From contig NZ_CP098747.1 in the NCBI RefSeq assembly GCF_023746535.1, forward strand, positions 3,157,001-3,221,000: DNA of 64,000 bases. Reading direction: 5' to 3'. Within the stretch, counting starts at the first letter, position 1. The number at the start of each line of letters is the position of its first letter. A program made the translations under genes and the position numbers. A model generated the notes under the pieces. That model did not search any database. It saw nothing but the letters and a program-made list of their open reading frames with translations, and was not told where the DNA came from. Of the stretch, positions 1 through 64,000 are shown in pieces. The DNA is from Sneathiella marina. Lineage in GTDB: Bacteria > Pseudomonadota > Alphaproteobacteria > Sneathiellales > Sneathiellaceae.

Positions 1-252
1 TTTCTGCGAGATTTCCGAAATGCTGGTTTGCAGATTTTCCAGCCGCTCCTTGGCGGCGGTGGCATAGTTGGAATAGGCGAAGTTAATATCCGGATCCTCG
101 GCGGCGATCTCCTGCTCGCGTTGTTGTTCGCGTTGCAGGTCGGTACGTTGCGCCATAAAGCTGTCGCGCATTTGCTCCATATCCGTGAGTTCCCGGCGTT
201 TTTCGTCGAGTTTCCATTTATGTAGCCGGATGAGATTGCTGAGACCCTTCAT
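1..252 (-). CDS. fliJ: FliJ, flagellar export chaperone (5' part, cut by window edge)
   Basis: Reading the minus strand from the ATG at 252 gives an open frame of 84 codons that runs off the window. It begins MKGLSNLIRLHKWKLDEKRR and continues as charged, Gln/Glu/Arg-rich helix typical of the FliJ coiled coil. FliJ is the small coiled-coil stalk of the flagellar type III export ATPase and binds the FliI hexamer. Its start lies 3 bp after the fliI stop, so the two are surely cotranscribed and probably translationally coupled. The family is poorly conserved, so the assignment leans on the coiled-coil character and the fliI neighbour. Confidence 0.8.
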   Translation of the reverse strand, partial: MKGLSNLIRLHKWKLDEKRRELTDMEQMRDSFMAQRTDLQREQQREQEIAAEDPDINFAYSNYATAAKERLENLQTSISEISQK

Positions 253-255
253 AAT

Positions 256-1587
256 CTATGCCGTTTCCAGTTGGGGGACCGTGTCCAGAATTTCCGCCAG
301 TTGTCCGTAGCAATCGGCGAGGCTGGTGCGGTCGGTTTTTTGCTGGGTCATAAAAGTTTCCAGCAAAGGCTGATAGTGAATGGCTTCATCGACCAGGGGA
401 TCCGTGCCTTTTCGATAGGCGCCCAGGCGGATCATCTCGGCCATATCTTCATATGTGGACAGATATTGCTTGGCCTTGGTGATAATCTGGTTTTCCCCGT
501 CCGTATTACAGCCGGGCATGGTCCGCGAGATGGATTTCAGAACATTTACGGCCGGATAACGGCCGCGCTCGGCGATTTGTCGTTCCATGACAATATGACC
601 GTCGAGAATACCGCGCACCGCATCGGCCACCGGTTCATTATGATCATCCCCCTCAACCAGCACGGTGAAAAGACCGGTAATGGTGCCCTTGCCGGCACCG
701 GGTCCGGCCCGCTCCAGTAACTTGGGCAGTTCGCTGAACACGGTCGGCGTATAGCCCTTGGTTGCCGGCGGCTCACCGCCGGACAGGCCAATATCCCGCT
801 GGGCCATGGCAAAGCGGGTGACACTATCCATCAGGCACAGCACATCCTGTTCCTGATCGCGGAAATATTCGGCCAGCGATAACGTCAGATACGCCGCCTG
901 ACGGCGCATAAGAGCGCTTTCGTCTGACGTCGCGACCACCACGACACTGCGTTTCAAGCCTTCCTCGCCCAGGTCGTCTTCAATAAATTCCTGTACTTCG
1001 CGGCCCCGCTCACCGATCAGGCCGATGACGTTCACATCCGCCTCTGTATTGCGGGCGAGCATGGAGAAGAGAACCGACTTGCCGACACCGGAGCCTGAGA
1101 ATATCCCCATGCGTTGTCCGCGGCAGCAGCTGACAAAAGAGTTCAGGGCGCGAACCCCGAGATCGATTTTACTGCCGACCCGCTGGCGGGCATGGGCAGG
1201 CGGCGGTGTGTTTCTGAAGGGGATGCGAATTTTGCCCTGCTTCAAAGGCGGACCGCCATCGATGGGCTCGCCCATGGCATTGACAACCCGGCCAAGCCAG
1301 CTTTCATCTGGATAAATCACCGGATCCTGCTCGGCGACCTCGGCCTTGCAGCCGATACCGATACCATCCAGTGCCGCGAACGGCATCAGGAGACTGCGGT
1401 CATTGCGAAAGCCGACAACCTCGCATTTGACTTTCCCCCCGTCGCGGGCCAGCAGGTTAACCCGGCTGCCAATACTCAATTGACGCTGGATACCGCCCAC
1501 TTCCACCAGGAGACCCTGGATGGCGACAACCCGGCCGTAATATTGGATGGATGAGATCCGCTCGATTTCAGAAATAAGGCTCTGCAC
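256..1587 (-). CDS. fliI: Flagellum-specific ATP synthase FliI
   Basis: FliI is the cytoplasmic ATPase that drives flagellar protein export, homologous to the F1 beta subunit. The 443-residue length is normal. A beta-barrel domain is followed by the P-loop SGSGVGKS at about residues 164-171, then a Walker B strand ending LMDS with [18 protein letters not shown], the segment diagnostic of FliI/YscN ATPases. A C-terminal helical domain follows. It precedes fliJ in a minus-strand operon and is divergent from ctrA, sharing a 192-bp promoter region that carries a CtrA box. Flagellar genes are classic CtrA targets in this class, so control of fliI by the same box is a reasonable inference. Confidence 0.96.
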
Positions 1588-1660
1588 TTAAAAAGCACTC
1601 CGTGCTGCGTATAATCATTCTTTAATGTTCGTTGGTAACCTGCATTGTGAACAGGATCAT

Positions 1661-1675
1661 TTAACGTTTGGTAAA
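1661..1675. promoter_or_regulatory. Imperfect CtrA-like box
   Basis: TTAA, seven bases, then TAAA, one mismatch from the TTAA-N7-TTAA consensus of CtrA. It lies in the fliI/ctrA intergenic region, 49 bp upstream of the perfect box. In this A+T-rich stretch a one-mismatch site can occur by chance. Confidence 0.35.
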
Positions 1676-1723
1676 CACAGAAATATTTTAGTTAATAAAG
1701 ATAGTTAATTTTTGTCTTGGGCT

Positions 1724-1738
1724 TTAACCATTTGTTAA
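1724..1738. promoter_or_regulatory. CtrA binding box in the ctrA/fliI intergenic region
   Basis: TTAACCATTTGTTAA is an exact TTAA-N7-TTAA site, including the preferred TTAACC half. It lies 42 bp before the ctrA start codon and 137 bp from the divergent fliI start. Autoregulation of ctrA through such boxes is established in Caulobacter. Here it is inferred from the site alone. Confidence 0.75.
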
Positions 1739-1765
1739 GTTAAGTTGTTAATAATATTCGGGTAC

Positions 1766-1771
1766 AGGAGG
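1766..1771 (+). promoter_or_regulatory. Ribosome binding site of ctrA
   Basis: A consensus AGGAGG sits 8 bp before the ATG at 1780 and fixes the ctrA start. Confidence 0.8.
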
Positions 1772-1779
1772 TCCAGCTT

Positions 1780-2487
1780 ATGCGGGTTTTATTGATAGAA
1801 GATGATAGTTCCATGGCAAAAGGCATCGAATTGATGCTCAATGCCGAAGGGTTAAATGTTTACACCACAGATCTCGGCGAAGAAGGCGTAGATCTTGGGA
1901 AACTCTATGATTATGACATTATTATACTGGATTTGGGCTTGCCCGATATGTCCGGATATGACGTGTTGAAGAAGCTAAGAACAGCGAAAGTCACCACACC
2001 GATTTTAATTCTGTCCGGCATGTCCGAGCCAGATGACAAAGTGAAAGGTTTGGGCTTTGGTGCTGACGATTATTTAACGAAGCCTTTTAACAAAGATGAA
2101 CTTGTCGCGCGAATTCATGCGATTGTTCGCCGTTCGAAAGGCCATGCACAATCCACTATCCTGACCGGTAAACTAACCGTCAATCTTGATTCCAAATCAG
2201 TTGAAGTCAGTGGCCAGCGCCTGCATCTGACAGGCAAGGAATACGGGATGCTGGAACTGTTGAGCCTGCGAAAAGGCACAACCCTGACCAAGGAAATGTT
2301 CCTCAATCACCTGTATGGGGGGATGGATGAGCCTGAATTGAAAATCATTGATGTTTTCGTCTGCAAGCTGCGCAAAAAACTGGCGGCGGCCACCGCAGGG
2401 GATAATTATATTGAAACGGTCTGGGGACGCGGCTATGTGCTTCGGGATCCCGATGAAGGGTCAATGGTCCAGGCGAAAGCCAGCTAA
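1780..2487 (+). CDS. ctrA: Cell-cycle response regulator CtrA
   Basis: CtrA is the OmpR-family master regulator of cell cycle and/or motility in Alphaproteobacteria, phosphorylated through CckA and ChpT. The 235 residues have an N-terminal receiver domain (acidic pocket E7-D8-D9, phospho-acceptor D51 in [10 protein letters not shown], Lys in YLTKPF) and a C-terminal winged helix containing [12 protein letters not shown] and [15 protein letters not shown]. Position 51 matches the Caulobacter phosphorylation site. The C terminus ends in KAS, not in the hydrophobic AA degron of Caulobacter CtrA, which may point to different turnover. The gene stands alone, with a strong terminator after it. The partner ChpT is encoded about 6 kb away, beyond the che operon. 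Confidence 0.97.
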
Positions 2488-2515
2488 GACACTTTTGAAC
2501 CAACCAATTTCAAGG

Positions 2516-2547
2516 CGGCGGTATTTTCCAATACCGCCGTTTTTTTA
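2516..2547 (+). terminator. Rho-independent terminator after ctrA
   Basis: A 10-bp perfect stem (CGGCGGTATT pairing with AATACCGCCG) with a TTCC loop is followed by eight T. It lies 29 bp after the ctrA stop. Confidence 0.93.
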
Positions 2548-2665
2548 TGGGCATGGCAGGGTCGGTTTTTTCTTATACGGATTTTCTATCAATAGGCCTC
2601 ATTAATATAAATTCCATATTAATTAATTTCACGAGCTACCTCTCCGGCCCGGTCCCGCTCTCGCA

Positions 2666-2704
2666 ATAAAAACGGGGCGCGTCCTCCTTAAGAGAACACG
2701 CCCC
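2666..2704 (-). terminator. Rho-independent terminator of the che operon
   Basis: On the minus strand, GGGGCGTG... pairs with ...CGCGCCCC and is followed by GTTTTTATT. It lies just beyond the cheR stop and ends the five-gene chemotaxis operon, preventing read-through toward ctrA. Confidence 0.8.
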
Positions 2705-2733
2705 TGAATTTTCAGGCTCGGTAACCGCAGGTC

Positions 2734-3570
2734 CTACCCCGTTGCGGCCATCAACCCACCGGAGGCGGAGGAATAGACCCCGCGCAATCCTTCAACGGGT
2801 TTGAACTGGTCACAAATCCCCAGCACCGTTTCTGCCCCGCCCAAAAAGAGGGCTCCGTCATCGGCCAGGATACCATGGATCTGTTCAAGCACCTGCGCCT
2901 TGGTTTCCTTGTCAAAATAAATCAGAACGTTGCGGCAGAACACCACATCGAAATGCCCCAGATCGGTCAGGCTTTCCAGAAGGTTCTTATGCTGGAACTT
3001 GACCATGGCCCGGATGGAGCTGTCGATTTGCCAGATCTCCCCGGTTTGCTGGAAATATTTAACCAGGAGCTGGATCGGCAGGCCCCGCTGGACTTCAAAC
3101 TGGGAATACAGACCGGCTTTGGCCTTCTCCAGCACTTCATTTGAAATATCGGTGGCCATAATCTCAACCCGCCATCCGGCCATTTGCGCCGCCTGTTCAG
3201 ACAGCAGCATGGCGAGGGAATAGGGTTCCTGCCCGGTTGAGCAGGCGGCATTCAAAATCCGCAGGGATTTCTGCCCGGCCCGTGCTTCCAGAAGCTTGGG
3301 CAGTACCTGATCTCTAAAAATATCAAAGGGCTTGGTATCGCGGAAAAAGAAGGTTTCGTTGGTCGTCATCGCCTCAATGATTTCCGAGAGCAACCGCTCA
3401 TCGCGATGCCGCCGGATCTCTTCGGCAAGATCTTCAAGGCTATCCAGTCCGCGACGTCGGGCCAGAGGCACGAGGCGGCTTTCAAGCAAATAGACTTTTT
3501 CTTCCGTCAGGACGAGACCTGAGCGCTGGTGAACAATTTCACCGAATAGCTGGAAGTCCTGGCTGTTCAT
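2734..3570 (-). CDS. cheR: Chemotaxis protein methyltransferase CheR
   Basis: CheR uses SAM to methylate glutamates of chemoreceptors, setting adaptation together with CheB. The 278 residues show the N-terminal helical CheR domain with the conserved MTTNETFFFRD segment, then the SAM-binding Rossmann domain with LNAACSTGQEPYSLAML and the DVVFCRNVLIYFD motif. It is the last gene of the che operon. Its ATG overlaps the cheB stop by 4 bp (ATGA), so it is translationally coupled. The C-terminal receptor-tethering pentapeptide-binding loop cannot be judged by eye. Confidence 0.96.
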   Translation of the reverse strand: MNSQDFQLFGEIVHQRSGLVLTEEKVYLLESRLVPLARRRGLDSLEDLAEEIRRHRDERLLSEIIEAMTTNETFFFRDTKPFDIFRDQVLPKLLEARAGQKSLRILNAACSTGQEPYSLAMLLSEQAAQMAGWRVEIMATDISNEVLEKAKAGLYSQFEVQRGLPIQLLVKYFQQTGEIWQIDSSIRAMVKFQHKNLLESLTDLGHFDVVFCRNVLIYFDKETKAQVLEQIHGILADDGALFLGGAETVLGICDQFKPVEGLRGVYSSASGGLMAATG

Positions 3571-4730
3571 GCGGGCCTCCCTGAAAGATATCCCTCAATT
3601 GACGCAGAAATATCCTGCAACGGGACAACAGAATTACAGACGCCGGCATTGGCAACAGCCCCCGGCATCCCCCAGACCACACTTGTTTCTTCATCTTGGC
3701 CAATCACGATTGCATTTGCCTCCGCAAGTTTTTGACAACCCTTAAGTCCGTCATGTCCCATTCCTGTCAGGATAACTGTTAGTACACGGTTACTGTAAAC
3801 AGACAGTAAACTTCGCAACATCGGATCCACAGAAGGCCGGCAGAAATTTTCCGGCGCATCCTGGTTCAATCGAATGACGGTATCATTCTCTTCACGCTGA
3901 AGGGTCATATGCCAATCGCCCGGCGCCACATAAACCCGGCCGTCGACAACCCTGTCGCCGTCCTTGGCTTCGACAACTTCCTTGTCATAAATCTTGTTCA
4001 GATGCTCTGCCAGCAACGCCGTAAAGGTTGCGGGCATATGCTGGGTTATGACGATGGGCAGGTTGGTTTTACCCTTCAAATCCTCGAATAGCTTGAACAA
4101 AGCCTGCGGACCGCCCGTGGAAGACCCGATCGCAATGATCTTCGGCGGTAGAATAGCCGACGCAGGGCGTAAAGTGATTGGTTCGTTTGAGCCAAAAAGC
4201 TTCGGCTCGCTCACCGGCGCATCCGACTTCGCGGCCACAGGTCTCAGGACAGACTTGCCGGTCGTTTCCTCACGGCTCCGTCGCGCGGCGCCCAAAACCC
4301 GAACTTTTTCGGTCAGGCCGCGCTGAAACGCTTCCTTCTCGTCATTGACACGGGTTGATTCCGGTTTCGCAATATAATCGGCGGCCCCCATGGACAGCGC
4401 CTTCAGGCTGACATCCGCATTCCGCCGGGTCAGGGTCGACGCCATAATCACCTGCAGGTCGGAATCCATTGCAATCAGTTGCGGCAATGCTGTCATGCCA
4501 TCCATTTCCGGCATTTCTATATCAAGGATAATGATTTCGGGTTTATAGATTTTGCAATCCCGAAGGGCTGCCACGCCGTTATTGGCGCTGGCGACAACCT
4601 GAATATCGTCTTCCATATCCAGCCATCGGGTCAGAAACCCGCGGATTACCGCAGAGTCATCAACGACCATGACACGGTAGGGATCTCGAGCCATCGATGC
4701 CGGTATTGGGGATCTACTAAGTTGACTCAC
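3567..4730 (-). CDS. cheB: Chemotaxis response regulator methylesterase CheB
   Basis: CheB demethylates and deamidates chemoreceptors when phosphorylated by CheA. The receiver domain carries acidic residues D24-D25 and phospho-acceptor D70 (IIILDIEMPEMDG). A roughly 50-residue linker leads to the methylesterase domain with GSSTGGPQAL (nucleophilic Ser), TQHMP (His) and GMGHDGLKG (Asp). I chose the GTG start at 4730 because AGGAG lies 8 bp upstream inside the cheY 3' end and the codon abuts the cheY stop. An ATG at 4694 is the alternative, lacks a good ribosome site, and would lose only 12 residues. Confidence 0.95.
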   Translation of the reverse strand: MSQLSRSPIPASMARDPYRVMVVDDSAVIRGFLTRWLDMEDDIQVVASANNGVAALRDCKIYKPEIIILDIEMPEMDGMTALPQLIAMDSDLQVIMASTLTRRNADVSLKALSMGAADYIAKPESTRVNDEKEAFQRGLTEKVRVLGAARRSREETTGKSVLRPVAAKSDAPVSEPKLFGSNEPITLRPASAILPPKIIAIGSSTGGPQALFKLFEDLKGKTNLPIVITQHMPATFTALLAEHLNKIYDKEVVEAKDGDRVVDGRVYVAPGDWHMTLQREENDTVIRLNQDAPENFCRPSVDPMLRSLLSVYSNRVLTVILTGMGHDGLKGCQKLAEANAIVIGQDEETSVVWGMPGAVANAGVCNSVVPLQDISASIEGYLSGRPA

Positions 4731-5096
4731 TTACAGCACTCCTACCTGCGAGAATTTCGCCTCAATAATCGCCCGATCAAAGGGTTTCATAATATATTCA
4801 TTGGCACCCGCCGAGATGGCTTCGCGAATATGGGCCATGTCGTTTTCCGTTGTGCAGAAAATCACGACCGGATCTTCACCGCCCTGTTCCTGTCTTAAGG
4901 TGCGCAGGAAATCGATGCCGTTCATGACCGGCATATTCCAGTCAAGCAAAATGACATCTGGCATATTTTCATTGCACGCATCGAGGGCGCATTTTCCATC
5001 TTCAGCTTCCGAAATTCCAAATTTCAGGTCTTCCAGAATTTTTCTCGCAACCATCCGAACGACTTTGGAATCGTCGACTATCAAACATGAAGGCAT
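4731..5096 (-). CDS. cheY: Chemotaxis response regulator CheY
   Basis: A stand-alone 121-residue receiver domain with the acidic pocket D8-D9, phospho-acceptor D52 (VILLDWNMPVMNG), conserved Thr in IFCTTEND and Lys in IMKPF. When phosphorylated by CheA it would bind the flagellar switch FliM. It lies between cheW and cheB in the operon, and its 3' end contains the ribosome site for cheB. A start at 5096 gives the usual length. Confidence 0.95.
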   Translation of the reverse strand: MPSCLIVDDSKVVRMVARKILEDLKFGISEAEDGKCALDACNENMPDVILLDWNMPVMNGIDFLRTLRQEQGGEDPVVIFCTTENDMAHIREAISAGANEYIMKPFDRAIIEAKFSQVGVL

Positions 5097-5114
5097 AAAT
5101 ATTCTCCGATTTTC

Positions 5115-5570
5115 CTATGCGGCAATGGCAGAGTTACCTGCGAAATTCAGCAGGCGATCAATTTGTAAAATAACCAGCAACTTGTCTTCTAAACGGTAGA
5201 TGCCCGCCGAAACATCGCGCCACCGGGAATCCAGTGTAACGGGATTTTGTTGCAGGTCATCGGGGTTCAGTTCCAGCACTTCCCCCACATTGTCGATGAG
5301 CAGGCTGTAGGGTTCACCCTGGCTTTCAACAACGACACTCATGCCGCTCTCTCCCTCGGGCAAATCCGGTAAACTCAAGCGTTTACGCACATCAATCGCG
5401 GTAACGATCCGTCCGCGCAAATTCAGGACACCGGCAACTTCCGGCGACGACAAAGGTATTTTTGTCAAGGCCAGGTCACGCAGGACATCATGGACTTCCA
5501 ACACGGGAATCCCAAAAAGCTGGTCTGCTATCTGGACAGTTACATATTCTTGTAAAATTTCGTTATTCAT
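5115..5570 (-). CDS. cheW: Chemotaxis coupling protein CheW
   Basis: A 151-residue CheW domain protein that links chemoreceptors to CheA in the signalling array. Family features are an early GIPVLEVHDVL segment, VAGVLNLRGRIVTAIDVRKRL and a later LLIDNVGEVLEL strand. The ATG overlaps the cheA stop by 4 bp, indicating translational coupling and balanced amounts of the two array components. Confidence 0.96.
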   Translation of the reverse strand: MNNEILQEYVTVQIADQLFGIPVLEVHDVLRDLALTKIPLSSPEVAGVLNLRGRIVTAIDVRKRLSLPDLPEGESGMSVVVESQGEPYSLLIDNVGEVLELNPDDLQQNPVTLDSRWRDVSAGIYRLEDKLLVILQIDRLLNFAGNSAIAA

Positions 5571-8314
5571 CCTGCGGCTCCACCTGCTCCTATTGTTTGA
5601 GAAAGGACATTCATGAGACTGTCCCGATCAAATTTGGCGACATAGTCCGTAAATCCAACATCCCTGCCCCGATCAAAATCCTGTTGCCGGGTATGGGAGG
5701 ACAAGGCGACAATGGGCGTTTCTTTCCACCTGTCATCGCGTTTTACCTGTGTGGCAAATTCGAAACCGTCCATTTCCGGCATTTCGACATCACTGATAAT
5801 AATGTCATAAGAGTTCCCTTTTTCCCGTAGTTCAAGGGCATCGGCACCATTTTCCGCCGTACTGACGGCATACCCGGCCGCTGTTAGCAACGGCACCAGC
5901 ATATTGCGGAAGAAGGGACTGTCATCAACCAACAGGATCGATTGTTTTTCATCCGCTTCTCCGAAGGCACGGGAACTCCCGTTTTCGAACCAGTTTCCAA
6001 AACAGAGCTTTAGATAATATCCGACATCGATCAGATCCGTCGCCTTGTCGCGGACGACTGCACTTCCAATGAGGCCTTCCTTGTCGGAGGTCATCTCAAC
6101 GTTCAATTTGTCTTCAACGATATCAACGATCTCATCGACGATCAGACCCATAGTCCGGTCGTCATCACTGAAGACCAGAACGGGCTGGCGGCCGGTTTCA
6201 GCAATTTTTGTCGTCTCATCGATGATTGTCAGAGGCATCAACTGGCCACGATACTGAACAACCATTTTGTCGTCGGCAGTCTCTATGGTTTCAACGTCAA
6301 TTTCCTCGAGACGGGCAATGAGCGAGAGAGGCACCGCTTTCGGCTCCTCACCACCGGCACGGAAAACCAGCAACGCTGTTTTTTCTTCCATTTTCGCACC
6401 CAAATTCTCTTCTTCATTGATCTGGTGTTCAGCGCCGACCGCCGCCTCGCCGGAGGTTGCCGCGATACCATTCGGATCCAGGATCATGATGACGCTGCCG
6501 TCACCCAGAATGGTATTTCCTGAGAAAATGGACAGATGCTTGAGAATGGGAGCAATGGGTTTGACGACAATTTCCTCTGTGTCGAACACCCGGTCAACCA
6601 CGATACCAAAGGTATAATCGCCAACCTGCGTGACCACGACAAACTCTTCGGGTCCCTTAACTTCGCTTTTGTCTGCCACTTCATCCGCCGCTGTTTCCAA
6701 TTTCAGGATATCGTTCAGATGAACAAGCGGTAACAGATGATCGCGCAGACGCAGAACCGGTGAATCATTGACCATCTCGATTGTATTATCTGCTTCCTGA
6801 TCGGTTGATGCACGAACCAGCTCAACCACACTTGTTTGCGGAATGGCAAATCGCTCGGCACAACATTCAACGACCAGAGCGGAAACAATGGCCAGGGTCA
6901 GTGGGATCTTGATGGTAAAGGTTGATCCCTCGCCTTCCTCGGACGTCAGGGCAATGGTCCCGCCGATTTTCTCGATATTGGACCGAACCACATCCATGCC
7001 GACACCCCGACCGGAAACATTGGTCACATGCTCGGCAGTTGAAAAGCCCGGACGCATAATGAAATTCTGTATTTGCTGGCTCGACATGGTTGCAAGTTCG
7101 GCGTCTGTCGCCAAACCGTTTTCCAGAACCTTTTGCTTGATCTTTTCAGCGTTCAACCCACGACCATCGTCCGTGATGGTAATGATGATATGTCCACCTT
7201 CATGATAGGCATCAAGAACGATCTTGCCGGTTTCCTTTTTGCCGGCAGCCGTACGATCCGCCGGAATTTCCAGGCCATGATCGGCTGAGTTCCGGATCAT
7301 ATGGGTCAGCGGGTCCTTGATCAGTTCCAGAACCTGCCGGTCCAGTTCCGTCTCCGCGCCATGCATGACGAGATCGATTTTCTTTTCCAGCTCATGGCTG
7401 AGGTCGCGCACAATACGGGGCAGCTTTGACCAGGCATTGCCGATGGGCTGCATGCGGGTTTTCATCAACCCTTCCTGCAATTCCGTCGTGACATGGCTGA
7501 GCCGTTGCAAGGGAACCGTGAATTCATTGTCATCCATGCCGCGAACCATCTGTAACAGCTGGTTGCGCGTCAGCACCAGTTCGCTGACCATAGTCATGAG
7601 ATTTTCAAGCATATCGACATTCACGCGAATGCTCTGATTGGCGAGGCTGGATTCTTTTGGTGCGCCGTCGCTGGCTTTGGCAGCTGGCTTGACGGGCTCT
7701 GGCGGCTTCACAACTTCTTCGGGGCCGGGCGCGGCATTAAAGGCCGCTTCGAGCTCCTCCATTGAGACCTCGCCAGGTTTCAAGTCACTCGCTTCAGCTG
7801 TATCGCTGACATCATCCGGTCCGTCTGCTGCAAGAAAGGCCGCTTCCAATTCAGCTTCTGTCGCCTTGCCGCGGGTATCTTCCTCCGCAGCCGGTGCGGC
7901 TTCCTCCGCTTTGACTTCCTCGACCTTTCCGTCTTCCGGCCCGAAAGCGACATCATTGAGACGCCGGATCAAATCCGCGTCATTGCCCTCAGGCTCGCCT
8001 TCCGTCTCTTCAATAACTGCAAGGATGTCCTTGATCACATCCATGGCTTCAAGGATGATTGTCACCACATCGGACGTGACCGTCAATTCCCGGTCGCGGA
8101 TCTTGCCAAGAACGTTCTCTCCGGCATGGGCGACGGCTTCCAAACGGGGCAGGCCTAGAAACCCGCAGGTTCCTTTAATGGTATGGACGAGGCGAAATAT
8201 ATTGTCGATTTGGCTTTCGTCACTCGGATCTTGTTCAAGCACCACCAGGGAGGCATCTACAATTCCAATATTTTCGTTGGTTTCCGTCAAAAACTCACTT
8301 AACAGATCATCCAT
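5567..8314 (-). CDS. cheA: Chemotaxis histidine kinase CheA with C-terminal receiver domain
   Basis: The 915 residues contain an Hpt domain (phospho-His44 in RLVHTIKGTCGFLG), an acidic Ala/Glu-rich linker of about 120 residues, a dimerisation region, the HATPase domain (N box HMIRNSADHGLE, then DDGRGL and GRGVGMDVV), two consecutive CheW-like domains, and a C-terminal receiver domain (LLVDDSPFF, IIISDVEMPEMDG). The tandem CheW domains plus receiver make it about 250 residues longer than enterobacterial CheA. Such hybrid CheAs occur in several alphaproteobacterial lineages. I chose the ATG at 8314 because GGAGA lies about 10 bp upstream. The frame is open to 8362 but those 16 extra residues resemble no Hpt N terminus. 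It is first in the che operon. Confidence 0.95.
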   Translation of the reverse strand: MDDLLSEFLTETNENIGIVDASLVVLEQDPSDESQIDNIFRLVHTIKGTCGFLGLPRLEAVAHAGENVLGKIRDRELTVTSDVVTIILEAMDVIKDILAVIEETEGEPEGNDADLIRRLNDVAFGPEDGKVEEVKAEEAAPAAEEDTRGKATEAELEAAFLAADGPDDVSDTAEASDLKPGEVSMEELEAAFNAAPGPEEVVKPPEPVKPAAKASDGAPKESSLANQSIRVNVDMLENLMTMVSELVLTRNQLLQMVRGMDDNEFTVPLQRLSHVTTELQEGLMKTRMQPIGNAWSKLPRIVRDLSHELEKKIDLVMHGAETELDRQVLELIKDPLTHMIRNSADHGLEIPADRTAAGKKETGKIVLDAYHEGGHIIITITDDGRGLNAEKIKQKVLENGLATDAELATMSSQQIQNFIMRPGFSTAEHVTNVSGRGVGMDVVRSNIEKIGGTIALTSEEGEGSTFTIKIPLTLAIVSALVVECCAERFAIPQTSVVELVRASTDQEADNTIEMVNDSPVLRLRDHLLPLVHLNDILKLETAADEVADKSEVKGPEEFVVVTQVGDYTFGIVVDRVFDTEEIVVKPIAPILKHLSIFSGNTILGDGSVIMILDPNGIAATSGEAAVGAEHQINEEENLGAKMEEKTALLVFRAGGEEPKAVPLSLIARLEEIDVETIETADDKMVVQYRGQLMPLTIIDETTKIAETGRQPVLVFSDDDRTMGLIVDEIVDIVEDKLNVEMTSDKEGLIGSAVVRDKATDLIDVGYYLKLCFGNWFENGSSRAFGEADEKQSILLVDDSPFFRNMLVPLLTAAGYAVSTAENGADALELREKGNSYDIIISDVEMPEMDGFEFATQVKRDDRWKETPIVALSSHTRQQDFDRGRDVGFTDYVAKFDRDSLMNVLSQTIGAGGAAG

Positions 8315-8396
8315 GGCGCTGTTCTCTCCATATACTTGGCTACTTGGTCGTAGCACTAACACTCTTCATACTCTCAAGCAGAATGCAGGATATAGG

Positions 8397-8411
8397 TTAA
8401 CAAGCGGTTAC
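8397..8411. promoter_or_regulatory. Near-consensus CtrA box upstream of cheA
   Basis: TTAA-CAAGCGG-TTAC matches TTAA-N7-TTAA with one mismatch in the last base. It lies 83 bp upstream of the cheA start and is the only such site I saw in that gap. If functional it would put the chemotaxis operon under CtrA. One-mismatch sites are not rare, so confidence is limited. Confidence 0.4.
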
Positions 8412-8556
8412 AAACCCACGCCTATGGCCGGATTTTTTGACGGATATTGAATTCTAGATAATTTTGTCGAAAATTTTTATCAAAAACCGGACAGTCCCCC
8501 GCCCGATTTTCTACTCTTGGTCAAAGGACCCCGAATTCCCGATTTAAGCTATTCGA

Positions 8557-9195
8557 TCAGGCCGCGCGGACCGACAGGACAACTTCACTTTCATCCATGC
8601 TGACGATGTCAAGTTTGGCCCCCGTATTCTCAACAAGCGCCATTATATAATATGTGCCGACATTTTGGGCGGTCAGGGCCGCATCGTCATAGCCGTTCAG
8701 CAATGCCGTTGTTACCTCTTCGCGCAAACCCGCCCGCGGGCCATATGCCGTGTACGTGAAGGACCAGTCACGCCCGGTTACAGATCCGTCTATGGATAAC
8801 TCTCCGCCGCGCGGCAGGGCACCGCTGGCCAGAACCACAAGGTTACAGATGATCTTGATGACATCTTTAGGCAGATTTTCGGCGCCCCCCGCTTCATCGG
8901 GCCAGGTGAAAGCGATTTTGCCGTAGGACATGAATTCGCGGCACAGGGTGCGGGCTTCCCTGAGGGAGATCTCCGGCCCCATGCCCCCGGCCAGGCCAAA
9001 CGCAAGCCGGTAAAACTGCAGACGGGCGGAAGCTTCGCTTGCACTTTGGCTGACCAGCTCAAGCGCCTGCTCGCGCATGTCCTCATTGCCCTCATCCTGC
9101 AACAGCTCAATACCATTGCTGACCGCCCCGACAGGGCCGATAACATCATGGCATAATTTCGAACTCATAAGGGCTGCCAGTTTTAAATCAATCAT
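8557..9195 (-). CDS. chpT: Histidine phosphotransferase ChpT
   Basis: ChpT shuttles phosphate from the hybrid kinase CckA to CtrA and CpdR. The 212 residues begin with a helical dimerisation segment carrying LCHDVIGPVGAVSNGIELL, where H16 is the expected phospho-acceptor. A degenerate HATPase-like domain follows, lacking canonical N and G1 boxes, as in the family (once DUF2328). The gene sits alone on the minus strand between cheA and the divergent DUF3553 gene. Its presence within 10 kb of ctrA, with motility genes between, is a notable grouping. CckA is not in the window. Confidence 0.92.
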   Translation of the reverse strand: MIDLKLAALMSSKLCHDVIGPVGAVSNGIELLQDEGNEDMREQALELVSQSASEASARLQFYRLAFGLAGGMGPEISLREARTLCREFMSYGKIAFTWPDEAGGAENLPKDVIKIICNLVVLASGALPRGGELSIDGSVTGRDWSFTYTAYGPRAGLREEVTTALLNGYDDAALTAQNVGTYYIMALVENTGAKLDIVSMDESEVVLSVRAA

Positions 9196-9310
9196 ACTCT
9201 CTCCAAAAATCTGCGCCCGTGATGGGGGCGGAATATCCTGTGTCGTCTGTGCGACAATTATGTATATTATTTATGCAACAATCCGTCAGGTTATGTTAAG
9301 AGAAAAAATC

Positions 9311-9520
9311 ATGCTCTCATTTTTTTCACCAGGTCAATATGTCCGTCACCCACAGGAACCGGATTGGGGGATCGGGCAGGTGCAGTCGTCTGTTGCGGAC
9401 CGGGTAACAGTTAATTTTGAGCATGCGGGCAAGCAACTTATTATTGCCAGTCTGGTGGAACTCCAGACCATCAGTGCTGAAGAAGCCCGTGCGAGCCGCG
9501 GCGGTAAGAGTAAGGGGTAA
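9311..9520 (+). CDS. DUF3553 family small protein
   Basis: A 69-residue protein beginning MLSFFSPGQYVRHPQEPDWG with a small beta-rich core (GIGQVQSS, RVTVNFEHAGKQLI), the pattern of the DUF3553 family common in Alphaproteobacteria. Function is unknown. The tryptophan-glycine-isoleucine-glycine pattern resembles the CarD/UvrD-tail type of Tudor-like fold, an inference only. I chose the ATG at 9311 over 9293 because AAGAGA lies at a suitable distance. It ends 4 bp before the formate dehydrogenase gene, so the two are probably cotranscribed. Confidence 0.75.
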   Translation: MLSFFSPGQYVRHPQEPDWGIGQVQSSVADRVTVNFEHAGKQLIIASLVELQTISAEEARASRGGKSKG

Positions 9521-9524
9521 GAGG

Positions 9525-11234
9525 ATGTCATCGGGTAAAACGGTTTTTGCTGTGCCTAAGGCACCGGGACGCGGGAAGCGCAAAGCCAGGTATGAGCGCA
9601 AGGGTCGCCAGGTCGATCCGTTTGCGGCGCGGGAGATTGCGACGCTGCTAGGTGATCGCTCCCGCCAGAGGGATCTGTTGATCGAGCATCTGCATTTGAT
9701 TCAGGATACATATGGATTTCTGTCGGCTGCCCATTTGACAGCCCTGGCCGATGAGATGCGGATGGCCCTGGCCGAGGTTTATGAGGTGGCGACCTTCTAT
9801 CATAACTTTGAGGTGGTGAAAGAGGTGGGCGCCGCCCCCGCGGCACTGACTTTAAAGGTTTGCGACAGCCTGAGTTGCGAGATGGCAGGAAGCGTGGCGC
9901 TGCAGCAGGAGCTTGCGGCAAAATATGGTGCAAGCCTACGGGTTACCCATGGTGCCTGCATGGGACGCTGTGAATGCGCGCCTGTCGTCCGGCTGAAAGA
10001 CCGGTATGTTGAAAATGCGACCGTGGCGGATGTGGAAACGGTTGTTGAAGCGGCCAAGATCAATGCGCCCCTTGCCGAGCTCGATGCCCCCTCCTTGAAA
10101 AGCTATCAGGATGCCGGCGGCTTCAAAGCGCTTATGGGCCTGCGCTCCGGTGATCTGACAGCGGAGGCAATTATCGAAACGTTGAGCGATGCGGGACATC
10201 GCGGCCTGGGCGGGGCGGGTTTTCCCCATGCGCTGAAGCTGAACTCCGTGTTGTCCGTACCGGGGCCGCGCTATATGGCGGTCAATGCCGATGAAAGCGA
10301 GCCGGGCACGTTCAAGGACCGGTATTTTATGAACACGAACCCCTATCCGTTTCTGGAAGGGATGCTGATTGCGGCACGGATTGTCGAGGCCGAGGCAATT
10401 TACATCTTCCTGCGCGATGAATATCCGGAAACCGCTCACCTCCTCAGCCATTGTCTGGCCCAGATCCGCGAGGCTGGCCTTGATGACGGACGGACCATCC
10501 ATCTTCGCCGCGGCGCCGGCGCCTATATCTGCGGGGAAGAAAGCGCCATGCTGGAGAGTATTGAAGGCAAGCGCGGCCTGCCGCGGCACAAACCGCCCTT
10601 CCCGGCCCATGTGGGCCTGTTTGGCCAGCCAACCCTGATCAATAATGTGGAAACCCTGTATTGGTTGCCGGACATTATCAACAAGGGAACGGCCTGGTTC
10701 AAGGACGGGGGCCGCAATGGCGGCACCGGCTTTCGCACCTTTTCCTTATCCGGCCATGTGAACAAGCCCGGCGTCTATATCACACCGGCGGGCATCACGG
10801 CGCAGGAGCTGATCGACGAGTTTGGCGGCGGGATGAAAGACGGCCACACGTTTCGCGCCTATTTACCGGGCGGTGCCTCCGGCGGCATCCTGCCCTCCTC
10901 CATGGCTGATATCCCGCTGGATTTCGGCACCTTGGAAAAATACGGCTGCTTTATCGGGTCCGCCGCCGTGATCGTGATCTCCGATCAGGACGATATGAAA
11001 ATGATCGGGCGCAACCTGATGCGTTTCTTTGAAGACGAAAGCTGCGGTCAATGCACCCCCTGCCGGGCGGGTACGGAAAAAGCACTGCAGCTCATGGACG
11101 CGAAACAATGGGATGCGGACCTGCTAACGGAGCTGAGCGATTGTATGCGCGATGCGTCCATCTGCGGACTGGGACAGGCGGCACCGAATGGTCTCCTCTC
11201 GATCCTCAAACATTTCCCGGAGGATGTGCAATGA
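9525..11234 (+). CDS. fdsB: NAD-dependent formate dehydrogenase, fused gamma-beta subunit (FdsG-FdsB)
   Basis: This 569-residue protein joins two electron-transfer subunits that are separate genes in Rhodobacter and Cupriavidus. Residues ~30-180 form a NuoE/FdsG thioredoxin-like [2Fe-2S] domain with Cys in CDSLSCEMAG and GACMGRCECAP. The rest is NuoF/FdsB with GLGGAGFP and AVNADESEPGTFKDR for FMN and NADH, YICGEESAML, and the [4Fe-4S] motif SCGQCTPC plus a distal Cys in ASICGLG. It passes electrons from formate to NAD+. I chose the start at 9525 (GAGG just upstream). The frame extends upstream only as antisense-free coding of the DUF3553 gene. Its stop overlaps fdsA by 4 bp. Confidence 0.93.
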   Translation: MSSGKTVFAVPKAPGRGKRKARYERKGRQVDPFAAREIATLLGDRSRQRDLLIEHLHLIQDTYGFLSAAHLTALADEMRMALAEVYEVATFYHNFEVVKEVGAAPAALTLKVCDSLSCEMAGSVALQQELAAKYGASLRVTHGACMGRCECAPVVRLKDRYVENATVADVETVVEAAKINAPLAELDAPSLKSYQDAGGFKALMGLRSGDLTAEAIIETLSDAGHRGLGGAGFPHALKLNSVLSVPGPRYMAVNADESEPGTFKDRYFMNTNPYPFLEGMLIAARIVEAEAIYIFLRDEYPETAHLLSHCLAQIREAGLDDGRTIHLRRGAGAYICGEESAMLESIEGKRGLPRHKPPFPAHVGLFGQPTLINNVETLYWLPDIINKGTAWFKDGGRNGGTGFRTFSLSGHVNKPGVYITPAGITAQELIDEFGGGMKDGHTFRAYLPGGASGGILPSSMADIPLDFGTLEKYGCFIGSAAVIVISDQDDMKMIGRNLMRFFEDESCGQCTPCRAGTEKALQLMDAKQWDADLLTELSDCMRDASICGLGQAAPNGLLSILKHFPEDVQ

Positions 11235-13990
11235 GTGACATCATCTCCTTTATACTGGACGGCAAGACTGTCTCCGCGACTACAAACGACTCTATCTGGG
11301 ACGTGGCGAAGCGCGAAGGGACAAAAATCCCCCATCTCTGCCACACGGACCGTGTTGGTTTTGAGGCGGACGGCAACTGCCGGGCCTGCATGGTGGAAAT
11401 TGAGGGCGAACGTGTTCTTGCGGCCAGCTGTATCCGGACACCGACCGAAGGTATGGTGGTCAATACGGCCACCGACCGGCCGACCAAGGCCCGGAAAATG
11501 GTGATGGAACTGCTGATCGCCGATCAGCCTGATCGCGCCGCTACCTATGATACGGACAGTCATTTCTGGCAAATGGCTGATCAGCAGCAGATCAAGGATA
11601 GCCGGTTTGACGCCCGAGACATGCCAGGCGATGATCTATCCCATCCGGCCATGGCGGTTAATCTGGATGCCTGTATCAACTGCAACCTCTGCGTCCGGGC
11701 CTGTCGTGACGTGCAGGTCAATGACGTGATCGGCATGGCTGGCCGCGGTGTGGGCTCGAAGATTGTCTTTGATTTTGACGATCCCATGGGGGAGAGTTCC
11801 TGCGTTGGCTGCGGCGAATGTGTGCAAGCCTGCCCGACAGGGGCGTTGCTGGAGAAAACCGTTGTTGGAGATACGCGGATCGACCGCGAGGTTCACAGCG
11901 TCTGCCCGTTCTGCGGTGTGGGCTGTCAGCTGACCTTTAAAATCCGCGATGACAAGATCCTGTATGCGGAAGGCCGGGACGGTCCGGCCAATGAGGAACG
12001 GCTCTGTATCAAGGGCCGTTTCGGCTTCGATTATATCCATAATCCGGAGCGCCTGACCACACCCCTTATACGTAAAGAAGGGATCGCCAAGGATGACGTG
12101 GCCACGCTGGATCCAGCCAACCCACTCACCCATTTCCGCGAAGCCAGCTGGGAAGAAGCCCTTGAACTCGCCGCGAATGGCTTAATCCAGGTCCGCGAGA
12201 CAAAAGGCGGCAATGCCCTTGCAGGATTTGGCTCGGCCAAGGGCTCTAACGAAGAGGCCTATCTCTTCCAGAAACTGGTGCGTACGGGCTTTGGCACCAA
12301 CAATGTCGATCACTGTACGCGGCTATGCCATGCCTCGTCCGTGGCGGCCTTGCTGGAAACGGTGGGTTCGGGAGCGGTCTCGGCGCCGTTTAATGAAGCG
12401 GAAAATGCCGAGGTGATCATGGTCATCGGCTCCAACCCGACCATCAATCATCCCGTAGCAGCGACCTTCTTCAAAAATGCGGTTAAAAAGGGCGCCAAGC
12501 TGATCATCATCGACCCGCGCGGTCAATCGCTGTCCCGTCATGCAACCTATATGCTGCAGGAAAAGCCCGGAACCGACGTGGCCCTGCTCAACTCCATGAT
12601 GCATGTGATTGTCAAAGAAGGTCTTACGGATAAAGACTACATCAAGAACCATACCGAGAATTTTGCCGAGCTGAAAGCTCATCTGGACGGGTTCAGCCCC
12701 GAAGCCATGGAGAAAGTGACCGGTATCGATCCGGATCTGATCCGCGACGTGGCGCGGGAATTCGCCACGGCCAAATCCTCCATCATATTCTGGGGCATGG
12801 GCATCAGCCAGCATGTGCATGGCACGGACAATTCCCGCTGCCTGATCAGCCTGTCCCTGATGACCGGACAGGTCGGGCGCCCCGGAACCGGCCTGCATCC
12901 CCTGCGCGGTCAGAATAACGTGCAAGGGGCTTCCGATGTGGCCCTGATCCCGATGTTCCTGCCCGATTACCAGTCAGTTGAGGATCCCGTCATTCGGGAA
13001 CGGTTCGAGAAATTCTGGAATGCCGATATTGATCCCAATAAAGGCCTCACAGTCGTTGAGATAACCGAAGCCGTGCATAAAGGGACAATCAATGGCATGT
13101 ACATCATGGGTGAAAACCCGGCCATGTCGGACCCCAATGTCAGCCATGCCCGCGAAGCCTTGTCTCTGCTGGATCATCTGGTGGTGCAGGATCTGTTCCT
13201 GACGGAAACCGCGGCCTATGCGGATGTGGTGCTGCCAGCTTCTGCCTGGCCGGAAAAAGATGGCACTGTTACGAATACCAACCGGCAGGTACAAATGGGA
13301 CGCGCCGCTGTTCCCATGCCCGGCGACGCCCGTCAGGACCTCTGGATCATTCAGGAAATGGCAAAGCGTCTCGGGCTTGACTGGAACTACGGTCATGTCA
13401 AAGAGGTGTTTACGGAAATGACCCAGGTAATGGGAAGCATCAAGGGCATCAGCTGGGATCGGCTGGAAAATGCTGATGCGGTTATCTACCCTTGCGAAAG
13501 CCCTGAAGATCCCGGGCAACCGCTGATCTTTACAGAAAATTTTCCAACGAAGAATGGCCTTGGCAAATTTGTTCCAGCCAGCCTGATCTCACCGGATGAA
13601 ACACCGGATCAGGATTTTCCGACAGTTCTCACGACGGGACGCCTGCTGGAGCATTGGCATACCGGCTCCATGACCCGCCGCTCCGAGGTTCTGGATGCGG
13701 TTGAGCCGGAGCCCATTGTCCATATGGCACCGGGCATGATGGAAAATCTTGAGATCCTGCCCGGTGACCTGGTTACCGTAAGTTCGCGTCGTGGCCAGCT
13801 CGATATCAAAGTCCGCGCCGATGGCGGTGTGCAGAACGGCATGATTTTCATCCCCTTCTGCTACGCTGAGGCTGCGGCAAACCTTCTGACCAATGACGCG
13901 CTCGACCCTTTCGGAAAAATTGCCGAGGTCAAATTCTGCGCCGTAAAGGTCGAGAAGAAAAAAATGCCGGAATTGGCAGGAGATCTCTAA
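11231..13990 (+). CDS. fdsA: Formate dehydrogenase alpha subunit, molybdopterin-dependent (FdsA type)
   Basis: The catalytic subunit, 919 residues, cytoplasmic. From the N terminus: a [2Fe-2S] ferredoxin domain (HLCHTD, GNCRACMVEI, AASCIRTP), two [4Fe-4S] ferredoxin clusters (CINCNLCVRACRD and CVGCGECVQACP), the [4Fe-4S] of the bis-MGD domain (CPFCGVGCQ with a later LCIKGRFG), and the catalytic region CTRLCHASSV where Cys replaces the selenocysteine of E. coli FdhF. A C-terminal MGD-binding domain includes TTGRLLEHWHTGSMTRRS. The GTG/ATG choice is clear: ATG at 11231 overlaps the fdsB stop. No fdsD gene follows. Maturation factors mobA and fdhD lie about 10 kb downstream. Confidence 0.95.
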   Translation: MSDIISFILDGKTVSATTNDSIWDVAKREGTKIPHLCHTDRVGFEADGNCRACMVEIEGERVLAASCIRTPTEGMVVNTATDRPTKARKMVMELLIADQPDRAATYDTDSHFWQMADQQQIKDSRFDARDMPGDDLSHPAMAVNLDACINCNLCVRACRDVQVNDVIGMAGRGVGSKIVFDFDDPMGESSCVGCGECVQACPTGALLEKTVVGDTRIDREVHSVCPFCGVGCQLTFKIRDDKILYAEGRDGPANEERLCIKGRFGFDYIHNPERLTTPLIRKEGIAKDDVATLDPANPLTHFREASWEEALELAANGLIQVRETKGGNALAGFGSAKGSNEEAYLFQKLVRTGFGTNNVDHCTRLCHASSVAALLETVGSGAVSAPFNEAENAEVIMVIGSNPTINHPVAATFFKNAVKKGAKLIIIDPRGQSLSRHATYMLQEKPGTDVALLNSMMHVIVKEGLTDKDYIKNHTENFAELKAHLDGFSPEAMEKVTGIDPDLIRDVAREFATAKSSIIFWGMGISQHVHGTDNSRCLISLSLMTGQVGRPGTGLHPLRGQNNVQGASDVALIPMFLPDYQSVEDPVIRERFEKFWNADIDPNKGLTVVEITEAVHKGTINGMYIMGENPAMSDPNVSHAREALSLLDHLVVQDLFLTETAAYADVVLPASAWPEKDGTVTNTNRQVQMGRAAVPMPGDARQDLWIIQEMAKRLGLDWNYGHVKEVFTEMTQVMGSIKGISWDRLENADAVIYPCESPEDPGQPLIFTENFPTKNGLGKFVPASLISPDETPDQDFPTVLTTGRLLEHWHTGSMTRRSEVLDAVEPEPIVHMAPGMMENLEILPGDLVTVSSRRGQLDIKVRADGGVQNGMIFIPFCYAEAAANLLTNDALDPFGKIAEVKFCAVKVEKKKMPELAGDL

Positions 13991-13994
13991 AATA

Positions 13995-14690
13995 ATGACA
14001 ACAAAAATCGGCATACTGCAAACCGGGCATCTTGACGGATATCTGGGCGAAACCTATGGACAATATCCCCAGATGTTTCAAAACCTGCTGGCATCGGAAC
14101 CGTTCGAATACCGAATATACAAAGTTGTGGACGGAGAGTTCCCTGCGAGCCCGACAGAGTGCGACGGGTGGATTATCACCGGCTCCAAGCATGGTGTATA
14201 TGAGGATCATGACTGGATAAAACCATTGGAAGAATTCTGCCGGAAACTTGTCACCGGCAATCAGCCAACAGTCGGCATTTGTTTTGGCCATCAAATCCTG
14301 GCGCAAGCCATGGGGGCCAAAGTCGGTAAGTTTGAAGGCGGTTGGGGCGTTGGCCTGAAAGAGTATGTTTTAAGCGAAACCGGTGAATCAGTTCACCTTC
14401 TGGCCTTTCATCAGGATCAGGTTCTGGAACAGCCCGAAAACACGGACATTCTTATGTCGTCAGATTTCTGCCAGTTTGCCGGTTTAAGATATTCACCTAC
14501 CTGCTATTCCATTCAGCCACATCCTGAACATACCATTCCTTTTATAACTGATCTTATAAAAGTCCGACGTGGTAAAGCGGTGCCCGACGATGTCGCCGAT
14601 GCCGCCTTAGCCAAACCCAATGAGCCGAATGATCAGGCTCGGTTTGGCCAAATGATGGGGGACGTATTGGACGGCAAGTTACGTCTTTGA
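13995..14690 (+). CDS. Type 1 glutamine amidotransferase
   Basis: The 231 residues form a class I glutaminase domain: GWIITGSKHGVYE (oxyanion strand), nucleophile Cys in GICFGHQILAQAMG, and a His-Glu pair in IQPHPEH. It is a stand-alone member of the GMP-synthase-like amidotransferase group (COG0518), whose substrates are mostly unknown. It starts 4 bp after the fdsA stop, so it is likely part of the formate dehydrogenase transcript. A role in cofactor or one-carbon metabolism is possible but not shown by the sequence. Confidence 0.85.
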   Translation: MTTKIGILQTGHLDGYLGETYGQYPQMFQNLLASEPFEYRIYKVVDGEFPASPTECDGWIITGSKHGVYEDHDWIKPLEEFCRKLVTGNQPTVGICFGHQILAQAMGAKVGKFEGGWGVGLKEYVLSETGESVHLLAFHQDQVLEQPENTDILMSSDFCQFAGLRYSPTCYSIQPHPEHTIPFITDLIKVRRGKAVPDDVADAALAKPNEPNDQARFGQMMGDVLDGKLRL

Positions 14691-14716
14691 CTTTCCCCGG
14701 TTATTCATGACTGAAC

Positions 14717-16069
14717 CTATTCAACGACAGCTCTTTCCGCAGAAAACCACGCCCAGATTAATCCTCCTGCGGTTAGAGCAGCGGCTACCATGAAAATGAT
14801 TGCGTAGCTCCCGGTCAGAGCGAATAAAACGCCGCCAATGGCCACGCTGACGGTACCGCCCAGCAATTGTGAGGTCATTAATATACCGCCCGCCTGGCCA
14901 TGCTTTTCCAGCGGCACTGATGCCATGACCGGACGCCGGCCGGCGATAAACAAGGCACAATTGGTAATCCCCCAGGCAATAAATCCCGGGATAAGATATA
15001 GGTAGCTTGCCCCGGACATAAAATATCCCACCCACATCATCCCCAAAACAGTGAGGATCAAACTGATCAATAGAACCGGGCGGGCGCCTATGCGGTCAAC
15101 AATCATCCCTGTCGGAGTACCGGTCAAGGGAGCCATGCCAACGGCGGACAAAAGAATGATCCCTGCCATTAACGGGCTCAGTTTCAGAATATCCTGCAAG
15201 TACAAAGCTCCGAAAATGACAATACACATTTGATTGAACTGGGCGATGAAGATGACGAAGTTGCAAACGGAAAACGTCCCATTGTTGAACAGATCCAGTT
15301 CCATCAAGGGATTTTTCTTCTTGTTCTCGAGAGAGATGAAAACCCCGATGACACCAACACCGCCGATCGCCATTCCAATTATGACAGGACTGGTCCAGCC
15401 CCAATCCGGGCCCTGCATAAGGGCAAAAACGATTAACCCCAGCCCGCCGACCAGGGCCAAAAGACCCGGATAGTCAAATGCTGTTGTTTCTTCATCTTTC
15501 TCGATATCCCGCCAAGTACTGAGAACAATAATTGCAATTGCAATCATAACCGGAATGTTAATCCAGAAAATCCAGCGCCAGGAAAATAGGTCTGTAAAGA
15601 AACCACCGACAAGCGGGCCAATGCCCAGGAAGAAAGTGCCGACAGCACCGTAAATGCCCAGAGCCAGACCGCGCTGTTCAGCCGGGAAGGTGAGGGTAAT
15701 CATGGCAAGTGAAACGGGGAAGATTATTGCAGCTCCGGCACCTTGAAAAATACGGGCGGTCACCATTTCAGCGCCGGAATCCGCAAAACCGCAGGCAAAG
15801 GACGCAGCGCCAAAAACTATCATGCTAAGGGTAAAAAGATTTCTAATCCCAAAAATGTCGCCGAGTTTGCCGCCGACCGCCGCAAGTCCGGTAAAGACCA
15901 GAAGATAGGCATTGATCACCCAATGGGATAACGAATCAGAGAGGCCTAGATCATTTCGTATGGTCGGCAGGGCAACACCAACAACGGTTTCATCCAACAG
16001 GATAATTCCCATGACGCCTCCCATGGCGCCAAGGATCCACCATTTGCGCATGTCGTCACTTATCATCAT
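14717..16069 (-). CDS. MFS transporter, DHA2 (EmrB/QacA-like) family
   Basis: A 450-residue inner-membrane protein with about 14 hydrophobic segments. It starts with IILLDETVVGVALPTIRNDLG, the motif-D1-like first helix of DHA2 exporters, and has GGKLGDIFGIRNLF (motif A) between helices 2 and 3 and a motif C-like GLALGIYGAVGTFFLGIGP. It is the last gene of the mmsA-led run, 20 bp after the enoyl-CoA hydratase. Its substrate is unknown; export of an acid or toxic pathway intermediate is a guess from context. Confidence 0.88.
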   Translation of the reverse strand: MMISDDMRKWWILGAMGGVMGIILLDETVVGVALPTIRNDLGLSDSLSHWVINAYLLVFTGLAAVGGKLGDIFGIRNLFTLSMIVFGAASFACGFADSGAEMVTARIFQGAGAAIIFPVSLAMITLTFPAEQRGLALGIYGAVGTFFLGIGPLVGGFFTDLFSWRWIFWINIPVMIAIAIIVLSTWRDIEKDEETTAFDYPGLLALVGGLGLIVFALMQGPDWGWTSPVIIGMAIGGVGVIGVFISLENKKKNPLMELDLFNNGTFSVCNFVIFIAQFNQMCIVIFGALYLQDILKLSPLMAGIILLSAVGMAPLTGTPTGMIVDRIGARPVLLISLILTVLGMMWVGYFMSGASYLYLIPGFIAWGITNCALFIAGRRPVMASVPLEKHGQAGGILMTSQLLGGTVSVAIGGVLFALTGSYAIIFMVAAALTAGGLIWAWFSAERAVVE

Positions 16070-16089
16070 GCCCCCCTTTGAGTGTTATG

Positions 16090-16830
16090 CTATTCCTTTT
16101 TGAAACTGGAAAGCCGCTCCTCTTCCCCACTTGCTCGGCCCGGGCTGTTGTCACGTTCAAACTGGAGGCCCGCCTTCAAGCCAAATTCCTGCCCTTTGTT
16201 GAGCAGCATCTTGTCGGCCCGCAACGTATGCCAGGAGTTTTCAACCATATCCCGCGCGAGCTGGAGTACGGTTTCCGATAGTATGGGATCCGGCACACAT
16301 TTATTTGCAAGGCCGATTTCAAATGCCTCCTGACCGCCAATGACGCGCCCTGTGTACATCATTTCCTTGGCACACTGAATGCCAACACGGCGGGGTAATC
16401 GCTGGCTCATTCCCCATAGCGGTGTTAGCGCCCATTTTCCATGGGTATCCGCGAATTTTGCCCCCTTTCCGCACACCAGCAAATCACAAGCGAGCGCAAG
16501 TTCCAATGCGCCCGTGTAACAATGCCCGGCGATCTCGCCGATAACCGGTTGCGGTAAATCCTCAATCATTTCAACAGTTTCCGCTTGAAATGCCGGATGA
16601 GGTGCTACGTCACCCGCCTGCATGGCCTTTAAATCATTTCCTGCGGAAAAGGAGCGCCCATTGCCCCGCAGAATGACACATCCAATGGCATCAGATTGCT
16701 GCCGCAGCGCGTCGATATGGTTGCGCAATTCAACGAAAAGCGACGGACTCAATGCATTGAGCGCCTCTGGTCGATTGAGGCTGACAATTGCGATACCATC
16801 TTGATCTTGCCGTGTTACCAGATCTGCCAT
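16090..16830 (-). CDS. Enoyl-CoA hydratase/isomerase family protein
   Basis: A 246-residue crotonase-fold protein. Oxyanion-hole strands are seen as GRSFSAGNDLKAM and EIAGHCYTGALELALACDLLV. A Glu in the latter segment (GALELA) is placed like a catalytic glutamate, but the second usual Glu is unclear, so hydratase, isomerase or thioesterase activity cannot be told apart. In valine breakdown both an enoyl-CoA hydratase and 3-hydroxyisobutyryl-CoA hydrolase are crotonases, which fits the mmsA-mmsB context. A good AAGGAAA lies before the ATG. Confidence 0.85.
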   Translation of the reverse strand: MADLVTRQDQDGIAIVSLNRPEALNALSPSLFVELRNHIDALRQQSDAIGCVILRGNGRSFSAGNDLKAMQAGDVAPHPAFQAETVEMIEDLPQPVIGEIAGHCYTGALELALACDLLVCGKGAKFADTHGKWALTPLWGMSQRLPRRVGIQCAKEMMYTGRVIGGQEAFEIGLANKCVPDPILSETVLQLARDMVENSWHTLRADKMLLNKGQEFGLKAGLQFERDNSPGRASGEEERLSSFKKE

Positions 16831-16857
16831 GATGTTTTCCTTTTTATTATTTGTTAA

Positions 16858-17757
16858 TCAGGACTTGGTCCCGGCCCCAGCCCGGCGACCCATAAAGCGT
16901 TCCCGATAGAATGTATAAACGCCACTGCCTACGATAATCAGGCTGCCAAAAATTGTCCACTGGTCCGGAATGTCTCCAAAAACGATAATACCAAGTATGA
17001 TGGCCCAGAGCAGGATCGTGTATCGAAACGGTGAGGAAAAACTAATGTCGCCGACCCGCATGGTCATAACACTAAACAGATACCCAAATATGACGAAGAC
17101 CGCAGCGCCGGACAGCAAGAATAGCCCTTCCGCAGTTACCGGTTTCCATTCCATGGTAAAAGACAGAACACCGCCGACCGTCAGAATGGCAATTGATGTT
17201 AGTAAGGACACGAAGAGCGAGGGCACGGCCTGGGAGAGCTGGCGCGTTGTTATATCCCGCAACACAATGAAAAAGACGGCGGCAACGGCCCAGAGTGAAA
17301 ATTCGTTAAACCCGTCGGATCCGGGACGGACGATAATAAGCACCCCGATAAACCCCACAGCAATCGCCAGGTATCGCCGCCAGCCAACAGCCTCCCGCAG
17401 GAACAGCGCTCCGGCGAGTGTCACCGCCAAAGGCAACGCCTGCAAGATGGCTGTCGCATTGGCGATCGGCATATTAAAGAGGGCCGTGAGAAAACAAACC
17501 GTTCCCCCAATTTCCCCAATCAGTCGAAGGACCAGCGTTTTCCTGTCCGCCTTGGGTATCCGGAATACAAATGCCTTGTTATATGCCGTTAACGCGCCGA
17601 GCAGGATTGTCGTAAAAATACCCCGCAGGAACATTGCCTGAAACATGCTCAGATGCTCGGCGGCAAGCTTCATGGTGGTATCATTGAGGACGAAGGCGGC
17701 CATGCTGATGGACATGTAAGCGGCGCCGCGCATATTGTCGGAAAGTTGAATTGTCAT
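16858..17757 (-). CDS. EamA/DMT family transporter
   Basis: An inner-membrane protein of about 299 residues with ten hydrophobic helices arranged as two EamA repeats (one around MFLRGIFTTILLGALTAY, the second around VSLLTSIAILTVGGVLSF). DMT transporters usually export metabolites or amino acids. I prefer the ATG at 17757. The frame is open to 17793, but the added 12 residues are Cys-rich and unlike a DMT N terminus. It lies within the mmsA-led run between the hydrolase and the enoyl-CoA hydratase. Confidence 0.85.
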   Translation of the reverse strand: MTIQLSDNMRGAAYMSISMAAFVLNDTTMKLAAEHLSMFQAMFLRGIFTTILLGALTAYNKAFVFRIPKADRKTLVLRLIGEIGGTVCFLTALFNMPIANATAILQALPLAVTLAGALFLREAVGWRRYLAIAVGFIGVLIIVRPGSDGFNEFSLWAVAAVFFIVLRDITTRQLSQAVPSLFVSLLTSIAILTVGGVLSFTMEWKPVTAEGLFLLSGAAVFVIFGYLFSVMTMRVGDISFSSPFRYTILLWAIILGIIVFGDIPDQWTIFGSLIIVGSGVYTFYRERFMGRRAGAGTKS

Positions 17758-17804
17758 ACAGCCATTAATCTCGCAATCGGCGCATAACCGCAAGCTCTAA
17801 CCTG

Positions 17805-18593
17805 CTAGCTAATGTCGCGTAAGAAAGGAACAGAAGCACCAAGAACCATGTCACGTTTTTCAGACCACGGAGAGTGACCGCACCCCGCCAACAGGAGTTT
17901 CTGAAATGATCCACCTGTCGCGCTTTCAATTGTCTCGATTTGCGCAAGGGTTCCATAATTATCGTCGAGCCCCTGAATAACAAAAACCGGCACCGAGATG
18001 GCGGGCAAATAGTTTTCGATATTCCAGCTTCGAAATGCCGGATCCAGCCAGGCATCATTCCATCCGCGAAAAGCAGTCTCCGTATTCATTCCATGGAATT
18101 TTTCAAGCTTGGTTTTCAAGTCAGCTTGATCATATGCGCGTTTCGCAAATCGAATTCCCTGTACGGAAATATCTTCGCAATAGACATGCGGCGCCATGGC
18201 AATCACGGCGCGTGGTGCCGGCAGCTTGGCTGCTCCCGCGTAAATCAGAGATATGGAGGCACCGTCTGAATGGCCAACCAGGGCAAAATTCTCGATTTCG
18301 AAATGCGCCAGGATTTGAGGCAGCATCTCTGTTGCTTCGTGTTGCATGTAATCTAAGGGGCGTGGCAAGTCGCAAGGGCCCGAGCTGCCATATCCCAACC
18401 GGCTATAAACCAAGCCGGGACTTCCCGTCATCTGGCAAAGCTGATCGGGAAAATCTTTCCACAATGCCGCACAGCCGAGGCCCTCATGCATGAAGACGAG
18501 AGTTGGACGACCGTGTTCAGAGGCGGCAATCAGTCGATATTCAATTGCCGACCCTGAAATATCTGCAATATCCGTCTTTATCGCAACGCTCAC
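17805..18593 (-). CDS. Alpha/beta hydrolase
   Basis: A 262-residue hydrolase. Oxyanion region HEGLGCAALWKDFP, nucleophile elbow GHSDGAS (Ser109), acid in VIQGLDDNYG and His in GCGHSPWSEKRD form the expected triad. Its start codon overlaps the mmsB stop by 4 bp, a tight coupling that suggests it acts on a metabolite of the same pathway, perhaps an ester, lactone or CoA thioester. The exact substrate is not evident. The esterase and thioesterase branches of the family cannot be separated by eye. Confidence 0.87.
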   Translation of the reverse strand: MSVAIKTDIADISGSAIEYRLIAASEHGRPTLVFMHEGLGCAALWKDFPDQLCQMTGSPGLVYSRLGYGSSGPCDLPRPLDYMQHEATEMLPQILAHFEIENFALVGHSDGASISLIYAGAAKLPAPRAVIAMAPHVYCEDISVQGIRFAKRAYDQADLKTKLEKFHGMNTETAFRGWNDAWLDPAFRSWNIENYLPAISVPVFVIQGLDDNYGTLAQIETIESATGGSFQKLLLAGCGHSPWSEKRDMVLGASVPFLRDIS

Positions 18594-19477
18594 GATTTCC
18601 GGATCATGTTGACAATGCCCGAGAAATCCGCGGCCTCTCCGTCGCCGGATACATAATTTTCGTAAAGATCCATGGCCGCCTTACCCAGCGCTGTTGACGC
18701 CCCAAATCCCTCAGCTGCTTCCTGACTGAGATGCAGATCTTTCAGCATATTCTGCGCCGAGAAGCCAGGTTTATAGTCATTGTTCGCCGGACTGGTTGGG
18801 ACCGGCCCCGGAACCGGGCAGTAACTGGTCAGGGACCAGCATTGACCGGAGGCCGTAGAGACAATATCAAACATTGTCTGATGTTCCAGCCCGAGTTTTT
18901 CTGCCAGGACAAAAGCTTCGCTGACACCGATCATGGAGATGCCGAGGATCATGTTATTGCAGATTTTTGCTGCCTGACCATTTCCCGCTCCGCCCGTGTG
19001 AACGATATTCTGACCCATCGCAGACAGAATTGGCTGGGCCATGGTAAAAGCGGCACTTGTTCCGCCAACCATAAAGGTCAGGGATCCAGCCGCAGCGCCG
19101 CCAACACCGCCGCTCACCGGTGCATCTACCATATGCATTCCGGCAGCCGATGCCGCCGTTGCCGCCTCGCGGGCCGTTGCCACATCAATCGTTGAGCAAT
19201 CAATAAATAATGTGTCTGCATCCGCCGCCGCCAAGATGCCCGCATCCCCAAGATAGACCGCTCGCACATGATCGCCCTTTGGCAACATTGTAACGACGAC
19301 GCCAACACCCGAGGCGGCCTCAGTCGCGGTCGCACAGGCTTCAGCGCCCTCGGCAACACAGAGTGCCACAGCGTCAGCTGATAGATCAAAAACTTTGACG
19401 GAATGGCCGGCTTTTAACAGGTTGAGCGCCATTGGCCCGCCCATGTTACCGACCCCAATAAAACCAATTCTGGCCAT
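18590..19477 (-). CDS. mmsB: 3-hydroxyisobutyrate dehydrogenase
   Basis: A 295-residue beta-hydroxyacid dehydrogenase that oxidises 3-hydroxyisobutyrate to methylmalonate semialdehyde with NAD+. The Rossmann motif GFIGVGNMGGPMALNLLKAGH opens the protein. The substrate-binding DAPVSGGVGGAAAGSL and catalytic Lys region GNGQAAKICNNMILG follow, all diagnostic of the HIBADH branch. AAGGAG precedes the ATG. It follows mmsA, the next enzyme in the pathway, in the same orientation, which supports the specific name. Confidence 0.93.
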   Translation of the reverse strand: MARIGFIGVGNMGGPMALNLLKAGHSVKVFDLSADAVALCVAEGAEACATATEAASGVGVVVTMLPKGDHVRAVYLGDAGILAAADADTLFIDCSTIDVATAREAATAASAAGMHMVDAPVSGGVGGAAAGSLTFMVGGTSAAFTMAQPILSAMGQNIVHTGGAGNGQAAKICNNMILGISMIGVSEAFVLAEKLGLEHQTMFDIVSTASGQCWSLTSYCPVPGPVPTSPANNDYKPGFSAQNMLKDLHLSQEAAEGFGASTALGKAAMDLYENYVSGDGEAADFSGIVNMIRKS

Positions 19478-19495
19478 TTTCAGTCTCCTTTGTGA

Positions 19496-19519
19496 CCGGC
19501 TACGCCTTCGCGCAGCCGG
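19496..19519. other. Inverted repeat between mmsA and mmsB
   Basis: CCGGCT ... AGCCGG (6-bp perfect outer arms with a GC-rich interior) lies in the 60-bp gap between mmsA and mmsB. No T-run follows on the minus strand, so it is not a normal terminator. It may be an intercistronic mRNA-stabilising hairpin. Confidence 0.45.
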
Positions 19520-19537
19520 ACGCGTGATTGAGGTGGG

Positions 19538-21031
19538 TTATTTGAAAGTCGGAATGCTGAACTCGGCGCCCGCCTTGATACTGTCGGGCCATCTGGAGGT
19601 AACCGTTTTCACTTTCGTATAGAAACGAACGCCTTCCGGTCCATGCTGATTATGGTCACCGAAGGCAGAGTTTTTCCAGCCACCGAAGCTATGGAACGCC
19701 AACGGAACAGGGATCGGCACATTGACACCGACCATGCCGATTTCAACATTATTGGAGAAGGCTCGCGCGACATCACCGTTACGAGTAAAAATGGAAGTTC
19801 CATTTCCGAATTCGTGTTTGTCGACCATTTCGACGGCTTCGTTGAAGGTCGGAGCACGAACAACAGATAAAACAGGGCCGAAGATTTCTTCCTTGTAAAT
19901 CCGCATATCCGTTTGGACATTATCAAACAGACAGCCGCCCATGTAATACCCGTTTTCATATCCCTGCAGCGAGAGATCCCGACCATCAACAACCAGATCC
20001 GCGCCTTCTTCAACACCGAGATCCACATAGCCTTTAACCTTTGCCAGATGATCTGCCGTCACAAGCGGTCCCATATCGCCATCTGCCGCACTTGGCCCGA
20101 CTTTCAATGCCCGCACTCTTGGCGAGAGCTTTTCGATCAGTTCGTCACCCGCGCCGCCAACGGCCACGGCAACGGAAATCGCCATGCAGCGTTCGCCTGC
20201 AGATCCATATCCAGCGCCGATAAGGGCATCAACGGCTTTATCCATATCCGCATCCGGCATCACCAGCATATGGTTCTTCGCGCCGCCCATGGCCTGCACG
20301 CGCTTGCCTGCCTCTGCTGCCCGCGCATAGACATATTTTGCAATGGGTGTTGATCCAACAAAGCTGACAGCTTTTACACGAGGATCATCGAGGATGGTGT
20401 CCACGGCCAGCTTGTCGCCATTTATCACATTGAGAACACCGGCTGGTGCGCCTGCTTCAAGCATCAGCTCCGCCAACTTCATGGGCAGCGACGGATCTTT
20501 CTCAGATGGCTTCAGGACGAAACAGTTACCGCAGGCAATCGCAACAGCAAACATCCACATGGGAACCATGGCGGGGAAGTTAAACGGTGTGATACCGGCG
20601 ACAACACCCAAAGGTTTCCGCATGGAATACATATCGATGCCGGACGAAACATTGTCAGAAAATTCGCCTTTTAACAGATGAGGAATACCGCAGGCAAATT
20701 CCACGACTTCCAGCCCGCGAATGATTGATCCCTTGGCGTCTGAATGAACCTTGCCATGCTCACTGGAGAGCAACGCCGCCAGTTCTTCGATATTCTCTTC
20801 GATCAGTTGCTTGTATCGAAACATGACGCGAGCCCGGGTAATCGGGGATGTGTTCGCCCATTCATCTGCAACAGCCTGGCTATTGGCGATTGCCGCTTCA
20901 ACCTCTTCAACTGTGGCCAACGGCAGGTCAGCCATATGCTCGCCCGTGCTTGGATTATATACCGGGCTAAACCGGCCTGATTTTCCGGCGATATATTGAC
21001 CACCGATAAAATGTTTAAGTTGTTCTGTCAT
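19538..21031 (-). CDS. mmsA: CoA-acylating methylmalonate-semialdehyde dehydrogenase
   Basis: A 497-residue aldehyde dehydrogenase that converts methylmalonate semialdehyde to propionyl-CoA with NAD+ and CoA. ALDH features are PFNFPAMVPMWMFAVAIACGN, the NAD loop SFVGSTPIAKYVY, and the nucleophile in GSAGERCMAISVAV, a MmsA-type catalytic motif. The C-terminal region has SFGGWKNSAFGDHNQHGPEG. GGGAG lies before the ATG. It heads a six-gene run and is divergent from a LysR gene. It would also take the malonate semialdehyde made from DMSP-derived 3-hydroxypropionate, linking it to genes further along the window. Confidence 0.95.
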   Translation of the reverse strand: MTEQLKHFIGGQYIAGKSGRFSPVYNPSTGEHMADLPLATVEEVEAAIANSQAVADEWANTSPITRARVMFRYKQLIEENIEELAALLSSEHGKVHSDAKGSIIRGLEVVEFACGIPHLLKGEFSDNVSSGIDMYSMRKPLGVVAGITPFNFPAMVPMWMFAVAIACGNCFVLKPSEKDPSLPMKLAELMLEAGAPAGVLNVINGDKLAVDTILDDPRVKAVSFVGSTPIAKYVYARAAEAGKRVQAMGGAKNHMLVMPDADMDKAVDALIGAGYGSAGERCMAISVAVAVGGAGDELIEKLSPRVRALKVGPSAADGDMGPLVTADHLAKVKGYVDLGVEEGADLVVDGRDLSLQGYENGYYMGGCLFDNVQTDMRIYKEEIFGPVLSVVRAPTFNEAVEMVDKHEFGNGTSIFTRNGDVARAFSNNVEIGMVGVNVPIPVPLAFHSFGGWKNSAFGDHNQHGPEGVRFYTKVKTVTSRWPDSIKAGAEFSIPTFK

Positions 21032-21057
21032 TGGTTCCGCTCCCAGAAATAAAATTA

Positions 21058-21105
21058 TCTTATCCTCACTTTACATAGGTAAAAATGCAAAGTATCTAGA
21101 TAAGA
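21058..21105. promoter_or_regulatory. Palindromic regulatory region between mmsA and its LysR regulator
   Basis: The 74-bp gap holds nested inverted repeats: TCTTATC (21058-21064) with GATAAGA (21099-21105), TTTAC-ATAG-GTAAA (21070-21083), and the perfect TATCTAGATA (21093-21102). LysR proteins typically bind dyads with a T-N11-A core between divergent genes, so this is the probable operator for the mmsA run and the regulator itself. Confidence 0.6.
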
Positions 21106-22044
21106 ATGCACAATCCCTGTGCACAAATACACACTGGGAGATTACCTATCTTTGACTGGAATGACGTTCGTTTCTTCCTCGAGCTCAGTCGCAAAGGTCG
21201 CCTGACCGAAGTCGCCAAGGCGTTAAAAGTTGACCACACAACGGTTAGCCGCCGGGTCCTAGCCCTTGAGGAAAAACTCGACACGAAACTGTTTGAAAGC
21301 ACGTCACGCGGATTTGTTTTAACCCAAGCGGGGGAAAGATTGTTGCCGCAAGCTGAGGCCATGGAAAGCGCGTCGGCCAGTATTCAGGAAAACATCAGCG
21401 GTGAAAATAAAACCCTGACCGGCACCGTGCGATTGGGTGTACCGGAAGGATTTGGCAGTCAGTTTCTTGCCAAGGAACTCGCTGCATTTCAAAACAGGCA
21501 CCCGGAAATTGAACTTGAATTTGTCGCCAATGACCGGTTTGTCAGTTTGTCAAAACGTGAAGCGGATCTTTCCATTACACTTGCGCGCCCCCAATCGGGA
21601 CGCCTGATTTCCCGCAAACTGACAGATTATCGGTTGCGGTTATATGCGACAAAAGACTATTTGAAGTCGCACGCGCCGATTAATTCAATGGACGATTTGC
21701 AGGACCATAACTTCATCTCCTACATCGATGAGCTGGTCCCGGATCCGCAGCTCCTGTATCTGGAGGATGCCGTCGGAACACCGGCAGTGGGCTTAAAAAG
21801 CTCCAGCATTGTTTTTCAATTTCAGGCGACATTGGCCGGTGCAGGCGTCAGCATTCTGCATTGCTTCGTCGCCGATGAATATCCGGAACTGGTTTGCTTG
21901 CTGCCTCAGGAAATTGAAATTCAAAGGACTTTCTGGCTGAACACGCCCGAGGACATTCATGACCTTGCGAGGATTAAGGCGGTCAGCGAGTTTTTAAGCG
22001 ATGTCGTGAAACGCCAGCGTAAAAAACTGATGGGCGAGAACTAA
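21106..22044 (+). CDS. LysR family transcriptional regulator
   Basis: A 312-residue LysR-type regulator: N-terminal winged HTH (DVRFFLELSRKGRLTEVAKAL, then HTTVSRRVLALEEKL) and a C-terminal periplasmic-binding-like effector domain. It is divergent from mmsA and most likely controls that run. The only ATG in frame lies at 21106 directly after an operator half-site and has no spaced ribosome site. The family usually starts near F17-D18-W19 (FDWNDVRFF), and GGGAG occurs at 21136, but the codon where ATG would be expected is TTA. The start is therefore uncertain; leaderless initiation is possible. Confidence 0.9.
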   Translation: MHNPCAQIHTGRLPIFDWNDVRFFLELSRKGRLTEVAKALKVDHTTVSRRVLALEEKLDTKLFESTSRGFVLTQAGERLLPQAEAMESASASIQENISGENKTLTGTVRLGVPEGFGSQFLAKELAAFQNRHPEIELEFVANDRFVSLSKREADLSITLARPQSGRLISRKLTDYRLRLYATKDYLKSHAPINSMDDLQDHNFISYIDELVPDPQLLYLEDAVGTPAVGLKSSSIVFQFQATLAGAGVSILHCFVADEYPELVCLLPQEIEIQRTFWLNTPEDIHDLARIKAVSEFLSDVVKRQRKKLMGEN

Positions 22045-22216
22045 CACTAGCACTTGCCTGTTTTGGCTGATATAATGGCTCCATGATACTCTTGTTCAAC
22101 AATGTGAATGACCAACGAATTATGAGCCCGGCTCTGTAAGCTGGGCCGGGAATAAAGGTTGTGTCACAACCGCTTCCATAAGATCTCATTTTTTCACATT
22201 ACACTGGATATGTATC

Positions 22217-22510
22217 ATGTCTTCCATGACAGCCCTTAATACCCTGCCGCTGGTAAGCGATAACAACTTACAATCACGCCCTGTTCGTTTCTATATCACG
22301 GCGGAAATCGACCCTTCGGTGCTTCCCCGTATCCTCGAAAATTTTGCGCTTCGAAACCTTGTCCCGAGCCATTTGCAGGCACGGCGGGAAAATGACTATC
22401 TTGATGTATCCCTGACGGTCACCGGACTTAGCGACCAGGAGGCCGCACATTTGGAACTTCGATTACAGAATATTCTGCCCGTTCAAAGCGTGGAAATGGA
22501 TCGGCCCTGA
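22217..22510 (+). CDS. ACT-domain-like small protein
   Basis: A 97-residue protein. After a 20-residue leader, RFYITAEIDPSVLPRILENFALRNL and DVSLTVTGLSDQEAAHLELRLQNI follow the beta-alpha-beta-beta-alpha-beta pattern of ACT domains such as IlvM-like regulatory subunits. Stand-alone ACT proteins usually bind amino acids and regulate an enzyme. No partner enzyme is adjacent: LysR lies upstream and an EamA transporter downstream. The assignment rests on pattern and hydrophobicity only. Confidence 0.65.
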   Translation: MSSMTALNTLPLVSDNNLQSRPVRFYITAEIDPSVLPRILENFALRNLVPSHLQARRENDYLDVSLTVTGLSDQEAAHLELRLQNILPVQSVEMDRP

Positions 22511-22726
22511 AATAAAATTCACTTTCCTTGTGAGCTGAATTCATTTCCATATGTATGCAGGGATGTAAAAACCGGAGTTATTTCTTGCTTTTCTCATCGG
22601 CTTCAGCATGCTGGATATAGTTCGATCTTGATCGAAGCAATTAATTAAGAAAAACAGATAACATTCGTCACACGACCCACTTCCATCCATGGGACAAATC
22701 CTATTAACGATCCAGCTGTAAACAGA

Positions 22727-23596
22727 ATACGGGAATATTTTCTTCTGGGCCTCCTCGCCTTGCTATGGGGTTCTTCCTATCTGTTCATCCGTGTTGGTGT
22801 TGAAACAATTCCGCCGGCAACACTCGTGACCCTTCGGGTCGGCATCGCCGCCCTCGTCTTGCTTGTCGTGATTAAGGCCCAGGGATATTCCCTGCCCAAG
22901 GATTTGGGCACCTGGAAGAATTTGGTAATTCAGGCTTTCTTTAACAGCTTTGGGGCCTGGGTCCTGCTTGCCTGGGGCCAGCAATATGTTGAAAGCGGAT
23001 TGGCCGGTGTTCTTAATTCGACCTCGCCAATTTTCGTATTCTTCATAACCTGGATCGTCACACGGCATGAGACGGTCTCAATTCGAAAGGTTTTGGGGGC
23101 GTTTGTGGGATTGGGAGGTGTGATCCTGATCATTGGTGTTGACGCTCTGCAAAATCTTGGCCAGCAGGTATTCGCCCAACTGGCAATCCTCCTCAGCGCC
23201 ATGTTCTATGGCTATGCGGCGATCTTTGGCAAACGGTTCAGTCACTTGCCGCCAACCGTGACAGCGGCCGGTGTTATGGTCTCAGCGTCAGTCGTTCTTA
23301 TTCCGGCCAGCTTGATTATTGACAACCCCTGGACCTTGTCTCCGTCCCTTCTCTCCCTAAGCGCCGTCGGCGCCCTTGGTGTGTTTGGGACCGCCGTTGC
23401 CCTGCTGCTGTATTTCCGGCTCATCCATACGCTGGGGTCGCTGGGAACCGCCAGCCAGGCCTATTTGCGGATGGGTGTCAGCGTTCTTTTGGGAATCGTT
23501 TTCCTCGGAGAGGAATTCTCTCTCGTGGTTGGGATCGGCTTGCTAACGGCGTTTTTGGGTGTTGCCCTGATCAATATGCCCGGCAAAGGCAAATAG
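22727..23596 (+). CDS. EamA/DMT family transporter with unclear start
   Basis: An inner-membrane EamA protein with about ten helices in two repeats. The first helix, LLGLLALLWGSSYLFIRVG, is complete in the frame, but no ATG or GTG lies between it and the in-frame stop at 22646-22648. The first usable codon is a TTG at 22760, in the middle of that helix. The true start may be an unusual codon (ATT at 22703, ATA at 22727, CTG at 22745), or an indel may have moved the ATG at 22689 out of frame. I place the start near 22727 as a placeholder. It is convergent with mobA. Confidence 0.75.
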   Translation: MREYFLLGLLALLWGSSYLFIRVGVETIPPATLVTLRVGIAALVLLVVIKAQGYSLPKDLGTWKNLVIQAFFNSFGAWVLLAWGQQYVESGLAGVLNSTSPIFVFFITWIVTRHETVSIRKVLGAFVGLGGVILIIGVDALQNLGQQVFAQLAILLSAMFYGYAAIFGKRFSHLPPTVTAAGVMVSASVVLIPASLIIDNPWTLSPSLLSLSAVGALGVFGTAVALLLYFRLIHTLGSLGTASQAYLRMGVSVLLGIVFLGEEFSLVVGIGLLTAFLGVALINMPGKGK

Positions 23597-23603
23597 AGAC
23601 CAG

Positions 23604-24224
23604 TTACGCCAGCCGCTTTTTCGCCTCTTCCAGATCTTCCGGCCGATTGATATTGAAAAAAGGATCTCCTTCATGATCCCCCCAGACAACATTTACCCGG
23701 TTATACCGATCAGCGAATACCAGTATCTTTCGTAAATCCTCTTCAACCAACGCAATGCGCAAATCCGCCGCCAAGGACAATGGCCATAAAGCGATAACAG
23801 GGTGGACCCGACCAACTGACTCTGCCATCACAATGGTCTTTTCCGGCAAATCACCGAGGCCGGTCCGCAGGCGTGAAACCAAATCCTCTGGAATAAAGGG
23901 GGCATCGGTTGGCACGCTCAGCATATGGCTCGCCTTGCTCCCCATATTAATATAATACTCTAAACCGGTTAAAATACCAGATAAAGGTCCCGCGAATCCC
24001 TCTACAGAATCCTTAACAGTTGGTATTTTAATATTTTCAATGACTTCAGGATTAATATTAATATTCAATATTAAATCAGAAACCTGGGGCGTCACTGTTG
24101 AAACGATCCGAGTGAGCAGGCTTTGACCCGCTATCTCCTGCAAGAATTTCGACCCGCCCCCCATGCGTCGTGATTGCCCTCCCGCCAACAGCACGGCGGG
24201 GAACAGTTGATCTGGAGCAGTCAT
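23604..24224 (-). CDS. mobA: Molybdenum cofactor guanylyltransferase
   Basis: MobA attaches GMP to molybdopterin to make the MGD cofactor used by formate dehydrogenase. The 206 residues begin with the nucleotidyltransferase signature VLLAGGQSRRMGGGSKFLQ, followed by SVPTDAPFIPEDLVSRL (metal-binding Asp) and NINRPEDLEEAKK near the end. The start overlaps the fdhD stop by 4 bp. The pair supplies the molybdoenzyme encoded 10 kb upstream. Confidence 0.93.
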   Translation of the reverse strand: MTAPDQLFPAVLLAGGQSRRMGGGSKFLQEIAGQSLLTRIVSTVTPQVSDLILNININPEVIENIKIPTVKDSVEGFAGPLSGILTGLEYYINMGSKASHMLSVPTDAPFIPEDLVSRLRTGLGDLPEKTIVMAESVGRVHPVIALWPLSLAADLRIALVEEDLRKILVFADRYNRVNVVWGDHEGDPFFNINRPEDLEEAKKRLA

Positions 24225-25087
24225 TGCGCGGCCTTTCGCTGGTGTTTCGAGCGTTCTTCGGGGATGGCATCGGGGTCCGTATCATAATTCAGCCGGCCTT
24301 CACCGGAGAAACAGATAAACCGCTTTCCCTTGGCACGGCCAATTAGGGTCAGGCCCGCTTGCCGGGCCAGGTCGACACCCCAGGCTGTGAAGCCGGAACG
24401 GGATATGACGATGGGGATCTGCATCTGCACCGTTTTAATCACCATCTCGGACGTAAGCCGGCCGGTGGTATAGAATATCTTGTTCTTCGATGGGATACCG
24501 TTTCGCCACATATATCCCGCTATTTTATCAATGGCATTGTGTCGCCCCACATCTTCCATATAAACCAGCGGTTTGCTCCCTTCACATAAAACACATCCAT
24601 GGATGGCTCCCGTCTCCAGATACAAAGAGGGTTGCTGGTTAATTTTGCGGGAAAGGTCATATATCCAGGACGTATTGAGAACGGCGTCGGGATCGAGAGT
24701 AATGTCCTCGAACTTTTCCATGACATCTCCAAACACAGTGCCCTGGGCACAGCCGGACGTCTGGGTTTTTTTCTTGAGCTTGTCTTCAAAATCCGTTTCA
24801 CGTTCCGTCCGCACGACGACAACACCCAAATCGTCATCATAATCAACACCGCAAACACGATCATCCTGATCCAGCATATTCTGGTTGAGCAAATACCCCA
24901 ATGCCAGATAGTCCGGGTAATCGCCGATGGTCATCATGGTGACGATTTCCTGCGTATTCAGAAACAAGGTTAGCGGCTTTTCGACGACCACCGGCAAGGA
25001 GACCGAAGCGCCGGTATGGTCCACACCAGAGAGCGTCTCACTCAAATCCTTAGCTTTGGGGTCCGGTGATATGGTGAATTCTTTCAT
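24221..25087 (-). CDS. fdhD: Formate dehydrogenase accessory sulfurtransferase FdhD
   Basis: FdhD transfers sulfur from IscS to the molybdenum cofactor, a step essential for formate dehydrogenase activity. The 288 residues show the family's ALGYLLNQ, GAIHGCVLC and EDVGRHNAIDKIAGYMW segments and ISRSGFTAWGVDLARQAGLTLIGRAKG. The E. coli CxxC loop is here SGCAQGT (Cys113), so the first, essential Cys is kept but the second is replaced by Gly. Cotranscribed with mobA, its start codon preceding it. In operon-type NAD-linked enzymes this protein is called FdsC. Confidence 0.93.
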   Translation of the reverse strand: MKEFTISPDPKAKDLSETLSGVDHTGASVSLPVVVEKPLTLFLNTQEIVTMMTIGDYPDYLALGYLLNQNMLDQDDRVCGVDYDDDLGVVVVRTERETDFEDKLKKKTQTSGCAQGTVFGDVMEKFEDITLDPDAVLNTSWIYDLSRKINQQPSLYLETGAIHGCVLCEGSKPLVYMEDVGRHNAIDKIAGYMWRNGIPSKNKIFYTTGRLTSEMVIKTVQMQIPIVISRSGFTAWGVDLARQAGLTLIGRAKGKRFICFSGEGRLNYDTDPDAIPEERSKHQRKAAQ

Positions 25088-25238
25088 GTTCCTATAATGG
25101 TAGGATAATTGTCGCTGTAAAGACCGAGTTCGCTTTCTCTTTGTTATTTTTGATTTTTAAACTCAAAATAGTGACAGATGAAAATTTATCGATATGGTAC
25201 AGCGCATCTTTCGGATCGGAATTTTGAGGACCGGCATT

Positions 25239-26009
25239 ATGGATTTAGATCGCCCTGCCCTGACGCAGGCAATTACAGAGATGGCTCGACTTGCCGGGGA
25301 CAAGATCCTCACCATCTATAATCAGGATTTCGATGTAAAAACCAAATCTGATGCTTCCCCGGTAACAGAGGCGGATGTGGCCGCGGAAAAAATTATCCTT
25401 GATGGGTTGCGGGCATTAACGCCTGACATTCCAATTCTCGCTGAGGAAAGCGCCGCGGCGGGTGATATTCCCGATTTATCCGGCGGGGTTTTCTGGTTGG
25501 TCGACCCGCTGGATGGCACCAAGGAATTTGTCCATAAACGCGGCGAATTTACGGTCAATATCGCCCTTGTCGAGCAGGGGAAACCGACCATGGGCGTTAT
25601 TCATGTACCGGCCAAAAACACGTCCTATTTTGCCGAGGGTCCGGGGAAAGTCTGGCGGCAGGATGGCGACGCGGCTGCCCGGCCCATCGCCACACGGACC
25701 GCTCCTGACACCGGATTGACCGTCGTTGCCAGCCGTTCCCATCGAACAGCGGAAACCGATACTTACATAGAAAAATTTGAGGTGGCCGAACTCATATCCG
25801 CCGGCTCGTCATTAAAACTTTGCCTCGTTGCGGAAGGCGCCGCAGACCTGTATCCCCGCTTTGGCCGCACCATGGAGTGGGATATCGGCGCGGGTCAGGC
25901 CATCCTGGAAGCTGCAGGAGGCCGCGTTGAGACCGTAGATGGCGCGCCCCTGCTTTATGGCAAGGACGGCCATGACAACCCTTATTTCATCGCAAAAGGC
26001 CGATCATAA
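25239..26009 (+). CDS. cysQ: 3'(2'),5'-bisphosphate nucleotidase CysQ
   Basis: CysQ hydrolyses 3'-phosphoadenosine 5'-phosphate from sulfate assimilation, in the inositol monophosphatase fold. The 256 residues carry SDASPVTEADVAAEKII, ILAEESAA, the metal motif WLVDPLDGTKEFV, and WDIGAGQAILEAAGGRV. I chose the ATG at 25239 because GAGGA lies 8 bp upstream. An open extension to 25194 has no ribosome site. It stands alone, divergent from fdhD. A general inositol monophosphatase is the alternative, but the DGTKEF form favours CysQ. Confidence 0.92.
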   Translation: MDLDRPALTQAITEMARLAGDKILTIYNQDFDVKTKSDASPVTEADVAAEKIILDGLRALTPDIPILAEESAAAGDIPDLSGGVFWLVDPLDGTKEFVHKRGEFTVNIALVEQGKPTMGVIHVPAKNTSYFAEGPGKVWRQDGDAAARPIATRTAPDTGLTVVASRSHRTAETDTYIEKFEVAELISAGSSLKLCLVAEGAADLYPRFGRTMEWDIGAGQAILEAAGGRVETVDGAPLLYGKDGHDNPYFIAKGRS

Positions 26010-26015
26010 AAGACG

Positions 26016-27005
26016 TCAAGCGTTGACGTCGATGACCACACGGCCCTTGATTTGGCCTTTGATGATTTGTTCTGCCAAGGCCGGCAAATTGCTCATGGGC
26101 TCAACCGTAATCATGTCATCGAAAATGGATTTATCCAGGTCCTGAGCCAATCTTGCCCAGGCTTCCTGCCTGATCTCTTTCGACGCCATGACACTATCAA
26201 CACCGATCAGGGAGACACCGCGCAGGATAAAGGGAAGAACCGACGTCGGCAGATCGGTTCCGGCCGCCAAGCCAACCGCAGCGACAGCCCCGCCATAATT
26301 CAGTTGAGCAATGACGGAGGCAAGGATACTGCTGCCAACACTGTCAATGGCGCCGGCCCAGCGTTCCTTGTCAAACGGACGCCCTTTGCCCATTGTTTCT
26401 TCCCGGCTGATCACCGAGGAGGCACCGAGTTTTTTCAAATAGGCGTGTGTTTCCTCGCGACCACTAGAGGCAACCACCGTGTATCCCAATTTCGCCAGCA
26501 ACGCGATAGCAACGGACCCGACGCCACCTGCGGCACCTGTTACCAGTATTTCCCCTTTGTCAGGCGTTATCCCTGCCTTCTCCAGCGCCAGCACACAAAG
26601 CATTGAGGTATATCCAGCCGTCCCGATGGCCATGGCTTCCTGCATGGAAAACCCGTCAGGCAACTTAATCAGCCAGTCGGATTTCAGTTTTTGCTTCTGG
26701 CTGTATCCACCCCAGTATAATTCGGAAAGGCCAAATCCATTGACCACGACTTTGTCACCGGGCTTGAACTCATCGGAGGCACTTTCCAGAACGGTTCCGG
26801 CCAAATCAACCCCCCCAACCATCGGCAACCGCCGGGCAATTCCTTTGCCGGATACTGCCAGACCGTCTTTATAGTTCAATGTCGAATAGGATACCTCCAC
26901 CAACACATCATTGTCCGGCAAATCGGCGATTGTCAGATCCTTGATGGAGGCTTGCTGCTTACCATCCTTGTCCTCAATGACCATGGCTTTGAATGTATCA
27001 CTCAT
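26016..27005 (-). CDS. acuI: Acrylyl-CoA reductase AcuI / YhdH-type MDR oxidoreductase
   Basis: A 329-residue zinc-free medium-chain dehydrogenase/reductase. The YhdH/AcuI hallmarks are YSTLNYKDGLAVSGKG, MVGGVDLAGTV, the NADPH motif VTGAAGGVGSVAIALLAKLG, and a C-terminal FILRGVSLIGVDSV. AcuI reduces toxic acryloyl-CoA to propionyl-CoA with NADPH and is common near DMSP lyase genes in marine bacteria. I chose the ATG at 27005; the frame extends to 27074 without a ribosome site. A DddP-like gene lies 2 kb away and mmsA 5 kb away, in keeping with acrylate or propionate metabolism. Confidence 0.88.
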   Translation of the reverse strand: MSDTFKAMVIEDKDGKQQASIKDLTIADLPDNDVLVEVSYSTLNYKDGLAVSGKGIARRLPMVGGVDLAGTVLESASDEFKPGDKVVVNGFGLSELYWGGYSQKQKLKSDWLIKLPDGFSMQEAMAIGTAGYTSMLCVLALEKAGITPDKGEILVTGAAGGVGSVAIALLAKLGYTVVASSGREETHAYLKKLGASSVISREETMGKGRPFDKERWAGAIDSVGSSILASVIAQLNYGGAVAAVGLAAGTDLPTSVLPFILRGVSLIGVDSVMASKEIRQEAWARLAQDLDKSIFDDMITVEPMSNLPALAEQIIKGQIKGRVVIDVNA

Positions 27006-27177
27006 GAATTTTTCCCTGTTTTTGATTATTCGATTTGGCCCCTTATAAACCGATAAAGCACCCCGGCGAAACACAAAAAAGCGAGAAACAATTGATTGTT
27101 AATCATTATAAGCTAATGTTAACCCATGAGGAATTTTTTAAGCCTCATCGTCGCGTAACCAGAAATGGAGATTATTT

Positions 27178-27441
27178 ATGCAGGAAATGGAGAAAAAACT
27201 TAATGGATTTGTTCTGACCACGGCCGAAATATTGTATCATCTGCCGGATTACCCAGAACTGCTGCAAACTTATATATGGCAGGAATATGATCAGGCTCCG
27301 TCTTATCCCACTTTAAAGAAATTCCTGGATTTTTGGGAAGCCAAACTCGATGGACGTCTTCATTCAGTCCGGGTCGCGTCCAACAAACTTATCTATCCAA
27401 ATGAATTCCGGTTTGCCGACACAGAATACCAGATTCACTGA
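27178..27441 (+). CDS. Usg family protein
   Basis: An 87-residue protein with the Usg-like core LTTAEILYHLPDYPELLQTYIWQEYD and FLDFWEAKLDGRLHSVRVAS. The family is small, almost confined to Alphaproteobacteria, and of unknown function. The name came from a gene upstream of hisT-like loci and says nothing about activity. It is a lone plus-strand gene between acuI and the dehalogenase-like gene. Confidence 0.8.
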   Translation: MQEMEKKLNGFVLTTAEILYHLPDYPELLQTYIWQEYDQAPSYPTLKKFLDFWEAKLDGRLHSVRVASNKLIYPNEFRFADTEYQIH

Positions 27442-27546
27442 CGATCACTCCGCAATTTTTTGATCGAGTAGTTAGACATGGAATTGAGACCCTCCGATTG
27501 CTAGACTAGGGTATGGAAAACATTACTCTTCACGTCTCATAGGTCC

Positions 27547-28437
27547 ATGGCTGAAATCAATTTGTCAAATCTCGCGCGGCTTAAGCCTGCGACAATACCC
27601 CAAATTAATCCGCTGCCTGAATATCTCGCAACAGATCGTCTTCATTTAATTTATGAAGATACTAAATCTGTTCTCCAGGTGCCCTGGATGGGGGTCGTCA
27701 CCATGGCATTCGCCCATTACCAGAATTTTTATGACACTCTTTGGGGCGGTCTGCGAGACCTGGCCGGCAGTGCCGAATTCATCGCAGCGTGCCGCGCCTT
27801 ACGGTCGCATACGGAACAGCAGGCAACAAGCTTCGGATCTGCACGGATTTCTGATGACCTCAAATCCATGGGCTATTCTGACAGGGAAATTGACGATGTT
27901 CGGGAACAAATCGAGATTTTTTCCCATGGGAATATGCCCTATGTGCTGATTGCCACGGCGGCCCGGCTATTGCTGGAAGATTTCTCATTATCCTCGACGA
28001 AATTATGCACACCGTTTAAGGGCCGCCATGGTCCGACTACGTCAAACCACCTGACATTGATCGAGGCACATCATGCAGACGCACCCACCCTATCGGTTTA
28101 TGAAGATATCAAAGCGACCCTGGGGTTACCTTTTGTGAATACGGATTATCGGGCGCTTGCCCGTTGGCCAAGTTACTTCCAGCTCGCCTGGAGCAATGCC
28201 AAGCCGCATATCCAGACTGCCGCTTATGAGGACGCTGTCACCTCAATCCATGACGTTGCCGTCAAGCAGGTGCTCTCCTTGCCCAACCCGGCAGGACTAT
28301 CTGCAAAAAGCCTGAAAGCGGCGGCGGCTAAAGACGCACCGATTGAGGAAATACGGGAAGTTGTCCGCCTTTTCCAATGGCTGCTTCCTGGACTGGTCAC
28401 CAATATCGCCTTGATGCAGCACCAGCTCAGACTATGA
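27547..28437 (+). CDS. DehI-type haloacid dehalogenase family protein
   Basis: A 296-residue all-helical protein with two pseudo-repeats, each a Y-E-D/L-P/W block: YEDTKSVLQVPWMGVVTMAFAHY and YEDIKATLGLPFVNTDYRALARWPSY. This is the layout of group I 2-haloacid dehalogenases (DehI, DL-DEX), which use an Asp-activated water and an Asn. N129 (SHGNMPY) and D200 (VNTDYR) are the best candidates for that pair. Family members would hydrolyse D- and L-2-haloalkanoates. Many homologues are uncharacterised, so dehalogenase activity is only likely. A VOC protein follows 33 bp later, possibly in the same transcript. Confidence 0.75.
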   Translation: MAEINLSNLARLKPATIPQINPLPEYLATDRLHLIYEDTKSVLQVPWMGVVTMAFAHYQNFYDTLWGGLRDLAGSAEFIAACRALRSHTEQQATSFGSARISDDLKSMGYSDREIDDVREQIEIFSHGNMPYVLIATAARLLLEDFSLSSTKLCTPFKGRHGPTTSNHLTLIEAHHADAPTLSVYEDIKATLGLPFVNTDYRALARWPSYFQLAWSNAKPHIQTAAYEDAVTSIHDVAVKQVLSLPNPAGLSAKSLKAAAAKDAPIEEIREVVRLFQWLLPGLVTNIALMQHQLRL

Positions 28438-28470
28438 TCAGAGGACAACCAATAACCAAAGGGTAGCCTT

Positions 28471-28860
28471 ATGCAGCTTGATATGCTCGACCATGTGAAT
28501 ATTCGAACCGCAAACCTGGAAGAGATGGTCGACTGGTATACGGATATCCTGGGCATGACATCGGGAAAACGACCATCGTTCCAGTTTCCGGGCGCCTGGA
28601 TGTATATGGGCGACAACGCCCCGGTGCATCTTATTGGCGTTACCGAGACACCGACCCACGAGACGCTGCAGATTGAACATTTTGCTTTTTCCGCCACGGG
28701 ATTACCGGGCTTCCTCGAAAAACTGGAGCAAAGCGGGGTCGATTACGAACTTGGCCGGGTGCCTGAATTCGAGATCCTGCAAGTCAATATCTTTGATTAT
28801 GACGGCAATCATATTCATATCGATTTTGTCGGGCCGGAAACAGATGGGCTGCCTGTGTAA
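28471..28860 (+). CDS. VOC family (glyoxalase-fold) protein
   Basis: The 129 residues begin LDMLDHVNIRTANLEEMVDWYTDILGM, the first beta-alpha-beta unit of a vicinal-oxygen-chelate domain. They then show IEHFAFSATGLPGFLEKLEQSG and a final DYDGNHIHIDF. Possible metal ligands are the His near residue 9, the His in IEHFAF and a late acidic residue. Members include glyoxalases, dioxygenases and resistance proteins, and the sequence does not say which. It lies just downstream of the DehI-like gene and convergent with the DddP-like gene. Confidence 0.85.
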   Translation: MQLDMLDHVNIRTANLEEMVDWYTDILGMTSGKRPSFQFPGAWMYMGDNAPVHLIGVTETPTHETLQIEHFAFSATGLPGFLEKLEQSGVDYELGRVPEFEILQVNIFDYDGNHIHIDFVGPETDGLPV

Positions 28861-28865
28861 TCCGC

Positions 28866-30122
28866 CTAGCGCATCAGATCTTCTTCAAAGGGAAATTCCG
28901 AAAGCAATTCTATGCCGGTCTCAGTAATCAGCACCTGCTGTTCCAGCTTGACGCCTTCAGGACCGTTTTCTTCACCGATATAGCTTTCCATGCAAATGGT
29001 CATGCCAGGTTCCAGGATGCCGTCATATCCGGCATCCGCGTAATCCGCATGGTGATATAAATACGGATACTCACCGGTCATGCCAACCCCATGGGACGAG
29101 AGATAATATCGGTTGGCGTGGTATTTTTCCGGGATATTCCAGGCGGCATCCGCATACTCCTTGAAACTCATCCCCGGATACAGAATGCCCATATTGTAAT
29201 GCACCTGCTCATGCGCCGTCTTGTAGAGGTCTCTTTGCGCCGGACTGGGTTTGCCGGGCCCGGCATGAAAGGTGCGGGAAAAATCTGAATAATAGCCAAA
29301 GCAACCAACCACGTCCGTATCAAAAGCGACAAGCTCATTTTCGCCGATCACCTTCGGGCTTGATTCCTGAAACCACGGATTTGTCCGGTTTCCCGAGCTG
29401 AGCAGCCGGGTTTCACAATAATCCCCGTTCTGGGCAATCACGGCCTGATGCATCACCGACCAGAGCTGATTTTCCGTAATCCCCGGACGAATGGCAGCCC
29501 GCAGACTGGCCATGCCGGCTTCCGTCGCCCGGAGAGACGCCCGCACGCATTTCAGTTCTTCAGTGGATTTTATGGCCCGGGCGCGTTCCAGCGGCTCCTG
29601 CGCGTCGACCAGATTGAACCCCGCAGCGCCCAGCGCAATGATGGCGCCTGCGTTCAATCGTTCCATGCCAACCGTGGCCTTCGGCCCCACCAGCGCGTTA
29701 AGATCGGAAGCCATTGCCGCCGCCCAGGCTTTTTCCCGTTCCGCGATTTGATCGCCCGCAGCCACAAAGCTCGCCGTGATGGCCGGACGAACCTCGGTAA
29801 TCGTCTCTATCCCGTCCGCCAAATGCATACATCCGGTAAATTCATACAGAATGGCCTCTTTCGCCGTCAGGAGGAGATACCGGGACGCCTCGTTGCGGGC
29901 CGTAAAAACCTGCATGTTCCGGGTATCCGTGGCATAGCGGATGTTGACAGCATCGGAAAGAATACAGGCGTCGATTTCCCGTGCGGCCATCTCGGCACGC
30001 ACACGTCCAATTCGATACGCCCGGACGGCCTTCACATCAACTTCTTCTGCATTGGGGTCCCGGTCATAGGTTGCAAAGCCCACTGCCTGCTCTTGATCGC
30101 CATGCCAGTCAAAGAATGTCAT
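28866..30122 (-). CDS. M24 metallopeptidase-fold protein, DddP-like (possible DMSP lyase relative)
   Basis: A 418-residue pita-bread-fold protein with an N-terminal creatinase-like domain containing NIRYATDTRNMQVF. The C-terminal catalytic domain has ETRLLSSGNRTNPWFQE. Metal ligands are D268, D270, D280, H344, E379 and E394. These match the six iron ligands I recall for DddP (D295, D297, D307, H371, E406, E421) with a constant offset of 27. Y366 matches Y339, but the proposed base D377 falls on Gly350 (HGVGMTGEYP). DddP cleaves DMSP to acrylate and DMS. Loss of the base means it may be a sister family, not a lyase. acuI lies nearby. Confidence 0.75.
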   Translation of the reverse strand: MTFFDWHGDQEQAVGFATYDRDPNAEEVDVKAVRAYRIGRVRAEMAAREIDACILSDAVNIRYATDTRNMQVFTARNEASRYLLLTAKEAILYEFTGCMHLADGIETITEVRPAITASFVAAGDQIAEREKAWAAAMASDLNALVGPKATVGMERLNAGAIIALGAAGFNLVDAQEPLERARAIKSTEELKCVRASLRATEAGMASLRAAIRPGITENQLWSVMHQAVIAQNGDYCETRLLSSGNRTNPWFQESSPKVIGENELVAFDTDVVGCFGYYSDFSRTFHAGPGKPSPAQRDLYKTAHEQVHYNMGILYPGMSFKEYADAAWNIPEKYHANRYYLSSHGVGMTGEYPYLYHHADYADAGYDGILEPGMTICMESYIGEENGPEGVKLEQQVLITETGIELLSEFPFEEDLMR

Positions 30123-30361
30123 TTTTGTCCCCTCTTTCAGCTTAAATGCGACCTAAGCATGAAATATCTCCTTACCTTTGCCGGATGCCGACATCTGTTT
30201 CGGCTGGAACGACATCCTGCCCCGGCCAAGACCTTCTTGTTTTCTCTTCTTGCAGACGTATACTGAGATAAATGGGTCACGTTCCATCAATCAACGAGAA
30301 CAAGGACAGGTAATCGAATAAAAGGCCTGTTCCTAAGTCAAACCCGCAGGAGATGCATTCC

Positions 30362-31369
30362 ATGAGCGACGTTACACAAATTGTTATTCGCGAGCTGCCA
30401 ACGGACAACTTGCGGGCCGATCATTTTGAAACACGAACGGCCGCCATGCCGACAATTGAAGACGGGCAACTCCTGGTCCGCACAATCCTCATGTCACTGG
30501 ACGCTGCGAACCGGGCCTGGATGCAGGGCGCCACCTATCGCGAAGCCGTCAAGCCCGGCGATGTGATGCATACCTACAGCATTGGCGAAGTGGTGGAGAG
30601 TAAGGCCGATGGTTTTTCACCCGGTGATATTGTCGCCGGTGAAGGGGGCTGGGCCACCCATACGGTCATGAAAGCTCGCGCCGTCGCGAGAATTTCAGAC
30701 TATCGTCCACTGACACATCATATGTCCCTGCTGGGCATCGCCGGAAAAACCGCCTATCACGGGCTGATGCATATTGGCGAGCCGAAAGCCGGGGAAACGG
30801 TTGTTGTCTCCGCCGCCGCCGGATCCGTTGGTATCTTTGTGGGTCAGATTGCAAAGGCCGTGGGCGCGCGGGCTGTCGGCATCGCCGGGGGCGCTGAAAA
30901 ATGCGCCTGGCTCGTCGATGAACTCGGTTTCGATGCCGCCGTCGATTACAAATCCCCAACCTTTTTCAAGGACCTGCAAGCCGCCTGTCCGGGTGGCATA
31001 GATGTGTATTTCGATAATGTCGGCGGCAAGATACTGGAAGCGGCCATGTTCTTGTCCAATCTCAAGGCGCGCATTGTATGCTGCGGCGCCGTTTCGCAAT
31101 ATGATACGGCGGAGATGACGTCCCCTAAGGGTGTCCCCGGGTTGATCGTTGTCAAACGTCTTAAGATGCAGGGCTTTATCGTCATGGATTTCGGCGATCA
31201 GGATGCAGCCGCTCTGGCGGATTTATCCAATTGGTACAACTCCGGCCAGATAAAGGTGGTGGAGGATGTGCTGGAGGGACTGGATGCGGCACCGGCCGGA
31301 CTGGTCGGATTGCTGAAAGGCGAAAACCGCGGCAAAAGAATGGTGAGGGTTGCACCTGATCCCAGCTAG
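30362..31369 (+). CDS. NADP-dependent MDR oxidoreductase (curcumin reductase/YncB-like)
   Basis: A 335-residue zinc-free MDR protein. It has the ADH_N_2 pattern VRTILMSLDAANRAWMQGATY, the cofactor motif VVVSAAAGSVGIFVGQIAKAVG, and DVYFDNVGGKILEAAM, typical of the CurA/leukotriene B4 dehydrogenase group that reduces alpha,beta-unsaturated carbonyls. I chose the ATG at 30362, since AGGAG ends 9 bp upstream. An ATG at 30353 overlaps that site. It precedes a TauD-type dioxygenase by 47 bp in the same direction, probably as an operon. Confidence 0.88.
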   Translation: MSDVTQIVIRELPTDNLRADHFETRTAAMPTIEDGQLLVRTILMSLDAANRAWMQGATYREAVKPGDVMHTYSIGEVVESKADGFSPGDIVAGEGGWATHTVMKARAVARISDYRPLTHHMSLLGIAGKTAYHGLMHIGEPKAGETVVVSAAAGSVGIFVGQIAKAVGARAVGIAGGAEKCAWLVDELGFDAAVDYKSPTFFKDLQAACPGGIDVYFDNVGGKILEAAMFLSNLKARIVCCGAVSQYDTAEMTSPKGVPGLIVVKRLKMQGFIVMDFGDQDAAALADLSNWYNSGQIKVVEDVLEGLDAAPAGLVGLLKGENRGKRMVRVAPDPS

Positions 31370-31416
31370 CACTCATCACACCCTGCCCAAACAAGAGCAA
31401 AAAAAGGAGTAGGAAA

Positions 31417-32274
31417 ATGACCTTGGAAATCACCCCGTTGGACGCTTCCTTCGGCGCCCGGATAGAGAATATTTCCCTGTCCGGCCTAAAAGCCAAACAG
31501 GTATCGGCGTTATATGAGTTGTGGCTGGAATATGGTTTGCTGGTGTTTCCTGGCCAAAATCTTACCCGGCGCGAACAAATCACATTTGCCCGCCACTTCG
31601 GCAAGCTGGAAGTCAAAATGGTGGAGCTAAGCAATGTCAAGGAAGATGGTAGTCTGCGTAACGGCAAAGACGATGATATGGTCAAGATCCTCAAAGGCAA
31701 TATGGGGTGGCATCAGGACAGCACCTATCTATCTGTACAAGCGAAAGGCGCCGCGTTTAGCGCCCATGTGGTCCCGACTGAAGGCGGCGAAACCGCCTGG
31801 TCGGATACCGCCGCGGCTTATGATGCCCTCGATGACGAATTAAAAAAACGCATCGATGGATTGTCCGCCTATCATTCTTTACATCATAGCCAGCAGAAAG
31901 CCGGCTTCACCCACAAGGCCAAAAAAGACAGTGAATATTCCGGCTACGGCCTGGGCAGGCAGAAACCACCCTTGCGTCCTCTGGTCAAAACCCATGCTGA
32001 AACCGGCCGTAAAGTCCTGACCATTGGCCGTCACGCATACGGGATCCCGGGTCTGGAGGAGGACGAGTCTGAAAAACTGCTGTCGGACCTGGTGGATTTC
32101 ACCTGTCAGGCGCCGCGCGTCTATCAGCATAGCTGGACGGTGGGGGATATTGTCCTGTGGGATAACCGCCGCCTTATGCATCAGGGCTGCCCCTGGGATA
32201 TGCGCGAACGGCGGGTCATGTTGCATTCCCGCATCGCCGGTGACCCCGTCGCAGAATTTGCCGCCCCGGCGTAA
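31417..32274 (+). CDS. TauD/TfdA family Fe(II)/2-oxoglutarate dioxygenase
   Basis: A 285-residue protein with the facial triad WHQD (His-x-Asp) and distal His in LMHQG, followed by the 2-oxoglutarate-binding Arg in RVMLHSRIAGD. The early FGARIENISLSGL and LLVFPGQNLTRREQITFARHFG segments are those of the TauD family. These enzymes hydroxylate taurine, 2,4-D, sulfate esters or related acids. Here the substrate is unknown. AAGGAG lies close before the start. The upstream MDR reductase is a likely partner. Confidence 0.9.
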   Translation: MTLEITPLDASFGARIENISLSGLKAKQVSALYELWLEYGLLVFPGQNLTRREQITFARHFGKLEVKMVELSNVKEDGSLRNGKDDDMVKILKGNMGWHQDSTYLSVQAKGAAFSAHVVPTEGGETAWSDTAAAYDALDDELKKRIDGLSAYHSLHHSQQKAGFTHKAKKDSEYSGYGLGRQKPPLRPLVKTHAETGRKVLTIGRHAYGIPGLEEDESEKLLSDLVDFTCQAPRVYQHSWTVGDIVLWDNRRLMHQGCPWDMRERRVMLHSRIAGDPVAEFAAPA

Positions 32275-32281
32275 CCAGCCG

Positions 32282-33481
32282 CTAGGCTGTATGGCGCCGG
32301 TCCAGCAGCCAAACCGTAACGGCGCCCATCAACGACATCAGGGTACAAAGCAGCAAGACGAACAGCAGGCCATAGGCCCCCTTTTCTCCAATGACAACGG
32401 CGCCGGTCAAGGTGGTCAGCAGCGCACCACCGCCAATGGTCAATGCCCCCGCGAGGCCGGCGGCGCTGCCTGCCAAAGCCGGTCGCAGGGATAGGATACC
32501 CGCATTGCAACTGGGCATGGTCAGTCCGTTGCCAATCCCGACAAAGACCAGCGCACCGAATAGGGTTCCCACGTTCAAATGCCCGGAAGCGACCAGTATC
32601 AGCGCTGCGATCACTCCGAAATTACCGACAATCCGCCCGGTAATCATCATGGTTGTCAGCGGAAATCGCCGAGCATAGCGCCCTGAAATAAAGCTGCCGA
32701 AGGCAAAGCCTGCCGTGATGGTACCCATGTAAAAACCGAGCACGGCCGGTGTCAAGCCCAGCAAGGTCACCGCGATCAGCGGTGCGCCGGCGATAAACAC
32801 ATAAAATGCCCCCGTGGAGAAAGCCTGGCAAATGGCATAGCCCCAATATCGGCGCGAGCCAAAAAGTTCGGGATAGGAGCGAAATTGCTGCGCGAAGGTT
32901 GCAGAACGTGTTTTATTGGTCTCTCCCAGATCAAACCAGCACAAGGTGAAAGCCAGCAGGCCAAATCCCGTATAGGCGAAAAAGCTGGCGCGCCAGTTGA
33001 ATAATTCATCAAGGACACCCCCAAACATCGGGCCGAGCATGGGCGCCACCGCCATGGCCATGGTTACATATCCGATCTTGCTGGCGGCCTCTTGCGGAGC
33101 CGTGGTATCCCGGATCACCGCCAGAGACACGGCCCAGCCGGCAATCACCGCCCCCTGGCAGACCCGGAAAAACAGGAACAGCCAGATATGGGTCGATAGG
33201 GCACAAACCAGCGAGGAGACGGTAAAAATACTGACCGCCAAAAGCAGTACCGGACGCCGCCCATAGCGATCGGACAAGGGTCCCATGATCATCATCAACA
33301 CCGCCGTGATCGCCAGATATCCGGCAATAGCCAGTGTCATGACGCTATATTCCGTCTCAAATTCCACGGCCATATTGGACAGGGAGGGCAGGAACATATT
33401 CAAGGACAGCACGGACAACCCGGTCAATATCACCAGGGTTATCATTCTGGGAGGAGTGGTGGCGGCGAGCACGGGACGCAT
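32282..33481 (-). CDS. MFS transporter, Bcr/CflA drug-resistance type
   Basis: A 399-residue twelve-helix inner-membrane transporter. LTGLSVLSLNMFLPSLSNMA in helix 1 and MGPLSDRYGRRPVLLL (motif A) after helix 2 are typical of Bcr/CflA. The next helices contain the motif C-like CQGAVIAGWAVSLAVIRD. Such exporters remove bicyclomycin, sulfonamides or metabolites. It is convergent with the dioxygenase gene, the two stops being 8 bp apart. Confidence 0.88.
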   Translation of the reverse strand: MRPVLAATTPPRMITLVILTGLSVLSLNMFLPSLSNMAVEFETEYSVMTLAIAGYLAITAVLMMIMGPLSDRYGRRPVLLLAVSIFTVSSLVCALSTHIWLFLFFRVCQGAVIAGWAVSLAVIRDTTAPQEAASKIGYVTMAMAVAPMLGPMFGGVLDELFNWRASFFAYTGFGLLAFTLCWFDLGETNKTRSATFAQQFRSYPELFGSRRYWGYAICQAFSTGAFYVFIAGAPLIAVTLLGLTPAVLGFYMGTITAGFAFGSFISGRYARRFPLTTMMITGRIVGNFGVIAALILVASGHLNVGTLFGALVFVGIGNGLTMPSCNAGILSLRPALAGSAAGLAGALTIGGGALLTTLTGAVVIGEKGAYGLLFVLLLCTLMSLMGAVTVWLLDRRHTA

Positions 33482-33614
33482 ACCTTTCAGGCGGGGTTTT
33501 TGCTTTTCCGCCAGTAAAGCACAAAACCTTCCTGCGTCCTACAATTCTTGATGATCTGAGGCAACTGCTTGCCACATCAAGGACAGCAGGATAGGGTTCG
33601 CGAAAGGAGACATT

Positions 33615-34745
33615 ATGAAGCTTTGGGCAAAAATCACCTTATCCGTTGTTATTCTGCTGTTGCTGCTGGGCGGGCTTATTTATTGGCTGGGTGTCGAGCT
33701 TAGCGCCGATATTTCCGATGAGCACAGGCAACAGCTGGCAATGTCCAAGCAATATAAAGATGGCGCTTTCTTCAATCACGAGCGTCAGGCCCCCTATGAA
33801 TTCAGCTGGAACTACCTGCAGGAACAGTTCTTTGGTAAGCAGGAACGGGTGCCAAATGGCGATCTGCCCGTCGTCCCGCTGGATCCCGAGAAATTGAGCG
33901 CACCGCCGGAACCGGGCCTGCGGGCGACTTGGCTTGGCCATGCGACTGTTTTGCTGGAGCTGGATGGCCAGCGTATCCTGACCGACCCCATGCTGTCGGA
34001 GCGGGCCTCCCCCTTTCAGTTTATTGGCCCCGAACGGTTCCACCCCTCTCCCATCGCCTTAAAGGATCTGCACGGGATTGATGCGGTCGTGATTTCACAT
34101 GATCATTATGATCATCTGGATGAGGCAACCATCCGCCATTTGGCGCCGCAAGGCACAGATTTTTACGTACCGCTCGGTGTCGGATCGCATTTGCTCAAAT
34201 GGGAAGTCCCGGCCGAACAAATTTTCGAACTGGACTGGTGGGATGAGGAAACCCGGGGCGATCTCAGTTTGGTGGCAACCCCCAGCCGGCATTATTCCGG
34301 CCGCGGATTGGCCGACTATAAAGGGACTTTATGGGCCTCCTGGGCACTGATCGGACCGCGGCACAGGGTATTTTTCAGCGGTGATTCCGGGTATGGCAGC
34401 CTGTTCCGCGATATTGGGTCTGGCGTCGGCCCGTTCGATTTGACCCTGATCAAGATCGGCTCCTATGGGCCCGGGCAATCCTGGATCGACATCCATATGA
34501 GCGCCGAAGATGCCCTCCTCACCCATCGGGATTTGCAGGGCCAGCGCATGCTGCCCATTCATTGGGGCACCTTTAATCTGGGCATTCATGCCTGGGATGA
34601 ACCTATCCGCCGGGCCACCGCCGCCGCCCTGGAAAAGCAGGTGGAAATGCTCACCCCAAAACTGGGGGAAGAGGTGGACATCAACCGGCCTTATACAAAT
34701 AGTCCGTGGTGGGAAAGCGTCGGGCCGGCAAAGAGCACGCCTTAA
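33615..34745 (+). CDS. MBL-fold hydrolase, NAPE-PLD/UlaG-like, membrane-anchored
   Basis: A 376-residue protein with an N-terminal hydrophobic segment (LSVVILLLLLGGLIYWLG) that acts as a signal anchor. The metallo-beta-lactamase domain has the metal motif SHDHYDHLD, a downstream His in PSRHYSGRG, Asp in FFSGDSGYG and His in IHWGTF. The LGHATVLLELDGQRILTDPMLSERASP segment matches the N-acyl-phosphatidylethanolamine phospholipase D-like branch. AAGGAG precedes the ATG. The 3' end overlaps the convergent TetR gene by 4 bp. Confidence 0.87.
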   Translation: MKLWAKITLSVVILLLLLGGLIYWLGVELSADISDEHRQQLAMSKQYKDGAFFNHERQAPYEFSWNYLQEQFFGKQERVPNGDLPVVPLDPEKLSAPPEPGLRATWLGHATVLLELDGQRILTDPMLSERASPFQFIGPERFHPSPIALKDLHGIDAVVISHDHYDHLDEATIRHLAPQGTDFYVPLGVGSHLLKWEVPAEQIFELDWWDEETRGDLSLVATPSRHYSGRGLADYKGTLWASWALIGPRHRVFFSGDSGYGSLFRDIGSGVGPFDLTLIKIGSYGPGQSWIDIHMSAEDALLTHRDLQGQRMLPIHWGTFNLGIHAWDEPIRRATAAALEKQVEMLTPKLGEEVDINRPYTNSPWWESVGPAKSTP

Positions 34746-35374
34746 GGCTGGTATCCTATAAGCAGATGCCGCCAGCCCGCCCGGCCTCTTTCGAATGCTT
34801 TCCGGTTTCCATAAAGCTGGTAATGCCAATTGGCGGACATTCCGATGGCGTTCAGTTCGAACGCCAGCTGTTCAGGATCGGTATCAGAGGCCAGATCGCC
34901 GTCCCCTACCGCCGCGCTCACATTATGCGCGAGCACGGCCAGCCATTCCTGCAAGGCCTGGGCAACCGCGTCGCGCACCGGTCCCGGCCGGCCATCCATT
35001 TCCAGCGACGCGGACGATAACAGGCAGCCACCGGTGAACGTGTCCGCGTCAAGATAGGCCATCCATGCCTCCCCCAACGCTTCGAGCCGCGGCAACCCGG
35101 CGGCGGCGGTGCGTGAGGGCCGCATCACCAGGTCTATCAATATTTTCCGGGTTGCCTCGATCACGGCCAGCTGCAGGCCCTGCTTCGAGCCGAACAAGCC
35201 ATGGACACTGCTTTTCGCCGTCCCCAACGCCCCAGCAAGGCGATTGATGGAGAGGCCTTCAAGCCCGTCGACAGAGGCCAGCTGCAAAGCTTTTTCAAGG
35301 ACCATTTCGCGACTGCGGAGCCCTCGAAGAAGGCGTCCGTCGGTTGGATCTGAGGTTGCGGTGCGGGGTGTCAT
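34742..35374 (-). CDS. TetR family transcriptional regulator
   Basis: About 210 residues. The N-terminal HTH is seen in MVLEKALQLASVDGLEGLSINRLAGALGTAKSSVHGLFGSK, and the variable ligand domain follows. The frame is open to 35485, but the family starts about 30 residues before the HTH, so I prefer the ATG at 35374 (or 35401). It is divergent from the dienelactone hydrolase. A strong palindrome lies in the shared promoter, so it most likely represses both genes. Confidence 0.88.
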   Translation of the reverse strand: MTPRTATSDPTDGRLLRGLRSREMVLEKALQLASVDGLEGLSINRLAGALGTAKSSVHGLFGSKQGLQLAVIEATRKILIDLVMRPSRTAAAGLPRLEALGEAWMAYLDADTFTGGCLLSSASLEMDGRPGPVRDAVAQALQEWLAVLAHNVSAAVGDGDLASDTDPEQLAFELNAIGMSANWHYQLYGNRKAFERGRAGWRHLLIGYQP

Positions 35375-35422
35375 TCTGTTCCGTTTCTTTATGGCTTGCA
35401 TCTTTCGGGAGCTTACGATAAT

Positions 35423-35446
35423 AAATATGTACGATCGTTCGTATTT
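35423..35446. promoter_or_regulatory. TetR operator palindrome
   Basis: A 24-bp inverted repeat centred between 35434 and 35435, with the ACGATCGT core and A/T-rich flanks. Ten of 12 pairs match. It lies between the divergent tetR and dienelactone hydrolase genes, 23 bp before the latter's start, where bound repressor would block transcription. Confidence 0.75.
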
Positions 35447-35468
35447 ATTCAAGAAAAAAGGAAAAAAG

Positions 35469-36161
35469 ATGCCTGATATCTCCATTACAGGACCCGACGG
35501 GACGTTTTCTGCCTATCTGGCCGTCCCCCAAAGCGGCTCCGGTGCCGGCGTGCTGATGATCCAGGAAATCTTCGGGGTCAATCAGGACATGCGCGATCAT
35601 TGTGATGCCCGCGCCGCCGAGGGATATATTGCCCTGTGCCCTGATTTGTTCTGGCGGCAAAAACCCGGTATCCAGCTGACCGACCAAAGCGAAGAGGAAT
35701 GGGCGCAGGCCGTGGCGCTTTATCAGGCACTGGATTACGCCAAAGCCGTGGAGGATTTGAAAACCAGCCTTGGCTATCTCCGCAATCTGGAGGGATGTAC
35801 GGGGAAAGTCGGCGCCATGGGATTTTGTCTCGGCGGCTATCTCACCTATCTGATGGCAACCCGAAGCGATACGGATTGCAATGCCGGATATTACGGTGTC
35901 GGCATCGACACGCGCTTAAATGAACAGGACCAGATAACCAGCCCGACCCTGTTGCATATTGCCGAGGAAGACAAATTCGTGCCCCCGCCAACGCAAGCCC
36001 TGATCAAGGAGGGACTGGCCGGCAACGCCCAGGTGATCATCCACAGTTATCCCGGCATGGATCACGCCTTCGCCCGGCATGGCGGCACCCATTTTGACGC
36101 CGACGCCGCCCGCCTCGCCAATGAGCGCACGGCGGCCTTGTTCCGGGCCAATCTGGGATAG
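35469..36161 (+). CDS. Dienelactone hydrolase family protein
   Basis: A 230-residue alpha/beta hydrolase with the carboxymethylenebutenolidase pattern: Glu in MIQEIFGVN (E33), nucleophile Cys120 in GFCLGGYL, and His in GMDHAFAR. The family hydrolyses dienelactones in chloroaromatic breakdown, and others act on esters. I chose the ATG at 35469 from the AAAGG site, since the open frame continues to 35109 without meaning. It sits under the TetR operator, so an inducible catabolic or detoxifying role is likely. Confidence 0.9.
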   Translation: MPDISITGPDGTFSAYLAVPQSGSGAGVLMIQEIFGVNQDMRDHCDARAAEGYIALCPDLFWRQKPGIQLTDQSEEEWAQAVALYQALDYAKAVEDLKTSLGYLRNLEGCTGKVGAMGFCLGGYLTYLMATRSDTDCNAGYYGVGIDTRLNEQDQITSPTLLHIAEEDKFVPPPTQALIKEGLAGNAQVIIHSYPGMDHAFARHGGTHFDADAARLANERTAALFRANLG

Positions 36162-36180
36162 GCAGGGTCAGGCCGGCGCT

Positions 36181-36693
36181 TCAGCTTTTGGCATATCTGG
36201 CAAGATGGCGCTGGAATATCCCGGACAGATGTTCGCTTTTGTTCGGGCCGACCAACACATTGCGTCTCTGGCCATCAGCGTCAAACAACAACAAGGTGAC
36301 ATGGCTGACATTGTGGGTTGCCGCGAAGCGCCTGCCTTTGGATGTTCGGATATCGGCAACCAGGAATTGCAGCTGATCCCCATTGATCTCACAGAGCGCC
36401 TCTCTTGATTCCCGTTGCAAGGCGACACATTGGGAACATTGGGGATCATGGATTTGGACAACCGTCGGAATCCCGTTGCCGATTTGCGACAGGTCACTTT
36501 CGCGCATTGTGGCTCTGACCTCCTCAACGAAAAACCAGCTGCCACCGCCAGCAACGGCCACGCCCAAAGTGCCATATCCAATTTTTCCCAGAAAATCCCG
36601 CCGTGTGAGTTTCTTTTTGGGGGCGGTGGTCTGCGCAGAAGAGCCGGCATTTGTATTTTTACTGCGCCTTTTTTGTCGCGTTTGCCGTTTCAT
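36181..36693 (-). CDS. Tat-exported thioredoxin-fold protein
   Basis: A 170-residue protein. The basic N terminus carries a twin-arginine motif LTRRDFLGKIG, then a hydrophobic stretch YGTLGVAVAGGGSWFFV, so it is probably exported by Tat and may stay anchored. The remainder resembles a thioredoxin fold with a CSQC motif (HDPQCSQCVAL) and THNVSHVTLLLFD, where cis-Pro is absent. It may act as a periplasmic redox or cofactor-handling protein. Partners are not evident. The 20-odd positively charged residues before the RR motif make an unusually long n-region. Confidence 0.72.
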   Translation of the reverse strand: MKRQTRQKRRSKNTNAGSSAQTTAPKKKLTRRDFLGKIGYGTLGVAVAGGGSWFFVEEVRATMRESDLSQIGNGIPTVVQIHDPQCSQCVALQRESREALCEINGDQLQFLVADIRTSKGRRFAATHNVSHVTLLLFDADGQRRNVLVGPNKSEHLSGIFQRHLARYAKS

Positions 36694-36853
36694 TATTCCA
36701 AAATCCCCAAAAGACAGATGGATCAGCGGTGACTGTTCTCCCCGCCGGCACTCACCTTAAAATAGGGGAAATTTACCTGTCCCCTCACAACTTCTCACAT
36801 TGAAGTGATTGAAATATTTTTGTCCCCTGCCGCGACAGATACCCGGTGTCCGC

Positions 36854-38158
36854 TCACGGCGCCCCTGTATAGACGCCGACGGGCTCGCTTAAGCCGCGAA
36901 CGTCGATCTCACCGATCCGCTGCACGGCCTCCTGCCCGACCTGATCGGCCGTCGACTGGGACATCAGCAAGGAGGTTCCATATTCCTTGTTCAGGCTTTC
37001 AAGCCGCGCCGCCAGATTGACCGGATCGCCATAGACCGTATAGCTCTGCCGGCCGCCGCCGCCGACATTTCCGGCGATTACCGGGCCGGAACTGAGCCCG
37101 ATCCGGATATCCAGCTTCTCTCCGGCAAAGGTCTGGTTTTCCACCAGCGCCATCAGATCCCTGGCCGCCGCCAGCGCCCGCTCCGCATGTCGGTCATCCG
37201 CGACCGGGACATTGAAGGTGGCAAGAATGGCATCTCCCAGAAACTGCGTGACCACCCCGTTATGCTGGCCAATCACTTCGGAGGCGGCATCGAAAAAGGC
37301 GTTGAAGGTATCGACAATGGCCCGCGGTCCCTTGGTTTCGGTCAGGCTGGTAAATCCGGCGACATCGGTGAATAAAACCGTCGCCTCCCGCTCCACCGGG
37401 TCCAGCACGCCGTCATCCTCGATCATGGAACTGGCCACTTCGGCGGGCACAAACCGGCCGAACAACCCGGAAACCAGCGAGGTTTGCCGTTCCGCCGCCA
37501 GCTGGCGCCGCACCGTCTGGCGGGCCCGGCGCATGACAATGGCCAGCAGGATGGCCACCACCAGAAACACCGCCGCCTCTTGCAGGCGGCTGCCAGTTCC
37601 GGCAAATCCCGGGTTCAGGAACAGCTCCAGAAATTGCGTCGGCGTCGGATCGACCGGCATCTCCGTCCATTCATAGGCGCGGTCCATGCCGGCCCGGACC
37701 CAGGCAAAAGCGCTCATCCACCCCGCAACCCCGGCCATGCCGGTCCACAGCAAAAGCCCCGGTGAAAAACTGAAGGCGGCGACGCCCAGCAGGATAAAGT
37801 AAAAGGGAAAGACACTGAACCGGAAGATCATGATTTGCGGGATCTCGGTTTCCGGGGCCGCCGGCAGCACCGCAACGGCGACGGATAACAGCGCGATATC
37901 AATGCTGATAAACACATATTTGATCCAGCTGCGATCGAAGCGCGACCCGATAAGCAGGTAATGGGCGACGCCGAGCAGGGAAAACAGGATCCCGGCCAGA
38001 ATATAGTCAACCGCCCGGTCCGGCCCGCGCGTCAGGGCCATCAGCGCCATCAGGATCACCACCGTGACAAGGCGGCCCTTGATAGCCAGCTTCAACCCCG
38101 CCTGCTCGGCGAGGTAAAACGGGTCTTTTGATTGTTCTGCAGGCGTCTGGTCCGACAT
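36854..38158 (-). CDS. Membrane-bound class III adenylate/guanylate cyclase
   Basis: The 434 residues begin with about six hydrophobic helices (for example YILAGILFSLLGVAHYLLIG), followed by a coiled linker and a class III cyclase domain. Metal-binding Asp are in VLFTDVAGFTSL and FLGDAILATFNVPV. The substrate-contact Asp is in YTVYGDPVNLAARLE, which also supplies the transition-state Asn and Arg. The Lys that usually marks adenine specificity is Gln here (VTQFLGD). This variant recurs in related proteins, so cAMP is still the likely product. It stands alone. Confidence 0.88.
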   Translation of the reverse strand: MSDQTPAEQSKDPFYLAEQAGLKLAIKGRLVTVVILMALMALTRGPDRAVDYILAGILFSLLGVAHYLLIGSRFDRSWIKYVFISIDIALLSVAVAVLPAAPETEIPQIMIFRFSVFPFYFILLGVAAFSFSPGLLLWTGMAGVAGWMSAFAWVRAGMDRAYEWTEMPVDPTPTQFLELFLNPGFAGTGSRLQEAAVFLVVAILLAIVMRRARQTVRRQLAAERQTSLVSGLFGRFVPAEVASSMIEDDGVLDPVEREATVLFTDVAGFTSLTETKGPRAIVDTFNAFFDAASEVIGQHNGVVTQFLGDAILATFNVPVADDRHAERALAAARDLMALVENQTFAGEKLDIRIGLSSGPVIAGNVGGGGRQSYTVYGDPVNLAARLESLNKEYGTSLLMSQSTADQVGQEAVQRIGEIDVRGLSEPVGVYTGAP

Positions 38159-38361
38159 GGATCGAGCTTAACGACTATTTATTCGGAAATCCAAAAAAGT
38201 TTGATGTGATAGCCGGGCTGGCGGCGCCTCCCCGCAGCAGCCCTTAACATTCAGAGGGCGGAACAACGGTATGCTCCGGGCGAAATGTTTCGAAAAATGC
38301 CGCCCTTGACTATTTAGGTCAACCATGCTGTCATAATTTTATTTTTCAGGGAGGATTGTTT

Positions 38362-38721
38362 ATGGCCAGTATCGATATGGATGCATTTGCTGCGGACTGG
38401 ATCGCGGCATGGAATAGCCATGATTTAAACCGGATCATTGCGCATTATGGATCTGATATTGTTTTCCTGTCGCCAATTGCCGAGAAACTCATGGGAAATG
38501 GGAAGGTTGCTGGCCTCGACAGGTTACGCCGCTATTGGACTGCGGGCCTTGCGTCTCAGACTGATTTGAAATTTGAGCTGCTGCACGTTTTGCGGGGCCA
38601 TGAATGCCTGACAATTTTGTATCGCAATCACAAACAGCAAATAGTTGCGGAAACACTGGAATTTGACGGTGATGGAAAAATTCAACGGGCTTTTGCCTGT
38701 TATCAGCTTGAGCAAGGCTGA
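38362..38721 (+). CDS. NTF2-like (SnoaL) family protein
   Basis: A 119-residue protein with the cone-shaped NTF2 pattern: DAFAADWIAAWNSHDLNRIIAHYGSDIVF followed by strands ending in IVAETLEFDGDGKIQRAFACY. Many such proteins are uncharacterised isomerases or hydrolases, and no function can be assigned. I chose the ATG at 38362, with AGGGAGG 7 bp upstream. It is a lone gene. Confidence 0.82.
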   Translation: MASIDMDAFAADWIAAWNSHDLNRIIAHYGSDIVFLSPIAEKLMGNGKVAGLDRLRRYWTAGLASQTDLKFELLHVLRGHECLTILYRNHKQQIVAETLEFDGDGKIQRAFACYQLEQG

Positions 38722-38729
38722 AGGGGTTC

Positions 38730-38789
38730 CCTGAAAAGCACTGGCCTGAAAAGCACTGGCCGGAAAACCTCTGGCTGGAAAAGCTCCGG
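38730..38789. repeat. Four tandem 15-bp repeats
   Basis: Four consecutive 15-bp units beginning CCTGAAAAGCACTGG at 38730, 38745, 38760 and 38775. The first two are identical, the third and fourth diverge by 4 to 5 bases. It lies in the short gap between the convergent stops of the SnoaL and MarR genes. The period of 15 would keep any frame. Confidence 0.9.
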
Positions 38790-38805
38790 ACCGACTGCGG
38801 CGCTG

Positions 38806-39240
38806 TTAGCCCTCCAGTTTACACAGCAGCCCGGTGAGCTGCCTGAGCTCCGGTTGAGAGAGGGTGCCGCCAACCGCCTCTTCCATGGCGGGGGCGTAGA
38901 CGGTCCACATCTTCTCTCGGGTTTTTTTACCCCGGCCTGTGATAAATAATCGTTGCCCACGGCCATCCTTCTGATCGGCGGTGCGCTTCAGGTACCCGGC
39001 TTTTTCCAGCCGGTCGACCAGGCGCGACATGCCATATTGCGGCAGAAGCAATTCGGCCCGCAAGGATACGGGGCGGATCCCCTGATTCCCCGCCCGCTCC
39101 AATTCCAGCAGCGCGTCATACCATTCCAGCGTCGGCATCCCCGCCGCCTTGAGAGAGTTTTCAATTGTCGCAAGAGCCCTTGAATGGGCTTTTACCAGGG
39201 CCACCCAGGCCTTGACCGTCGTGTCGTTCCGTTTCTTCAT
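38806..39240 (-). CDS. MarR family transcriptional regulator
   Basis: About 144 residues. The winged helix is seen in GMSRLVDRLEKAGYLKRTADQKDGRGQRLFITGRGKK, with the wing DQKDGRGQ. The start is uncertain: ATG codons occur at 39270, 39264, 39258 and 39240, and none has a clear ribosome site. The upstream ones overlap a suspected operator. Divergent from a glutathione S-transferase, which it likely represses. Confidence 0.85.
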   Translation of the reverse strand: MKKRNDTTVKAWVALVKAHSRALATIENSLKAAGMPTLEWYDALLELERAGNQGIRPVSLRAELLLPQYGMSRLVDRLEKAGYLKRTADQKDGRGQRLFITGRGKKTREKMWTVYAPAMEEAVGGTLSQPELRQLTGLLCKLEG

Positions 39241-39254
39241 ATCTTTATTTACAT

Positions 39255-39308
39255 GCATTTGCATTGACATTCAAGAAAATAGCCTTACATAACTAGAAGC
39301 ATTTGCAT
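39255..39308. promoter_or_regulatory. Paired MarR operator candidates
   Basis: The 10-bp sequence GCATTTGCAT occurs twice, at 39255-39264 and 39299-39308, 44 bp apart, each a TGCA-inverted repeat with two central T. They bracket the divergent promoters of the marR and glutathione S-transferase genes. Confidence 0.6.
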
Positions 39309-39326
39309 CTAAATAGGAAAGCTCAT

Positions 39327-39983
39327 ATGTCCGACTTGCAGTTAATCAGCCACCCTTTATGCCCCTATGTTCAACGGGCCGTCATCGTCCTGACGGAGAA
39401 GAATATGGATCACCAGCGCACCTATATCGATCTGGCCGACAAGCCCGACTGGTTCGCCCCGATCTCCCCGCTGGGCCGGGTGCCGATCCTGAAAACCGCC
39501 GGGACCGTGCTGTTCGAAAGCCAGGTAATTGCCGAATATCTCGACGAGATCACCCCCCTCTCCCTGCATCCGGAGGATCCGTTACAAAAAGCCCGGCATC
39601 GTTCCTGGATCGAGTTCGGCTCGGAAACCCTCGGCGCCATCGCCGGTTTCTACACCGCAAAAGACGCCGCCGCGTTCGACAAAAAACGACAGGCCCTGCG
39701 TGAAAAATTTGCACGGATCGAGCCGGAAATCACCGGGCCCTTCTTCGACGGCAACCGCTTTCACCTGATCGACGGCGTCTGGGGACCCCTTTTCCGATAT
39801 CTCGATAGCTTCGACGACATCGCCGATTTCGGCTTTCTGCAAGACTTGAAAAAAACAACCGCCTGGCGCAGCCTTCTCTCCACCCGCCCCTCAATCGTCA
39901 CGGCCGTCCCGGACGGATACCCGGCCAGACTGAAGACCTTCCTGAAAAACCGGAATTCCTACCTGAGCGGTCTTATGGGGTAG
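39327..39983 (+). CDS. Glutathione S-transferase family protein
   Basis: A 218-residue GST. The thioredoxin-like domain begins LISHPLCPYVQRAVIVLTEK, with a Cys-Pro-Tyr active-site-like loop as in omega and stringent-starvation-like GSTs. The glutathione loop is GRVPILKTAG with FESQVIAEYLDE. A helical C-terminal domain follows. I chose the ATG at 39327, with AGGAAA 7 bp upstream. It is divergent from a MarR regulator and probably induced by electrophiles or phenolics. Confidence 0.9.
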   Translation: MSDLQLISHPLCPYVQRAVIVLTEKNMDHQRTYIDLADKPDWFAPISPLGRVPILKTAGTVLFESQVIAEYLDEITPLSLHPEDPLQKARHRSWIEFGSETLGAIAGFYTAKDAAAFDKKRQALREKFARIEPEITGPFFDGNRFHLIDGVWGPLFRYLDSFDDIADFGFLQDLKKTTAWRSLLSTRPSIVTAVPDGYPARLKTFLKNRNSYLSGLMG

Positions 39984-40013
39984 GGTTTGGGATGAAATGG
40001 ATAATTCTGCTCC

Positions 40014-40841
40014 TCAGCAGCCTGCGAAGCCTTTCTTGAGGCAGGCATCAACGAGAACTTGCGCCTTTTTAATAGCCTCACCCGTCATTTTCCTTTCAAG
40101 CCGGCGTTTATTGACGATCGCTTCTGCATGCCCTTGCCGGGCGGCAAGGCTATACCACATAAGGGATTGCCCGTAATCCAGCTCCACCGCCTGCCCGTAA
40201 TAATACATCCGGCCGAGATTGAACTGGGCCGCCCTATGTCCCTGATCGGCCGCCCGCCGATACCATTTCAGCCCCTCTTCATAATTTTTTGCCAGAACAC
40301 GGGTGTTCGCATACATATCGCCCAGATTATTCTGCGCCGGTGCAAACCCCTCAGTCGCCGCCATGGTGAACCATTTGCGCGCCAGCTGATAATCCAGGGG
40401 CACGGTCTGTCCCCGAGAATAAATTCTGCCCAAGTTGTTCTGGGCAACAACATCCCCCTCATTTGCGGCCATTTCAATTTTCTCAATTGCGGTTTCGTCA
40501 GATTGAAGGACCCCCTGTCCTGCAAAAGCAACGTCGACGATGGCAATGGCTCTTTCACATCTGGTGAGGCCCGTCATTCTGTTTCGGTCAAGTAACTCTG
40601 CATTTTTGGCATATCCCTTCTTGAAAAAGGGATCATTTCCGTACCAATCCTTCAAGGCCTCGGTTTTATGTCTCTCCGCGCCGCCACCACCATCAAAGCG
40701 GGCGCAAAGTTCGCTATAATTTGTGTACCATCCAATAAAATAAGGATTCTGGGTTTCCGAAAGGGTGAGGTCTGACGGGGGTGCCGTCGTCGTATTGCAG
40801 GCGACCAGAAATAATATTACGGGAAGGAAAAGAAATCTCAC
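40014..40841 (-). CDS. Sel1-repeat lipoprotein
   Basis: A 275-residue protein starting with GTG and a lipoprotein signal peptide ending LVACN (lipobox). The C-terminal two thirds contain four or more Sel1-like repeats, for example VAQNNLGRIYSRGQTVPLDYQLARKWFTMAA, each a helix pair ending in alternating AA and tryptophan. Such solenoids mediate protein contacts at the membrane. A lipoprotein of the same kind is encoded next upstream, and the two may form an operon. GGAGTG lies 7 bp before the start. Confidence 0.85.
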   Translation of the reverse strand: MRFLFLPVILFLVACNTTTAPPSDLTLSETQNPYFIGWYTNYSELCARFDGGGGAERHKTEALKDWYGNDPFFKKGYAKNAELLDRNRMTGLTRCERAIAIVDVAFAGQGVLQSDETAIEKIEMAANEGDVVAQNNLGRIYSRGQTVPLDYQLARKWFTMAATEGFAPAQNNLGDMYANTRVLAKNYEEGLKWYRRAADQGHRAAQFNLGRMYYYGQAVELDYGQSLMWYSLAARQGHAEAIVNKRRLERKMTGEAIKKAQVLVDACLKKGFAGC

Positions 40842-40867
40842 AGTAACACTCCAGATTTATTCTTTCA

Positions 40868-41584
40868 TCATAGTGGAAATGTCCCGTTGCGCGTTCTTAT
40901 TTCGTTGAATTCCTCGGGCGAGACGGGGTTTTTCCGTAACAGCTCCAACTGCTTTTGCGACACAAAGACAAGCGTACAGTTATCTGGAAAGGAGGTGCCA
41001 TTATAATGTTCCAGGCACCAGGTGATGGAAGAAAAGCTGATCATAAATGAGAATTGCTTTGCTTTTCGGGCATGTTGCCACATCATTCCGCCCCAAGAGT
41101 TTTTCACAACAACCGTATTCGAAATTTCCCGGTCCAGTATGGGACCAGCCACATCTTTCTTCCGAAGCTTGTAATGAATATCCGTTTTTAATGTCAAGCT
41201 GTCCGGGTCAATATAGTGGACATCCAATATATAGGCGGCGCTCTTCTCGTCTTTACTGAGCAGGTTTGATTGACGGAGTGTTTCTCTCAGGCCTTCTTCA
41301 AATTGGGCATCAGACGCCACGGCAATATTTATGTTGCGAATAACGTCAGGCACGCCGGAAATCAGTCCCAATCCAACAGACCGGTATAAGGGGTGATCGG
41401 CTGTTACCGGGTTCGGGAACTCAGGATAGTAATAGGCACTCGCAAGGGCTCTTGATTTGTTGAATTCCTGCAGATTGTTCTGGGTGACCGGGTTTTTTTC
41501 CGGAACGTTGAAAGCGCAGCCCATAAGGACAACCATCAAAAACATACAGATTACTTTACTCAAAAAAGCCCACATATTCCTCAT
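40868..41584 (-). CDS. Putative lipoprotein of unknown function
   Basis: About 238 residues from ATG at 41584. The signal peptide is FLSKVICMFLMVVLMGCAFN with a C-terminal lipobox, so it is probably an outer- or inner-membrane lipoprotein. The remainder has a mixed alpha/beta look with YSLKTD-like strands and several Cys late in the chain (SITWCLEHYNGTSFPDNC). I do not recognise a family. It lies 27 bp upstream of the Sel1 lipoprotein. A GTG start at 41602 is possible but gives a longer n-region. Confidence 0.7.
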   Translation of the reverse strand: MRNMWAFLSKVICMFLMVVLMGCAFNVPEKNPVTQNNLQEFNKSRALASAYYYPEFPNPVTADHPLYRSVGLGLISGVPDVIRNINIAVASDAQFEEGLRETLRQSNLLSKDEKSAAYILDVHYIDPDSLTLKTDIHYKLRKKDVAGPILDREISNTVVVKNSWGGMMWQHARKAKQFSFMISFSSITWCLEHYNGTSFPDNCTLVFVSQKQLELLRKNPVSPEEFNEIRTRNGTFPL

Positions 41585-41803
41585 CACCACAAAAAAATCC
41601 ACTAATCAGGCAATTTTAGAACACTTAATAGTAGTAGTAAAGGCAATCCAAAGAAAGTTTAGCGAAACCCGGGCATTATAGACGGGCCCTCACGTAAGCT
41701 TCCTGAACAGTGATCCCGACGGAGATCGGAATTGCCTTCTCATGGACCAGTTCCAGATGCAATCTTTGACGCAAGTAAACAGAATTTTCCATCGGAGGCC
41801 CGG

Positions 41804-42121
41804 ATGCCATTTTTTCGGTTAAGCATTGTCACGAAGGTTGAGCGGAATATGGCACTGTCGCAAATCCGCGACTGTGTCTCGGCGCAGGGCGGGTGGATTA
41901 CGGATCACAGCCTGTTTTCCAATAGGGCCGCCACCTTGAATGTGGAGATGCCGCTGGCGGCCCTGCCGGGCTTTATGGCTGCGCTGAATGAGGCCGGGTT
42001 TACCGCCAAAACCGACGCGGCGCTGCCCGCCGGGGAGACAGGGGACTGCCGCGGCAGTCTTTCGATCACCTTTATTCATGGCGATCCGGATTTGAAACAG
42101 GCCGTCCCGCCGTTCGGGTAA
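41804..42121 (+). CDS. Hypothetical small protein
   Basis: A 105-residue protein beginning MPFFRLSIVTKVERNMALSQ, with GGAGG about 7 bp before the ATG at 41804. Secondary structure looks like alternating strands and helices, with NVEMPLAALPGFMAALNEAGF resembling an ACT- or ferredoxin-like half. I do not recognise the family. It is a lone plus-strand gene convergent with a small membrane protein. Confidence 0.6.
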   Translation: MPFFRLSIVTKVERNMALSQIRDCVSAQGGWITDHSLFSNRAATLNVEMPLAALPGFMAALNEAGFTAKTDAALPAGETGDCRGSLSITFIHGDPDLKQAVPPFG

Positions 42122-42127
42122 CTGGAT

Positions 42128-42373
42128 CTAGGCCATCAGCTTGAGGGCCATATAGGGCACCAGATTAAAGACGAAAACGGCAACTTTGTAATTGGCGATA
42201 TAGCGAAAATACAGGCCCGGCAAATCCGCTTCGGGCACCCCCAGCAATTTCGAATGCAGGCTGACCATGACGCCGCGCAATGCCATTACAGCGATCCCGA
42301 CAATGATCAGCACCAGAATATTGACAGCCGTCATCCATCCGAAAAAACTTGTTAAACCGGTTAAATCCATCAT
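42128..42373 (-). CDS. Small inner-membrane protein (DUF6868-like)
   Basis: An 81-residue protein with two hydrophobic helices: WMTAVNILVLIIVGIAVMALRG and VAVFVFNLVPYMALKLM, separated by a polar SLHSKLLGVPEADLPGLYFRYI loop. That loop and length match a small proteobacterial membrane family now listed as DUF6868, to my recollection. Function unknown. The downstream gene on the plus strand overlaps nothing; stops are 6 bp apart. Confidence 0.72.
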   Translation of the reverse strand: MMDLTGLTSFFGWMTAVNILVLIIVGIAVMALRGVMVSLHSKLLGVPEADLPGLYFRYIANYKVAVFVFNLVPYMALKLMA

Positions 42374-42428
42374 TACTGAAACCTCTTGTTTATTAGTATG
42401 TTATAGTCTTTTTCTTTCATACCGGTTA

Positions 42429-43265
42429 CTATTTCGGCAGCAGGAAGGTTATTACAAACCGGCCTTTCCAGCCCTCCGGCCCGCTGTCAGGGCTCGTCGC
42501 GAAATATCCGACACCGCCGGTGAGCTGAACCGGCAGCTCGCCGAAATGCACGAATTTTGCAACGGTCACATTTATCGGGACCGTCCAGTCGTCCGATGTC
42601 CAGTTATAGAGACTTTCCGAATTGAGCGAATAGGTCCAGGCGTCGGCTGTGGTATAGGAAACAAAGGGTTGCACGAAGGTGTAATTCAGGTCGGCGGCGG
42701 CGGATCTTGTTTTCTTGAGACCCCATTGGTGGTTGGCCAGCCCACCCCAGGTCAAATTCCCTGTCCCGATTTTTTTCTGGACCAGCGCTACCGCGGTCGG
42801 TCCCAGCCCCCAGGTGCCGGCACCGAGCAGTTTATCCGTACTTGTCGGCCAGGTTACAGCCGGACCGGCTCCCCATGTTACGGTCCCCAAATCAGTCGCC
42901 GCTGGCGTTGGCACAAAGAAAAAGCTTTGCAGGGTATCGCCAAGACCGATCTGATCCCCGGACAATCCCGCAACGTCACTTTGCGAAATTACCGGCAGAA
43001 TTGTCCGCGTCACCAGGCTCCAGTCATCGTTCAGGTCAAAGGGAATAACCGGCTGGATATTCGTCGTCCATTGATCGCCGTTGGCGGTGCCGATGCCTCT
43101 TGTGTAATTGACCTGTATGGGCACGCTGATAAGTGAGGCGATGGGATTGGCAAGTTCCGTGGCCAGCCCCTGGTCAGAGGTCTCCGCATCCGCGGCCTTT
43201 ACGGTCCCGGACGCCGCCGGACCCAGGATTACAGCAATGAGAAACGACCATGACGCCATCTTCAT
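42429..43265 (-). CDS. Outer-membrane beta-barrel-like protein (transporter family)
   Basis: A 278-residue secreted protein. Signal peptide WSFLIAVILGPAASGTVKA is followed by a sequence rich in Gly, Thr and aromatic residues with alternating hydrophobic strands: GDTLQSFFFVP, GAGPAVTWPTSTDKLLGAGTWGLGPTAV, GGVGYF and a final FVITFLLP. This is the pattern of the family sometimes listed as neuromedin U or transporter. A barrel is inferred and cargo is unknown. I chose the ATG at 43265 with AAGGGG upstream over an open extension to 43316. Confidence 0.72.
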   Translation of the reverse strand: MKMASWSFLIAVILGPAASGTVKAADAETSDQGLATELANPIASLISVPIQVNYTRGIGTANGDQWTTNIQPVIPFDLNDDWSLVTRTILPVISQSDVAGLSGDQIGLGDTLQSFFFVPTPAATDLGTVTWGAGPAVTWPTSTDKLLGAGTWGLGPTAVALVQKKIGTGNLTWGGLANHQWGLKKTRSAAADLNYTFVQPFVSYTTADAWTYSLNSESLYNWTSDDWTVPINVTVAKFVHFGELPVQLTGGVGYFATSPDSGPEGWKGRFVITFLLPK

Positions 43266-43408
43266 TCGATACCCCTTCCCCTGACCGGCTACGGAAAATA
43301 TCCCGGTCTTCTGCAATTACAATGTAACGCCAACGCCGGGGCTAATCAATATGGCGGTCGTGACAAGGGGCCCGCTGGGCCCGCCGGGCCCGACCGCATT
43401 TTCCGGCG

Positions 43409-44479
43409 TCAGGAACGGGCCGGTCCGGCAAAGGTCCAGGCCAGTTTTTCGCCGCCGAGATACGGCACCAGCGGACCGTCCGGGCCGTCGATGGTTGCCG
43501 GTGTTATCTGGGGCTGCCGGGTCAGGGCGACATATTCCTCGTTCAGCGGCAGGCCATAAAAGCGCGGGCCATTTTCCGACGCGAAGGCCTCCAGCTTGTC
43601 CAGGGCATTCTCCTCTTCAAAGATGGCCGCATAGCTTTCCAGCGCGTAAGGCGCGTTGAACAAACCGGCACAGCCGCAAGCCGTTTCCTTGTCAGCGGCC
43701 CTATGGGGGGCGCTGTCGGTGCCGAGGAAAAATTTTGGCGAGCCCGACGTGGCGGCTTTGCGTAAGCTCAGTCGATGGGAGTCGCGCTTGGCGATGGGCA
43801 GGCAATAGAAATGCGGGCGGATGCCGCCGTCAAAAATCGCATTGCGGTTAAAGGCCAGATGATGCGGGGTGATGGTCGCCGCCAGATTGGGTCCGCCGGC
43901 GGCGACAAAATCCGCCGCCTCCGACGTGGTGATATGCTCGAAGACCACTTTCAAGTCCGGCATATGGGCCAGCAGCGGTGTCATGACCGTGTCGATAAAG
44001 ACCGCTTCGCGATCGAAGATATCAATATGCTTGTCGGTGACCTCGCCATGCACCAGCAACGGCATGCCGATGCGTTGCAGTGTCTCCAGCAGCGGATAGA
44101 TTTTCCTGATATCGGTGACCCCCTGGGCCGAATTTGTCGTGGCATTGGCCGGGTACAGTTTGGCCGCCGTGAACACGCCCTCACCATGCCCCCGCTCAAT
44201 TTCCGCAACCTCAAGGCCGTCGGTCAGGTAACAGGTCATCAGCGGGGTAAAATCATGTCCCGCCGGCAGCGCCGCCAAAATCCGGTCCCGATAGCTTTTC
44301 GCCGCCGCCACCGTGGTGACGGGCGGCGCCAGATTGGGCATGATGATGGCCCGGGCGAACTGCGCCGCCGTGTAAGCCGCGACCTTTTCCAGCAGGGCGC
44401 CATCACGCAAATGCACATGCCAGTCATCGGGGCGCCGTAAAACCAGCCGGGTCTCATCTTCAGTTGTGGAAGCGTTCAT
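43409..44479 (-). CDS. pyrC: Dihydroorotase, PyrC type
   Basis: A 356-residue zinc amidohydrolase that closes carbamoyl aspartate to dihydroorotate in pyrimidine synthesis. The HxH motif is in [13 protein letters not shown], the carbamylated Lys in [14 protein letters not shown], metal His in LVHGEVTD and FEHITT, and the catalytic Asp in LGTDSAPH. Length and motifs match E. coli PyrC and not the longer class I enzymes. It is divergent from the ygfZ-type gene, 140 bp apart. Confidence 0.95.
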
Positions 44480-44619
44480 TCAATTTACTCTTGTTGCTGG
44501 GCCGCGAAATATACAGGGATAGTTCATAAACCGCCGCTTCCCTCTTGCCAAGGGGGTGATCCTCGCTTACCTGTTAATAATCAATAGGTGCCGGGGCGTG
44601 GCAACAGGTGGTTCTACAG

Positions 44620-45498
44620 ATGACTTCGCAAGCTATGACATTACTCGACAACCGGGCGATCCTGACATTAACGGGCGCGGATGTGGTCGATTTTCTGCAA
44701 AACCTGATCACCAATGACATGGCCGAGGTTACGGACAGCCAGGCCATTTATGCGGCCTTGCTGACGGCACAGGGGAAATTCCTCCATGATTTTTTTGTCC
44801 TCAAATGGGGCAAATATATTCTCCTCGATGTGGCGAGGGATCGCAAAGATGATCTTCTGCGCCGCCTGAGCATGTATAAACTGCGCGCCGATGTGACCAT
44901 TGGCGATGGCGCCTATGACATTTACGCGCAGTTTGGGGACAGCCCCAATGCCGCCGCCGGCACCGTCACGGAAACCGGGGACAGCCTGCACTATATCGAT
45001 CCGCGTCTTGCCGCCATGGGCACACGCATCCTGACGCCGCGGGGCAAAAAACCGGGCAGCGACACGCGCACCCCTCCCGCCGCGACAGAAGGTCCCCTTG
45101 CCGCCTATGCCACCTATGACGCCCATCGTCTCGCCCTCGGAATCCCCGAAGGAGGGGCGGATATCATTCCGGAAAAAAACTTCCTGCTGGAAGCCAATTT
45201 CGAGGAACTGAACGGCGTCAGTTTCAGCAAGGGCTGTTATGTGGGACAGGAACTGACCGCCCGCACCAAACACCGGGCGAAAATCAAGAAACGCCTGTTC
45301 CAGATCAGCTTCACCGGCGATTTGACCCCCGGGCAACGCATTACCCTGGGCGGCAAGGAAATCGCCGAGGTCCGGTCCATCCAGAACGGCCATGGCCTTG
45401 CCCTCACCCGGATTGACCCGTTACAAGACGGCTCCCCGGAAAATACGGAACCAGCCGGAATTGTCTTTACAAAGCCCGCCTATCTCGATGCTCTTTGA
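44620..45498 (+). CDS. ygfZ: Folate-binding protein YgfZ
   Basis: A 292-residue GcvT-like protein that aids assembly or repair of iron-sulfur enzymes such as MiaB, using tetrahydrofolate. The signature KGCYVGQE is in SFSKGCYVGQELTARTKHR. The N terminus has the family's GADVVDFLQNLITNDM and LTAQGKFLHDFFV. I chose the ATG at 44620 with AGGTGG 9 bp before it; a GTG at 44608 would add four residues. The protein fits a cell rich in iron-sulfur enzymes such as FdsA. Confidence 0.93.
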   Translation: MTSQAMTLLDNRAILTLTGADVVDFLQNLITNDMAEVTDSQAIYAALLTAQGKFLHDFFVLKWGKYILLDVARDRKDDLLRRLSMYKLRADVTIGDGAYDIYAQFGDSPNAAAGTVTETGDSLHYIDPRLAAMGTRILTPRGKKPGSDTRTPPAATEGPLAAYATYDAHRLALGIPEGGADIIPEKNFLLEANFEELNGVSFSKGCYVGQELTARTKHRAKIKKRLFQISFTGDLTPGQRITLGGKEIAEVRSIQNGHGLALTRIDPLQDGSPENTEPAGIVFTKPAYLDAL

Positions 45499-45711
45499 CG
45501 CTCTCTGACCCTATCCGCCACAGAAATGCCCTGCCCTCTCGCAGGTGACCGAAATCCGTGCGCAAAACATCCTGGAAAAAAACTCAAATATACGGGTAGG
45601 TTCAGAATTCGAAGTCACGCCCGGCAGTCCGTAGCTGTCACCGAAGGCTCCTTCATCTTGTCAAGAACACTAGCATAACAAGATATAAAAGTCAAGCATA
45701 ATCTTGCTTAT

Positions 45712-45740
45712 GGGGTGTGGCCTTGAGAAGGCCGCACCCC
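45712..45740. other. Strong hairpin downstream of the DUF1330 gene
   Basis: GGGGTGTGGCCTT and AAGGCCGCACCCC form a 13-bp stem with a 3-base loop and one G-T pair. It lies 21 bp past the DUF1330 stop on the minus strand. No T-run follows on either strand, so it is a possible rho-dependent end, RNA stabiliser or repeat rather than a standard terminator. Confidence 0.6.
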
Positions 45741-45761
45741 GGAATATACGATCCAGCCCGC

Positions 45762-46052
45762 TTACCCGACGCCTTCGATGATGATAAAATCAGCGTCGGC
45801 ATTGGCGTTGCGAATGACCTTGGCCCGTTGATATTCAGGGCTGTCATAGCAGGCGCGCGCCGTCTCAATATCGGCAAATTCGACGACCACATTGCGCGCC
45901 CGATGGGCCCCTTCGCGGACCTCATATTTACCGCCGCGCACAAGGAATTTCGCCTTATATTTTTCAAAGGCCGGTTTTGCCGCGGCCACATATTCCGGAT
46001 AGTTCGCCTCGTTGGTGACACTCACCCGGACGATCCAATATGCTTTTGTCAT
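45762..46052 (-). CDS. DUF1330 family protein
   Basis: A 96-residue ferredoxin-like (dimeric alpha-beta barrel) protein. YWIVRVSVTNEANYPEYVAAAKPAFEKYKAKFLVRGG and RNVVVEFADIETARACYDSPEYQRAK are the family hallmarks. No activity has been proven for most members. AGGAGAG precedes the ATG. It follows the globin gene by 33 bp in the same direction and is probably cotranscribed. Confidence 0.9.
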   Translation of the reverse strand: MTKAYWIVRVSVTNEANYPEYVAAAKPAFEKYKAKFLVRGGKYEVREGAHRARNVVVEFADIETARACYDSPEYQRAKVIRNANADADFIIIEGVG

Positions 46053-46085
46053 GTCTCTCTCCTGTGCTCCTAGATATATTCAAGG

Positions 46086-46505
46086 TCAATTGACCGGATC
46101 GTTGGCGCCATCCTGCATTAGGGCGGCAACCGTACCATATAGTGTCGTCCAGGCCTCCGCCAGTTCAACCGACCAGCTTTCGCCGAGGCCCGTCTTGAGC
46201 GTGTCCAGCAGTGCCTGGCCGACAACGTCATAATGCTGCGCCTCAACACCATATCCCCTATGGCGGCGCCCCAATGCGGCGATGATCGGGGCCAGTTCCG
46301 CCACCTGATCGAGGTTATCGACAACCGCCGTCAGGGCCGCGATCAGTTTATGTCTCTGCCCGGTCATATCGGTGCCACAGAACAGGGGCTTCAGGCCCGG
46401 CTCCAACTCGAAAAGCCGATTGTAAAACAGCTCCGATGCGGTATCCGCGATGGGCACGACTTGTTGCCAGCTCTCGTGAACAAGCTGTTGTTGATGGGGT
46501 GTCAT
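46086..46505 (-). CDS. Single-domain globin related to flavohemoglobin
   Basis: A 139-residue globin. LFYNRLFELEPGLKPLF supplies the B10 Tyr (Y28), MTGQRHKL a probable E7 Gln (Q50), and RRHRGYGVEAQHYDVVGQALL the proximal His82. These are the haem-pocket residues of flavohemoglobin-type globins, which handle NO and oxygen. There is no reductase domain, so electrons must come from another protein. AAAGGAG lies before the start. It is divergent from a LysR gene. Confidence 0.92.
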   Translation of the reverse strand: MTPHQQQLVHESWQQVVPIADTASELFYNRLFELEPGLKPLFCGTDMTGQRHKLIAALTAVVDNLDQVAELAPIIAALGRRHRGYGVEAQHYDVVGQALLDTLKTGLGESWSVELAEAWTTLYGTVAALMQDGANDPVN

Positions 46506-46654
46506 GGTCTTTCTCTCCTTTAAATTCGTTTCATTATCCGGCAGGAACCACCAGGGTAAAATCGCCAGCTCCTAGCGCGCCGAGTGATATATAAGCCTTG
46601 ACTAAAATTAATAAAAATGAATTATAAAGATAGATATCATCAGGTTTTGAGATA

Positions 46655-47509
46655 ATGGATTTAGCCGAACTTCGCATTTTCTGCGCCGTCGTGCGCGAAG
46701 GCAGTGTCACCCGCGCCGCCGAACGGTTGCACCGGGTGCAGTCCAATGTCACCACACGGCTGCGCCAGCTGGAAGACAAGCTGGGGGTTGAGCTGTTCAG
46801 TCGCGAGGGCAAGCGGCTAAAGCTGACCGCGGCGGGCCGCACCCTGCTCACTTATGCCGACCAACTCCTGTCGCTGGCCGATGAGGCGGAAATCGCCCTC
46901 AAGGATCGCCAACCCCGCGGCCTGTTCCGGCTGGGCTCCATGGAAAGTACGGCGGCGGTACGGCTGCCGGGACCGCTGGCTGACTATAGCGCCAGATACC
47001 CCGAGGTGAAACTGGAGCTGCGCACGGGCAACCCGACGGAAATGGCCGCCCTGTTATCGGCCGGGGATATCGATGCGGCGCTGGTCGCCGAACCGGTGGC
47101 CCTGGAAAAATTCGACCGGCTGCTGGCCTTTGAGGAAGAAACGGTGATCGTCACGGCCATCAACCAGCCGGATATTTCCGCCCCCGGCGCCGCCCCCAAA
47201 TGCATGCTGGTCTTTGAACAGGGATGCCCGCACCGGCGGCTGCTGGAAGGCTGGTACGCGGCACGGGGCGAACTGCCCGAGCGGGTCATCGAAATGGGAT
47301 CCTATCATGCCATGCTGGGCTGTGCCCTGGCCGGCATGGGCGCCGCCTTGATGCCAAAATCAATTCTCAGCACCTTTCCCGAAGCCGCGCGCCTGATCAG
47401 CCACCCCCTGCCCAAGGGCAAGAATGTTCTGAGAACCTATTATATCTGGCGCAAAGAATCCCCCGCCCCCAACGTCACCGCCCTTGGCGAGATTTTGCAG
47501 GAAAATTGA
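46655..47509 (+). CDS. LysR family transcriptional regulator
   Basis: A 284-residue LysR regulator with an N-terminal HTH (LRIFCAVVREGSVTRAAERLHRVQSNVTTRLRQLEDKL) and an effector-binding domain. The HRVQSNVTTRL recognition-helix segment is typical of the YtlI/GltC-like group of LysR proteins. It is divergent from the globin gene, with 149 bp between, and is the likely regulator of globin and DUF1330. Ribosome site is weak. Confidence 0.93.
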   Translation: MDLAELRIFCAVVREGSVTRAAERLHRVQSNVTTRLRQLEDKLGVELFSREGKRLKLTAAGRTLLTYADQLLSLADEAEIALKDRQPRGLFRLGSMESTAAVRLPGPLADYSARYPEVKLELRTGNPTEMAALLSAGDIDAALVAEPVALEKFDRLLAFEEETVIVTAINQPDISAPGAAPKCMLVFEQGCPHRRLLEGWYAARGELPERVIEMGSYHAMLGCALAGMGAALMPKSILSTFPEAARLISHPLPKGKNVLRTYYIWRKESPAPNVTALGEILQEN

Positions 47510-47790
47510 AGATCGTCGCTGGATAATTTGTGACTGTACAGTCTTGATCCAGCCGTTTGATCGATCTATCGGTTAAAAAATATATATCCAAATCGTCAGA
47601 CGCTAACAGGAAGCTGTTTCCAGCAGGGGTGACGGCAGCCTGGCCCCGTATGATGCCTGAAAATCTGTCTGGTAGCTAAAAACCCCTCCGCTCCTGTTGT
47701 GCTTCACAGCCGACGCCAGGACACGTCCTGAGATTGCTGAAGGCTTTTGGCCTTTCAAAAAACGACACTGACACTGAAAAGGACAATCCG

Positions 47791-48654
47791 ATGTGGACAG
47801 ACGTAACGATGCAATCCAGGCATCCCCTTGACGATATCATGCAGAGCGATACCCAAATCAGCCCGCGGGTAAAAATCGGCAACACGGATCTTAAAATAGA
47901 CGAAACCCTATATGGCTATCCGGCGAAAGGCGTCTTGTTTCTTGAAAGCCCGGGCGACATCATGCGCGATCTCTGGGGCGATACACGGACACGATTGCTC
48001 AGCAATATTCTGGGGGCGCTGCGGAAATATGAGCGGCAAAAATGGCCCGTAATTTTTGATGGCCCCTTGATCAAGACCCCTAACAAATCCTTTAAGGCCA
48101 GCGATAAAGACTGGCATATCTGGGGTAAAATTATCACCCTTCTGGAAGCCAATAAAAATGACCTGATAAAAAAATTAAAGCCCGGTCCTCTGGATTCCAA
48201 GTTTCAACTACAAACGCTCACCTTTATAAACGAAAATAAATGCAGTTTTATCGAGATGGCAGGCGTCAATGAGACCGCCTGCTGCTATATAATTGCGCGT
48301 ATTCTGGCGGCCAAAGTCTGGACAACCTTCCTTATCGATACCATACATCCGATCTGGCGCCCCCTATATGCTCACCAGTATGAGCCGCCGGTCCTGACGG
48401 CAATCGTCGAACCAGCACTTTGCGGCAGCGAGGTTTTTCCGGGGTTCCGGCTTAGAGACCCCAAGTCCTTTCAAAATGACTGGGTCTGCTTCTCCGGAAT
48501 AGGCGTTAAGGAATTTAGTGATCGCGGAAACAAGCCGCTATATAATATGGGTAAGGTCCTTAAATCCCTGGGCAATCTGAAAAGCCGCACGAAGCCTGAT
48601 CTTGACGGCAACTGGCGGGCACGGGACAAAATCAGGATTAATCCGCCGGGATAA
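47791..48654 (+). CDS. Unrecognised protein in an A+T-rich patch
   Basis: A 287-residue protein, AAAGGA before the ATG at 47791. I recognise no family. It looks globular with no membrane segment or signal. Notable parts are VLFLESPGDIMRDLWGDTRTRLL, KDWHIWGKIITLLEANKNDLIKKLKPG, a Cys pair GVNETACCYIIARIL, and a Lys/Arg-rich C terminus. Codon use is more A+T-rich than flanking genes, and the next gene is a broken Abi-like gene. This suggests an acquired pair, but function is open. Confidence 0.65.
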   Translation: MWTDVTMQSRHPLDDIMQSDTQISPRVKIGNTDLKIDETLYGYPAKGVLFLESPGDIMRDLWGDTRTRLLSNILGALRKYERQKWPVIFDGPLIKTPNKSFKASDKDWHIWGKIITLLEANKNDLIKKLKPGPLDSKFQLQTLTFINENKCSFIEMAGVNETACCYIIARILAAKVWTTFLIDTIHPIWRPLYAHQYEPPVLTAIVEPALCGSEVFPGFRLRDPKSFQNDWVCFSGIGVKEFSDRGNKPLYNMGKVLKSLGNLKSRTKPDLDGNWRARDKIRINPPG

Positions 48655-48747
48655 CCATCTTTTCCGGGGGCAAGAATATTTTAAATTCCCGGCTGTTTGG
48701 CCAAAGAGGCGGGTCCACCCACGTCACGCTTTTCAAAGGGAAGGAAG

Positions 48748-49420
48748 TTAGGTGTGACGTGGATCCTTGCCGATAATTTCCGAATGTCTTTGCTCCCGTT
48801 CCACCCAACCTGCCGCATCTTTGCTGCATTTTCGGATAGTATCCAATATCTTCGAATATTCGCTTACGATATCACGTTGAAAGATTGGTTCGTGATGCGC
48901 GATACGATTTCTGAATTTGCGTATCTCATTGAGCTGAAAATTCAAATTCCGACGATCATCTCTAAAGGACATATTCTTTTCGATATTTGGAAAAGCCGTG
49001 TAAAAATGCGGTTTCCATAATTTTTCATCCTGCCGTTTCGTCAGTAAACATTCCCAAAAAGCGAAGTTCAATTCCGCAATGACCTTCCCCGTTGTAGACT
49101 GCTTACGGGCGACATTTCTAAGGTTTTGTTGTGGGCTATAATGGATCTTGTTGTTTTGCAACGATTGAATGAATCCAGTAGCCCAAGGCCACCGATCTCC
49201 ATGTACTTTTACTAAGATACTGGATACTGGATACCGCATTCCGAACAGCAACCTCACAAACATGCAAAGGGAAAATAAATTCTGCAGAAACTTGCACATT
49301 CCATTGGTATAATTGTAGCGCTGCTTCAGGATTGTTATCCATTGCCCCCAAATAGGTTTTAAACCTCGGGTTGGATATTACCAATGGTAAATGCGCTATT
49401 TCCTCTTTAGAAAATACCAA
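48748..49420 (-). pseudogene. HEPN/Abi-like abortive-infection family gene, frameshifted by a 7-bp repeat
   Basis: Two overlapping minus frames (49136-49420 and 48748-49299) together give one Abi-like protein. The N half has YQWNVQVSAEFIFPLHVCEVAVRNAV, the C half has ELNFAFWECLL and the RNase-like HEPN motif RNRIAHHEPIF (Rx4H). Family proteins run straight through the junction. There the DNA has 2.7 copies of a 7-bp unit (49216-49234). Removing one copy makes a single 221-codon frame with no other break. A TTG start at 49420 has GGGAGG 8 bp upstream. It may be inactivated or phase variable. Confidence 0.82.
49216..49234. repeat. Short tandem repeat, 7-bp unit
   Basis: GATACTG repeated 2.7 times (49216-49234) inside the Abi-like gene. 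A unit length not divisible by three means slippage by one copy switches the reading frame. Confidence 0.9.
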
Positions 49421-49551
49421 TTATCAGCCTCCCTGTCCGACTGATTGATCCTGTACTCCCTTGACATTTGCAGCACCAACACATACATTTCTAGCATGAC
49501 GAGAGAGATTTTGAGGGCAACGCCCCCCCTTTCCGCCAATAGATATTTTAG

Positions 49552-49586
49552 AAAAGCCTGCTTGTAAAAGCAGGCTTTTCTTATTT
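49552..49586. terminator. Bidirectional hairpin terminator
   Basis: AAAAGCCTGCTT pairs perfectly with AAGCAGGCTTTT (12 bp) around a GTAA loop, with T-rich sequence after it (TTTTCTTATTT) and A-rich before it. It lies about 100 bp before the GNAT gene, in a region without genes. Confidence 0.85.
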
Positions 49587-49684
49587 CAAGGTACAGATTT
49601 TATTTAAAAATACCATCATATATTGAATTAAATATATTCTTAATCAATTTTAGGAATGTTCGCCAACCAGAAGCCGAGATCCAA

Positions 49685-50158
49685 ATGACCCAGGAAATTA
49701 CGTTTACAAGACTGCCGACAATTGATCCGGGTCTGATTATTGCCCATATGTCAGATCCACGGGTCGCAAAACATATGCCTCTTCTGACAGGTGACTGGAG
49801 CGAAGCAACGGTGGCCGAATTTATCGACAAAAAGGAAGAATGCTGGCGCCGGGACGGGCTAGGGCACTGGGCGATACTGGCGAACGGAGACTATATTGGA
49901 TGGGGTGGTCTTCAAAAGGAAGGCGAGGAATGGGACTTGGGATTGGTTCTGCAACCGGGCTTTTTCGGCCTCGGCCCCCGCATAACAAGAAAAGCAATTG
50001 ATTTCGCGATTGCGGATATACGCATTCCCTTTGTTACTTTTTTGCTGCCGCCCTCTCGTAAAAACCGACGGGCGCTTGACAGGCTCGGCGCCAAATATAT
50101 CGGCGAAATACTATATGACGGGGAGTTGTTTCTCAAATACCGGCTAGAGACTGAATGA
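49685..50158 (+). CDS. GNAT family N-acetyltransferase
   Basis: A 157-residue protein of the RimJ/RimL-like type: LPTIDPGLIIAHMSDPRVAKHMPLL at the N terminus, EWDLGLVLQPGFFGLGPRITRKAIDFA around the acetyl-CoA pyrophosphate loop, and RKNRRALDRLGAKYIGEILYDG near the C terminus. The substrate is unknown. It is followed 87 bp later by an MFS exporter in the same direction. Confidence 0.85.
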   Translation: MTQEITFTRLPTIDPGLIIAHMSDPRVAKHMPLLTGDWSEATVAEFIDKKEECWRRDGLGHWAILANGDYIGWGGLQKEGEEWDLGLVLQPGFFGLGPRITRKAIDFAIADIRIPFVTFLLPPSRKNRRALDRLGAKYIGEILYDGELFLKYRLETE

Positions 50159-50245
50159 AAGCGTAACTCGTCTCCCCTCCTTGCCCTTTTCCCCGCCTTC
50201 GCTATAACAAGGGACGCGGGGCTTATACAAATCGGGGAATATCAT

Positions 50246-51490
50246 ATGAAACTGACGAAATTCGCGCTGCTGTCCGTCGTGTTTCTGGATATTATGAGCC
50301 AGGGCCTCGTTATCCCGATCCTCAATACCATCATCATGTCGCCGGCGCAGGATTTCCTGCCCAAGGGCACCAGCACGGCTGTCCGGCAGTTTGATTTTGG
50401 CCTGACCATGGCGGTGTTCTTTATTGCCTGGTTTTTCGGCGCCGCCTATATCTCGAAAATCTCCGACTATATCGGGCGTAAAGCGGCGATGCTGATCTGC
50501 CTTGTCGGGGCGTTGCTCGCCTATATCCTGACGATTATTGCCTTGGATACAAACAGCCTGACCCTGCTGATTATCGCCCGGATCCTGTCCGGTTTTACCG
50601 CTGGCAACCAGCCGATTGCGCAAGCAGCCCTGGTCGATTTGAGTGAGAATGAGGACCAGAAAATCCGCTTTATGGGGCTGGTCCTGCTGGCCGTCAGTAT
50701 CGGCATGGTTGCCGGTCCGCTGATCAGTGGCCTGATGTCCGACCCGGCAGTGTTTGGAAAATTTGCCTCGGCCGCCCTCCCCTTCTACCTGGTCGCGGGC
50801 ATGGTTGTGGCCGGTACCCTTCTGATCATATTCTATTATCGCGACCCCCCGGTTGAGCGGCCGCCCTTCACTTTCAAGCCGCTCGAGATTTTTGTCACCA
50901 TGTGGCATATGGTCGACCGGCCGCTTGTGCTCAGGCTGGCGCCGGTGTTCTTTTTTGCGCAGCTGACCCTGTCCGGCTTTTACGTGTTCATGGATACCTA
51001 TTTCTTCAGCCGGTTTCAGTTTGATACCCTGCAGAACGCCTTTACCATGGTGGTTCTGGGTCTTTCCATGGGGACGGTCAGTGCGTTTCTGGTCGGGCCG
51101 ATCAGTGCCCGGTTTAATCGGCTTCCCATCCTCTATACCAGTCTTGGCCTGATGACGCTGAGTACCGGATTGTCGATCCTCAATCCCTCCCCGGCGCTCG
51201 CCTATGTCCTTATCGCCACCTTCTTCGTTCCCTTCGCGCTATATTACCCGACCCTTCTGACCCTGTTCTCGAAAGCCGTGGACGAAACGGAACAAGGCTG
51301 GGTCATGGGCGTGGGTGTGGCGCTGTTTACCCTGGGGGCGGGGATTATCTCGCTGATCGGCGGCTGGCTAATGTCCATTGACATTCACCTGCCGTTCATC
51401 ATCTCGGTCATCAGTGCGCTGATCGCCATGGGCCTGATCGCCCTTCTCTGGCGGGGGCCGGAAATGAAGAAGCTGCTTGAACGGGAGTAA
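50246..51490 (+). CDS. MFS transporter, TetA-like
   Basis: A 414-residue twelve-helix transporter. Helix 1 has SVVFLDIMSQGLVIPILNTII, motif A-like AAYISKISDYIGRKAAMLI follows, and helix 5 carries the motif C-like VSIGMVAGPLISGLM. These match TetA and related proton-driven exporters. Most family members export drugs or metabolites. It may be coupled to the upstream acetyltransferase. Convergent with an enoyl-CoA hydratase gene. Confidence 0.87.
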   Translation: MKLTKFALLSVVFLDIMSQGLVIPILNTIIMSPAQDFLPKGTSTAVRQFDFGLTMAVFFIAWFFGAAYISKISDYIGRKAAMLICLVGALLAYILTIIALDTNSLTLLIIARILSGFTAGNQPIAQAALVDLSENEDQKIRFMGLVLLAVSIGMVAGPLISGLMSDPAVFGKFASAALPFYLVAGMVVAGTLLIIFYYRDPPVERPPFTFKPLEIFVTMWHMVDRPLVLRLAPVFFFAQLTLSGFYVFMDTYFFSRFQFDTLQNAFTMVVLGLSMGTVSAFLVGPISARFNRLPILYTSLGLMTLSTGLSILNPSPALAYVLIATFFVPFALYYPTLLTLFSKAVDETEQGWVMGVGVALFTLGAGIISLIGGWLMSIDIHLPFIISVISALIAMGLIALLWRGPEMKKLLERE

Positions 51491-51512
51491 CCGGCCTCAG
51501 GGCCTCAGGGTC

Positions 51513-52262
51513 TCAGTTTCCGGTAAATTTCGGATCGCGCTTTTCCGCGAAAGCCGCGGCCCCTTCCGCGAAATCCTCGCTTTCCAGAACAGCACGGGTC
51601 TGGCTCAGGCTTATCCCCGCCCGCTCTGACGGTCCCTTGGCCAGCACCTCCTCAACAAAGCGTTTGACCATGCTCAGCACCATCGGCGCGCTGTCGCGCA
51701 AGGCAAGGGCATAGGCCATGGCCGTGTCCATAACCTCGGCTTTCGGCACCACCTTGTTGACCAGGCCAACCTCATAGGCACGGGCCGCATCCAAATCGGC
51801 CAGGCCAAAGATAAATTCCATGGCCACCTTATGGGGAATGCGCGCCGCCAGGGAGGTAATCAGGCCACCTGACAAGCCGACCTTGGCCTCCGGATAGGTG
51901 AATTTCGCCTCTTCGGACATGATGCAAAGATCACAGAACTGCACCAGAACCGCCGCCCCGCCGACACAAATCCCGTTGACCGCGGCAATGACCGGTTTCT
52001 CCACCGCCACGCCGATACCGGGAACGAATTTCCATAGATCCGGCGGATCGGCAAGATTGGCGCCCACGGAAAAGGCCTTGTCCCCGCCCCCGGTCAGGAT
52101 CGCCACCTTGTCCTCGGAGGCATTGAACCGATGCCAGCAATCACGCAATGCGTCGACCATGTCATGGGTGAGGATATTCAGGTCCTTCGGGCCCCTCAGG
52201 GTGAGAATGGCCACACCATCCCGGCTTTCATAAGTAACAGTTGATGCCGTTGATACGCTCAT
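51513..52262 (-). CDS. Enoyl-CoA hydratase/isomerase family protein
   Basis: A 249-residue crotonase. GDKAFSVGANLADPPD and AVNGICVGGAAVLVQFCDLCIM form the oxyanion hole, and KVGLSGGLITSLAARIPH follows. The positions of the two classic hydratase Glu are not clear (Gly-Ala-Asn and Gly-Gly-Ala there), so it may be an isomerase, decarboxylase or hydrolase of the family. AAGGAGG lies before the ATG. It is a second crotonase, distinct from the one in the mmsA run. Confidence 0.85.
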   Translation of the reverse strand: MSVSTASTVTYESRDGVAILTLRGPKDLNILTHDMVDALRDCWHRFNASEDKVAILTGGGDKAFSVGANLADPPDLWKFVPGIGVAVEKPVIAAVNGICVGGAAVLVQFCDLCIMSEEAKFTYPEAKVGLSGGLITSLAARIPHKVAMEFIFGLADLDAARAYEVGLVNKVVPKAEVMDTAMAYALALRDSAPMVLSMVKRFVEEVLAKGPSERAGISLSQTRAVLESEDFAEGAAAFAEKRDPKFTGN

Positions 52263-52456
52263 CTTGATGCCTCCTTGTTATGGGGTTCTTAACTGCGACC
52301 CCCAGAGTAACGGAATTTGGCTCGTCTGCAAACAGGGGGCAAAACCGGCCCCGGAAAAGGCCATGATATTGCCCCAATTGGCCCCTTGCAGGCCTGGTTT
52401 CAGCACCTAACTAGAGGATATGGAACTGCGACAAAAAGCAGCGTTAGGAGGATAAA

Positions 52457-52843
52457 ATGAATGTTCTGACATCCCCGGATACCCAAAGCCTTCAAGGCAC
52501 ATGGCGCGTCGAAACAGCAACCGTCCAGGGCAAGACAATCGCCCCCGTGATCGGCCAGCATCTCAGCTTCAACGGCGATCATTTCCGGATCGACAAGGAT
52601 GGCTCCCAGGTTTTTGGCGGCCGCTACTCCCTGTCCAACGGCAGCGATCCGCTGCAAATTGATTTCGAGCAAACGGAATCCGATTTTATGTCCGGTCACT
52701 GGCGCGGGATCTATAAAGTCAGCGACGAGAAGCTGACCATCTCTGACAATGCACGGGATACGTCTCTGCCCCGCCCAACCGGGTTTTCGGAAGGCGAGAA
52801 TGAAAATTGTATCCTGATCCAGTATCGGCGGGTTGCAGACTAG
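52457..52843 (+). CDS. TIGR03067-domain protein
   Basis: A 128-residue protein: LQGTWRVETATVQGKTI, LSFNGDHFRIDKDG, GRYSLSNGSDPLQIDFE, and GIYKVSDEKLTISDNARD follow the TIGR03067 pattern. That domain is abundant in Planctomycetes and occurs scattered elsewhere. Its function is unknown. AGGAGG lies shortly upstream. The gene stands alone. Confidence 0.78.
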   Translation: MNVLTSPDTQSLQGTWRVETATVQGKTIAPVIGQHLSFNGDHFRIDKDGSQVFGGRYSLSNGSDPLQIDFEQTESDFMSGHWRGIYKVSDEKLTISDNARDTSLPRPTGFSEGENENCILIQYRRVAD

Positions 52844-52865
52844 GCAACCGGATAGAGCTCAAGCG

Positions 52866-52909
52866 AAAAAAAATGCCTGGCAGTCTTGTTAGGGACAAGA
52901 CCGCCAGGC
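52866..52909 (-). terminator. Rho-independent terminator of the chemoreceptor gene
   Basis: On the minus strand, GCCTGGCGGTCTTG pairs with CAAGACTGCCAGGC (one G-U pair) and is followed by ATTTTTTTTC. It begins 38 bp after the chemoreceptor stop. Confidence 0.92.
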
Positions 52910-52946
52910 GGCAGCTCGACATATCGAGCCGGGGGACTGATGATAT

Positions 52947-54845
52947 TTAGCCGTTCATGCTGCGGTACAGATCCGTCCCTTCTTCGGCATATTTATTGGC
53001 GTCTTCCACCGCACCGGAGATTGAGCTGAGACTTTCATTGATCTCGCTCACCGCGGTTGCCGCGGATTGCATGCTGACAGTGATTTCCTTGGTGGTGGCT
53101 GTTTGTTCTTCCACCGCGCCGGCAACTGATGTCACGCTGCTTTCCACGGCGACGATGGCGTTTCGAATGCTTGTCAGGTTATCGACCACATTGTCACTGA
53201 TTGACTGCATGCCGCTGATTTCCGTGGCAATCTGATCGGTGGCATTGGCAACCTGTGACGCCAGTGATTTAACCTCCGTCGCCACAACGGCAAAGCCTTT
53301 ACCGGCTTCACCTGCACGGGCGGATTCGATCGTTGCGTTCAGGGCCAGCAGGTTGATCTGTGCGGCAATCCCCTGGATCACTTCAATGATATTGCTCATG
53401 GCCTGGGCCGCTGTCGCCAGTTCTTTTGTCGAGTTGTCCGCGTTGCTAGCTTCCTGATTGGCTTTATTCACCTCGGTTTTTGACGCCGTCATGCTGCGGG
53501 AAATTTCCTGGGCAGAGGACTGGAATTCCTCGGCGGCGGCGGCAACAGACTGCACCGTTTGCAACGCATTTCCCGATGCCGTCACTGCGGAATTGGTCTG
53601 TAAGTTGGCATCGCCAACAGAAGACAGGATTTTATCAAGATTTTCATCGACAATCTTGCCGACCCGCTCCCCTTCATGACGCGCAATTACCTGCGCCGTC
53701 ACATCCGTCGCGTATTTGACAACCTTGAACGGCTTCCCGCTGGGATCGAAGATGGGGTTGTAGGACGCCTGAATCCAGATCTCCTTCCCCCCTTTACCAA
53801 TACGTTTATATTCGGCGGCCTGGAATTCACCGCGACCAAGAGAGGCCCAGAATTCCGCATATTCGGCGCTCTCACCGTAGGTGGGTTCGACAAACTTGCG
53901 ATGATGCTCCCCGCGAATTTCATCAATGCTGTACCCTACTGCGCCCAGAAAATTATCGTTGGCATCGATGATCGTGCCATCAAGCTTGAAAGAGATAACC
54001 GCCTGTGATTTGTTCACGGCATCAATCTGGCCCTGGAAATCGGCGTTCTGCAAGACGCGCGCGGTAATGTCCGTCGCGTATTTAACAACCTTGACCGGTT
54101 TGCCGCTGGGATCGAAGATGGGGTTGTAGGACGCCTGGATCCAGATCTCCTTCCCCCCTTTACCAATGCGTTTATATTCCGCGGCCTGGAATTCACCGCG
54201 ACCAAGAGAGGCCCAGAATTCCGCATATTCGGCGCTCTCACCATAGGCAGGCTCGACAAACTTGCGATGATGCTCCCCGCGAATTTCATCGATACTGTAC
54301 CCCACTGCGCCCAGGAAGTTATCGTTGGCATCGATGATCGTGCCATCAAGCTTGAAAGAGATAACCGCCTGTGATTTGTTCACGGCATCAATCTGGCCTT
54401 CATAGTCGGCGTTCTGTATTTTCTGCGCGGTAATGTCAGTTGCAAACTTAACCACTCTTGAAACAGTGCCGGACTTATCAAGTATCGGATTATAGGAAGC
54501 CTGAATCCAGATTTCATTCCCACTTTTATCAAAGCGTTTATATTCCGCAGCCTGAAATTCGCCCCGCCCAAGCGCTGCCCAGAAATTTGCATAGTCGACG
54601 CTATCCGCCTCTTCCGGCGCGACGAACATGCTGTGCTTGTTGCCGACAATTTCCTCTAAGCTATACCCCATAGCGTTGAGGAAATTCTCATTGGCATCCA
54701 GGATCGTGCCTTCATTTGAGAAATGAATGATGGCCTGTGATTTGTCGAGCGCCGCGAGCATGGCATCTACCTCTCGCGCATCAATCTTGCCACTTTTCTT
54801 GACATTGGAAACGGCCGCTTTTCCGCGTGATAGAAACTTCAACAT
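52947..54845 (-). CDS. Soluble methyl-accepting chemotaxis protein with three PAS domains
   Basis: A 632-residue protein with no membrane helix: three PAS domains with their PAC motifs (about residues 25-145, 146-270, 271-395), then the MCP signalling domain with the hairpin tip [37 protein letters not shown] 2 and PAS 3 are almost identical over 122 residues, so the copy is recent. All three keep the KSQAVI...DANDNFLGA core. Haem or flavin binding is possible but not shown. It sits about 45 kb from the che operon, whose CheA and CheW are its likely partners. Terminator follows. Confidence 0.93.
53699..54430. repeat. Two tandem 366-bp repeats encoding PAS domains 2 and 3
   Basis: The 366-bp units begin near 53699 and 54065. 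Most of their length is identical at the DNA level, with only scattered substitutions. The unit equals 122 codons, so the duplication kept the frame. Confidence 0.9.
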
Positions 54846-55003
54846 AATACTAACTCCATACTAACTCTATATTTCGCAATTGGCCGTTATCGTAATTCAC
54901 AAAGCAGCGAGGTGATTTAACGCCGACAAGCTATTTAAGAAAAAGATAATTAAAATATTATTAATGTGGAAATAAAACGTAAAATTTTATGAAAATATGG
55001 CGT

Positions 55004-55078
55004 ACGGCAAGCGTGCCGTCAGCTTAAGATGACGCGCCCGATGCGTTGCCTGGCGTCGGCCCCCGGCTCAAGTCCGGG
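55004..55078. other. Intergenic hairpins downstream of the P450
   Basis: ACGGCA-AGCG-TGCCGT (55004-55019) and CCCGG-CTCAAGT-CCGGG (55062-55078) lie in the gap between the P450 stop and the chemoreceptor start. No T-run follows either. The second resembles intergenic palindromes common in this class. The remainder of the 244-bp gap is A+T-rich and shows no gene. Confidence 0.4.
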
Positions 55079-55089
55079 ATCGAATAACC

Positions 55090-56337
55090 CTATGAAATCC
55101 GGACCGGCATGCTTTTGATGCCGCGGATAAAGTTGGAGAAAATACGTTCCGGCGGGCCCATCAGCTCGAATTTCAGGTCACGCTTGAGGATTTCCTCCCA
55201 CAGGATCTGCAACTGCAGCTCGGCCAGCCGGTCACCGACGCAGCGGTGAATGCCGGCGCCAAACGCCAGGTGACGGCGGGCTTTCTTGCGGTCGATGATA
55301 AATTTCTCGGGATCGTCAATGGCCTCCTCATCCCAGTTGCCGGACACATACCACATGACCACCTTATCGCCCTTGGAGATTTTCTTGCCCCCCAGCTCCG
55401 CGTCCTTCAGGGCGGTGCGGCGCATATGGATAATTGCCGACTGATAGCGGATGATTTCCGGCACAAGGGTCTTGATCAGGGACGGGTCGGCCTTCAGTTT
55501 GGCATATTGATCCGGGTTGTCGATCATCGCCAGAAGACCGCCGCTCATGGAATTGCGGGTGGTGTCGTTGCCGCCGACGATCAGCAATACAAAATTGGCA
55601 ATGATATCCAGATGATCCATATCCTTGGTCGCCTCGCCCTGCGCCATCATGGAAATCATGTCATGGCCAACTTCCCCGTCGGTCCGCTCCGCCCAGAGCT
55701 TGACAATATAGGCGCCCATTTCCTGCAATACCGCCATGCGCTCGTCATCATCCTTGACCATGGCATCGGGCGCATCGAAATTCACAGTCGCCACATCGGA
55801 CCAATAGGTGAGCAACCGGCGGTCATCAAACGGAAAATCAAACAAGGTCGCCAGCATCATGGTGGTCAGTTCGATGGACACCTTGTCGACCCAGTCAAAG
55901 GTCTCTCCCCGCGGCAGGCTGTCAAGGACATGGATAGTCCGGCTGCGGATCATCTCTTCCATTTTACGTAAATTCATCGGCGCCACCGCCGGCGCGACAG
56001 TTTTCCGCTGCGCCGTATGCTGTGGCTGATCCATGGTGATAAAACTGGCCATCTGATTGCCAAACGGATTGTCGCGAATGGTGATACCGCCCAGATGCGC
56101 TTCGGACGAATATGTCTCGTGATCCAGCTCCACCTTCATGATGTCATCATATTTGGTGATGGACCAGAACGGGCCGAAGAAGCTTTCGGCGCAGAAATGA
56201 ACCGGGTCCTCGCGGCGCAATCGCTGGAAATACGGGTAAAATCTATCATCCTGATACAAAAGAGGATCGCTGACATCAATTTCCTCGACCGGAATTTTAG
56301 ACACATCCACATCGACAGGTTGCTTTGCTTCGCTCAT
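55090..56337 (-). CDS. Cytochrome P450, CYP153-like
   Basis: A 415-residue soluble P450. The haem Cys366 is in FGAGIHRCVGDRLAELQ, I-helix threonines in GGNDTTRN (255-262), and ExxR at E294-R297. The FDWVDKVSIELTTMMLATLFDFPFDDRR segment and the end PERIFSNFIRGIKS are those I recall from CYP153, which hydroxylate alkanes and fatty acids at the terminal carbon. No ferredoxin or reductase gene is adjacent. The usual SGNRDE is SGNWDE here. The gene stands alone; substrate is inferred from family only. Confidence 0.88.
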   Translation of the reverse strand: MSEAKQPVDVDVSKIPVEEIDVSDPLLYQDDRFYPYFQRLRREDPVHFCAESFFGPFWSITKYDDIMKVELDHETYSSEAHLGGITIRDNPFGNQMASFITMDQPQHTAQRKTVAPAVAPMNLRKMEEMIRSRTIHVLDSLPRGETFDWVDKVSIELTTMMLATLFDFPFDDRRLLTYWSDVATVNFDAPDAMVKDDDERMAVLQEMGAYIVKLWAERTDGEVGHDMISMMAQGEATKDMDHLDIIANFVLLIVGGNDTTRNSMSGGLLAMIDNPDQYAKLKADPSLIKTLVPEIIRYQSAIIHMRRTALKDAELGGKKISKGDKVVMWYVSGNWDEEAIDDPEKFIIDRKKARRHLAFGAGIHRCVGDRLAELQLQILWEEILKRDLKFELMGPPERIFSNFIRGIKSMPVRIS

Positions 56338-56512
56338 GGGTTTTCCCCTTTTTTATGACCAGACCATTTCCCGACCCTCAGCATAGCGAAAAAAAGCAAC
56401 TGCTGAAATGCTTTATCTTGAAGTCTCCACGGTAGCGGTAGCCGCTCCTCAAAAAAAACAGCGGGCCGTTCTTTGTGATTGTGTTTGCAGAACGGGACGC
56501 CTATAGATTTAA

Positions 56513-56696
56513 TGTCGGGTTTCGAGAAGGCCAAGCCTTCGGAATTAAAAGGGAACACGGTAGGGAGCTTGTCAAGAGCACCTGATCCGTGACTGCCCTC
56601 GCAACTGTGAGCGTGAGCCGCATTCAATGAGCCACTGGAGCAATCCGGGAAGGCGAATGCCGGTGTTAAAGCGTGAGTCAGGAGACCTGCCCGGCA
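56513..56696 (+). promoter_or_regulatory. Cobalamin riboswitch
   Basis: All main parts are visible. P1 arms are TGTCGGG (56513-56519) and CCCGGCA (56690-56696). AAAAGGGAA lies at 56547-56555, GCCACTG near 56631, and the B12 box AGTCAGGAGACCTGCC at 56676-56691. It lies 69 bp before a CbiM-like permease gene and would repress it when adenosyl- or methylcobalamin binds. Confidence 0.95.
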
Positions 56697-56707
56697 GCAA
56701 CTGACCC

Positions 56708-56727
56708 GGCGCCCGGTTTTGGGTGCC
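56708..56727 (+). other. Hairpin of the riboswitch expression platform
   Basis: GGCGCCC pairs with GGGTGCC (one G-U pair) around GGTTTT. A second small hairpin, TGCAC/GTGCA at 56733-56747, lies just before the ribosome site (AGGA near 56755). No T-run follows, so regulation is more probably translational than by termination. Confidence 0.55.
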
Positions 56728-56764
56728 TTCACTGCACGAAGGGTGCAATAGAAAAGGAAATGAC

Positions 56765-57448
56765 ATGCATATCGAACCTGGCGTCGTGGATGGCGCTAAA
56801 ATTGTCCTCAGCTACGCAACCGCATTGGGCGCAATCGGCCTGGCCGCAAAAATGGCCATGGACACCATCCGCAAAGATGGCGGATTGGCATCGCTGGCAA
56901 TTCGCTCGCTGATCACCACTGTCCTTGTTTTCAGCTTTTTTGAAGTGCTGCCCCATTATCCGGTCGGCGTGTCGGAGGTGCATTTCATTCTGGGATCCAC
57001 CTTGTTCCTGATATTCGGCGCCGGACCGGCCGCCCTTGGCCTGATGGCCGGATTGCTCTTGCAAGGGGTGTTCTTCGCACCGTTCGACTTGCCGCAATAT
57101 GGCATGAACATAACAACTCTTGTTATGCCGCTTTTCGCCATGAGCCTGATCGCCCGGAAAATCATTCCAGCCAATATCGCCTACAAGGATGTTACCTACA
57201 AACAAGCCCTCGCCCTTTCCACGGCCTATCAGGGCGGGATCGTTGTCTGGGTTGCCTTCTGGGCGTTTTACGGCAACGGTTTCGGCGCGGAAAATCTGGC
57301 GCAAATCGGCTCCTTCGGCGCGGCATATATGGCAGTCATCCTGCTGGAGCCCATCGCTGATCTTGCGGTTCTGGCCGGTGCCAAAAGCCTCTATAAATTC
57401 CGCGACAGCGGGCTGTTCCATAACCGGCTGCACCAAGCCGGCGTCTGA
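56765..57448 (+). CDS. CbiM-like energy-coupling factor transporter permease
   Basis: A 227-residue membrane protein beginning MHIEPGVVDGAK, the N-terminal metal-binding start of CbiM, where Met1, His2 and the early Glu help hold cobalt. About six helices follow, with HYPVGVSEVHFILGSTLFLIFGAGPAALG near the second to third. CbiM is the S component of a cobalt (or nickel) importer. CbiN, CbiQ and CbiO are not present nearby. The upstream cobalamin riboswitch makes cobalt a convincing substrate. The ATG at 56765 has AGGA before it. Confidence 0.87.
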   Translation: MHIEPGVVDGAKIVLSYATALGAIGLAAKMAMDTIRKDGGLASLAIRSLITTVLVFSFFEVLPHYPVGVSEVHFILGSTLFLIFGAGPAALGLMAGLLLQGVFFAPFDLPQYGMNITTLVMPLFAMSLIARKIIPANIAYKDVTYKQALALSTAYQGGIVVWVAFWAFYGNGFGAENLAQIGSFGAAYMAVILLEPIADLAVLAGAKSLYKFRDSGLFHNRLHQAGV

Positions 57449-57478
57449 CAATTCCCGATAACGAACAGGAGGGCGGCC

Positions 57479-58096
57479 TTAGTCGCCCTTCTTTTTTTGC
57501 GCTGACAGCTTCTCCGCCTCAAACACATCTTCCACAAAATCCATGGATTTCCAATCCGGGTCCGGCGGCGTGTATCCGTCCTTCGGTGCATACACCGACG
57601 CCTCTTCTGACGTCAATGTCGGGATATACCGCGGGCAATTGGGAAAAATATGCTCGGCCGTCACCCGGATCACCCGCTTGGCGCCGGGCAACCCAGCGAG
57701 CGCCTCTTCGCTCTCGTCAATTTCTGCAATCCCGTTGATCCTCAGCCGGGCTGCATTATTGAACTGGACCTGATCGAAGCGGATAAACAGCAAACCCACC
57801 CGCGGATTGACGGTGATGTTCCCGAGGCTGCGATACATCCGGTTGCCGTCATAATCGGGCCAGGCCAGAATGTTATCGCCAATAACCCGGACAAAGCCCG
57901 GTTCCCCGCCCTTGAAAGAGCAATCGGTGCTGTCCGGGCTTGAGGTGGAGAGGAAGAAAAACGGGGTGCTGCTGATAAATTCCCGGTCTGCCGAATTAAA
58001 AACGGTGCGCATGCGATGGGTTTCCAGACGGTCGGCGACGGCACGCCCTTCATATTTATCCTGAAGCTGCCGCATGCCGTCGTGATAATAAACCAT
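57479..58096 (-). CDS. Pyridoxamine 5'-phosphate oxidase family protein
   Basis: A 205-residue flavin-binding split-barrel protein. STPFFFLSTSSPDSTDCSFKGGEPGFVRVIGDN and RVGLLFIRFDQVQ match the family, and RVTAEHIFPNCPRYIPTL lies near the end. The family includes real PNPOx enzymes and many F420- or FMN-dependent relatives, and PdxH-specific residues are not evident, so I keep the family name. CGGAGA precedes the ATG. Confidence 0.87.
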   Translation of the reverse strand: MVYYHDGMRQLQDKYEGRAVADRLETHRMRTVFNSADREFISSTPFFFLSTSSPDSTDCSFKGGEPGFVRVIGDNILAWPDYDGNRMYRSLGNITVNPRVGLLFIRFDQVQFNNAARLRINGIAEIDESEEALAGLPGAKRVIRVTAEHIFPNCPRYIPTLTSEEASVYAPKDGYTPPDPDWKSMDFVEDVFEAEKLSAQKKKGD

Positions 58097-58193
58097 CCTG
58101 TATCTCCGTTTTTTATTGCCGCCCGTTTATGCCGGGCCGTTGCCGCCAGATTAGTGCATTGGCGAAGAAGCGCAACATGTGGAAATCAGTTTA

Positions 58194-58997
58194 TCAGCCG
58201 GCTGGTGTCTTTGCTTTCATCAAAGCCAGTTCAGCCCGGAGCTCGCGAACTTCTTTCAGGATCAATCCGGTTTCATGTTTCATGGCATCCCGTTCCGCAT
58301 GGGCCTCAATGGCATGTTCAGATTGCATGGCATCGACGATGACACCGATAAACAGATTGAGCACGGTAAAGGCCGTGGCAATGATAAAGGGCACAAACAG
58401 CATCCAGGCATAGGGAAATTCCGCCATCACCGGCCGTACAATCCCCATGGACCAGCTTTCCAGGGTCATGATCTGGAACAGGGTATAGGACGACTCGCCA
58501 ATTGAGCCGAACCATTCGGGAAAGCTCGCCGCGAACAATTTGGTGGAGATAACGGCGAATACATAGAAAATCAGCCCCAACAGCAGCAGGATCGATCCCA
58601 TTCCGGGCAAGGCGGACAGCAATCCGCTGACCACACGGCGCATGGCCTGTACAGAAGACACCAGACGCAACACCCGCAGGATACGGAAAGCCCGCAAAAC
58701 GGCGAGTGCGCCGGATGCCGGAATAAGTGCGATGGAGACAATAACGAAATCAAAGATACGCCATGGATCTTTCCAGAACCCCCGGAAATCGGCGACCATC
58801 CGGGCGACCAGCTCCAGCACAAAAACCGCCAGAATTATCTTGTCGACATAGAGCAGCAAATTCCCGGTTTGCGCCATAATGGCATTACTCGTTTCCATGC
58901 CCAACGTCACCGCATTCAGGGCAATCAGGGTCAGGATGAATTTCTCAAAGGCAGGCCTCGCCAATACCTGCTGTAACTTCAGTCGTAGGGTCAGCAC
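58194..58997 (-). CDS. Voltage-gated sodium channel of the NavBac type
   Basis: A 267-residue six-helix protein. S4 carries regularly spaced Arg (LRAFRILRVLRLVSS, about residues 101-115). The pore loop TLESWS (178-183) matches the sodium filter of NaChBac/NavAb. A C-terminal coiled coil (EVRELRAELALMKAK) follows, which drives tetramer formation in this family. The GTG start at 58997 has a GGTGAGAGA site. It stands alone. The sodium-selective filter with Glu180 favours Na+ over Ca2+. Confidence 0.92.
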   Translation of the reverse strand: MLTLRLKLQQVLARPAFEKFILTLIALNAVTLGMETSNAIMAQTGNLLLYVDKIILAVFVLELVARMVADFRGFWKDPWRIFDFVIVSIALIPASGALAVLRAFRILRVLRLVSSVQAMRRVVSGLLSALPGMGSILLLLGLIFYVFAVISTKLFAASFPEWFGSIGESSYTLFQIMTLESWSMGIVRPVMAEFPYAWMLFVPFIIATAFTVLNLFIGVIVDAMQSEHAIEAHAERDAMKHETGLILKEVRELRAELALMKAKTPAG

Positions 58998-59258
58998 TCT
59001 CTCACCATCATGTTATGAATACGCGCATAAGTTCCTCGCATATAGGGATGTCATATACAAGCGTCAACGGCCTTCCCCAGATAAACCAGATTAAATGGAA
59101 CTATACAATTAGACACGGATGTGAAAATTGGAAAATTCTGGAAAATCGATGTTCCTGATTTAACAATCCATTAATGTATCTACTCTATTAAATTGATTAG
59201 TATTATACAATTTACTATCCTTTTTTGTTGAAACACATTGAGTTTATAGGGGAAGAAC

Positions 59259-59549
59259 ATGGAATTAGAAGCATCTTGGGGCAGAGCACTTAGAGTTTGG
59301 TGGGCCTTTTTTTGGCGAAATTTGATCGCTATCGTTGTAGCCGGATTGATCGGCGCTGCCGGAGGATTTGCCATTGGGTTTGTAATGGGAATGGCTGGGG
59401 TTGAGAGCGAGATAATCAAATATTTCTCCAGTGCATTTGGACTTGTAATTGGCGTTGCCATATCTGTCGTACCCGTCAAGCTCATTTTGAATAAAAACTA
59501 CGGCGGGTTTCGCCTTTCCATTATACCGGTTGCCGCTGCGGCTGAATAA
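59259..59549 (+). CDS. Small inner-membrane protein of unknown function
   Basis: A 96-residue protein with AGGGGAAGAAC before the ATG. Two hydrophobic helices, NLIAIVVAGLIGAAGGFAIGFVMGMAG and FGLVIGVAISVVPVKLIL, are separated by a short polar region. I recognise no family. The preceding 200 bp are A+T-rich, possibly its promoter. Confidence 0.65.
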   Translation: MELEASWGRALRVWWAFFWRNLIAIVVAGLIGAAGGFAIGFVMGMAGVESEIIKYFSSAFGLVIGVAISVVPVKLILNKNYGGFRLSIIPVAAAAE

Positions 59550-59695
59550 CAGGCCGGTATAAAATTAGGGCGGCGGGATCAGAATCTCCTTGGCGCCGCC
59601 CTAAATTGCACGTCAAATACCGTGAGATGACATCAATTATGATAGCTGCTAAATTCGGTCCCACCTTCATGGTCAACCGATCCGGAGAATAGTCA

Positions 59696-60535
59696 GTGAC
59701 CCAATCCCCGCAAAAAGATGCCGTCATCGAATTCTATGACTTGCATCCCATTAATGAACAGCAGATCCTGGAGAAACTGGGCAATGACGGTTTCGATACC
59801 GCCTCGGTTAGCCAGGATATTCTGCAGAATTATGACCAGGACCATTATGGCGGCGTCGCGGCCAATGACGCCCTTGCGGCCCTGGCCAGCCTCGATGCCG
59901 ACTGCCATCTGCTGGATGTTTGTTGTGGATTGGGCGGGCCTTCACGATATTTCGCGCAGAATTACGGCTGCCGCGTCACGGGAGTGGACCTTACCGAAAG
60001 CCGGATAGAAGGCGCGACGCGGTTAACCGCGATCGCCGGGCTTGATAAGCTCGCCCAGTTCAAATGCGCCAATGCACTGGATTTACCCTTTGCGGACACA
60101 ACATTTGATGTTCTTGTCAGTCAGGAAGCTTTTTGCCATGTCCCTGAAAAGGACCGGCTGGTCGGCGAATGTGTCCGGGTGCTCAAGCCGGGCGGGCGGA
60201 TGGCTTTCACGGATATTCTGGTCACGGAGAAAACGACGGATGCAACCAGGGTTCGGCTGGAAAAGGAACTGGTTTTCCAGGAACTGAATTCCGCCGAGAG
60301 CTACCGGCGCGCCCTTGAGCGCGAAGGCTGCACCCTATTGGAAGCCGTTAACCTCAGCGACCAATGGCGGATCATTCTGGTCGAACGATTGGACATGTTC
60401 CGCAGCCTGAAAGGTCAGACCATCGATCGGTTCGGGGAGGCGCATTTTGTCAAATGGGATAACGCCTACAGTTTTTTTGTCGGCCTGTTTGAAACCGGCG
60501 AACTGGCTGGTGGCAGGTTTTTGGCGCGACGCTAG
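59696..60535 (+). CDS. SAM-dependent methyltransferase
   Basis: A 279-residue class I methyltransferase. The SAM-binding motif is LDVCCGLGGPSRYFAQNYGCRVTGVDLTESRI. Further elements are ANALDLPFADTTFDVLVSQEAFCHVPEKDRLV and RVLKPGGRMAFTDILV. This pattern is close to sarcosine/dimethylglycine and other small-molecule N-methyltransferases. GTG start with CGGAGA upstream. The substrate is open; osmolyte (glycine betaine) synthesis is a guess. Confidence 0.85.
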   Translation: MTQSPQKDAVIEFYDLHPINEQQILEKLGNDGFDTASVSQDILQNYDQDHYGGVAANDALAALASLDADCHLLDVCCGLGGPSRYFAQNYGCRVTGVDLTESRIEGATRLTAIAGLDKLAQFKCANALDLPFADTTFDVLVSQEAFCHVPEKDRLVGECVRVLKPGGRMAFTDILVTEKTTDATRVRLEKELVFQELNSAESYRRALEREGCTLLEAVNLSDQWRIILVERLDMFRSLKGQTIDRFGEAHFVKWDNAYSFFVGLFETGELAGGRFLARR

Positions 60536-60628
60536 AACGGCATTCCTCCGCACCTGCCCTGCCCGCTCTCTTGAAAAGACAGGCCATTTCTCGTACAAGA
60601 GGAAAAATCCCTGCCCCAGAGACTTGAC

Positions 60629-61123
60629 ATGCTGACCGAAATTTCCGGCGAATTTGTCCGGATTGCCTATGCCGATGAAATTGCCCTGACACTTGATCGC
60701 AAAAACCCTGCCCGTCCGGCAGCCCGGTTCAACCGGACCGGGCAGGATGCCCTGTATTTGAGCCCGGACGAGGCCAGCGCCCGGGTTGCCATTGGTGAAT
60801 ATGTCAAAGCCTCGGACCGGCCCCGGGTCCTCCTGCGCATAGAGGTTTCGCCCTGCCGGCTCTTTGACCTGCGCGCCCATAAAGCGGCAGCATTTTATGC
60901 TCTGGCGGCCCAGCCCTGGCAACCGGCAATGGCCCGCGGGGACGAGCCACGATCCTGGCAGGTCGCGGATGAACTGCGGCAGGCGGGTCATGCGGGCCTT
61001 ATTGATCCTTCACGGCAAAGTCCGGGGCTCTGGCATATTACCCTGTTCCAATGGAATGAACCCACCGCCCCTACGTTGCGCCTGATCGGAGATCCGGAAG
61101 CTTTGGATATCCAGCCGCGCTAA
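60629..61123 (+). CDS. RES domain protein (NAD-degrading toxin fold), orphan
   Basis: A 164-residue protein with the RES pattern: FVRIAYADE early, then ARFNRTGQDALYLSPDEASARVAIGEYV (Arg, Tyr, Ser and Glu of the fold), followed by RVLLRIEVSPCRLFDLRAH. RES proteins are toxins that degrade NAD+, normally next to a Xre/MbcA-type antitoxin. No antitoxin-like gene lies on either side; the neighbours are a methyltransferase (94 bp upstream) and an SDR gene. It may be a solitary RES enzyme or have lost its partner. Confidence 0.8.
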   Translation: MLTEISGEFVRIAYADEIALTLDRKNPARPAARFNRTGQDALYLSPDEASARVAIGEYVKASDRPRVLLRIEVSPCRLFDLRAHKAAAFYALAAQPWQPAMARGDEPRSWQVADELRQAGHAGLIDPSRQSPGLWHITLFQWNEPTAPTLRLIGDPEALDIQPR

Positions 61124-61230
61124 CAGGCCTTGAATAAAATACAGGAAAGCAAACATAATTGGTCAAGCTGGCTGATTTTTTACATACTCGAGCCGGCATG
61201 CACACAAAAAGAGGCAGAGGAGAGACAGAC

Positions 61231-61935
61231 ATGACAACCCAAAAATCAGCCCTTATCACGGCCGGCGGCAGCGGCATGGGTGCCGATGCCGCCCGGCAAT
61301 TGGCCGCAGATGGTTTCAAGGTTGGGATTTTGTCGTCCTCGGGCAAAGGCGAAGCGCTGGCACGGGAACTTGGGGGCATCGGCGTTACGGGCTCCAACAA
61401 ATCCGGAGAGGATTTAAAGACACTGGTCGACAAGGCCATGAGTACCTGGGGGCGCATTGACGTTCTGGTCAATTCTGCCGGGCATGGCCCGAAGGGCCCG
61501 ATCATGGAAATCAGCGATGACGATTGGCATGAAGGTATGGAAGTTTACCTGCTGAATGTCATCCGCCCGGCCCGCCTGGTCGCACCGATCATGGCAAAAC
61601 AGGGCGGCGGGACCATTCTGAATATCTCCACATTCGCCGTGTTTGAACCTGACCCCCTGTTTCCAACATCGGGAGTTTTCCGCGCCGGACTGGCCAGTTT
61701 CACCAAGCTCTTCTCCGACAAGTTCGCGGCTGATAATGTGCGCATGAATAATATTCTGCCCGGCTTTATCGACAGCCTGCCGGAAACCGAGGACCGGCGC
61801 GCGCGTATCCCCATGGAACGGTACGGCCGCGCCGAGGAGGTCTCGTCCCTGATCAGTTATCTTGCATCAGACAATGCAGGCTATATTACGGGCCAGAACT
61901 TGCGCATCGATGGCGGGCTGACCCGCAGCGTCTGA
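61231..61935 (+). CDS. Short-chain dehydrogenase/reductase
   Basis: A 234-residue SDR. ALITAGGSGMGADAARQLAADGF is the cofactor motif. DVLVNSAGHGPKG is the NNAG-like motif with NSAG, and LNISTFAVFEPDPLFPTSGVFRAGLASFTKL provides Ser and a Lys-like pattern where Tyr is not in its usual YxxxK (here FRAGLASFTK), an oddity. A classic C terminus follows with GYITGQNLRIDGGLTRS. I chose the ATG at 61231; the frame extends to 61159. Substrate unknown. Confidence 0.87.
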   Translation: MTTQKSALITAGGSGMGADAARQLAADGFKVGILSSSGKGEALARELGGIGVTGSNKSGEDLKTLVDKAMSTWGRIDVLVNSAGHGPKGPIMEISDDDWHEGMEVYLLNVIRPARLVAPIMAKQGGGTILNISTFAVFEPDPLFPTSGVFRAGLASFTKLFSDKFAADNVRMNNILPGFIDSLPETEDRRARIPMERYGRAEEVSSLISYLASDNAGYITGQNLRIDGGLTRSV

Positions 61936-61976
61936 TATATTGACGTTACCGACGCCCTGCTGACCGGACGGACAGC

Positions 61977-62396
61977 CTAGCTGCCGCTCATCTGGAATTT
62001 ATCCTGCAACCTCGTTGGCGCGATTTTCGCCGCGTTCTGATCTTCGATGGTGCTGTCGTCCGCTTCCCGGTCCTCCGCATCCCAACGAAAGGCAATCTCG
62101 TTAATGCCTTTCAGCACCACATGCAATTCGCGGCCCCGTTTGGTCAGGGAATAATTGACCGTGGGCGGCACCGTCGGCTTGTACTCCCGATGGACAAGGC
62201 CGAAGGCTTCCAGCTTGCGCAATCGATCCGTCAGCACCTTGGCGGAAATATCAGGTATGCGTGTCGCAATCTCCCCGAACCGCAAAACTTTCTCGTTATC
62301 CAGTACCCAGAGAAGATACGTCGTCCACGGCCCCATGATCTGTCGCAAGATGTTATCCATCGGGCATTGATTATGATTTTGTATGACGGTCATCAC
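61977..62396 (-). CDS. HxlR family transcriptional regulator
   Basis: A 139-residue winged-helix protein. QCPMDNILRQIMGPWTTYLLWVLDNEKVLRFGEIATRIPDISAKVLTDRLRKLE is the HxlR/MarR-like HTH, with the early Cys typical of the redox-sensing members. The start may be GTG (62396) or ATG (62393). Divergent from a flavodoxin-like quinone reductase, which it likely represses and induces under electrophile stress. Confidence 0.92.
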   Translation of the reverse strand: MMTVIQNHNQCPMDNILRQIMGPWTTYLLWVLDNEKVLRFGEIATRIPDISAKVLTDRLRKLEAFGLVHREYKPTVPPTVNYSLTKRGRELHVVLKGINEIAFRWDAEDREADDSTIEDQNAAKIAPTRLQDKFQMSGS

Positions 62397-62438
62397 AATT
62401 TTTCCTGTTTATTGCGCCTTTTCAACGCAAAATCCATT

Positions 62439-62473
62439 ACTTACCAAAAGGTAACTACTTGCTAAAGGTAAGT
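62439..62473. promoter_or_regulatory. HxlR operator candidate
   Basis: TTACC-AAAA-GGTAA (62441-62454) is a perfect dyad, and a further GGTAAGT (62467-62473) mirrors ACTTACC (62439-62445). It lies between the divergent HxlR and flavodoxin genes. Confidence 0.65.
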
Positions 62474-62537
62474 AAAGGAAATAAATCCAACCCACCAAAC
62501 AAATACACAGAGAATATTCAACACTCAGGAGTTCCAA

Positions 62538-63113
62538 ATGGCGAAAGTAGCAATCATCTTTTTCAGCGGATATGGCCATACGGCAAAACAGGCAGAAGCC
62601 GTCCATGCCGGCGCGGCAAGCGTAAGCGGTGCCGAGGTTACCTCTATCCAGATCCCGGCAGACGGTAATCTGGATGAGGGCGTCTGGGACATATTGGCCG
62701 CAGCCGATGCCATTGTTTTTGGCAGCCCAACTTATATGGGCGGTCCCGCCTGGCAATTTAAAAAGTTCGCCGATGAAAGCTCCAAGCCCTGGTTCGCCCT
62801 TGCCTGGAAAGACAAAATTGCCGGCGGCTTCACCAATTCCGCTTCTGTTAACGGCGATAAATTTGCCACCCTCAGCTACTTTTTCACCTTATCGCAGCAG
62901 CATGGTCAAATCTGGGTAGGCACAGGATTGCCTCCCGCCAACACAAAGGCGCATGGGCATGAGGACGTAAACTGGACTGCCGGTTTCTCCGGCGCCATGG
63001 CCATCTCCCCATCTGATGCCTCACCGGAAGAGGCTCCGCGCGCCGGCGATCTGGAGACTGCCCGCCTCTATGGTGCCCGTCTTGCTGAATACACAGTAAA
63101 GACGCGCAGCTAG
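62538..63113 (+). CDS. Flavodoxin-fold NAD(P)H:quinone oxidoreductase-like protein
   Basis: A 191-residue WrbA-like flavoprotein. IIFFSGYGHTAKQAEAVH supplies the FMN phosphate loop, FGSPTYMGGPAWQFKKFADES and GLPPANTKAHGHEDVNW provide the isoalloxazine-side loops. It probably reduces quinones by two electrons. AGGAG lies 6 bp before the ATG. Next to an HxlR regulator with an operator, a common quinone-response pair. Confidence 0.9.
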   Translation: MAKVAIIFFSGYGHTAKQAEAVHAGAASVSGAEVTSIQIPADGNLDEGVWDILAAADAIVFGSPTYMGGPAWQFKKFADESSKPWFALAWKDKIAGGFTNSASVNGDKFATLSYFFTLSQQHGQIWVGTGLPPANTKAHGHEDVNWTAGFSGAMAISPSDASPEEAPRAGDLETARLYGARLAEYTVKTRS

Positions 63114-63252
63114 CACCCTTTTCCGGAGATTACCGATCCTTCATCGGTGATCTCCGTTTCCGCCTGCAAAAAATATTTCTGGCTCTCCGTGCCGCAGGAA
63201 GGGTAAGCTCTGGCTCTGGCCTGACTTATTCCCCCTTTAGAGAGTTTTCACG

Positions 63253-63843
63253 GTGCTGTCTTTTTCCATCGCGGTTTTTTTGCTGATTATCACCCCCGGG
63301 CCGGGCGTTCTGTCAACCGCCGGGGTTGGTGCGGCCTTTGGAAAAAGAGCCGGCTTCCAGTATGTAACAGGCCTTTTTGTTGGCAATAACCTGGTCGCCC
63401 TTGCGGTGGTGTCCGGACTGGCGGCGATCATCTTTTCCGTGCCCGCCGTGCGCAATGTCATGTTGGTACTGTCAATAATCTATCTGTGCTATCTCGCCTT
63501 TCGCATCGCCTCGGCTGGCGCTAAAATTGCCATTATCGAAGCCGAAAAACAGCCCGGTTTTCTGTCCGGTCTTGCCCTGCAAGCCATTAATCCAAAAGCC
63601 TATGCGGTCAACACGACTTTTTTTACGGGATTCGCCTTCGCGGGTGACGCGTTACTGGAAGAAACCATCATCAAGTTCATTACCCTCAATGCCATCTGGG
63701 TGCCGGTCCATTTGTTGTGGCTATATGCCGGAATTAAAGTCAAGGAAATGGAACTGGCCCCGGCCATCCAGTTTCGGGTGAATATGTTGATGGCGACGGC
63801 CATGTTGGTGGTGGTCGGCCTCGCCCTTTATAATCTGCTATAG
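63253..63843 (+). CDS. LysE/RhtB family amino-acid exporter
   Basis: A 196-residue inner-membrane protein of six helices. It starts IAVFLLIITPGPGVLSTAGVGAAFGKRAGFQYVTGLFVGN, the PGP motif and following loop of the LysE/RhtB family. NPKAYAVNTTFF lies in the middle. Such proteins export amino acids or their analogues. GTG start; ribosome site is weak. A terminator follows. Confidence 0.9.
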   Translation: MLSFSIAVFLLIITPGPGVLSTAGVGAAFGKRAGFQYVTGLFVGNNLVALAVVSGLAAIIFSVPAVRNVMLVLSIIYLCYLAFRIASAGAKIAIIEAEKQPGFLSGLALQAINPKAYAVNTTFFTGFAFAGDALLEETIIKFITLNAIWVPVHLLWLYAGIKVKEMELAPAIQFRVNMLMATAMLVVVGLALYNLL

Positions 63844-63870
63844 ACAATCGACGAGCGTCATCCATAAAAA

Positions 63871-63914
63871 CCCTGGCTTCACGCAGGGCTGAAAATTGCC
63901 AGCCGTTTTTTTTT
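63871..63914 (+). terminator. Terminator after the LysE gene
   Basis: GGCTG and CAGCC (63887-63904) form a hairpin, preceded by CCCTG/CAGGG (63871-63888), then nine T at 63906-63914. The A-rich other side also allows use from the minus strand. Confidence 0.75.
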
Positions 63915-63955
63915 GCGTCGAACTTAAAAGCTCACGCTGATTTTTTTATGCTAGG

Positions 63956-64000
63956 TCAGATCGCCGGGGGAATCAGCAACCAGACGATGGAGCAACCCGG
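63956..64000 (-). CDS. Possible 3' end of a minus-strand gene (cut by window edge)
   Basis: On the minus strand the last 45 bp read PGCSIVWLLIPPAI and a TGA stop at 63956-63958, a hydrophobic C terminus like that of small membrane proteins. A plus-strand frame from an ATG at 63948 is also open to the edge but has no ribosome site. Too short to decide. Confidence 0.3.
   Translation of the reverse strand, partial: PGCSIVWLLIPPAI

What the first reader, a model, noticed from the sequence alone, without database searches (positions are those of the whole stretch)
48748..49420. Abi/HEPN gene switched off by one copy of a 7-bp tandem repeat
The two frames of this gene fit one Abi-like protein only if one 7-bp unit (GATACTG, 2.7 copies at 49216-49234) is removed. 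The full length is then exactly 222 codons with no other stop. Abi proteins are toxic and costly, so a reversible slippage switch would allow on/off variation. The alternative is a recent loss of function. Seen directly: repeat, frames, HEPN motif RNRIAHHEPIF, TTG start with GGGAGG.
Basis: partly seen in the sequence, partly recalled or inferred. Interest (0 to 1): 0.7.

Follow-up and report, generated by a model that had tools for sequence, protein, structure and literature searches.

The report
Broken phage-defence toxin beside RNA gene
A bacterial gene for a self-poisoning anti-phage enzyme was broken by an accidental 7-letter duplication rather than by a built-in on/off switch, and next to it lies a small structured RNA, found beside nearly all intact relatives, that probably serves as the antidote and appears in no RNA catalogue we could search.

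Summary
A minus-strand Abi/HEPN gene (TTG at 49420, stop at 48748) is split into two frames exactly at a perfect 2.7-copy GATACTG repeat (49216-49234). Each frame aligns to one half of intact relatives, with no gap if one 7-bp unit is ignored.

That a 7-bp tandem duplication broke the gene is well supported. A reversible switch is not: no second state was seen, the tract is very short, no other such array occurred in 864 kb of the genome, relatives have no repeat there, and other family members are broken by different lesions.

The larger result lies outside the stated coordinates. On the opposite strand, sharing the upstream region, lies a promoter plus a small structured RNA and terminator (about 49461-49586). 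Equivalent RNAs, in two structural types with strong compensatory changes, lie divergently beside 57 of 62 intact relatives, match no Rfam family, and often outlive the toxin gene. The protein folds like AbiF, solved bound to an antitoxin RNA. So this is probably an AbiF-like toxin plus RNA-antitoxin module with a recently dead toxin. The antitoxin role is inferred, not shown, and the window's own RNA copy matches only weakly.

The parts
49226..49420 (-). N-terminal part (65 codons, frame 1) of the Abi_2/HEPN gene, TTG start; this frame then runs out of register to a stop at 49136
49216..49234 (.). GATACTG tandem repeat, 2.7 perfect copies; one unit too many, the frameshifting lesion
48748..49218 (-). 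C-terminal part (156 codons plus stop, frame 2) with HEPN motif RNRIAHHEPIF
49428..49433 (-). ribosome binding site GGGAGG, 7 nt before the TTG start
   Evidence: read directly
49461..49489 (+). promoter-like site TTGACA-17-TACATT for the divergent RNA; conserved in place in the relatives
   Evidence: the scan alone is at chance level, the support is its position
49500..49543 (+). core of the divergent structured RNA (type B-like, diverged)
   Evidence: best match of two models in 48500-50000 on the same coordinates: 5.7 bits and 10.8 bits, E 0.0096; not significant over 64 kb
49551..49586 (+). terminator hairpin and T-run ending the RNA

Best explanation
The locus is a horizontally acquired two-part module: a HEPN (Abi_2/AbiF-like, PD-T4-5-like) RNase toxin on the minus strand and, diverging from the shared upstream region, a small structured RNA that most likely neutralises it, as AbiFr and RCd22 neutralise AbiF. 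In this genome the toxin was recently inactivated by a 7-bp tandem duplication, probably slippage between two GATAC copies. The duplication could revert at a low rate, like any short tandem duplication, but nothing marks it as an evolved switch. Shown: the lesion, intactness elsewhere, the conserved structured RNA in the family, the AbiF-like fold of a relative. Inferred: RNase toxicity, the RNA's antitoxin role, and phage defence.
For: Lesion. Recent: no stop and 23/23 conserved residues intact; under neutral change this has a chance of about 8% at 0.03 and 1.5% at 0.05 substitutions per site. Acquired: GC falls to 0.39-0.46 against about 0.56 in the flanks; absent from 23 congeneric species genomes. 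Family: PADLOC PD-T4-5 E 4e-12 on the frame-2 piece; 23/23 relatives match PD-T4-5 and 21/23 AbiD and Pfam Abi_2. Fold: model of relative L007, pLDDT 93.6, best match 8vz6 'PbAbiF dimer bound to ncRNA', Z 12.3, rmsd 3.1 over 200 residues, next row 5.8. RNA: type A 10/15 and type B 7/10 pairs with double changes, covariation score above all 500 shuffles and all slid controls; divergent at 57 of 62 intact relatives, about 20 of them not used for modelling; blind scans of 374 genomes find it mostly beside these genes. RNA persists where the toxin is damaged or gone: L013, L025, L134, L152-L155, L157-L159.
Against: The window's own RNA is a weak match (10.8 and 5.7 bits), not significant over 64 kb and no more stable than shuffled sequence, so it may be decaying. 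No experiment shows that the RNA binds or inhibits this protein. It is divergent, whereas RCd22 lies upstream on the same strand, and it does not match the abiF motif RF03085. A regulatory role other than antitoxin is possible. Several RNA hits lie where no toxin gene is recognisable.
Confidence: 0.72

Rival explanations
1. Phase-variable defence gene: gain and loss of one GATACTG unit by slippage switches the Abi protein on and off in the population.
For: The repeat is perfect, its unit is not a multiple of three, it lies exactly at the lesion, and nothing else is damaged. A costly toxin would benefit from a switch.
Against: Only 2.7 copies. Sole period-7 array of its kind in 864 kb. No homologue inspected has a repeat at the site. 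Other family members are broken by different lesions. No second state was available to compare.
Confidence: 0.05
2. Plain pseudogene: toxin dead and its RNA also decaying, with no remaining function of the locus.
For: Window RNA scores weakly and folds no better than shuffles; decayed family copies are common.
Against: Promoter, core position and a strong terminator are all kept, and the toxin shows no second lesion.
Confidence: 0.3
3. Programmed +1 frameshifting at the junction (CTT A, recalling the yeast Ty1 site) still makes some full-length protein.
For: A +1 slip at CTT-A would enter frame 2 and add only two residues.
Against: Not conserved; homologues are in one frame without the extra unit. 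The next codon is not notably rare (own judgement).
Confidence: 0.03
4. The extra unit is an assembly or sequencing error.
For: Reads were not available.
Against: One-contig genome, 99.8% complete; a 7-bp unit in a non-homopolymer tract is not a usual sequencing error (own knowledge).
Confidence: 0.05

Closest known systems
AbiF/AbiFr (PbAbiF, PDB 8vz6) and AbiF_Cd/RCd22 of C. difficile (PMC12373285, PMC12737573)
   Same: HEPN Abi_2 protein of the same fold (Z 12.3), conserved R-x4-H motif, small structured RNA just upstream.
   Different: RNA is divergent with its own promoter and terminator, not ahead of the toxin on the same strand as in RCd22; no match to abiF motif RF03085; protein about 222 aa against 297 in the 8vz6 chain.
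PD-T4-5 (PMC9519451)
   Same: Same protein family by profile; HEPN; plasmid-borne relatives; described as distant AbiF/D relative with abortive-infection defence.
   Different: The passages read there do not mention an associated RNA; the window copy is frameshifted.
SSR-driven phase-variable genes (Neisseria, Haemophilus, Campylobacter)
   Same: Tandem repeat unit that is not a multiple of three, inside an ORF.
   Different: 2.7 copies only, no second state, no genome-wide set of such tracts.

Membership tests
Abi_2 / AbiF-AbiD HEPN family | HEPN R-x4-6-H motif | tested here: met
   RNRIAHH present in the window and invariant in 23 aligned relatives apart from I/V
Abi_2 / AbiF-AbiD HEPN family | curated Pfam Abi_2 score | tested here: inconclusive
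   window piece 15.3 bits against cut-off 25.6, but it is only part of the protein; 21/23 relatives match Abi_2 at E 1e-3 or better
Abi_2 / AbiF-AbiD HEPN family | AbiF fold | tested here: met
   on relative L007: 8vz6 Z 12.3 over 200 residues, next row 5.8; not modelled for the window copy
PD-T4-5 | PADLOC profile match | tested here: met
   E 4.4e-12 on the frame-2 piece; 23/23 relatives
PD-T4-5 | phage defence | not testable with these tools
   needs plaque assays
AbiF/RNA-antitoxin (type III-like TA) | structured RNA next to the toxin gene | tested here: met
   57 of 62 intact relatives with covarying RNA; the window copy itself is only a weak match
AbiF/RNA-antitoxin (type III-like TA) | abiF RNA motif RF03085 | tested here: not met
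   no match up to E 5-10 in window or relatives
AbiF/RNA-antitoxin (type III-like TA) | RNA on the toxin strand with read-through past a terminator into the toxin (as RCd22) | tested here: not met
   RNA is on the opposite strand with its own promoter and terminator
AbiF/RNA-antitoxin (type III-like TA) | RNA binds and neutralises the toxin | not testable with these tools
   needs co-expression and binding assays
SSR phase-variable gene | hypermutable tract with alternative repeat numbers among cells or strains | not testable with these tools
   no reads; no close relative carries the gene
SSR phase-variable gene | genome with a repertoire of such tracts | tested here: not met
   one period-7 and one period-8 perfect array of 2.5 copies or more in 864 kb; period-4 and period-5 arrays no more than expected

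The most novel reading that the evidence does not exclude
The widespread PD-T4-5-like Abi_2 HEPN toxins are paired with an undescribed group of divergently transcribed RNA antitoxins (two structural types, some in several copies), distinct from the abiF motif RNA, so that RNA neutralisation of HEPN toxins, the proposed root of Cas13, is more diverse than known; the window shows one with its toxin freshly dead.
Probability: 0.5. Interest if true: 0.75.

Novelty: new variant of a known kind. Interest (0 to 1): 0.55.

Why it matters
HEPN toxins held in check by RNA are thought to be the ancestors of Cas13 (PMC12737573). A second RNA arrangement (divergent, own promoter, different fold) beside a very common toxin family on plasmids, including tiny E. 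coli plasmids (L161), gives a ready system to test how RNA antitoxins arose. It would also add a missing part to PD-T4-5-type systems, which profile-based defence finders call from the protein. The window case itself is an ordinary inactivation, useful mainly as the pointer.

Tried and rejected
Read-through of the broken gene with four-letter codes failed because the words recur later, so the two pieces were searched apart and the fold was done on intact relative L007. Viral contigs held no relative of the frame-2 piece. A clean empty site could not be defined: the flanking genes are rearranged in congeners. Sequence search of the PDB found only unrelated designed repeat proteins. I first thought that broken copies lack the RNA; this was wrong for L134, which keeps it about 460 nt away, so the claim was dropped; of the clearly frameshifted copies only L133 and L064 lack it. 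L151 (broken) shows a hairpin by eye but only 9.4 bits, so it is not counted. Rfam matches in the window (Thr_leader and others) are sub-threshold and mostly cover the terminator hairpin. Five intact relatives (L010, L024, L029, L030, L053) gave no model hit above threshold; L010, L030 and L053 show candidate hairpins by eye.

Full report
Observation. The minus-strand gene starts at TTG 49420 with GGGAGG seven bases upstream and an in-frame TAA immediately before the start. Frame 1 stays open to 49136 and frame 2 runs from 49299 to 48748. The GATACTG array at 49216-49234 is perfect, 2.7 copies. Searched separately, the two pieces hit the same intact proteins in other bacteria: frame 1 matches their N-terminal 65 residues, frame 2 the rest, with the shared Ser falling on the same residue of the homologue. 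A profile of 23 relatives covers positions 5-66 in frame 1 and 60-213 of 214 in frame 2.

Is it chance? In 864 kb of the same genome (21%) no other perfect period-7 array reaches 2.5 copies, and a third-order Markov null gave none. The array lies exactly at the frame junction, so it is the cause. The repeat unit with its partial copy already holds two GATAC copies seven bases apart, a usual substrate for slippage (inference). The gene occurs once in a one-contig 4.07-Mb genome.

Recent loss rather than old decay. There is no other stop, and 23 of 23 residues conserved across the family are intact; simulated neutral change would leave this outcome with about 8% probability at 0.03 and 1.5% at 0.05 substitutions per site. 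GC falls to 0.39-0.46 in a region flanked by about 0.56, and the gene is absent from the other 23 species genomes of the genus, so it was probably acquired.

Switch or accident? Nothing beyond the repeat itself favours a switch. No second allele is known, the tract is short, the genome sample is not rich in such tracts, relatives have no repeat there, and family members elsewhere are broken by unrelated lesions: frameshifts in Rhizorhabdus pSWIT02 (L133), Novosphingobium Spl (L134), Moraxella pLQ510 (L151) and a second Tistrella copy (L064/L091), and an in-frame stop in L013. Recurrent inactivation is the pattern.

What the protein is. Pfam HEPN families and Abi_2 are sub-threshold on the window piece; PADLOC PD-T4-5 matches at 4e-12. 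All 23 relatives match PD-T4-5, and 21 match AbiD and Abi_2. The model of relative L007 (pLDDT 93.6) has as its best solved match the PbAbiF dimer bound to its RNA (8vz6): probability 1.00 in Foldseek, though E 0.049, and Z 12.3, rmsd 3.1 over 200 residues, well above the next row at 5.8; helical folds can reach such Z by chance, so the gap to the next row and the shared family carry the weight. PD-T4-5 was described as a plasmid-borne distant relative of AbiF/D giving abortive-infection defence (PMC9519451). AbiF of C. difficile is toxic and is neutralised by RNA RCd22 (PMC12373285).

The divergent RNA. The upstream regions of the relatives share, on the strand opposite the toxin gene, a sigma-70-like promoter followed by a short structured element and usually a terminator. 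Two types exist. Type A is about 55 nt (GUACACCCCGGGUCGGCCUCUGC-loop-GCAUGCGCCCGGGGU). Type B is a stem of up to 7 pairs, an asymmetric loop and an inner GGC/GCC hairpin, then a separate terminator. Type A: 91.8% of pair cells formed, 10 of 15 pairs with changes on both sides, covariation 0.326 against 0.202 in shuffles (0/500) and 0.04-0.12 in slid controls. Type B: 94.9%, 7 of 10 pairs, 0.613 against 0.242 (0/500). Both structures were derived from these sequences, which favours them over the slid controls; the type B set has only six sequences.

Models R1-R3 find the element beside 57 of 62 intact toxin genes, about 20 of them not used in building, though some of these are near copies of used ones. 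Blind scans of 374 alphaproteobacterial genomes gave 18 genomes for R1 and 7 for R3, and most hits are adjacent to toxin genes found independently by protein profile. No Rfam family matches above threshold, and abiF RF03085 is not seen even at E 5-10. Most RNA cores lie 34-107 nt from the start of the toxin's profile match; the window's distance from the TTG is 80 nt.

Toxin lost, RNA kept. In L152 only about 40 codons of the toxin remain, in L153 only a trace by eye, and in L154, L155 and L157-L159 no toxin is recognisable although the RNA is strong; L013, L025 and L134 have damaged toxins and an RNA. Of the clearly frameshifted copies only L133 and L064 lack it. This order of loss is what an antitoxin predicts, but it is not proof. 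L050 carries five RNA copies around one toxin gene.

The window's own RNA. Promoter TTGACA-17-TACATT (49461-49489 +), core 49500-49543 and terminator 49551-49586 occupy the expected places. Two models that share no sequences (R2, R3) both put their best match of the 1.5-kb region on exactly 49500-49543, at 5.7 and 10.8 bits (E 0.38 and 0.0096). Over 64 kb it is not significant, and the core folds no better than shuffled sequence. I therefore call it a diverged, possibly decaying member identified mainly by position.

Verdict. The finding is a real but ordinary inactivation by a short tandem duplication. Its value is in pointing to an AbiF-like toxin family with a divergent structured RNA that is, as far as these tools show, uncatalogued. 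It works like the AbiF RNA-antitoxin systems, by inference, but is not filed as a member of the abiF-motif RNA class, because motif and orientation were tested and not met. The 2025 study of AbiF and Cas13 origins cited in PMC12373285 could not be read here and may describe related RNAs.

Noticed in passing
window 47734-48654 (+): 306-aa ORF convergent with the Abi gene: no Pfam or PADLOC match, no relative in 59 other genomes or in the plasmid collection; low GC, probably co-acquired.
   Followed up: partly
window 53704-54714: Chemotaxis-receptor-like gene with a 366-bp tandem repeat (about 83-86% alike) that encodes repeated PAS-like domains.
   Followed up: no
L050 917-978, 1114-1172, 2185-2248, 2385-2448, 2584-2642 (+): Five copies of the type A RNA around one toxin gene, recalling the repeat-array antitoxins of type III systems.
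   Followed up: no
L153-L155, L157, L158, L159: Type A or B RNAs with no recognisable toxin gene beside them: orphan RNAs that may have independent roles.
   Followed up: partly
L148 1530-2057 (Marinibacterium anthonyi plasmid pLA6_010): Intact Abi gene and RNA lie next to a gene annotated as Cas9/Csn1.
   Followed up: no
L161 799-843 (E. coli plasmid pLAO39, 3.7 kb): Intact toxin plus strong type B RNA (40.7 bits) on a tiny E. coli plasmid: a convenient test system.
   Followed up: partly
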